Source: an uncultured Clostridia bacterium (lineage in GTDB: Bacteria > Bacillota_I > Bacilli_A > RF39 > UBA660). Taken from it: a stretch of DNA of 35,498 nucleotides. The position numbers and the translations under genes are program-made. The notes under the pieces are model-generated. The model had not been told where the DNA came from. It searched no databases and saw nothing but the letters and a program-made list of their open reading frames with translations. Numbering within the stretch: position 1 is the first letter of the stretch; each line of letters opens with the position of its first letter. Positions 1-35,498 of this stretch are shown in pieces. The stretch lies in contig CAMNBS010000003.1 in the NCBI GenBank assembly GCA_946533175.1, forward strand, positions 1 through 35,498, in the 5' to 3' direction.

Positions 1-30
1 GTCACTCCCTATATATCTATTATTCTATCA

Positions 31-56
31 AAAAAAAAGACTATTGACTAGTCTTT
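31..56 (-). terminator. Rho-independent terminator downstream of hpf
   Basis: Minus strand reads AGACTA-GTCAA-TAGTCT stem-loop followed by T8. Confidence 0.65.
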
Positions 57-136
57 TACTTTGAATTTGTCTTGAAAGTTATCTTTAAATTGAATGTTTT
101 AATTTAGCTTATAAATATACTCAAAACTATTCTTTA

Positions 137-655
137 TTAACTTTCTATTATTCCATAACCTTGATCTTTACGTTTATATACAACACATACTGTATTAGTA
201 TCACTATCTTTATACATATAAAAATCATGTCCTGATAAATCCATTTGTAATATAGCTTCTTCAGCATTCATTGGTTTAACATCAACTTTTTTACGTTTAA
301 CAACATCATTATTTTCTTCTATTTCTAGTACATCATCAATATTAAATTCTTTTGCTTTAGATTTATTACGTGATTCTAATTTAGCCTTATTCTTGCGAAT
401 TTGTCTTTCTAATTTATTAATTAATAAATCAACTGCTGCATAAAAATCTTGTTGTTCTTCTTCAGCTCGTAAAATTAGAGTTTTAAGGGGAATAGTTACT
501 TCAACTTTTTGAGTATAACCACGAACCTTTACTAAAACGGTTGCCTTTGCTTTTTGATCAACTAAATATTTGTCAAGTTTACTTAATTTTTCTTTGACAT
601 ACCCTTTCATTGATTCAGTAATTTCAACTTTGTTTCCTCTGATAAGTATCTCCAT
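137..655 (-). CDS. hpf: Ribosome hibernation promoting factor, long form
   Basis: N-terminal MEILIRGNKVEITESMKGYVKEKLSKL plus C-terminal long-HPF domain (MNAEEAILQMDLSGHDFYMYKDSDT...VVYKRKDQGYGIIES). Confidence 0.95.
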   Translation of the reverse strand: MEILIRGNKVEITESMKGYVKEKLSKLDKYLVDQKAKATVLVKVRGYTQKVEVTIPLKTLILRAEEEQQDFYAAVDLLINKLERQIRKNKAKLESRNKSKAKEFNIDDVLEIEENNDVVKRKKVDVKPMNAEEAILQMDLSGHDFYMYKDSDTNTVCVVYKRKDQGYGIIES

Positions 656-800
656 ATTATCATCTCCTTGTATAAATAATATATCACAAAACAGTTAAAA
701 TTACTACGATTTTACATGATAAAAAAAATTATTTACATAATAAAACCACTAACAATTATTTTCCTTTGCTAGTGGTCTTTTTTACTGCTAACATATCAAA

Positions 801-1019
801 TTACACAATGATTTCATCATTTACTACTGATACATTTGTTGCCTGATATCCCTTCGATGTATCAAGTAAAGTAAACTCAACACATTGTCCTTCCGTTAAA
901 CTCTTATAACCATCCTGATTAATTGCAGAATAATGGACGAAAATATCATCCTTATCTGTATATTCAATAAAACCATACCCTTTTTCATTATTAAACCACT
1001 TAACTCTACCTCTAACCAC
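801..1019 (-). CDS. Cold shock protein (CspA family)
   Basis: [33 protein letters not shown] motifs; GTG start. Confidence 0.95.
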
Positions 1020-1072
1020 GTTAATATCTCTCTTTCTTTTTTTTATTTAAGCAACCTAACACGCACCACTTT

Positions 1073-1101
1073 ATCGTATCAAAAATGCCATATTATGGCA
1101 A
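1073..1101 (-). promoter_or_regulatory. Putative sigma-A promoter of csp gene overlapping a 15-nt palindrome
   Basis: Minus: TTGCCA (1096-1101) - 17 nt - TACGAT (1073-1078); palindrome TGCCATAaTATGGCA at 1086-1100. Confidence 0.5.
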
Positions 1102-1153
1102 GATTTTTTTACATTTTTTCTTCAAAAAAAACTTTAACTGTAAAGAAAAAAGA

Positions 1154-2215
1154 TTATTCTTTATTTTCTCTTTTGAATAATCTTTTACTAGTAATAATAT
1201 CCGTTTTTAAAACAAATACTAACACAATAATAAATAATATTCCATAAATAATACGACCAATAAAAATATCTTTTGTATCATTCAATGTATACAAGATTGA
1301 TGCTATAGCAAAGAGAATATTTATACCATAAATAATTAATACGGTATTGCGATGTGAAAAACGCATTTTTAATAATTGATGATGCAAGTGTTGCTTGTCT
1401 GGTTCACTTATTTTTTTATGATTAACAAGTCTTCGAATAATAGCAAATAAAGTATCTAAAATAGGAACTGCTAAAATCATTAAAGGAATAAATACAGATG
1501 TTATGGCTGTAGTCTTAAATCCTAATAAAGAAAGTACAGCAATAGAAAATCCCATAAATAAAGCTCCAGAATCTCCAGCAAATATTTTAGCGGGATGAAA
1601 ATTATGAACTAAGAATCCTAAGGTACTACCTAGCATAATTAAAGATAGTAAAAATTCTAGTTCCCCAAATCTTCCCTGAAAGAAACATATTACAATTGTT
1701 GAAATATAAAAAATACTTGAAATACCACCGGATAAACCATCTAATCCATCAATTAAATTAATAATATTGGTACAAGCCACAATAAATAATATTGTAATTG
1801 GATAAGCAAAAATACCAAAAGATATATCTAAACCTAAAATAGTAACATTCTCTAGTAAAATATTTCCATAAAAGGTAATAACACTACTAGCTATTATTTG
1901 ACCTAATAGTTTTGCTTTAGCACTAATCGGCTTTATATCATCAATCATTCCTGTTAAAACAATAATAAAACTTCCAATTAGAATAGAATTCATCTGAATA
2001 GTGTTATGGCCAAAAATCATATATCCTAATAAAAATCCTGCAAAAATACCTAAACCACCTAATCTTGGTATAGGCTTAGTATGAACCTTTCTGGCATCTG
2101 GAATATCCAGAGCATTAATATGAATAGCAATCTTTTTAATAAATGGCGTTATTATCGCCACAATTACCATACACACACCAACCACTAATAAACTATATTT
2201 TACTTCTTCACTCAT
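1154..2215 (-). CDS. Undecaprenyl-phosphate GlcNAc-1-phosphate transferase (MraY/WecA/TagO family)
   Basis: Multi-TM; KVHTKPIPRLGGLGIF, GMIDDIKPISAKAKLLGQ, NLIDGLDGLSGG, FAGDSGALFMGF motifs. Confidence 0.92.
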   Translation of the reverse strand: MSEEVKYSLLVVGVCMVIVAIITPFIKKIAIHINALDIPDARKVHTKPIPRLGGLGIFAGFLLGYMIFGHNTIQMNSILIGSFIIVLTGMIDDIKPISAKAKLLGQIIASSVITFYGNILLENVTILGLDISFGIFAYPITILFIVACTNIINLIDGLDGLSGGISSIFYISTIVICFFQGRFGELEFLLSLIMLGSTLGFLVHNFHPAKIFAGDSGALFMGFSIAVLSLLGFKTTAITSVFIPLMILAVPILDTLFAIIRRLVNHKKISEPDKQHLHHQLLKMRFSHRNTVLIIYGINILFAIASILYTLNDTKDIFIGRIIYGILFIIVLVFVLKTDIITSKRLFKRENKE

Positions 2216-2295
2216 AACTACCTCAAAAATAATTGTATCAAATTAACAAAAAAATATCTATAATTATACAAAAAATACCGCACATTGACATTAAC

Positions 2296-3375
2296 TTATG
2301 AATTTGTAATATCAATAATACCAATTTCTGAATATGTACCTGTCTTAAACATTATTGCCCAATCAGATATACCTGAATTAACAATAAAATTAGTACTCCC
2401 TCTTGTATGTAATCCATACACTTCATCATTGGCATGCATTAATATACCAATTAGTCCAAGGGGTATTAATTGTCCACCATGGGTATGACCAGATAATACT
2501 AAATCAACTTTATTCATTTCGTTTTGATAATCATTAGGTTGATGATTTAAATCAATAACATACTTTTTTTTATCAAGATTCATCGTTAACTCATCAATAC
2601 TCTTTCTTGATGGATCACTGCGATCTTTTCTTCCAATTAAGTAAATATAATCGTTAATATTAGCAATATCATCTTCCAATACATGAACATTATGTTCTTT
2701 AAATTTAGAAACTAAATCATCATAACTAAAATCACGTGATTGATAATAACCTTTATCATGATTACCATTTACATAATATATGCCATATTTAGGTTTTAAT
2801 TCTTCAAAAGCTTCAATACTTTTTTCCATATCACTTCTTTTCGTATCATCATCAACAAAATCCCCAGTAATAACAACTATATCACATTCAATATTACTCA
2901 ATTTTTGTATTTTTCTATAAAATTCTTCCCCATCAAAGGTTGTTCCCATATGTGCATCAGATATTTGAATAATACGAAAATTTTCGCTACCTAAGTCTTT
3001 ATTAGTGTAAATAACATAATGTGTTTCAAATACATGATAATTTAAATAAATACCAATTCCTAAATAAATAACGGTTATCATTAAGCCAATTAAATAAGCA
3101 TAATTATAAGAATAATTCTTCTTAATACTTTTATTAACTATTTTCATAACTATTTCACTTATAAATATAAAAAACATTAAATGTAATAACACGATCACAA
3201 AATTAACTAAACCTATAATTATATATAAAATAACCAATGGTAAGACTAAACATAATAATCTCAAATATTTATTATTAATCTGCTTTATAAAAGAAATATT
3301 TTTCATTTTATTTAAAACATAATAAATCGCATAAAATAAGATGATAATAGCTAAAATAATAATTATATAAAACAT
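2296..3375 (-). CDS. Membrane-anchored metallophosphoesterase
   Basis: N-terminal TM helices, then ISDAHMG, VVITGDFVDD, YVNGNHD, LSGHTHGGQ motifs. Confidence 0.92.
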   Translation of the reverse strand: MFYIIIILAIIILFYAIYYVLNKMKNISFIKQINNKYLRLLCLVLPLVILYIIIGLVNFVIVLLHLMFFIFISEIVMKIVNKSIKKNYSYNYAYLIGLMITVIYLGIGIYLNYHVFETHYVIYTNKDLGSENFRIIQISDAHMGTTFDGEEFYRKIQKLSNIECDIVVITGDFVDDDTKRSDMEKSIEAFEELKPKYGIYYVNGNHDKGYYQSRDFSYDDLVSKFKEHNVHVLEDDIANINDYIYLIGRKDRSDPSRKSIDELTMNLDKKKYVIDLNHQPNDYQNEMNKVDLVLSGHTHGGQLIPLGLIGILMHANDEVYGLHTRGSTNFIVNSGISDWAIMFKTGTYSEIGIIDITNS

Positions 3376-3421
3376 ATATACCTCTTTTTAATTATATTAG
3401 AAAAAAAGAAAAAAAGAAAGA

Positions 3422-4408
3422 TTATCTTTCTAATAAATATATATTATCTAATAATATTCCCGTACCTTCAACAACACTAGTTAATGGGTTAGATGCCAAT
3501 TTTACTGCTACTTCCAACTCTTTACTAAATAGTTTTTCCATTCCATTAATTAAAGATCCTCCACCAGTTAATATTATTCCATTTTCCATAATATCTGCTG
3601 ATAGTTCAGGTGGTGTCTCTTCTAAAACCTGCTTTGCGGCATTAATTATTTTTTCAATATCGTTTTTTAAAGCTAAAGATACTTCATCACTATATATAAT
3701 AATGGTCTTTGGAAGTCCAGTCATTAAATCTCTTCCTTTTACTTTATAAGACTTTTTCTTATCATTCTCATTTTTAACAACAGTACCAATTTCTTTTTTT
3801 ATTAGTTCTGCCGTTCTTTCACCAATTAATAATTTATGTTTTTCTTTAAGATAATTTTTAATATTATTATCAAAGGAATTACCCGCAATTTTCAAAGATT
3901 TTGATAAGACAATGTCTCCTAAAGACAAAACAGCAATATCGGTTGTTCCACCACCAATATCAATAATCATATTACCATTTGGTTTACTAATATCAAGTCC
4001 TGTTCCTATCGCAGCTACTTTAGGTTCTTCTTCTAAAAAAACTTTTTTAGCTCCTAATCTTTCAGCTGCTTCCCGGATAGCATTTTTTTCTACTTTTGTT
4101 GTATCTGTTGGACAACAAATAATTATTCTTGGCTTTCGAAAACCCCATCCTTTTACTTTATTAATAAAGTAATTTAACATTAATAATGTTACATCAAAAT
4201 CAGCAATTACACCGTCACGCATTGGTTTTATTGCTTCATACTTTCCTGGAGTTTTTCCTAACATAAGGTACGCATCACTACCAAAAGCAAGAGGCTTTTT
4301 ACTTGTTTTTTCTAAAGCTACAACGCTAGGCTCATTTAAAACAATACCTTCACCTTTAATATATATAAGTACATTTGCCGTCCCTAAATCTATTCCTATA
4401 TCTTTCAT
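3422..4408 (-). CDS. MreB-family actin homologue (Mbl by synteny with spoIIID)
   Basis: DIGIDLGTANVLIYIKGEGIVLNEPSVVA; IDIGGGTTDIAVLSLG; GIILTGGGSLINGMEKL. Confidence 0.95.
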   Translation of the reverse strand: MKDIGIDLGTANVLIYIKGEGIVLNEPSVVALEKTSKKPLAFGSDAYLMLGKTPGKYEAIKPMRDGVIADFDVTLLMLNYFINKVKGWGFRKPRIIICCPTDTTKVEKNAIREAAERLGAKKVFLEEEPKVAAIGTGLDISKPNGNMIIDIGGGTTDIAVLSLGDIVLSKSLKIAGNSFDNNIKNYLKEKHKLLIGERTAELIKKEIGTVVKNENDKKKSYKVKGRDLMTGLPKTIIIYSDEVSLALKNDIEKIINAAKQVLEETPPELSADIMENGIILTGGGSLINGMEKLFSKELEVAVKLASNPLTSVVEGTGILLDNIYLLER

Positions 4409-4430
4409 ATCGTCACCATTATTATTATGA

Positions 4431-4619
4431 CTAACTTTTCTCTTTTAATACTTGATAAACACGATTATACAGCTTTGTATCAAAAAATTTCAATTTGTTA
4501 TTTAAATCATCATATATAATATCTTCATTCACATGCAAAATATTCGATAATTCACTATAATTTTTATTCAAAGACAATAAAAGTCGACATTCTATTAATA
4601 TTCTATCTATCTCAGTCAT
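4431..4619 (-). CDS. SpoIIID-like sporulation transcription factor (short, divergent)
   Basis: 62 aa, HTH-like region NYSELSNILHVNEDIIYDDLNNKL; lies directly upstream of an mreB/mbl gene as spoIIID does in Bacillus. Confidence 0.7.
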   Translation of the reverse strand: MTEIDRILIECRLLLSLNKNYSELSNILHVNEDIIYDDLNNKLKFFDTKLYNRVYQVLKEKS

Positions 4620-4651
4620 ATTTCACCCTTAAATTCTATTAAAAAAGATGA

Positions 4652-5284
4652 TTAAATATCACCTAATTTTTTACCAATGCATTTAAGAGGATCTATTGTT
4701 TCACCACTTTTATAAATTTCTAAATGCAAATGATTTCCTAATTCTTTATCAATATTATTTTTACCACTCGTACCTATTTTTTGTCCAGAGAGAATAACAT
4801 CACCCCTACTAACATCAACTTCTCCTAAACTTTGATATACACTTATTACCTCTCCATTATGTCTTACTTTTACTGTTTTTCCAAGTAATTCATCTTCACT
4901 AACGTCAATTACAGTGCCATCATAGATAGATAAAACATCAAATGTTTCCTCTAAATAATAATCAATTCCTGTATTTGGCATATAAGTATCAGCATAAAAA
5001 ACAATTGATTTTGCCTTTTGTTCTTCATTATCACTAGCATTATAATAATATCGGGCAATCTTCATATTTTCTTGTGAATAAGGATTATTTATTTTTTCTA
5101 CCGTATTAATTATTGGAATAGTACGATTTAAAATAGTATTAGTAACAAAAGTAATATTCTCCATATCTACAGTATTTGTATATTTATCATAAGCTTTTTT
5201 AGTAAAATAAATACCAACTGTTACCGAAAATAAAAATAATAAATATAATGTAGGAATTAAATATGATTTTCTTTTTCTTTTCAT
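4652..5284 (-). CDS. SpoIIQ-like membrane-anchored M23/LytM-domain protein
   Basis: N-terminal TM, PNTGIDYYLEETFDVLSIYDGTVIDV...GNHLHLEIYKSGETIDP; adjacent to spoIIID-like gene. Confidence 0.8.
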   Translation of the reverse strand: MKRKRKSYLIPTLYLLFLFSVTVGIYFTKKAYDKYTNTVDMENITFVTNTILNRTIPIINTVEKINNPYSQENMKIARYYYNASDNEEQKAKSIVFYADTYMPNTGIDYYLEETFDVLSIYDGTVIDVSEDELLGKTVKVRHNGEVISVYQSLGEVDVSRGDVILSGQKIGTSGKNNIDKELGNHLHLEIYKSGETIDPLKCIGKKLGDI

Positions 5285-5331
5285 TTATTCACCTCACATT
5301 TTCATTATGAACAAAAAATCAAACTTTTATA

Positions 5332-5541
5332 CTAAAAAAGTTTGATAACCGCTAAATCATATAAAAAATTAGTAAGCAAATAAATAATAATTAAAACCAT
5401 AATAACATAAAATACTCTAGCTTTGATAACTTGATTTTTTTTAAAGATACTATTAATATTTACAGCATCAAAAGACCATATAACAATAATACTACTCACA
5501 ATATATAATAAAAATTTAAGCATGATACTTTCCACTTTCAA
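5332..5541 (-). CDS. DUF1146 (YwzB-like) small membrane protein
   Basis: 69 aa with two hydrophobic segments; WSFDAVNINSIFKKNQVIKARVFYVIMVLIIIYLLTNFLYDL matches the DUF1146 pattern; syntenic location. Confidence 0.65.
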   Translation of the reverse strand: MKVESIMLKFLLYIVSSIIVIWSFDAVNINSIFKKNQVIKARVFYVIMVLIIIYLLTNFLYDLAVIKLF

Positions 5542-5968
5542 TATCTTTTAATTTATTAAGACGTTTTATATGCTTATCTAAATTAGAAAATGGTGTTGTA
5601 ATAAATGTTTCAATAATTCTAATAGCTTTTTCAAAAGACATTTTTTCACCAAACGCAATAGCATTTGTATCATTATCACTTCTTGTATGTAATGCTTCTT
5701 CTTCATCACTTACTTTAGCACAATAAATTCCTTTTATCTTATTTAAAGCTATACTTATACCAATTCCACTACCACAAATAGCAATACCAAAATCAACTTC
5801 ATGATTTACAATTCCTTTTCCTAGTTTATAAGCAAAATCTGGATAATCACAAGATATATCGCTATTAGTGCCATAATCAATAATAGAATACCCTTTTTTA
5901 GATAAATAATTTATTAATTCATTTTTTAATTTAAAACCACGATGGTCTGAAGCAAATCCTAATTTCAT
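5516..5968 (-). CDS. rpiB: Ribose-5-phosphate isomerase B (RpiB/LacAB family)
   Basis: MKLGFASDHRGFKLKNELI...DYGTNSDISCDYPDFA...GIAICGSGIGISIALNKIKGI; start moved to the ATG after GGTGGTGATAAAA (track start 5983). Confidence 0.95.
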   Translation of the reverse strand: MKLGFASDHRGFKLKNELINYLSKKGYSIIDYGTNSDISCDYPDFAYKLGKGIVNHEVDFGIAICGSGIGISIALNKIKGIYCAKVSDEEEALHTRSDNDTNAIAFGEKMSFEKAIRIIETFITTPFSNLDKHIKRLNKLKDIESGKYHA

Positions 5969-6032
5969 TTTTATCACCACCATAAATATATCATATTTTA
6001 TAATAAAAAAAAAGTTAAATTCTAAGATCTAA

Positions 6033-6239
6033 CTAATTTTCAAAACCATATTTTTTATTAAATTTATCAACACGTCCAGTTTTAGAACCACGAGCTTGTT
6101 TACCAGTAAAAAATGGATGACATTTTGAACATATTTCAACATTAATTTCTTTCTTTGTTGAACGAGTTTTAAATGTTTCACCACAAGCACATGTTACTAC
6201 TGAATCAACGTATTCTACCTTTTTAGCTTCCTTTGCCAT
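6033..6239 (-). CDS. rpmE: 50S ribosomal protein L31, zinc-binding (C+) type
   Basis: [34 protein letters not shown]; CxC...CxxC. Confidence 0.93.
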
Positions 6240-6271
6240 TATTTATTCTCCTTTCGCCATGAACTTAATCA

Positions 6272-6289
6272 TAGTAATACAAATTACTA
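6272..6289. promoter_or_regulatory. 7-4-7 inverted repeat at the predicted rpmE transcription start
   Basis: TAGTAAT-acaa-ATTACTA. Confidence 0.5.
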
Positions 6290-6293
6290 GGAT

Positions 6294-6322
6294 ATTATAA
6301 CAACAAACATAGGAAAAATCAA
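6294..6322 (-). promoter_or_regulatory. Sigma-A promoter of rpmE
   Basis: Minus: TTGATT (6317-6322) - 17 nt - TATAAT (6294-6299). Confidence 0.75.
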
Positions 6323-6333
6323 GCTTTTTATGA

Positions 6334-7008
6334 TTATTCCAAATATTTCTCAATCATCCTAGCTATCATAATATAACCATTTCTATTTAAAAATGGCGAT
6401 GGATATTTATCTTGATATGTATTCTCTTTTACTAATTCATAAAGACTAATATAAATAGCATTATGTTCTTTTAATATGTTATTAAGACGATTATCCATAT
6501 TACAAAAAAACTCATCTATGTCACTATCATAATAATTTGTTGGATTAAAATAACCTAAAAAAATAATCTTCCCTTGAGCATATTTTCTTATTTCTAAAAT
6601 TAATTTTTCAATATCACTATACATTTTATCAAAATATGCTTTATTATCATAATGATAAAAGAGTTCTTCCATACCAACACTTACTACAATAATATCGCTT
6701 TCGCGTAATACTTTTTTTATATAATATTCGTGATTATCTATCCATATAGTTCGATTATTTTGAATATCTTTTAATAAACCACTAATCGTCTTATTATAAA
6801 AATAGTTATTAAATTGACCTAATTGATTTTTTTGATATAATGATTCTTTAACTAGTTCATTATAACCAATATCTTTAACATTAAAAGAGTTTATTCCTCT
6901 AATTAGACTATCACCTATCGAAACATAATTAATCTTTTTAGGATTTTTTACCTGATATATTAAAAAAATACATAAAAAAGTAACTAAAAGAAACAATATT
7001 TTTTTCAT
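6334..7008 (-). CDS. SGNH/GDSL-family hydrolase, membrane-anchored
   Basis: N-terminal TM; NYVSIGDSLIRGI (block I), IVVSVGMEELF, C-terminal conserved region. Confidence 0.75.
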   Translation of the reverse strand: MKKILFLLVTFLCIFLIYQVKNPKKINYVSIGDSLIRGINSFNVKDIGYNELVKESLYQKNQLGQFNNYFYNKTISGLLKDIQNNRTIWIDNHEYYIKKVLRESDIIVVSVGMEELFYHYDNKAYFDKMYSDIEKLILEIRKYAQGKIIFLGYFNPTNYYDSDIDEFFCNMDNRLNNILKEHNAIYISLYELVKENTYQDKYPSPFLNRNGYIMIARMIEKYLE

Positions 7009-7038
7009 AAATCACCAAAAAAAAGAAATATCATTGTA

Positions 7039-8292
7039 TTATATTTCTTTTAATTCAATTTTAGCACCAACATTAGATAATTTTTCTATTATTTCTTCAT
7101 AACCTCTTAATAAATAACCAGCATTTAAAATAGTTGTCTTTCCTTGGGCCTTTAAAGCTGCTAGTAATAATGAAGCGGCTGCACGAAGATCTGTTGCCTC
7201 TACTTCTTCTCCATGCAACTTATTAGCACCAAGAATAGTTGCACAGCGTTCTTTAACTGAAATATTAGCTCCCATTTTATTCAAATATGGAATATTCATA
7301 AAGCGATTTTCATAAATGTTTTCCATAACAGTACTTTTTCCTCGACAACCAATTAAAAGAGTTACAAATGGTTGTTGTAAATCTGTAGGAAAACCAGGAT
7401 ATCCTTGGGTTTCAATATCTGTTGCCATCAGATTATCATTGGCATTTACTACTACTGAATCTTGATTAATTTCTAAATCGCAACCAATATCTTGCATTTT
7501 ATCAAGTAAAGCTTGAATATGTTCTGGAATAATATTTTCTATACGAAGATAATTACCAACCAATGCTCCCAAAATGATATATGTTCCGGCTTCAATACGA
7601 TCTGGCATAACATCGTGAAAACATCCATCTAATTTTTCTTGACCTACGATTTTTATAGTACTATTACCCGCTCCTGTAATCTTAGCACCCATCTTGTTTA
7701 ACATTGTCGCCAAATCAACTATTTCTGGCTCTCTAGCTGCGTTATGTAAAATTGTTTCGCCTTTAGCTAATGAAGCAACAATCAATGTATTAACTGTCGC
7801 ACCTACACTAGGCATATCAAGAGTTATTTCACTTCCAATCAATTCATCAGCGTGAATATTAAATAGACAGTTTTCTTCTTCAATTGTTGCACCTAGCGCC
7901 CTAAAAACTTTTAGTGTTTGATCAATAGGACGACTTCCAATCTTACAACCTCCTGGAAAATACATTGATACTTTCTTATATTTAGCTAATAAACTAGCCA
8001 TAAAATAATATGATGCACGAAGACGATTAGATAATTCATCCGGAATAGTCTTATTTACCATTTGTTTAGGATCAATTATAATACTTCCACTTGCCCGTGT
8101 AACTGAAACATTTAAATACTCTAATGTTTCACTTAAAACTTCAATATCTGTAATATCTGGAACATTGGTTAAGGTTGTTTTATTATCACTTAGGATACAA
8201 GCTGGTATTAAAGCAACAGCACTATTTTTCGCCCCACCTATTCGTATCGTCCCAGTTAAAGGAATATTTCCTTCTATTTCTAAAATTTTCAT
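7039..8292 (-). CDS. murA: UDP-N-acetylglucosamine 1-carboxyvinyltransferase
   Basis: GTIRIGGAKNSAVALIPA; RLRASYYFMASLLAKYKKV; PDRIEAGTYIILGAL; ATDLRAAASLLLAALKA. Confidence 0.97.
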   Translation of the reverse strand: MKILEIEGNIPLTGTIRIGGAKNSAVALIPACILSDNKTTLTNVPDITDIEVLSETLEYLNVSVTRASGSIIIDPKQMVNKTIPDELSNRLRASYYFMASLLAKYKKVSMYFPGGCKIGSRPIDQTLKVFRALGATIEEENCLFNIHADELIGSEITLDMPSVGATVNTLIVASLAKGETILHNAAREPEIVDLATMLNKMGAKITGAGNSTIKIVGQEKLDGCFHDVMPDRIEAGTYIILGALVGNYLRIENIIPEHIQALLDKMQDIGCDLEINQDSVVVNANDNLMATDIETQGYPGFPTDLQQPFVTLLIGCRGKSTVMENIYENRFMNIPYLNKMGANISVKERCATILGANKLHGEEVEATDLRAAASLLLAALKAQGKTTILNAGYLLRGYEEIIEKLSNVGAKIELKEI

Positions 8293-8309
8293 ATTTACCT
8301 CAATATATT

Positions 8310-9155
8310 TTATTTTTCATTATCTAAAATGTTAATTTTTTCTTCTATAAATTGATTCATAGCATCTCGCCCGCTCATAATAATTTTTCTTGGATCATAA
8401 ACACTAGGATTATTCTTTATAAAATCTCTTACTGCTTCCGCCCATACATATTGCATATCCGAGTTAACATTAATTTTAGTAATACCACAAGATATAGCCT
8501 GTCTTAAAATATCATGTGATAAACCACTACCACCATGCATAACTAAAGGAATACTAGTATTATCTCTTAATTTTTGAATCAAATCAAAGTCAATATGTAA
8601 TTCACCTTTATAAATACCATGAACTGTACCAATGGCAGGAGCTAGTGAATCTATTTCAGTTTCGCGAATAAAGCGAAGACATTCATCATAATCAGCTAGT
8701 AATATTGTACTATTAACATCATCTTCAATACCACCAACATGTCCTAACTCAGCTTCCGTTGTAACATTATGTTCCTTAGCATATAAAACAACTTTTTTGG
8801 TTTCTTTAATGTTTTCTTCCAAAGACTTTTTCGAGGCATCAATCATAACTGAAGTAAATCCAGCATCAATAGCCATTTTACAACTTTCATAACTTGATCC
8901 ATGATCAAGATGAAGACAAACATCATTTTCAATATGCAATTCATCAATCAAATTTCTAACAAGAGCTGATACAACACGGTATCCTCCCATATAATTAATA
9001 GCACCTTCACTTACCCCAAGAATAACAGGTTTGTGCATAGCATTAGTTTTTTCTAAAATAATTCTTGCCCACTCTAAATTATTGATATTAAAGTGATAAA
9101 TAACACCCTTTTTTCTTCTTGCTTCTTCAAGCATTTTTTTTCCATTAACTAACAT
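8310..9155 (-). CDS. fba: Class II fructose-bisphosphate aldolase
   Basis: HLDHGSSYESCKMAIDAGFTSVMIDASK; AEAELGHVGG-type motif (TEAELGHVGGIEDD); LVMHGGSGLSHDILRQAISCGITKINVNSDMQ; start moved to ATG after AGGTGAAATT (track start 9212). Confidence 0.93.
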   Translation of the reverse strand: MLVNGKKMLEEARRKKGVIYHFNINNLEWARIILEKTNAMHKPVILGVSEGAINYMGGYRVVSALVRNLIDELHIENDVCLHLDHGSSYESCKMAIDAGFTSVMIDASKKSLEENIKETKKVVLYAKEHNVTTEAELGHVGGIEDDVNSTILLADYDECLRFIRETEIDSLAPAIGTVHGIYKGELHIDFDLIQKLRDNTSIPLVMHGGSGLSHDILRQAISCGITKINVNSDMQYVWAEAVRDFIKNNPSVYDPRKIIMSGRDAMNQFIEEKINILDNEK

Positions 9156-9198
9156 AATTTCACCTATTAACATCATAATACAAAATATTAATAATGTC

Positions 9199-9220
9199 AA
9201 AAAAAAGCACATAAGTGCTT
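9199..9220 (-). terminator. Rho-independent terminator of the 352-aa ORF
   Basis: Minus: AAGCAC-TTAT-GTGCTT followed by a T-tract; overlaps the stop codon. Confidence 0.65.
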
Positions 9221-10277
9221 ATTTTATATGATTATGAGAATCTAAGTTTTGCGTAATAACATTAAACTTATCCATTACTAAATCTAGTAATTGATCATAA
9301 GTATATTGTCGGTTATTAATTCTAAATGAATACTCATGAGTTGTTTCTAACATTGACTGTCCTAATTGAAATATAATATATTGAGCAAGTGGACTTAAAT
9401 CATTGAAACAAAAAGATGAACCATTATTAGTTATAGTAGTACCATTAAAAGTAAAGTCCAAAAAATCATCTAACATATTTCTAATATTACTTTTGGTTCG
9501 TGGTCTATTGTTACTATCATAAGCACCAAATACTATTTTATTACGTCTTTGGCAAAAATAATCGACAGCATTATCATCTATTGAGCCTTTAGTAAATATA
9601 CCATCAAAGGATAGAGCATGTTTCTCACCAGTTAAACTATTACCCATCAAAAAATCTGTTAATTCACCGGTATTAACAATTGTTGCTTCATTAATCATAC
9701 CTAATATTTCTTCAAATTCACTTTGACTATAAGAAGTACCTGTATTAAGACTTTGTGCAGAAGTAACTAAATTTAATGGTGCACCATAGTCTGGATCAGG
9801 ATTAGTATATTGTTCTTCTTGTCTTTGATTATTCTGTGCCATTTGTTTTGAACCACTACGACTAATAAAATGTCCGGCTGCAAAAGCTAAAACAGCTGCT
9901 GTAATAATAGCACCAACTCTACCACCAACACTTCGAAGATTAAATCCGTGTTTTTTTTCTTTTTCTTCACTAACTTCAACAGTATCTTCCTTTGGTAAAT
10001 CACGTACTATAAGAGCTTTAGAAGGACTAGATGATACCTTACTGTCCAACCCTAAAGACTTATTAATTATTTCTAGTAGCTCGTCCTTATGTTTTTCTAA
10101 TTCCTCTGGATGATCATAAAAATAATCTAATAAAACACCAAGTTTTGAAACTAAAACCTCTAATGCTTTAATTGTTTCATCTTCAGATAATTTATAAGAA
10201 CGATTATCCGCATCTTTAACAGTAATTATAGGAAAAAAATCACCTTTTTGAATTTCAATTTTTGTATACTTTGCCAT
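9219..10277 (-). CDS. Hypothetical bitopic membrane protein, no family recognised
   Basis: 352 aa, GGAGGGG RBS; charged N-terminal domain, one TM (VGAIITAAVLAFAAGHFI), C-terminal soluble domain. Confidence 0.85.
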   Translation of the reverse strand: MAKYTKIEIQKGDFFPIITVKDADNRSYKLSEDETIKALEVLVSKLGVLLDYFYDHPEELEKHKDELLEIINKSLGLDSKVSSSPSKALIVRDLPKEDTVEVSEEKEKKHGFNLRSVGGRVGAIITAAVLAFAAGHFISRSGSKQMAQNNQRQEEQYTNPDPDYGAPLNLVTSAQSLNTGTSYSQSEFEEILGMINEATIVNTGELTDFLMGNSLTGEKHALSFDGIFTKGSIDDNAVDYFCQRRNKIVFGAYDSNNRPRTKSNIRNMLDDFLDFTFNGTTITNNGSSFCFNDLSPLAQYIIFQLGQSMLETTHEYSFRINNRQYTYDQLLDLVMDKFNVITQNLDSHNHIK

Positions 10278-10305
10278 ATATTATATCCCCTCCAAATACA
10301 AAGAT

Positions 10306-10334
10306 ATTATACTACAGTATACAATAAATGTCAA
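10306..10334 (-). promoter_or_regulatory. Perfect-consensus sigma-A promoter of the 352-aa ORF with inverted repeat in the spacer
   Basis: Minus: TTGACA (10329-10334) - 17 nt - TATAAT (10306-10311); TATACT-GT-AGTATA inverted repeat overlaps spacer and -10. Confidence 0.85.
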
Positions 10335-10837
10335 TTTTTCAAAAGATCATACACTAAAGAATGATATTCTACATCATCAGTTATTTTATTATCGTTAATC
10401 ATACATAATGGTGGATATAATACACACCACCAATTATCACCTAATCCTTCTCCCAACGTAATTACAAGCGATTCATATTCACCTTCCTTATATACAACTC
10501 CTCGATAGGTTTTTTTAGGAAAATAGTTCATACCATAATGTAAAGTAAAATTTTTAGTTTTATTAGAAATCATCTCATTTATTATATCTAAATTATTTTT
10601 TATTTTCTCTCTTGCATCAGAAGTACTATTAAAATCTTTAACCATATCATAAAGATCATCTTCTATTTCTTCTTTTAATTTTTTCTTTTCATATAGATCT
10701 TTAATATTATTACTATTAGCAATAATACGCATACGAATAGCATCAGTTGGTATAATTATTTCTTCCTCTTTTTGATATACTAAAACACCAATAATAATAC
10801 TAATTAATAAAAATATTCCTTTTTTCAAATAAATCAC
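10331..10837 (-). CDS. spoIIR: Stage II sporulation protein R
   Basis: IRMRIIANSNNIKDLYEKKKLKEEIEDDL...GDNWWCVLYPPLC; ends in TGA; next to prmC-prfA as in Bacillus. Confidence 0.9.
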   Translation of the reverse strand: MIYLKKGIFLLISIIIGVLVYQKEEEIIIPTDAIRMRIIANSNNIKDLYEKKKLKEEIEDDLYDMVKDFNSTSDAREKIKNNLDIINEMISNKTKNFTLHYGMNYFPKKTYRGVVYKEGEYESLVITLGEGLGDNWWCVLYPPLCMINDNKITDDVEYHSLVYDLLKN

Positions 10838-10892
10838 CTTTCCCTATCATAATGATTTATTCTTTCTTTTTTATACAAAAAAAATACTGATA

Positions 10893-11717
10893 TTAAATAT
10901 CAATATTTCGAAATACAAAAATCATTCTATCTCTTCGTGATAAATCTTTTTTACAGATTATTTGAACATTTTCAATGTCACTAAATATTTTAATAACATC
11001 TTCTTTTTGTTCATCACCAATTTCTAAAGCTAAGAGAAACTTATCTTTAACATGATTCAATAGACCAATACGAATTTGACGATACAATGAAAGGCCATCA
11101 TCACCACCGAATAGAGCTAAATGAGGTTCATTATCATATACAATGTCTTCTATTTTCTCATCATTACGAATGTATGGCGGATTACTAATAATAACATCAT
11201 ATTTACCAGTAACATTTTGCCACATATCACTTTCAATAAATTGTACTTTTAATTGAAGATTTTCAGCATTTTTTTTAGCAACATTAAGAGCTTCTTTACT
11301 AATATCTAGTAATGTAACATTTACTTGATTTAACTTTTTTTTCAAAGTAAGACCAATAGCGCCACTACCCGTTCCTAAATCAATAATATCAATAGGATAA
11401 GGAAAATATTTATTAATAAATTTTATAGTGTTTTCTACTAATTCTTCCGTTTCAAAACGTGGTATTAAGACATTTTCATTAACTTCAAAGATATTTCCAT
11501 AAAAGTTTACATTACCTATCACATATTGAATAGGTTTATTTTCCTGCAAAAGCATTATTTTCTTCTTGTAATCAGCCACTATTTTGGAATCAACTTGTTC
11601 ATCTAATTTTAATAATAATTCTAAACTATTAACATTTAAAAGAGTTGCCAAAAGCATTTCTGCTTGTGTTTTATGAACATATTTTTTTCCATAACAAATT
11701 AATTCTTCAATGGTCAT
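10893..11717 (-). CDS. prmC: Peptide chain release factor N5-glutamine methyltransferase
   Basis: [34 protein letters not shown]; overlaps prfA stop (ATGA). Confidence 0.96.
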
Positions 11718-12778
11718 TGTTCAATTTCGCCCATTAGTTTTCTTTTTTGGTCTTCAGTAATTAAAGCTTCAATTAAATCTTTTAAAGCACCATTCATAAC
11801 TCGATCAAGATTATTGGTTGTATAACCAATACGATGATCAGTTACTCTATTTTGGGGATAATTATAGGTTCTTATTTTCTCACTACGATCTCCTGTACCT
11901 ATTTTACTTTTTCGTTCATTTCCAACTTTCTCATCTTGTTCACGTTGTTTAGCTTCATATAATCTTGCTCTTAATACTCGCATAGCCTGTTCTTTATTTT
12001 GAATTTGACTACGTTCATTTTGACAAGTAACAACAGTATTTGTTGGTAAGTGAGTTATTCGAACAGCACTAGGTGTTGTGTTAACCCCTTGTCCACCATG
12101 TCCACTAGCACAATATACATCTATTCTTAAATCATTAGGATTAATTTCAATATTAACATCCTCTACTTCTGGCATAACCAAAACTGTTGCTGTTGATGTT
12201 TGAATACGTCCATTAGCCTCAGTTACCGGTACTCTCTGCACACGATGTGATCCATTTTCGTACTTTAATTTCGAATATGCATTTGCACCTTTAACAATAA
12301 ATTCAATTTGAGAAAATCCCCCAGCTACTCCTTCGGTATAATCAACTATTTCAATCTTAAATCCTTCATTTTCACAGTATTTTTGATACATACGAAATAA
12401 ATCTCCAGCAAAGATATTAGCTTCATCTCCTCCAGCAGCACCTCTTATCTCCATTACAACATTTTTACCATCATTTTCATCTTTGGGCAGTAATAGTACT
12501 TTAAGTTCATCCTCTAATTCATTTTGCAATTTTTCTAATTCACTTAACTCTTCTTTAGCCATTAAAGAAAGTTCTGGATCATGAAGCATTTCTTTTGCTT
12601 CATTAATATCACTTAATACTTTTTTATATTTGCGATAAGTATTAACTGTTTCTTCCAAATTAGATAATTCGATAGATAATTCACGTGAACGTTTAACATC
12701 CTGAATAACATCATTTTGCATCAAAAGATTATTAATTTCTTCATATCTTTTTTCTATTAAGTCTAATCTTTCTATCAT
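11714..12778 (-). CDS. prfA: Peptide chain release factor 1
   Basis: [38 protein letters not shown]. Confidence 0.97.
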
Positions 12779-12792
12779 AGAAACCTCTTTCC

Positions 12793-13233
12793 TTATTCGT
12801 TATCTAAGTTCATTTCATCTTCATCTAAAACAACTAAATCCGAAAGACCATCATCATTGTCTTCTTCATAGCTAGAGTCATCATCAATACTATCTTCATC
12901 AAAGTTTTCTTCCTCTTCAAAAGAATCATCCGTTTCCTCAAAAGATTCTTCTTCTTCCTCTTCATCAGTAATACTAGATAATACTTTATCAGAAGTATGA
13001 CGATTTCTTAGATCCCATAAACCATCAACTAATAGAAAACGTTTATCAGTTGTTAAAGATGTATAATAATCACCTATTTTACTATCAATTGTACTACTAG
13101 GTAATTCTAATAGTGAAACAATCTTTGTAAATAAATCTAATGTATTAATTCCACTCTTTTCTTTTTCTAGAATTAAATATGTTATGTCTTTATAAGATAA
13201 ATCTTTAATATCCTCTTTTTTTAATTCTTTCAT
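12793..13233 (-). CDS. rpoE: DNA-directed RNA polymerase subunit delta
   Basis: [44 protein letters not shown]...[13 protein letters not shown] plus Asp/Glu-rich tail; start moved to ATG after GGTGGAAA (track start 13260). Confidence 0.92.
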
Positions 13234-13301
13234 TTTCCACCAATCTTTCTTGTTTATCATAAAACTTATATCATTTTTTATTCATAAAATCAATAATTAT
13301 T

Positions 13302-13643
13302 TTAAAAGTTCACATAATATTCATTATAAATATTCTCATCTTCTAATTGATATCTTACTAAAAAACTATTTTTATTTTTTTCAATTAAAAGAGTTTTCAT
13401 ACTTTTATTAAAACTTTTCTTTAATTTTTTAATTTGAATATCAATAGAATTATTAACAAAATCCAGAAAAAAAATATAATCATTATTTTCTCTTTTGATT
13501 GAATTATTAATCATATCAATTATCATAATATTATTTTCTGAATCAATATATTTTATTACATCATCATTTTTTATTGCTAATATTTCTTCAATTTCTTGAT
13601 GTCCATTCATATCTTTAACTACACGAATTTGTCTTCTCTCCAT
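13302..13643 (-). CDS. Possible DUF1934 (YwiB-like) lipocalin-fold protein
   Basis: 113 aa beta-rich; QIRVVKDMNGHQEIEEI start and ...VRYQLEDENIYNEYYVNF end; located upstream of rpoE. Confidence 0.45.
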   Translation of the reverse strand: MERRQIRVVKDMNGHQEIEEILAIKNDDVIKYIDSENNIMIIDMINNSIKRENNDYIFFLDFVNNSIDIQIKKLKKSFNKSMKTLLIEKNKNSFLVRYQLEDENIYNEYYVNF

Positions 13644-13658
13644 AACATCACGCGAATG

Positions 13659-13697
13659 ATTATAACATATTTTTTAAATAAATCAATACATATTGAT
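13659..13697 (-). promoter_or_regulatory. Promoter of the 113-aa ORF with a 7-2-7 inverted repeat over the -35
   Basis: Minus TTGATT (13681-13686) - 16 nt - TATAAT (13659-13664); ATCAATA-ca-TATTGAT at 13682-13697. Confidence 0.5.
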
Positions 13698-13731
13698 AAA
13701 ATTATTTTCCATAATAACAATTGGTGAGAAA

Positions 13732-15678
13732 ATGAAAATTAAAAGACTTATTTTTAAATATTTTTGCATTATTATTTTTCTTATGATTTTCACGATTAAT
13801 GCTTTATATTTTTATGCTAAATTAAAGCCTAAACTAGATATTAAAAATGTAAATAGTTTTTATTTATATGATATAAAAGAAAATCTCTATTTCAAAGGTA
13901 GTGATGGGAAAGAATGGGTAAATATTAATGACATTAGTCCATATCTTATAGAAGCAACTTTAAATATTGAAGATAAAAAATTTTATGAACATCATGGTTT
14001 TGATATTTTAAGAATTGGGAAAGCTTTTTTTAATAACATTAAAGCAGGTCGTATTGTTGAAGGAGCATCAACAATAACCCAACAATATGCTAAAAATCTA
14101 TATTTAAACTTTGACAAAACAGTGGAAAGAAAATTAGATGAATTATGGTATACTATTCAAATTGAAACTCATTATACAAAAGATGAAATATTAGAAGGAT
14201 ACTTAAATACTATTAATTATGGACATGGATGTTTTGGCATAAAAGCTGCTAGTAACTTTTATTTTAATAAAGATCCAATTGATTTATCATTAGCTGAAGC
14301 TACAGTTCTGGCAACAATTCCTAAATCTCCAAATAATTATTCCCCAATTAATAATTACGAATTATCTAAAAAGAGAAAAGAAAGAACTCTAAAAAACCTA
14401 TTAAATGATAACCTAATAACAAATGATGAATATCAAAAAGCTTTAGAAGAAGAAATAAAACTCTATGGAAAAAAAGAAAAAATAAATCTTCAAACTTTAA
14501 TGTATTATGAAGATGCTGTTTTTAAAGAACTAAAAAACTTACCTGGTATTCCTTCAACATACCTAACAACCGGTGGTCTTAAAATTTATACTAATTTAGA
14601 TATTAAGGCACAAACTAATTTAGAAGAAAGTATACAAAAAAATATTAAAAATGACGAATTACAGGTGAATAGCATAATGATGGAACCACAAACTGGTAAA
14701 ATAATAGCTTTAGTAGGAGGAAGAGATTATAATAAAAGTCAATATAATCGATCTTTATCGTCATATCGACAGGTAGGATCAACTATGAAACCAATCTTAT
14801 ATTATACCGCTCTTGCCAATGGATTTACTGCTTCAAGTTCATTTATTTCGGAAAAAACAACTTTTACAGTTGCCAACAACAAAACTTATTCACCAAAGAA
14901 TTATGGTGATATATATGGTAATAAATCTATATCTATGGCGGCAGCTATTGCCCTATCCGATAATGTATATGCTATTAAAACGCATCTTTTTTTAGGAGAA
15001 GAACAGATGATTGAAACAGCATATCTCATGGGAATAAAATCTAAACTCGAAAAAATTCCTTCTTTGCCTTTAGGAACTAATGAACTAAACATTATTGAAA
15101 TAACAAATGCTTACGCTACACTAGCTAGTGGTGGAATAAGAAATGAACCATACTTTATTGAAAAAGTTTGCGACATGAACGATAATATTCTATATGAACA
15201 TAAAGATACTTCTCAAATAGTTCTTGACTATAATTATGTTTATATTTTAAATGATATGCTTTCACTTACCTATGATTATGACATGATTGATTATTCATAT
15301 CCCACGAACATTGCAATTAATGCACTATTATCACATAAATACGCTGTAAAATCTGGTTCGACAGAAACCGATAATTGGATAATTGGCTTCAATAAAAATA
15401 TTGTAACAAGTGTATGGGTTGGTTACGACGATAATAAAGAACTAAATACTAATGACTATAAATATGTAAAAAAGATATGGGCTAATACGATGGAAAGTTA
15501 TCTGGATGATAAAGATAATACATGGTATGAAAAACCCGACAATGTCGTAGGTGTTTTTGTAAATCCTATAACAGGGGAATTAGCAGATGGTAAAACCACC
15601 AAAAGAAAGATTTTTTACTATCTCAAAGGCAGTGAACCATTAAATTTACAAAATGTTTTTCAGGAAATGATTGAATAA
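13732..15678 (+). CDS. Class A penicillin-binding protein (GT51 transglycosylase/transpeptidase)
   Basis: EDKKFYEHHGFD, GASTITQQYAKNLYL, GSTMKPILYY (SxxK), SDN, KSGST motifs; start moved to ATG after GGTGAGAAA (track start 13693). Confidence 0.96.
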   Translation: MKIKRLIFKYFCIIIFLMIFTINALYFYAKLKPKLDIKNVNSFYLYDIKENLYFKGSDGKEWVNINDISPYLIEATLNIEDKKFYEHHGFDILRIGKAFFNNIKAGRIVEGASTITQQYAKNLYLNFDKTVERKLDELWYTIQIETHYTKDEILEGYLNTINYGHGCFGIKAASNFYFNKDPIDLSLAEATVLATIPKSPNNYSPINNYELSKKRKERTLKNLLNDNLITNDEYQKALEEEIKLYGKKEKINLQTLMYYEDAVFKELKNLPGIPSTYLTTGGLKIYTNLDIKAQTNLEESIQKNIKNDELQVNSIMMEPQTGKIIALVGGRDYNKSQYNRSLSSYRQVGSTMKPILYYTALANGFTASSSFISEKTTFTVANNKTYSPKNYGDIYGNKSISMAAAIALSDNVYAIKTHLFLGEEQMIETAYLMGIKSKLEKIPSLPLGTNELNIIEITNAYATLASGGIRNEPYFIEKVCDMNDNILYEHKDTSQIVLDYNYVYILNDMLSLTYDYDMIDYSYPTNIAINALLSHKYAVKSGSTETDNWIIGFNKNIVTSVWVGYDDNKELNTNDYKYVKKIWANTMESYLDDKDNTWYEKPDNVVGVFVNPITGELADGKTTKRKIFYYLKGSEPLNLQNVFQEMIE

Positions 15679-15679
15679 A

Positions 15680-15703
15680 AAAAATATCCTAAAGATATTC
15701 TTT
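15680..15703. terminator. Bidirectional terminator between convergent PBP and pduL
   Basis: AAAAATATC-CTAAA-GATATTCTTTT. Confidence 0.6.
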
Positions 15704-16263
15704 TATAACAAAATCTCCACTTCATCACCTTGATGAAGAAGAAAACCATTTGCATCATCGGTATCTAAATGTAATTCAAAATAAGCTTCATCAGTGTCTT
15801 TCAAATATACATTTTCCATAATTCCGCCCTTTTCTCCCCCTATTTTGACAGAAACTTTTTCAATTCCTTCCAATTTATGTTCTTTTCGAATATTTTTATC
15901 AACATGAATATGTCTTGTTGCTATAATGCATACATTCTTAGTAATAGAGCCATTTGGACCAATAATTGTTATTTTTGAAGCCATCGATAAATCACCAGAA
16001 TTACGTACTGGCGGATCTACTCCTAAGTAATAAGCGTCTGTCTTAGAAATCTCTACCTGAGTATATTCTCTATTAGGACCTAATACTCGAACATTTTCTA
16101 TTGTTCTTTTTTCACCCTTAATGGTAACTGTTTCATTACAAGCATATGTTTTAGGCTGTGTTAAATCGTTTCGTTTAGTTAACGGAATACTTCCAAATAA
16201 TATATGATAATCAGCATTATTTAGATGAACATGACGATTAGAAATACCTACTTTTACATTCAT
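15703..16263 (-). CDS. pduL: Phosphate propanoyltransferase (PduL-type)
   Basis: VGISNRHVHLNNADYHILFG; TIIATRHIH-type motif (CIIATRHIHVDK); LHLDTDDANGFLLHQGDEVEI. Confidence 0.92.
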   Translation of the reverse strand: MNVKVGISNRHVHLNNADYHILFGSIPLTKRNDLTQPKTYACNETVTIKGEKRTIENVRVLGPNREYTQVEISKTDAYYLGVDPPVRNSGDLSMASKITIIGPNGSITKNVCIIATRHIHVDKNIRKEHKLEGIEKVSVKIGGEKGGIMENVYLKDTDEAYFELHLDTDDANGFLLHQGDEVEILL

Positions 16264-16342
16264 TAATTTTCACCTCAAATCAATTATACACAAATTAGTT
16301 ATATTTTAAAAGATTATTCATAAAATTCAATGAGGTGAACGA

Positions 16343-16630
16343 ATGAATAATAATCTATATAATAATCCCAATTTCATGCCAAATCAAAATATGATAAATT
16401 ATAATAGTTATCAACAAAATTATGTAGAAGATTACTTAAAACGAAATATTAACCATCAAATCGAAGCTCATGTATCATTTTCAGATTCTATTGAATGGAG
16501 AGATAGCGTTTTTACTGGCATTTTAGAAGATGTAGGTAAAGACTATATTGTTATTCTTAATAATCAGAAAAAATATGTTATTTGGAGTGTATATATTAAT
16601 TACATTATTTTAGGTAATCAACAAGTTTAA
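16343..16630 (+). CDS. gerQ: Spore coat protein GerQ
   Basis: YVEDYLKRNINHQIEAHVSFSDSIEWRDSVFTGILEDVGKDYIVI...YVIWSVYINYIIL; N/Q/Y-rich N-terminus. Confidence 0.88.
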   Translation: MNNNLYNNPNFMPNQNMINYNSYQQNYVEDYLKRNINHQIEAHVSFSDSIEWRDSVFTGILEDVGKDYIVILNNQKKYVIWSVYINYIILGNQQV

Positions 16631-16635
16631 AATAT

Positions 16636-16663
16636 TTGATTATTGCCAAAAAAATGATATAAT
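16636..16663 (+). promoter_or_regulatory. Putative sigma-A promoter upstream of the LemA-like gene
   Basis: TTGATT - 16 nt - TATAAT. Confidence 0.6.
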
Positions 16664-16678
16664 AATCATGGTGATAAT

Positions 16679-17215
16679 ATGAAAATATGGGTTATAATTT
16701 GTATATTAATTGCACTTTTAGGTATAATAGCAATTATTATGATCATTGAATATCATAAATATCAATGGTTAATTACCAAATTAAATAAAGGAGAAAATAA
16801 ATTACATAAATCTTTGGAAAATAAACACCAAATACTCTTAAATTATTTAGCATTTTTAAAAGACAATATTTCTCTTCCAAATACTGAATTTGATGAATAT
16901 CAATTAATAAATAATAACATATCTCTACTAGAGTTTGATAAATTAGTTACTAACTTTGATAACCAAATTAAAACATATATAAATGATAATGAAAAACTGT
17001 TGAAAAAAGAAGAATTAATTACTATTAATAAGAATTTAGAAGAAGCTAATTCAAGCATACAAGGATATAAAAAGTATTATAATGAAAACATTTCAACATA
17101 TAATAATTTATTAAAATCTTTCCCAACAAACATTGTTGGAAAAATATTTAAATATCAAACAAAAGATTATTTAGAAGAACAAACTGATGAACATTTCAAA
17201 ATATTAGATGAATAG
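16679..17215 (+). CDS. LemA-like membrane protein (divergent)
   Basis: N-terminal TM then helical region; SSIQGYKKYYNENISTYNNLLKSFPTNIVGKIFKYQTKDYLE resembles the LemA C-terminal motif. Confidence 0.6.
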   Translation: MKIWVIICILIALLGIIAIIMIIEYHKYQWLITKLNKGENKLHKSLENKHQILLNYLAFLKDNISLPNTEFDEYQLINNNISLLEFDKLVTNFDNQIKTYINDNEKLLKKEELITINKNLEEANSSIQGYKKYYNENISTYNNLLKSFPTNIVGKIFKYQTKDYLEEQTDEHFKILDE

Positions 17216-17230
17216 TTCATCTTTTTTTAT

Positions 17231-17262
17231 AAAAAAAACTAAGAATCAATAAATTCTTAGTT
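17231..17262 (-). terminator. Terminator downstream of cdaR
   Basis: Minus: AACTAAGAAT-TTATTG-ATTCTTAGTT then T8. Confidence 0.7.
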
Positions 17263-18631
17263 ATTTTTTAGTTATTGTTACTTTAACCTTCGTTGTTTTT
17301 GGTTCATAGCTTAATCTAACATCTTCACCACCAGCAACGACATCAACTTCATATTCACCTGGTGATGTATATTTGGTTAAATCAATTGAAGCAGTAATCT
17401 TACTTGAGTCAAGATTTTTTAAAGCTTCTTCACTACCCTTGACAATAACCGATGTTATAACATCTTCTTTAGATGCCGTAGTAACGGATAAGTTTGGATT
17501 AAGATTCTGATGAATAATACGTATATCTGGTATTTCAACTTGTGACTCTTTAGTTACTTTTAAATCAACTGTTACTGTTTTAAGACTTAAATCACGAACA
17601 CCCGTAGGTTTTTCAATATTAACTGAATATGTTTTATTTTCGCTAACTCCATTAATGTCAACATATACCGGAATAAATTCTATTTTAGCAAGATTTTCTT
17701 CGCTACCATAAACATCAATTGAATTTGAACTTGGTGTTAAGGCACTAATAGCATATCCAAGAGCTAATTTTGTTCCATTAAGTGGCATTACTTTAATAGG
17801 AACTGTTTTACTTGATGAAGATAATGTAAGCTCGGCATCAACAGTTTTTGGTAGTATCTCAACATCAACAACTTTTCCATCATTATCATAAGCTACTAAA
17901 TTACAATTTTTTAATGATACTTGTCCAGCTTTTGGACTAACTAAATTATTTAAATCAATTAAAGCTTTAACATAACCTACTTTAGCGAGTGTTTGCTCAT
18001 TTCCTTTAATTGTTACTTCTGTCTTACTAAGTGTAACATCAGTAATATCAAGTTTACTATCTAAACTCTCACGATGTAATATTTCATAATTAATTTCTCT
18101 TGTACCACTAACTTTATCATATATAACAACGGTAACATAACTTGGATCAATCGTATAATCAATAAAACTAAAAGATTGACTATATTTTAATTGAACTTTG
18201 TGCGTTCCAACAGATAATTCACGCAAATCAACACTTATTCCTTTGGTAGGATATTGTTTAGCTAAATATATATTTGACTTATTACCAACTAAAACAACAT
18301 CAGCTGTTTTTGGAAGACCTTCAATAACATAAGCTTCTTCATTATAAATAGCTTTAACTGGCTCACCATATAATCGTTCAGCATAACTATTCATCATAAT
18401 ACTAGAATCTTTATCTAATTTATAAAAAGCCAAAAAAGCAATTAATAAAGAAATAATTAATAATGAACTTTTATTAGTTAAAAAATTTTCTAAACCTTTT
18501 CCACTATTTTTAAAGAAATCCGTTATTTTTAATACTAATTTCATTACTGGGGTAACTAAAATTCGATCAAAGAATAAGATTATTTTACCGATGAATTTGC
18601 ATATTTTTTTAATTAATTTCTTCATATTCAT
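17261..18631 (-). CDS. cdaR: YbbR-domain protein (CdaR, regulator of diadenylate cyclase)
   Basis: N-terminal TM, repeated YbbR-like beta domains; translationally overlaps cdaA; RBS GGAGAAG before ATG (track start 18646). Confidence 0.88.
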   Translation of the reverse strand: MNMKKLIKKICKFIGKIILFFDRILVTPVMKLVLKITDFFKNSGKGLENFLTNKSSLLIISLLIAFLAFYKLDKDSSIMMNSYAERLYGEPVKAIYNEEAYVIEGLPKTADVVLVGNKSNIYLAKQYPTKGISVDLRELSVGTHKVQLKYSQSFSFIDYTIDPSYVTVVIYDKVSGTREINYEILHRESLDSKLDITDVTLSKTEVTIKGNEQTLAKVGYVKALIDLNNLVSPKAGQVSLKNCNLVAYDNDGKVVDVEILPKTVDAELTLSSSSKTVPIKVMPLNGTKLALGYAISALTPSSNSIDVYGSEENLAKIEFIPVYVDINGVSENKTYSVNIEKPTGVRDLSLKTVTVDLKVTKESQVEIPDIRIIHQNLNPNLSVTTASKEDVITSVIVKGSEEALKNLDSSKITASIDLTKYTSPGEYEVDVVAGGEDVRLSYEPKTTKVKVTITKK

Positions 18632-19427
18632 CTTCTCCTTCTTCACTTACCGATGTATCTTGTTGTGGTCTTAATTCATCAACCAACATCATACGAGCAT
18701 CATCAAGGGCAAGATTATAGAATAATTCTCCTTTAACAGCAATAGAAATTCTACCCGTTTCTTCACTAACTATAATACTTATAGCATCACTTTCCTCAGC
18801 AATACCTAAGGCAGCACGATGACGAGTTCCTAATCTTTTATTAAGACTTATACTATTACTTGTTGGAAATACTGCACCAGCACAACTAATTCTGTTTCCT
18901 TGAATAATAACCGCACCATCATGTAATGGATTATTTGGAAAGAAAATAGAAATTAATAGTTCACTAGATAAATCAGCATACAATGGCTTAGCACGATTAA
19001 TATAATCAAGTAAGCTAACATCTCTTTCAATAACAATTAATGCCCCAATTTTAGATTTACGAAGGTAATCAATAGCATTAATTATTTCATAAACAAGTTT
19101 TTCACGTTCATCGACAGTTAAAGTTTTATGACGTCCAAGTAATTGGCTCCTTCCAAGTTGTTCTAATACTCCACGAATTTCTGGTTGAAAAATTATAATA
19201 ATCGCTAAAGGTCCATACATAATGACATACTCCAGTATTAACCCTAAAGTATTTAATCCTAACCAAGTACTAATAAGTTTTAATACAATAATAACTAAAA
19301 CTCCCTTAAACAACAAAGTCATTTTAACATTATTTTTTATATTCCTTAAAATATAATAAAACATTAACCAAACTAGCAAAACATCTAAAATATTTTTAAG
19401 TATATCTAATATATTATCAACAATCAT
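18609..19427 (-). CDS. cdaA: Diadenylate cyclase CdaA
   Basis: Three TM helices; NNPLHDGAVII and GTRHRAALGIAEESDAI DAC-domain motifs. Confidence 0.97.
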   Translation of the reverse strand: MIVDNILDILKNILDVLLVWLMFYYILRNIKNNVKMTLLFKGVLVIIVLKLISTWLGLNTLGLILEYVIMYGPLAIIIIFQPEIRGVLEQLGRSQLLGRHKTLTVDEREKLVYEIINAIDYLRKSKIGALIVIERDVSLLDYINRAKPLYADLSSELLISIFFPNNPLHDGAVIIQGNRISCAGAVFPTSNSISLNKRLGTRHRAALGIAEESDAISIIVSEETGRISIAVKGELFYNLALDDARMMLVDELRPQQDTSVSEEGEDEYEEIN

Positions 19428-19460
19428 TACTAACTCCTTTTATTATTTTAGTATATCAAA

Positions 19461-19485
19461 AAAAAGGATAATAGTAAATATCCTT
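19461..19485 (-). terminator. Terminator of the NlpC/P60 gene
   Basis: AAGGATA...TATCCTT stem followed by T-tract on the minus strand. Confidence 0.65.
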
Positions 19486-21179
19486 TAATGCAAATTATTT
19501 TTTTGTTTTTTCTTTTTTAAAATATATATTAATGAAGCAATTATAATAATAAACACTAAAACTATTCCAATAATAATTATTATAATCATTTGATTACTTT
19601 CTTTTCCTATTGATAAAATAGAAGTATTATTAGCACAATCTTTGATATAAATAGTTGTATCTTCATAAGGAATAGTTAAAATATTACTTTTTTGATAATT
19701 AATATTATCTTTTGAATAATAAAGCTCACAATTATCACTAGCATTTATCTTAATATCATAGTCACTTATCCCTTTTTTTATTATTTCATGATTATTAATT
19801 ACTGGTTTAGTATTATCTATATTAGTTATATTAGCAATATTATAATATGAAATATTATCTTTATTCATTAACCAAATATAGTATAATCCATTTTTATCTA
19901 TTTCAAAATGTAAGTTTTCTTTATACTCCAGCCAATTTAATTCATCATCTAATGCTTTACCTATTGCATAATAAGATACATTACTTATATTATCAGGAAT
20001 AATGCTAACATCGACTTTTTGAGCATAATTTGTATCATAATTCACTTTAAATATTGGTAATACTTCCTCTAGAAGATTAATCTGATAAGATACTTTATTT
20101 AATAATTCATCTTCAACAATTAATTCATATTTACCAAAAGCGATATTAATAAAAACATTTTCACTTTGAAAAGTATTAGTTAGTAAATAACGTATTTTAC
20201 TTTCATCAGTTGCAGTAACAGAAATATTATAAGTATTATTACCATTATATTTATATTCTATTTTCTCTATTTTAGGAGGAATATTATCAATATTAGCTAT
20301 TTCATATGAAGTAGTTTCGATATGACCTTTACTATCACGAACTGCTATATTATATATACCATTTTCTTTAACTATATAATTTATGCTATCCTTAATTTTA
20401 TTAACTTTTATCCAATTTAAAGATTTACTATTTAGACTAATGCTATAACTATCTATTTCTTTATCATCCTCTAGTTCAATAATCATTGTATTTTCTTTAT
20501 ATTTTTTTGAATTATCATATTTAATATTTATAGTAGGAATGGCATCATACCCTAAAATCTCTTTTTCCTTTGTATCAGGCCACGTTATAGACATATCAAC
20601 AGGTTTAGTAGCACCTTCTTCTCTTAATCTAACAACCATATATGTTTTGTAATATTGAGAATACCAATCAAAATTATCAACGAATAAACCACTACTTCTT
20701 GCTTGGGCAATCAAACCATCACCAATATATAAGAAAACGTGGGTAACCTCATTTTTATAATAACAAACAACAATATCTCCTTTTTCAAGATTTTTTTTTA
20801 TAAGATTATAATCACCTTTACTAACCTTATACATTGCCTTATTAAAGTGTATTCCCTCAGCATAATTAATATCCACATATGGATTATAAGGCCCTTTCAT
20901 AACTGGAAAACCATATGTATTATATAAAACATAGGAAACAAACGAATCACAATTAAAGACAAAATGACCTCGGTATAATTCTCCTTTAAAAGCAGGAATT
21001 CTTGTCTCACCACTACCATATTTTAAAAGAGGTGTTCCATCACTTGCTCGTCTTGCATTGCCTTTTTCTATCATTTCTTTAGCATATGTTGAAATATTAT
21101 CCTGTTGTTCTTTACTTAATGCATAATAATTTGGGCTTATGAATATTATTGCTAGTAAAAATATCACATATTTTATCAT
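19485..21179 (-). CDS. Secreted, C-terminally anchored NlpC/P60-like protein with Ig-like repeats
   Basis: Signal peptide; FNCDSFVSYVLY, GDIVVCYYKNEVTHVFLYIGDGLIAQA; repeated IANIDNIPP / IANITNIDNTKP segments; C-terminal TM plus KKKKQKNN. Confidence 0.8.
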   Translation of the reverse strand: MIKYVIFLLAIIFISPNYYALSKEQQDNISTYAKEMIEKGNARRASDGTPLLKYGSGETRIPAFKGELYRGHFVFNCDSFVSYVLYNTYGFPVMKGPYNPYVDINYAEGIHFNKAMYKVSKGDYNLIKKNLEKGDIVVCYYKNEVTHVFLYIGDGLIAQARSSGLFVDNFDWYSQYYKTYMVVRLREEGATKPVDMSITWPDTKEKEILGYDAIPTINIKYDNSKKYKENTMIIELEDDKEIDSYSISLNSKSLNWIKVNKIKDSINYIVKENGIYNIAVRDSKGHIETTSYEIANIDNIPPKIEKIEYKYNGNNTYNISVTATDESKIRYLLTNTFQSENVFINIAFGKYELIVEDELLNKVSYQINLLEEVLPIFKVNYDTNYAQKVDVSIIPDNISNVSYYAIGKALDDELNWLEYKENLHFEIDKNGLYYIWLMNKDNISYYNIANITNIDNTKPVINNHEIIKKGISDYDIKINASDNCELYYSKDNINYQKSNILTIPYEDTTIYIKDCANNTSILSIGKESNQMIIIIIIGIVLVFIIIIASLIYILKKKKQKNNLH

Positions 21180-21244
21180 ACAATCACCCTATTATAATTA
21201 TAGATTTTTTTTCAATAAAAAACAAGTATAACACTCTAATAAAA

Positions 21245-22060
21245 CTACTTAACCTCATAACAATCACTTGTACTAAAAAAGATATCATGGTCAATTTTTA
21301 TTAAATCATTTTTTATTCGAAGATAGTTGATATTACTAACAACCACTAATAATGTATTACTCTTTTTTTCATTACTATCCAAAATTGTTGCATTAATATG
21401 ATATTTATTAGATAATAAATGAATAATATCATCATTTTTTTTACTTTTAATAAAGATTACCTTATTTCGAGATATCCCTAAAATAATAATATTAGAAATA
21501 TAACTAGAAATATAGAGTAAAATAATAGCATATAAAACCATATTTATACCATAATAATATCCACCCATTAAAACAACCACAGTATTCAAAACAAAGTTTA
21601 CTGTACTAATTGATATTTTAAAATATTTATGCATAATAGGTGGAAAACAAGATAATCCACCAGAAGCATAACCATTTTTATAAGCTAAGCCACTACTTAC
21701 ACCAGATATGATACCTGCAATCAAACATACTAAAAAAATATCATGATATTCCAAAACAATAAGATTAGTGATATTTTCAGTTAATCTTACCGCAACAGGA
21801 TATAAAATACTAGCATAAACAATACTTAAAACAGTTTTTTTATCAAGAAAAAAAACACTTAATAAAAAACAGAAAATATAAATAATAGTTATTAAGTCAC
21901 TCGTTGATAATGGAACAATATTCGCAATAACTAATGATAGTCCTGAAGCACCACCAGCAACTATATTAATGGGCTTTAATAAAAGATTAAAATTAATAGC
22001 AGCTAAAAATTGTGAAATACTAAATTCAATAATACTCCGGATATTAATATGTTTTTTCAC
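21245..22060 (-). CDS. YitT family membrane protein
   Basis: Multi-TM; NIVAGGASGLSLVIANI, YKNGYASGGLS; C-terminal DUF2179-like domain; GTG start overlapping previous stop. Confidence 0.88.
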   Translation of the reverse strand: MKKHINIRSIIEFSISQFLAAINFNLLLKPINIVAGGASGLSLVIANIVPLSTSDLITIIYIFCFLLSVFFLDKKTVLSIVYASILYPVAVRLTENITNLIVLEYHDIFLVCLIAGIISGVSSGLAYKNGYASGGLSCFPPIMHKYFKISISTVNFVLNTVVVLMGGYYYGINMVLYAIILLYISSYISNIIILGISRNKVIFIKSKKNDDIIHLLSNKYHINATILDSNEKKSNTLLVVVSNINYLRIKNDLIKIDHDIFFSTSDCYEVK

Positions 22061-22881
22061 TTTCCACCACCAACTTCATAACTAGTTGATACTACAAAAA
22101 AAGCTTCTTTATCTAATTCTCTAATTCCATCACGTAATTTATAATAATCTCTAGTCGGAATAACAACAAATAAAATAGATTTTTCTTTATTCGTAAAAGC
22201 TCCTTTTCCTTTTAAAATAGTAACACCATGACCTAAATCATTAATAATGAATTTTTTAATTTCATTAGGATTATTAGTGATAATATAAAACGATTTATTT
22301 CCAGTAAAACCTAAAATAACTTTATCGATTACAGCACTATATGTATATATAGCTATAGCTGAATAAATAAGTGATTCAAAGCCAAAAACAATGGTTCCAA
22401 AAACTACTACAATACTATCCAAGAAAAAAGTTCCAATACCAAAAGAAACATGTAAATATTTATTTAATATTTTAGTAATAATATCAACACCACCAGTAGT
22501 ATATCCTTCTTTATAGACAATTCCTAAGCCAAAACCAAATACTACTCCACCTACTAAAGCTGCTACTAACTTATTATCAATTATAATATTCATATTAACT
22601 AAAATAAGATTAGATAAATAAATAAAAAGTGGAAATAATATAGAACCAATAAAAGATCTTAACATTTCTTCTTTATCAAGAAAAATAAAGCCAATAATAA
22701 ATAGAATTAGTGATAAAATCAATACTACCAATGACTCATTAAAAGAAAATAAATAATTCAATATTTCGGCAATACCTGATACTCCACCAGGTACAATATA
22801 GTATGGTGAAAAAAATATATTAAAAGATATCGCACAAATAAGTGTGCCACAAACAATCATAAAAAATCTTTTTATTCTCAT
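22057..22881 (-). CDS. YitT family membrane protein
   Basis: YYIVPGGVSGIAEILNYLF, YKEGYTTGGVDIITKIL; C-terminal DUF2179 domain (GHGVTILKGKGAFTNKEKSILFVVIPTRDYYKL). Confidence 0.92.
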   Translation of the reverse strand: MRIKRFFMIVCGTLICAISFNIFFSPYYIVPGGVSGIAEILNYLFSFNESLVVLILSLILFIIGFIFLDKEEMLRSFIGSILFPLFIYLSNLILVNMNIIIDNKLVAALVGGVVFGFGLGIVYKEGYTTGGVDIITKILNKYLHVSFGIGTFFLDSIVVVFGTIVFGFESLIYSAIAIYTYSAVIDKVILGFTGNKSFYIITNNPNEIKKFIINDLGHGVTILKGKGAFTNKEKSILFVVIPTRDYYKLRDGIRELDKEAFFVVSTSYEVGGGK

Positions 22882-22883
22882 AA

Positions 22884-23976
22884 TTACCTCTTTAAATATG
22901 CTTCTACAAAACCATCAAATTCCCCATCTAAAACTTTACTAATATTACTTGTTTCATAATTTGTTCGATGATCTTTAACTAAAGAATAAGGATGCATAAC
23001 ATAACTTCTGATTTGACTACCAAATTCTATATTGGAATTTTCTCCTTTTATATTATTCATTTCTTGTTGTTTTTTTTCAAGTTCAAGAAGTTTTAATTTT
23101 CCCTTCAAAACATTCATAGCGCTCTCCCTGTTTTGAATTTGACTTCGTTCATTTTGACAAGTAACTACAATCTTTGTTGGAAGATGTGTTATTCGAACAG
23201 CTGATTCTGTTCTATTTATATGTTGTCCTCCTGCTCCACTACTTCGATATACATCAATTTTTAAATCTTTTTCATCAATCTTTATATCCACTTCTTCATT
23301 AAATAATGGAGTAATATCCACACTAGCGAAAGAAGTATGACGTTTATGATTAGCATCAAAAGGACTTAAACGAACAAGACGATGAACACCTTTTTCACCC
23401 TTTAAATAACCATAAGCATAATTACCATGAATTTTAATCGAAGCACTTTTAAGACCAGCTTCATCACCATCTAAATATGATAATACTTCATATCGGTAGT
23501 TATGTCTTTCTAAATATCGTAAATACATACGAAATAACATATCTGCCCAATCACAAGACTCTGTTCCACCTGCTCCAGCATGAATTTCTAATATACAATC
23601 ATTCTTATCATACGGACCAGATAATAAAAGTAATACTTCTAAATTGTCAATTTTTTGACTTAATTCTTTAGTATTTTCTTCGATATTATGTATTAAATCT
23701 TCATCATTTTCCTCATATAAAAGATTAATCATTTCAAGATTATTATCAATATCTTTTGATGTATTCAAAACACTTGTAACTATTTCTTTTAAAGAGTTCA
23801 TCTCATCAATAATCTCTGTTGATTTTTTTTGATCATTCCAAAAACCATCTTCCAAAGTTATTTGTTCCAATTCCTTAATTTTCTCTTGCTTACTTGGAAT
23901 GTCAAAGTGACCTCCATAGATCTTCAACACGATTTTTATATTGCTCTAAAGCTTTCTTTATTTCTTGTATTTCCAT
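22884..23976 (-). CDS. prfB: Peptide chain release factor 2, with programmed +1 frameshift
   Basis: [23 protein letters not shown]; zero-frame ATG at 23976 encodes MEIQEIKKALEQYKNRVEDLWRSL-TGA, then +1 frame DIPSKQEKIKELEQIT. Confidence 0.96.
23901..23915 (-). promoter_or_regulatory. prfB programmed frameshift site
   Basis: Minus: GGAGG TCA CTT TGA C (SD-like element, 3-nt spacer, slippery CTT, in-frame TGA followed by C). Confidence 0.95.
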
Positions 23977-24010
23977 AATTTCATCCTCACATAAATTATA
24001 ACTTAATCGT

Positions 24011-24036
24011 AAAAAAAAATCCACACTAATTGTGGA
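24011..24036 (-). terminator. Terminator of the KilA-N gene
   Basis: Minus: TCCACA-ATTAG-TGTGGA then T9. Confidence 0.75.
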
Positions 24037-24055
24037 AATCTTTATTTATCCTCAA

Positions 24056-24937
24056 TTATATAGGTAACGATTGCCTGTTATTAACTTTATTTTCTATATA
24101 TTCAAGATTATTAAATGATTTATTATTTTTTAATAGTTCCATTTGCTTTCTAGCAATGTTATTTAATCTAATAAGTCTTTCACTTTGCGTTATTTTCATT
24201 TCAATTAATTCAGCATTGATATTTTCCAGATTGTTTAAAATTACCAAATGAAGTAAATCTGTATAATCTCTAATATTTCCTTTATCTGCAATTTTAGGAT
24301 TACCTTCTCTCCATTCTTTAGCAGTCATACCAAATAAGGCAACATTTAAAACATCGGCTTCTTCTGCATAAACATATTTTTTTTGTTTTTCAGTTAGAGT
24401 TGGAACTATTATACTTTTAATAGCATCAGTATGAACTACATAACTAACTTTTGCTAATACTCTATTAGCATGCCAATCAATTTTCTTCTGATAGGCTTCA
24501 TTTTTCTTTAATCTTTGAAATTCTTGAATTACATATAGTTTAAATTCTGGGCTTAGCCAACTTGCAAACTCAAAAGCAATATCTGAATCAGCAAACGTTC
24601 CACCATCATATCTACCTGATTTTGATATAATTCCAATAGCATTCGTTTCTCTTATCCATTTTTGAGGCGACATTTTAAAAGTATTGCTTCCAGCTTCATT
24701 TTTAAACGTATCGAATTTGCCCCCTTTAAAATTTTCATTATGTATACTTTCCCATAATCCTAAATATGAAATTACTTCTTTGCTTCTCATCCAATCCCTA
24801 ATAGGAAGTCTTGGTTCATCATTATCTGCATATCTTGCTAAATCAGTTAGTGAAATATATTCTTTATTTTCAATTATTAAAACACCAATTTTACGGTCTT
24901 TTACTATAAATTCAGTTTTAATATTGTCTTTATTCAT
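24056..24937 (-). CDS. KilA-N domain-containing (phage-type DNA-binding) protein
   Basis: EYISLTDLARYAD...PIRDWMRSKEVISYLGLWES...NAIGIISKSGRYDGGTFADSDIAFEFASWLSPEFKLYVIQEFQRLK. Confidence 0.88.
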   Translation of the reverse strand: MNKDNIKTEFIVKDRKIGVLIIENKEYISLTDLARYADNDEPRLPIRDWMRSKEVISYLGLWESIHNENFKGGKFDTFKNEAGSNTFKMSPQKWIRETNAIGIISKSGRYDGGTFADSDIAFEFASWLSPEFKLYVIQEFQRLKKNEAYQKKIDWHANRVLAKVSYVVHTDAIKSIIVPTLTEKQKKYVYAEEADVLNVALFGMTAKEWREGNPKIADKGNIRDYTDLLHLVILNNLENINAELIEMKITQSERLIRLNNIARKQMELLKNNKSFNNLEYIENKVNNRQSLPI

Positions 24938-25054
24938 AACTCACATCCTTTCTATAATTGAATAAAGTTTCTTTAATTATTTATTCTATCATAAAATTGA
25001 TCATTTAAATTAATAATTGTATAATTATCTCTCAAAATCTTCACTTTCTTTCCA

Positions 25055-25090
25055 CAAAAAAAATCAATTCCATTTGTAGAATTGATTTTT
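25055..25090. terminator. Strong terminator hairpin inside the KilA-N/lysS intergenic region
   Basis: AATCAATTC-catttgta-GAATTGATT flanked by A8 and T5; minus-strand reading ends in T8. Confidence 0.65.
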
Positions 25091-25314
25091 ATTAATAAAT
25101 TGAACCAAAATTAAACAAGACTATTTAATAGTGGAGATGAGTTACAATAAAAACAAACAAAATATCACTCAATAAATGTCAACTTTGTTTTACCAAAGTT
25201 TAGCTAAACCATTTTTTTAGTTAATTTATCTTGATATATAAAGTATAGTATATTTTTCATATGCTTTCGTATTATTCTGTCATTTTACAATTTACCTTTA
25301 AAATTGACCAATCT

Positions 25315-26787
25315 TTATTTATTATCAATTTGACGCATTAATGGGAATAGAACAACATCACGAATAGATGGTACATCATAGATTAACATTAATAATCGAT
25401 CTATTCCAAAACCAAGACCAGATATTGGTGGCATACCTTGTTCCATTGCTCCCATAAATCCTTCATCAACTTCCATTGTTTCTTCATCACCTTGTTCTTT
25501 AGCTAGTAATTGGTCTTCAAAAGCTTGACGTTGAATTATTGGATTAACAAGTTCAGAATATGCCTTACATAATTCCGTTCCACCAGCAACAACTTGAAAT
25601 ACATCAATAATACGACTATCATTATCATTACGACGGGCAAGTGGTATTAAAACTGCAGGATAATTATAAATAACAGTTGGTTCAACTATACCAGCACGAA
25701 TTGTTCTTTTATAAACGAAATCAATAATTTGACTTAATGAATAATAATCTTCTAAATCTTTATTAGTAAATAATCCCTTTTCAACAATTTTCTTTTTTAA
25801 TTCTTCAGGATTATCAATAGCTAAAAAATCAAATCCTAATATTTCTCTTAATTTTTCAACATAATTAATTCGAGTAAATTCTTTACCAAAATCTAAAGTA
25901 TTACCGCGATAAGTAATCGTTGTTGTTCCAACAAGTTCCATCATTAAACTTCGAATAAAGTTTTGATAAAATTTTAAATTATCTTCAAAATTCCAATATG
26001 AAGCATACCATTCAACTTGAGTGAATTCTTGTAAATGTTCTGTATCCATTCCTTCATTACGGAAACATTTTGCTACTTCATATACACGATGAAATCCTCC
26101 TGAAATACACTGCTTTAAGTATGTTTCAGGTGCAATACGTAAGTTTAAATCCATATCTAGAGCATTATGATGGGTATAAAATGGTCGAGCTGCTGCACCA
26201 CATACTGCTGTTTGCATAATTGGCGTTTCAACTTGTAAAAATTCATTTTCACCTAAATATTTATGAATAAATGAATATAATCTACTTCTACCTAAAAACA
26301 CTTTACGAGATTCTTCATTTGATATTAAATCAACATATCTTTCACGATAACGATCTTCAATATCTGTTAAGCCATGAAACTTTTCAGGAAGTGGCTTTAA
26401 TGCTTTACCTAAAAAAGTAAAATCATCAGCACGAAGAGTCTTTTCACCTGTTTGAGTAGTAAACATTTCCCCCTCTACACCAAGAAAATCTCCAACATCA
26501 ATCATTGATTTAAAAAAACTATATTTTTCTTCACCAACCAAGTCAATTTTAATAGATACCTGTAAACTTCCTTCTAAATCTCGAATACGTAAAAAAGATA
26601 ACTTACCCATTTTACGCATAAAAACGATTCTTCCTGCTACACGAACATCTTTCTCCCCATCTGGTAGATTAATCGCTTCATGTAAACGATGTGTAATTTC
26701 ATATCTTTCAGGATATGGATTACAAATTTTTTTAATTTCCTCTAATTTTTCTCTTCTAACAATTTCTTGTTCTGTTAATTCTCTCAT
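25315..26787 (-). CDS. lysS: Lysyl-tRNA synthetase, class II
   Basis: VAGRIVFMRKMGKLSFLRIRD; RYVDLI; FLQVETPIMQ; FRNEGMDTEHLQEFTQVEWYASY; GLGFGIDRLLMLI; start at ATG after GTGAGGAAATT (track start 26814). Confidence 0.97.
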   Translation of the reverse strand: MRELTEQEIVRREKLEEIKKICNPYPERYEITHRLHEAINLPDGEKDVRVAGRIVFMRKMGKLSFLRIRDLEGSLQVSIKIDLVGEEKYSFFKSMIDVGDFLGVEGEMFTTQTGEKTLRADDFTFLGKALKPLPEKFHGLTDIEDRYRERYVDLISNEESRKVFLGRSRLYSFIHKYLGENEFLQVETPIMQTAVCGAAARPFYTHHNALDMDLNLRIAPETYLKQCISGGFHRVYEVAKCFRNEGMDTEHLQEFTQVEWYASYWNFEDNLKFYQNFIRSLMMELVGTTTITYRGNTLDFGKEFTRINYVEKLREILGFDFLAIDNPEELKKKIVEKGLFTNKDLEDYYSLSQIIDFVYKRTIRAGIVEPTVIYNYPAVLIPLARRNDNDSRIIDVFQVVAGGTELCKAYSELVNPIIQRQAFEDQLLAKEQGDEETMEVDEGFMGAMEQGMPPISGLGFGIDRLLMLIYDVPSIRDVVLFPLMRQIDNK

Positions 26788-26797
26788 AATTTCCTCA

Positions 26798-27442
26798 CTA
26801 TTTTTCTTCAACAATTTCCCCTTCTATTTGTTCTTCATCTTTTATATTAATAATTTTAGTATTTCCTAATAAATCATGTAAACCCCTTCCATCTTCGCGA
26901 TATAGCATAAAGATAAAAGATAAAAGCATAGTTACCAATAAAAGATTACTTGAAAGACTATCATATTTTATAAAAGCCTCTTTTTCTAATGTACTAATTA
27001 AAATGACGTCTATCGCATTAAATAAAATCATATTAATAATTATACTTCTTAAGAAATAATTAAATATTGTTAATTTCTTATTATTAGCACTTGTAATCTT
27101 TATTTTTACAATATATTTACCTAAGGTTATACCATGGCAGAAATAACACATAATTACATAATAAACAATCGATACACCAAGAGTTATTACAGTTACTGGA
27201 ACACTTTCTTTACTCATACTATAACTAATATCTTTTAATTCATTATTATATTCTTCAGAAGTAATTTCTTCATTTGTTCTTTTTTCTACTAAATCAATCA
27301 TTTTTTGAACTTCAGCTTCATATTTATTATCATTACCTGTAATAATAATAGCTAATATTCCTGATAAAATAACAACAATTAAAAAATCAATGCCATAGGC
27401 AATTACTCGCTTATATAAATATGGTTTTTTCTTATTCATCAT
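26798..27442 (-). CDS. RDD family membrane protein
   Basis: [50 protein letters not shown]. Confidence 0.85.
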
Positions 27443-28424
27443 AGTTCTCCTTAAAATCATTTAATAAATTAATTATATCACATACTCTATTCGCTTGATA
27501 GACTTTTTCTTTAATAAGATTACTATTTTTTAAACCTTTTAAATACCAAGCAATATGATTTCTAATTTCCAAACAGACTAATTTTTCAGGTTTAATCTTA
27601 CTTAAATAATCCAAATGTTTTAATGCCATATCTATTTTTTCTTTATACGTACGTTTCCGTGGCAGACCACCATTTTTTAAAAAGATATTAATATCACTCA
27701 CAAGCCAAGGATTACCCAATACACCGCGACCAACCATAATAAGATCACAACCTGTCTCATCAAGCATTCTTTTAGCATCATATACATCTTTAATATCCCC
27801 ATTACCAATCACTGGAATACTAACACTTTCTTTAACCTTCTTAATAAGACTCCAATCAGCTGTTCCACTATAACCTTGACTTCTAGTTCTTGGATGAATA
27901 CAAATAGCTTTAGCACCAGCTTTTTCACATATTTTTGCCACTTCACATGCATTAATACTATTTTTATCCCAACCACTTCTTATCTTAACAGTTACAGGAC
28001 ATTTAACCGCTTCACATACACTTTTAACAATAGAATATATTTTATCTGGATTTTTCAAAAGGGCACTACCAGCTTGAGATTTAACTGCTACTTTTGGAAC
28101 AGGACACCCCATATTAATATCAATAATATCTGGTTTCATTTCTTTTTCAATATATTTTGCAGCTTTAACAAAAGTTTCTTCATCACTACCAAAAATTTGT
28201 TGCGTAATAGGTCTTTCTACTTCTTCCATAAATAACATATCTTTTGTTTTATTATTTCCATAAAAGATTGCCTTATCACTAACCATTTCAGCATATATTA
28301 AAGCAGCTCCTTCTTCTTTAATTATTTTACGAAAAGCACTATTACATATTCCTGCCATAGGAGCTAAAACTACTTTACCATTAATACAAACATTACCAAT
28401 TTTAATACACATATTATCACCCAT
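27432..28424 (-). CDS. dusB: tRNA-dihydrouridine synthase
   Basis: [71 protein letters not shown]. Confidence 0.95.
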
Positions 28425-28488
28425 GTATACGCCCAATAAAGCGTTTTTGAATTAATGACCATATTATACTATAAAAAATAATAAAAAA

Positions 28489-28512
28489 AAAGAGTTAACT
28501 TAATAACTCTAT
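28489..28512 (-). terminator. Terminator of the LysM lipoprotein gene
   Basis: Minus: AGAGTTA-TTAAGT-TAACTCT then T-tract. Confidence 0.6.
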
Positions 28513-28967
28513 TTTGCGGCATAATTATAGATTATTTGATCAACTTCAATTAGATCAATATTCTTAATACCATTATACTTTGCTAACTTGTAGCAATTAA
28601 CATGCCATGTTCTAGCAATTAAACTTAAGGTATCTCCCCATACTACTTTATAACTCTTAGCTCCACGTGATGAATTAATTCTAGTGTTTTCTTTCCATTC
28701 AACACCATTTCTCTTTAATAATTTAACAGTTTTTTTTGTAGTATTAGAAGCATTTGAATTATTATTAGTATTATTGGCATTATTATTGTTGTTACTATTG
28801 TTATTAGTTTGACCTTCTTGTTTTCCTGTTTCATTTTGTTTTTGTCCTTCTTGTGACTCAGGTTTCTTTTCATCTTCATTAGGATCCTTTTCACAACCAG
28901 CAGCAATAACCAAAGTAAATACTAACAATAAACTTAAGAAAAATGTACTAAGTTTCTTTGAATTCAT
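28509..28967 (-). CDS. Lipoprotein with Asn-rich linker and C-terminal LysM domain
   Basis: Lipobox VIAAGC; TNNNSNNNNNANNTNNNSNASN linker; SYKVVWGDTLSLIARTWHVNCYKLAKYNGIKNIDLIEVDQIIY. Confidence 0.82.
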   Translation of the reverse strand: MNSKKLSTFFLSLLLVFTLVIAAGCEKDPNEDEKKPESQEGQKQNETGKQEGQTNNNSNNNNNANNTNNNSNASNTTKKTVKLLKRNGVEWKENTRINSSRGAKSYKVVWGDTLSLIARTWHVNCYKLAKYNGIKNIDLIEVDQIIYNYAAK

Positions 28968-29040
28968 AATGTTCCCCCAATCTGTTATTTTTCACATATT
29001 CAATATACCATATTTTATAGATGAAAAGCAAATACTTGAC

Positions 29041-29057
29041 ATATTATGACATAATAT
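29041..29057. promoter_or_regulatory. 8-1-8 perfect inverted repeat upstream of the LysM lipoprotein gene
   Basis: ATATTATG-A-CATAATAT. Confidence 0.45.
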
Positions 29058-29060
29058 ATT

Positions 29061-29087
29061 AAAAAAGAGCCTATTTATTAAGCTCTT
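29061..29087 (-). terminator. Terminator of ftsH (overlaps stop codon)
   Basis: Minus: AAGAGC...GCTCTTTTTT. Confidence 0.65.
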
Positions 29088-31023
29088 TAATCAATTCTTC
29101 TTTAGTCATTTTACTATAACCTTTAATTCCAGCCTCTTGAGCTTTTTCACGAAGTTCTTCAAGAGATAAATCATTTAAAGAAGTATCATCAGGTAATTCA
29201 CCATGTTCTTCTAGATAAAGAATTTCTTCATGGGTTAATGTTTCTTTTTCTAATAAAGCATTAGCGATTAGATGAACTAAATCAATATTATCTTTCAATA
29301 TCTTAGTGGCATTTTTGTAACATTCATCCATTATTTTACGGATTTCAATATCTATTTCATGAGCAACTGTATCGGAGAAATTTCTTGTTTTATTATAATC
29401 TCTTCCAATGAAAACACTTTCACTTTGTTGTTCTAATTGAACAGGACCAAGATCACTCATACCATATTCAGTAACCATTGCACGAGCTATTTTAGTAGCC
29501 TTTTCAAAGTCATTATGAGCTCCTGTAGTTATTTCACCAAAGTTTATTTCTTCGGATACACGACCACCTAATAAACCTGTAATTTGTTCTAATAATTCTG
29601 TTTTAGTTTGTGTATACTTCTCTTCTTTTGGAACCATCATCGCATATCCACCAGCATAACTTCTTGGAATAATAGTTACCTTTTGAACATCATTAGCACT
29701 ATTTAATTTAAGTCCTAATACAACGTGTCCTGCTTCATGATGAGCAACCATATTACGTTCTTTTTCAGTATATTTCTTACTTACTTTAGCAGGTCCCATC
29801 AAAACACGGTCTGTTGCTTCATCTATTTCACTCATCGTAATAAACTCTTTGTTACGTCGTACTGCAAGTAAAGCAGCTTCATTAAGTAAATTTTCAAGGT
29901 CAGCACCACTAAATCCTGGCGTACGTTTTGCTAAATTTGCTAATTTAATATTTTTATCTAAAATCTTATTTCTTGCATGAACCTCAAGTATTTCTTCACG
30001 ACCTTTAACATCAGGTAAATTAACAGTTACTTGACGATCAAATCTTCCTGGTCTCAAAAGAGCAGGATCCAAAACATCAGCACGGTTAGTAGCAGCTATA
30101 ATAATAATTCCTTCATTAGCACCAAAACCATCCATTTCCGTTAATAATTGGTTAAGAGTTTGTTCTCTTTCATCATGGCCACCACCAAGACCTGTTCCAC
30201 GTTGACGACCAACTGCATCAATCTCATCAATAAATATTAAACATGGAGCATTATTTTTAGCTTGTTTAAACATATCACGAACACGACTAGCTCCAACACC
30301 AACAAACAATTCAACGAAATCAGAACCACTAATATAATAAAATGGAACATTAGCTTCTCCAGCAACTGCCCTAGCAAGTAATGTTTTACCAGTTCCAGGA
30401 GGACCAACAAGTAATACACCTTTAGGAATTCTTGCTCCTAATTTTTGAAATTTCTTTGGATTTTTTAAGAAATCAATTAATTCTTTAACTTCTTCTTTTT
30501 CTTCTTTTAATCCAGCTACATCTTTAAATGTAACTTTATTACGACTATCTGATAATCTAGCACGACTCTTTCCAAAATCAAATGAACGGTTAGCACCACC
30601 AGCTTGTCTACTTAAGAAATATATTCCTCCACCAACAATAATTAATATTGGTAAAAAATTAACTAAAATAACTAACAATGTACTAGAACTTGGATCTTTA
30701 TTTACTTTAATAATGTAATCATATTTTTCATAACCATCTACTAAATCCTTAACAACTTCATCAGAAAGTGGAGCTGTTACTTTAAATGATTCATTTTCTT
30801 TATAATCCTTTAATTTACCTTCAATATAGTAAACTCCCCCATCATTACTAGGAGTTACATCAATATTGGTAACTTTTCCTTCAGATACTTTATTCATAAA
30901 CTCATTAAAAGTTAAATTATTTACTTTAACACTCATGACTTTATACATATAAAATAATACAACCATTAATCCAATTAACAGAATATATGGTAAAACATTT
31001 TTCTTGACATCTTTTTTATTCAT
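29071..31023 (-). CDS. ftsH: ATP-dependent zinc metalloprotease FtsH with C-terminal Rho_N/SAP-like extension
   Basis: [42 protein letters not shown]; tail [33 protein letters not shown]. Confidence 0.97.
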
Positions 31024-31035
31024 AATTTCTCTCCT

Positions 31036-32361
31036 TTATAAACATTTAAATATTATATCACATTTATCGCTCTTTAGTCTATTATATTTTGATTTTTTTA
31101 TTTTAGGAATCCAAACAATTGTATCTTTAGCATCAACAACAATTGGCCATAAATCCCTTTTTTTACGATCAACCTTCGCATTAATCAAGATATCACTAAC
31201 TTTTTTAGTCCCATTCATATTTTTTATACTCATTCGATCACCTTCTCTTCTTGTTCGAACTCGAAGAGGTAAAGTAATATCACTACTTGAAAGACGCAAA
31301 ACATCATTACCATCAGTACTACATTCATCAACTTTTTTAATAGTCATATTATTAGGTAAAAATACTTCATTAGATAATTCAATATCATATGGCATTAAAA
31401 GACTACTTTCTTTCATAAAATAAACTTTATTATATTCTTTAACAACAATAAAATCATTTGGTAAATTATATTTAGCACTAGCTTTTTTACTATTAATTAA
31501 TTGAAGTACTAAATCAACATGTCGATCATCTATTTCCATAATATCATCACGATATAATGAAGAAAAAATATAATCAATAATTCTCTTTCCAAGAACAATA
31601 TCTATTTTTTTAAATAAAGTTACATCAATAATACCATCAACATATATATTTTGCATTTCCTTTTTAGCAAGACGTTCAATTAAATCATCAGCTTCCATTA
31701 AAGTCCTACTAAACTTCATAAATTTCTTATGAACTAGTTTATCTTCTTCTTTTAAGAATGGTAAAACATGCATTCGGTATCTATTTCTCGTATACTTTTC
31801 TTTATAATTACTTTGATCTATTCGATAAGGTATTTTCTTTTCTTTATCAAATAAAGCAATTTCATCTTTAGTAACAAAAGTTAAAGGCCTAACAATACGA
31901 TAATTTCCCATTAATATATTATTACTAAATCCACTATATCCCTTTAATGTCGAACCTCTTACTATACGCATAAGAATAGTTTCTATTAAATCATCACCAT
32001 GATGACCCGTCATTAAATAATTTGCCCCATATTTATTAATTAATTCTTCATAATACTTATAACGAATATTACGTGCCTCATTATGAAAATTATCATCACC
32101 ATATTTATCAATAATCATACTTTCAAAACAAATACTATTATCACAACAATATTTTTCTAAAAATTCCTTTTCCTCATAGCTTTCTTTACGAACATTATGA
32201 TTAACATGAGCAACAATAATATTAAACCCAATACTCTTTTTTAAATCATTTAAAATATAGAGAAGAGCCATGGAATCAGGTCCTGCTGATACACCAACAA
32301 CAATAATGTCTTCTTTTTTTAATTTTATATCATTAATCAAAAAATTATACACTTCATTCAT
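31036..32361 (-). CDS. tilS: tRNA(Ile)-lysidine synthetase
   Basis: VVGVSAGPDSMALLYIL (PP-loop); HVNHNVRKES; TGHHGDDLIETILMRIVRGSTLKGYSG; C-terminal substrate-binding domain. Confidence 0.95.
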   Translation of the reverse strand: MNEVYNFLINDIKLKKEDIIVVGVSAGPDSMALLYILNDLKKSIGFNIIVAHVNHNVRKESYEEKEFLEKYCCDNSICFESMIIDKYGDDNFHNEARNIRYKYYEELINKYGANYLMTGHHGDDLIETILMRIVRGSTLKGYSGFSNNILMGNYRIVRPLTFVTKDEIALFDKEKKIPYRIDQSNYKEKYTRNRYRMHVLPFLKEEDKLVHKKFMKFSRTLMEADDLIERLAKKEMQNIYVDGIIDVTLFKKIDIVLGKRIIDYIFSSLYRDDIMEIDDRHVDLVLQLINSKKASAKYNLPNDFIVVKEYNKVYFMKESSLLMPYDIELSNEVFLPNNMTIKKVDECSTDGNDVLRLSSSDITLPLRVRTRREGDRMSIKNMNGTKKVSDILINAKVDRKKRDLWPIVVDAKDTIVWIPKIKKSKYNRLKSDKCDIIFKCL

Positions 32362-32380
32362 AACTTTTTCCTTTGTTATT

Positions 32381-32409
32381 ATTGTACATAAAGTAAAACT
32401 TTATATCAA
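32381..32409 (-). promoter_or_regulatory. Putative sigma-A promoter of tilS-ftsH with a 7-3-7 palindrome filling the spacer
   Basis: Minus: TTGATA (32404-32409) - 17 nt - TACAAT (32381-32386); ATAAAGT-aaa-ACTTTAT at 32388-32404. Confidence 0.6.
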
Positions 32410-32429
32410 GTAATTTAATTAAAATTTTA

Positions 32430-32458
32430 AAAAAACCTAATCATTATTTTGATTAGGT
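32430..32458 (-). terminator. Terminator of the divIC-like gene
   Basis: Minus: ACCTAATCA...TGATTAGGT then T7. Confidence 0.7.
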
Positions 32459-32754
32459 ATTCTTATTATTAATTCACCATCTTTTGAATAAAAATATTTC
32501 TCGCGAGCATAACGAGCTAAATAATCACTATCTTGTAGTTTTATTATCTCATTATTTAAAGCTTCTTCATCTTCTTTCAAAACAACCATTTTTTGTTCTA
32601 ATTCATGTTCTTCACGATATTTATCAACTATTTCACGAACTACACTTAACACACTAACAAATACTGAAATAATTATAGCAACAGAAAAAAAGCCAAAAAC
32701 AAGTACACGTCTAGCATTTTTTTTCATTACTACTTTTCTTTTGCCTTTTTTCAT
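32437..32754 (-). CDS. FtsB/DivIC-family septum formation initiator
   Basis: TM then coiled coil; EEALNNEIIKLQDSDYLARYAREKYFYSKDGELIIRIP; start at ATG after GGTGGGAGAGT (track start 32781). Confidence 0.88.
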   Translation of the reverse strand: MKKGKRKVVMKKNARRVLVFGFFSVAIIISVFVSVLSVVREIVDKYREEHELEQKMVVLKEDEEALNNEIIKLQDSDYLARYAREKYFYSKDGELIIRIPNQNND

Positions 32755-32800
32755 ACTACTCTCCCACCATAAGAATAGCAAAAATAAAAGAAATTGACAA

Positions 32801-33097
32801 TTATTTAAAAGATATTTTTTTCCACTTTACTCTTAACTTTACAAAAATTCTGTTATATATTAAAAAACTAATAAAAACCATTAATAAAAAATAGATATGA
32901 ATAATACCCCCATTAACAATATATAAAAGAAGAAAATAATTTCCAAATAAAAATAATGAAAACACTAAATTACTAATACAATTAAAAGCTTTATACTTAC
33001 TAAATAATAAATAATAAAAAAGATTAAAAAAAAGACACATTATTATTCCAAAAAGAAAAGATACCACTAATGATCTTATTTGAATAATTAAACTCAT
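32801..33097 (-). CDS. YabQ-like spore cortex biosynthesis membrane protein
   Basis: 98 aa multi-TM; between yabP and the divIC-like gene as in Bacillus. Confidence 0.7.
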   Translation of the reverse strand: MSLIIQIRSLVVSFLFGIIMCLFFNLFYYLLFSKYKAFNCISNLVFSLFLFGNYFLLLYIVNGGIIHIYFLLMVFISFLIYNRIFVKLRVKWKKISFK

Positions 33098-33381
33098 TAT
33101 TTAAATAACCTCGTTATTAAATTACCCTCTTTTTCTTTTTTAGTCTTATTATCTTCAATATAATCAAAACTATTAATAAATCCTTTAATAGTAACTGATC
33201 CTTCTTTAGTATCCAATTTTACTAATTCTAATTCTTCGCCTTTTAAGACCAAATATCCCATAACTGTTTCTACAAGAAATTCCTCATTATCAAAACTATC
33301 AACTTTTTTAACACCCGTAATTAAAATTTTCTTTCTATCAACAATGCTTATACCATGATTATATTCTTTTTCCTTGTCCAT
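33097..33381 (-). CDS. yabP: Sporulation protein YabP
   Basis: HGISIVDRKKILITGVKKVDSFDNEEFLVETVMGYLVLKGEELELVKLDTKEGSVTIKGFINSFDY. Confidence 0.9.
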   Translation of the reverse strand: MDKEKEYNHGISIVDRKKILITGVKKVDSFDNEEFLVETVMGYLVLKGEELELVKLDTKEGSVTIKGFINSFDYIEDNKTKKEKEGNLITRLFK

Positions 33382-33438
33382 CTCTTCCTCCCCTACATTA
33401 TATGTAAAAAAAAAGAAAAAAGAATAAAATTCTATTTT

Positions 33439-33753
33439 CTATAATTCTTCAACAAATTCACTTGTTTTAGCTCTTTCAAATGCTCCTAAAATAACTTCAT
33501 TAAACATTTCACGAGTTTCCTTATTAATTGGATGAGCTTGATCTACATGAACTCTTATTTCTTCATTAATTGTTCCATCTTCATTACGTCCAGCGATTGT
33601 TCTACTTGGCATAGCAACAACCATTTTTTCTGGTTTTTCAATTATACGAATATCCTTAACTACAAAACAATCGTCTAATGTAACTTCAACTACTCCTTTC
33701 ACATTTGAATTAGGTTTGTCGAACTTTCTTCCTTGCACTTTAGTTATTTTCAT
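33439..33753 (-). CDS. spoVG: Septation/sporulation regulator SpoVG
   Basis: MKITKVQGRK...VVEVTLDDCFVVKDIRIIE...VAMPSRTIAGRNEDGTINEEIRVHVDQAHPINKETREMF. Confidence 0.96.
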   Translation of the reverse strand: MKITKVQGRKFDKPNSNVKGVVEVTLDDCFVVKDIRIIEKPEKMVVAMPSRTIAGRNEDGTINEEIRVHVDQAHPINKETREMFNEVILGAFERAKTSEFVEEL

Positions 33754-33785
33754 GCATATACCTCCTTGGAATTTATTCTAATTAA

Positions 33786-33828
33786 ATTATATAATAACAT
33801 TTTACAAAAATCAATTTATATTTGTCAA
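33786..33828 (-). promoter_or_regulatory. Tandem overlapping sigma-A-like promoters of spoVG
   Basis: Minus: TTGATT-17-TATAAT (33786-33814) and TTGACA-18-TAAAAT (33799-33828). Confidence 0.6.
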
Positions 33829-33833
33829 GAAAT

Positions 33834-33862
33834 TAAAAAAAATCTTGATTTTCATCAAGATT
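33834..33862 (-). terminator. Terminator of the 260-aa TasA-like gene
   Basis: Minus: AATCTTGA-TGAAAA-TCAAGATT then T-tract. Confidence 0.7.
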
Positions 33863-34637
33863 GTGGTGTATCAAAAGCCTCAACACGAATTTTTAAGCTA
33901 TAATATGCATTTTTATATTCATTAGTAGTATAAACTTTCTTGTTTGCATCAACAGCTTTAGCCGGATATATTTTAGTCATTGTTCCTTCTTCCGTATTAT
34001 TCTTCATATAACGAAGAACGGTAACAGGATCTCCTGTAGTATCAGCAAGAGATGGATAACCTTCCATATTATTCTCCCTTTTAGTTGTAGATGATACCAA
34101 AACTTTATTTTCATCAACCCATAAATAAGCAGAATAAGTTTTAGTAGTACTATCTAATGTTCCTCTAACTAAACCAGTAGCAATCAAAGCTTTACCATCA
34201 GTAAAATTAAGATTAGCACCATTTCCAGAATAATAATTGTTTGTTATATAAAAACCATCACCATCACTAGGTGGAATAAACTTAAAAGACATAATTCCAT
34301 CATCAAGACGAGTTTTAGCACTATCTTCAGCGCCATATATAGCATAAACATTAAAAGTAACACCATTAGATATATTATTATGAGCTGTTATTGAAAAAGT
34401 TAACTTATAACTATCTGTAAGTTCATCTACTGATATAGGGCTATCATTCGTAATAAGAATACTTGTTCCATCAATATAATCAAAAGAAACATAACTTGTT
34501 TCAATAACATTATTATTCCCTGTCTTCGTAAATTGAAAAAAAGCATATGTAGTACCAATAACTACTAATCCAATTAAAAAAAGAACCAACAATATCAATA
34601 TATATTTCTTTTTATTTTTTTCTTCTGTCTTCTCCAT
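33855..34637 (-). CDS. TasA/camelysin-like secreted or anchored surface protein
   Basis: Basic N-terminus, TM, GTTYAFFQFTKTGNNNVIETSYVSFDY; C-terminal YYSLKIRVEAFDTPQS. Confidence 0.55.
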   Translation of the reverse strand: MEKTEEKNKKKYILILLVLFLIGLVVIGTTYAFFQFTKTGNNNVIETSYVSFDYIDGTSILITNDSPISVDELTDSYKLTFSITAHNNISNGVTFNVYAIYGAEDSAKTRLDDGIMSFKFIPPSDGDGFYITNNYYSGNGANLNFTDGKALIATGLVRGTLDSTTKTYSAYLWVDENKVLVSSTTKRENNMEGYPSLADTTGDPVTVLRYMKNNTEEGTMTKIYPAKAVDANKKVYTTNEYKNAYYSLKIRVEAFDTPQS

Positions 34638-34657
34638 ATTAACCTCATCATAATATG

Positions 34658-34686
34658 ATTATATAATAATTAATAATAAAAATCAA
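34658..34686 (-). promoter_or_regulatory. Sigma-A promoter of the 260-aa TasA-like gene
   Basis: Minus: TTGATT (34681-34686) - 17 nt - TATAAT (34658-34663). Confidence 0.7.
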
Positions 34687-34718
34687 TCCGTTACATTTAT
34701 AATTTTAATACAAAAAAA

Positions 34719-34742
34719 TAAAACACCTTTAAAGTGTTTTAT
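34719..34742 (-). terminator. Terminator of the upstream TasA-like gene
   Basis: Minus: AAAACAC-TTTAAAG-GTGTTTT then T-tract. Confidence 0.65.
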
Positions 34743-34758
34743 TTAATTACTTTTCAAA

Positions 34759-35498
34759 TTAGCTAACCCAAGTTCCGCCAGTTTCGCGTGACTCAACTTT
34801 TACTTTAAAAGTTAATGGATGAGAAGCTAAAGAATTCCATTCGTCTGTTGTAAGACGAACACGATTATTTACCCAAGTACCTAATCCATCACCAGTAGTA
34901 CCATTAGTACCTCCATCATATGCAGGATCATTAACGTCAGTATCAGTAATAGCAATACGATCAGCATCAAGATATGCTTGGATAGTTAAAACGCCACTAT
35001 ATCTATGACCAGTAAAATCATCAATATTAGCTGTTTTATCAATATGTCCTTCTGCTAGCACATTATCATTAGCAAGTTGAGTACCACTTGTATACTGATA
35101 TAATACATATTCATCACCAGTACCAGTTAATGATGATCTTGAAGTACCAATTACTCCTGCATCGTCTCCTGTTCCTTGAGCAAATGAGACAGCAACACTA
35201 ACTGGTAATGCTCTTGCATTAGCATTTTCTGGATCACCACTAAAGTTTACTTCTGTAGCAGATACTTTCCAATCAAGACCATCAACATAAGTTGTTTCGC
35301 CTTTGATTGATACAGTAATTTCAGCATGATTACCTACATCAGTAGATAATTGACCAGATCTTAGTGGAAATACATTTGTAAGATTAATCGCTCCTGTTTG
35401 AATTGAATTAAACTTAATTTTACCAGTTGAAATATTATTAGCTGTTCCCGTTCTTGTATAGTTAAAGAATGCAAATGATACTCCAACTACTGCTACAA
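34759..35498 (-). CDS. TasA/camelysin-like surface protein, 5' end truncated by the window
   Basis: The frame of track ORF 34759..35061 (GTG taken as start) stays open to the window edge: VAVVGVSFAFFNYTRTGTANNISTGKIKFNSIQTGAINLTNVFPLRSGQ... Confidence 0.7.
   Translation of the reverse strand, partial: VAVVGVSFAFFNYTRTGTANNISTGKIKFNSIQTGAINLTNVFPLRSGQLSTDVGNHAEITVSIKGETTYVDGLDWKVSATEVNFSGDPENANARALPVSVAVSFAQGTGDDAGVIGTSRSSLTGTGDEYVLYQYTSGTQLANDNVLAEGHIDKTANIDDFTGHRYSGVLTIQAYLDADRIAITDTDVNDPAYDGGTNGTTGDGLGTWVNNRVRLTTDEWNSLASHPLTFKVKVESRETGGTWVS

Follow-up and report, generated by a model that had tools for sequence, protein, structure and literature searches.

Gene X, located between spoIIR and fba, encodes a bitopic membrane protein whose C-terminal domain is under purifying selection and confidently predicted to fold. 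It is best read as a member of a new family, restricted to its lineage and ordinary in architecture. On balance, we favor the view that X is a constitutively expressed, membrane-tethered outer domain, with a probable binding or organizing role within the wall or on the surface of the cell. The original prediction of a 352-residue protein between spoIIR and fba was correct: The open reading frame starts with ATG and occupies positions 9219–10277 on the minus strand of the window, i.e., the whole stretch of 35,498 nt that was analyzed. It is flanked on the same strand by spoIIR (10331–10837; Pfam Spore_II_R, E = 7.6e-31) and by fba, coding for class II fructose-bisphosphate aldolase (8310–9212; Pfam F_bP_aldolase, E = 2.3e-92). 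The gene is real, since orthologues are found at the same place in five of five genus members and dN/dS of the C-terminal domain is well below 1. Rfam gave no match anywhere in the window, and literature searches on the organism and on analogues yielded nothing useful.

Domain architecture and selection

X contains a single hydrophobic segment (residues 121–139; 9861–9917, minus strand), as seen in the hydropathy profile and mirrored by a helix at residues 123–140 in the AlphaFold2 model, in agreement with the one transmembrane helix expected. Together with a charge of +4 on the N-terminal side of this helix, the Thr/Pro-rich linkers that follow the membrane segment in most relatives make an N-in/C-out envelope protein, as originally predicted, the probable topology. 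Thr/Pro-rich segments are the expectation for a region that crosses the wall. In several relatives, the charges flanking the helix do not favor N-in.

The cytoplasmic part begins with a small module (residues 1–74; 10056–10277, minus strand), which AlphaFold2 models with low confidence as three strands and two helices. Its copy number among orthologues ranges from one to about four, the upper end being reached by tandem copies in the orthologue of genome G145. All tethered members of the family that we read retain the module, which may thus have a role. On the far side of the membrane, residues 167–352 (9222–9779, minus strand) form the predicted extracytoplasmic domain, which has a conserved family profile. 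It is composed of helices followed by two β-hairpins with a helix after each, in a model that reaches a pLDDT of 90.6 and a pTM of 0.88 and was built from ten sequences only. Across 16 aligned C-terminal domains, no column is invariant and just two residues, a Phe and a Gly, attain 90% conservation; hence, the domain has no conserved catalytic set.

That no family had been recognized for X holds in Pfam, NCBIfam, and PHROGs, none of which returned a match. PHROG 15511 is matched by X relatives, in most of them on the Thr/Pro linker and in one case extending into the C-terminal domain. A sequence-profile search of the PDB gave nothing below E = 0.09. The structural comparison proposed with the original prediction yielded a confidently predicted C-terminal domain without a significant counterpart, as Foldseek searches of the PDB (full-length and C-domain models) and of BFVD produced no match at E ≤ 0.001, the best being at ~0.3–0.8 with low probability.

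Selection was compared between the two ends of the protein. In the two closest orthologues (G092 and G147, the single genome pair compared), the C-terminal domain has a dN of 0.09 and a dS of 0.55 (dN/dS ~0.17), whereas the N-terminal part, linker included, has a dN of 0.44 and a dS of 0.58 (dN/dS ~0.77). For the whole gene, dN/dS amounts to 0.40 in this pair, compared with 0.25 for spoIIR, 0.16 for prmC, 0.13 for fba, and 0.06 for murA. In this pair, the C-terminal domain is under purifying selection and the cytoplasmic part is nearly unconstrained, which places the constrained function in the C-terminal domain, probably outside the membrane.

Proposed tethered layout and a signaling alternative

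In the model that we favor, X would be transcribed constitutively from a σA promoter and held in the membrane by its single transmembrane helix together with the small cytoplasmic module at the N terminus, with the inner module serving as a loosely constrained anchor. A variable, often Thr/Pro-rich linker would carry the helical domain of ~180 residues outside the membrane. This outer domain would do the work, most likely through a non-catalytic binding or structural function within the wall or on the cell surface. Anchor, disordered linker, and folded outer domain likewise make up the Gram-positive surface proteins and lipoproteins that are tethered by Thr/Pro linkers; unlike these, the outer domain of X has no catalogued family or solved fold (Pfam, NCBIfam, PHROGs, PDB, and BFVD).

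The main rival, drawn by analogy with RsgI-type anti-sigma factors, regards X as a transmembrane signal transducer, whose outer domain would sense a cue from the wall or the environment and whose cytoplasmic module would relay it to a regulator. RsgI-type proteins consist of a cytoplasmic N-terminal domain, a single transmembrane helix, a Thr/Pro-rich linker, and an outer domain. X has the same order of parts, in an orientation predicted from charge, and a distant match in G364 with a DnaJ domain on the inside suggests that other inner domains may attach. However, neither X (Pfam and NCBIfam) nor seven of its relatives (Pfam) contain an RsgI_N or other regulatory domain, and no sigma factor or regulator gene lies directly beside X, whose neighbors are spoIIR and fba. 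Moreover, conservation in the X family lies in the outer domain and constraint is lowest in the inner module, the opposite of what a conserved signaling partner would lead one to expect. We consider signal transduction by X unlikely.

The X family and its locus

A genus search matched X in five of five sampled genomes, all of which have the gene order spoIIR-X-fba-murA, with the contig of G145 stopping inside fba. Over the C-terminal domain, X shares 22–34% identity with the four genus orthologues; neighboring genes share 64–88%. Relatives adjoin fba in three further genera. By profile, the C-terminal domain is shared by proteins in g1, g66, g103, and g129, and profile searches added members in g103 and g129, mostly directly upstream of fba. 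This position is occupied by X in all five genus genomes and additionally in G065, G306, G103, G388, G438, G484, G450, and G129. G388 carries a tandem pair of members, one of two copies in G103 is not next to fba, and a paralogue in G223 (g103) lies in a different gene context. In a class-level search of 149 genomes, no X relative was found outside the bacterial family. X had been described as an orphan, which is true in that it belongs to no known family and wrong in that it is a member of a diverged one, present at the same locus in several genera. Profile matches in G121 and G355 were discarded as false, as they fall in ordinary enzymes. In G005 (L068, 1445–3860), two proteins are encoded upstream of fba, a secreted one and another that is anchored by a transmembrane helix and carries APTQ repeats; their layout is similar, yet profile comparison shows no relation to X.

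The X profile also weakly matches proteins with lipoprotein-type signals in G053 and G265 (E = 6e-5 and 8e-7), both of which adjoin queH-like genes; for the G053 protein, hhalign gives a probability of 41%. The G364 protein (L126, 829–2055) comprises a DnaJ domain, a transmembrane helix, and an outer domain possibly related to that of X (hhalign probability 69%). It thereby resembles X in having an inner domain and a membrane helix, and perhaps in its outer domain; it differs from X by the J domain, which X does not have. Mycoplasma TopJ was retrieved through its J domain only. The weak lipoprotein matches suggest that the anchor of the outer domain is interchangeable and fit with a location outside the membrane; both would follow if the proteins of G053, G265, and G364 are true relatives. 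Taken further, the outer domain might be a new fold-level family riding on exchangeable anchors across these gut Bacilli (a plain transmembrane module, a DnaJ-transmembrane module, or a lipoprotein), and in some species it could couple the surface to cytoplasmic Hsp70 via the J domain, an extension that we hold to be quite doubtful.

In most of the bacterial family, the gene of a 176-residue protein, identified as a putative mntP by its SMDAFSLS motif, and not X, lies between spoIIR and fba; in G065, the order is spoIIR-mntP-X-fba. The idea that X in place of mntP reflects mntP loss was rejected, since mntP (Pfam Mntp) is found elsewhere in all five genus genomes. The same comparison bears on a sporulation-linked protein that would work with the neighboring spoIIR. 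X adjoins spoIIR throughout the genus (5/5), with the −35 element of its promoter inside the spoIIR stop. However, this promoter is separate and of the σA type by consensus, most relatives that have spoIIR carry mntP and not X at this site, and the G223 paralogue and second G103 copy mentioned above are found elsewhere. A link to sporulation is improbable.

Elsewhere in the window, a stand-alone KilA-N domain protein (24056–24937; Pfam E = 1.7e-17) is encoded between prfB-like and lysS-like genes, and L063 harbors a similar protein near spoIIR. A 260-residue open reading frame at 33855–34637, with a membrane segment at its start and no Pfam match, may by eye be a TasA-like fiber protein.

Promoter, terminator, and inverted repeat

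X has its own promoter, predicted to be strong, a ribosome binding site, and a hairpin terminator, in line with the self-contained transcription unit that was proposed. The promoter (10306–10334, minus strand) agrees with TTGACA-N17-TATAAT at 12 of 12 positions, and the −35 element (10334–10329) shares bases with the TGA stop that closes spoIIR at 10331; both features had been read correctly. A short conserved leader, CTTTGTATTTGGAGGGG (10278–10305, minus strand), contains the expected GGAGGGG ribosome binding site. The 17-nt spacing, TATAAT, the placement of the −35 on the spoIIR stop, and the leader are kept or nearly so in the five genus genomes, two of which have TTGACT as −35. We infer constitutive transcription of the σA type, the σ factor being assigned by consensus only.

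Among 22 promoter-like sites in the region, a number that shows no excess over the 24.7 due to chance, that of X is the best. The draft genome (907 kb, about 66% complete) contains 14 perfect TTGACA-N17-TATAAT sites, compared with one for the reversed control pattern. Thus, the X promoter is unusually good, yet not unique. Perfect promoters do not form a special class, as the other 13 precede mixed genes, including apparent rplM, hrcA, sortase, and tRNA-modification genes as read from their sequences. A second bitopic protein of the same genome (L150; G000, C23) also has a perfect promoter of this kind.

At the other end, the predicted intrinsic terminator is present as a hairpin with a T run (9205–9220, minus strand; −8 kcal/mol, z = −3.3). 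Its T run is followed without a gap by TTGACA, the −35 element of the fba promoter (TTTTTTGACA; TTTTTTTTGACA, window 9169–9220). All five genus members and G065 retain a hairpin, although its sequence differs. The fusion of the T run to the fba −35 persists in the five genus members with their differing hairpins; in G065, an A interrupts the T run ahead of TTGAC.

A perfect 6-2-6 inverted repeat, TATACT-GT-AGTATA (TATACTGTAGTATA; 10308–10321), covers the spacer and the −10 as described, its right half being largely the −10 itself. In promoters simulated with fixed −35 and −10 hexamers and the remainder drawn from the base-neighbor frequencies of the window, arms of at least 6 occur in 16%, and 11% have one that overlaps the −10. 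The alignment of the five genus promoters, a comparison suggested originally, shows that the repeat is not conserved: The left arm is absent in the four other orthologues, which retain just the half that belongs to the −10. In the draft genome (about 66% complete), the palindrome has no second copy; an autoregulated or single-target repressor needs no further operator copies. Given the lost left arm, the single genomic copy, and the 11–16% expected by chance, the operator of a repressor-controlled envelope protein, for which the perfection and position of the repeat had spoken, is very improbable, and the repeat is most likely a chance palindrome. The conditional expression once envisaged for X is likewise not supported, as the promoter is conserved in 5/5 genomes without the palindrome.

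The X promoter illustrates that orthologue comparison can dismiss a striking promoter palindrome. The practical weight of the X family is modest; its members, from uncultured bacteria of the gut and rumen, define a lineage-restricted family whose outer domain is predicted with confidence.
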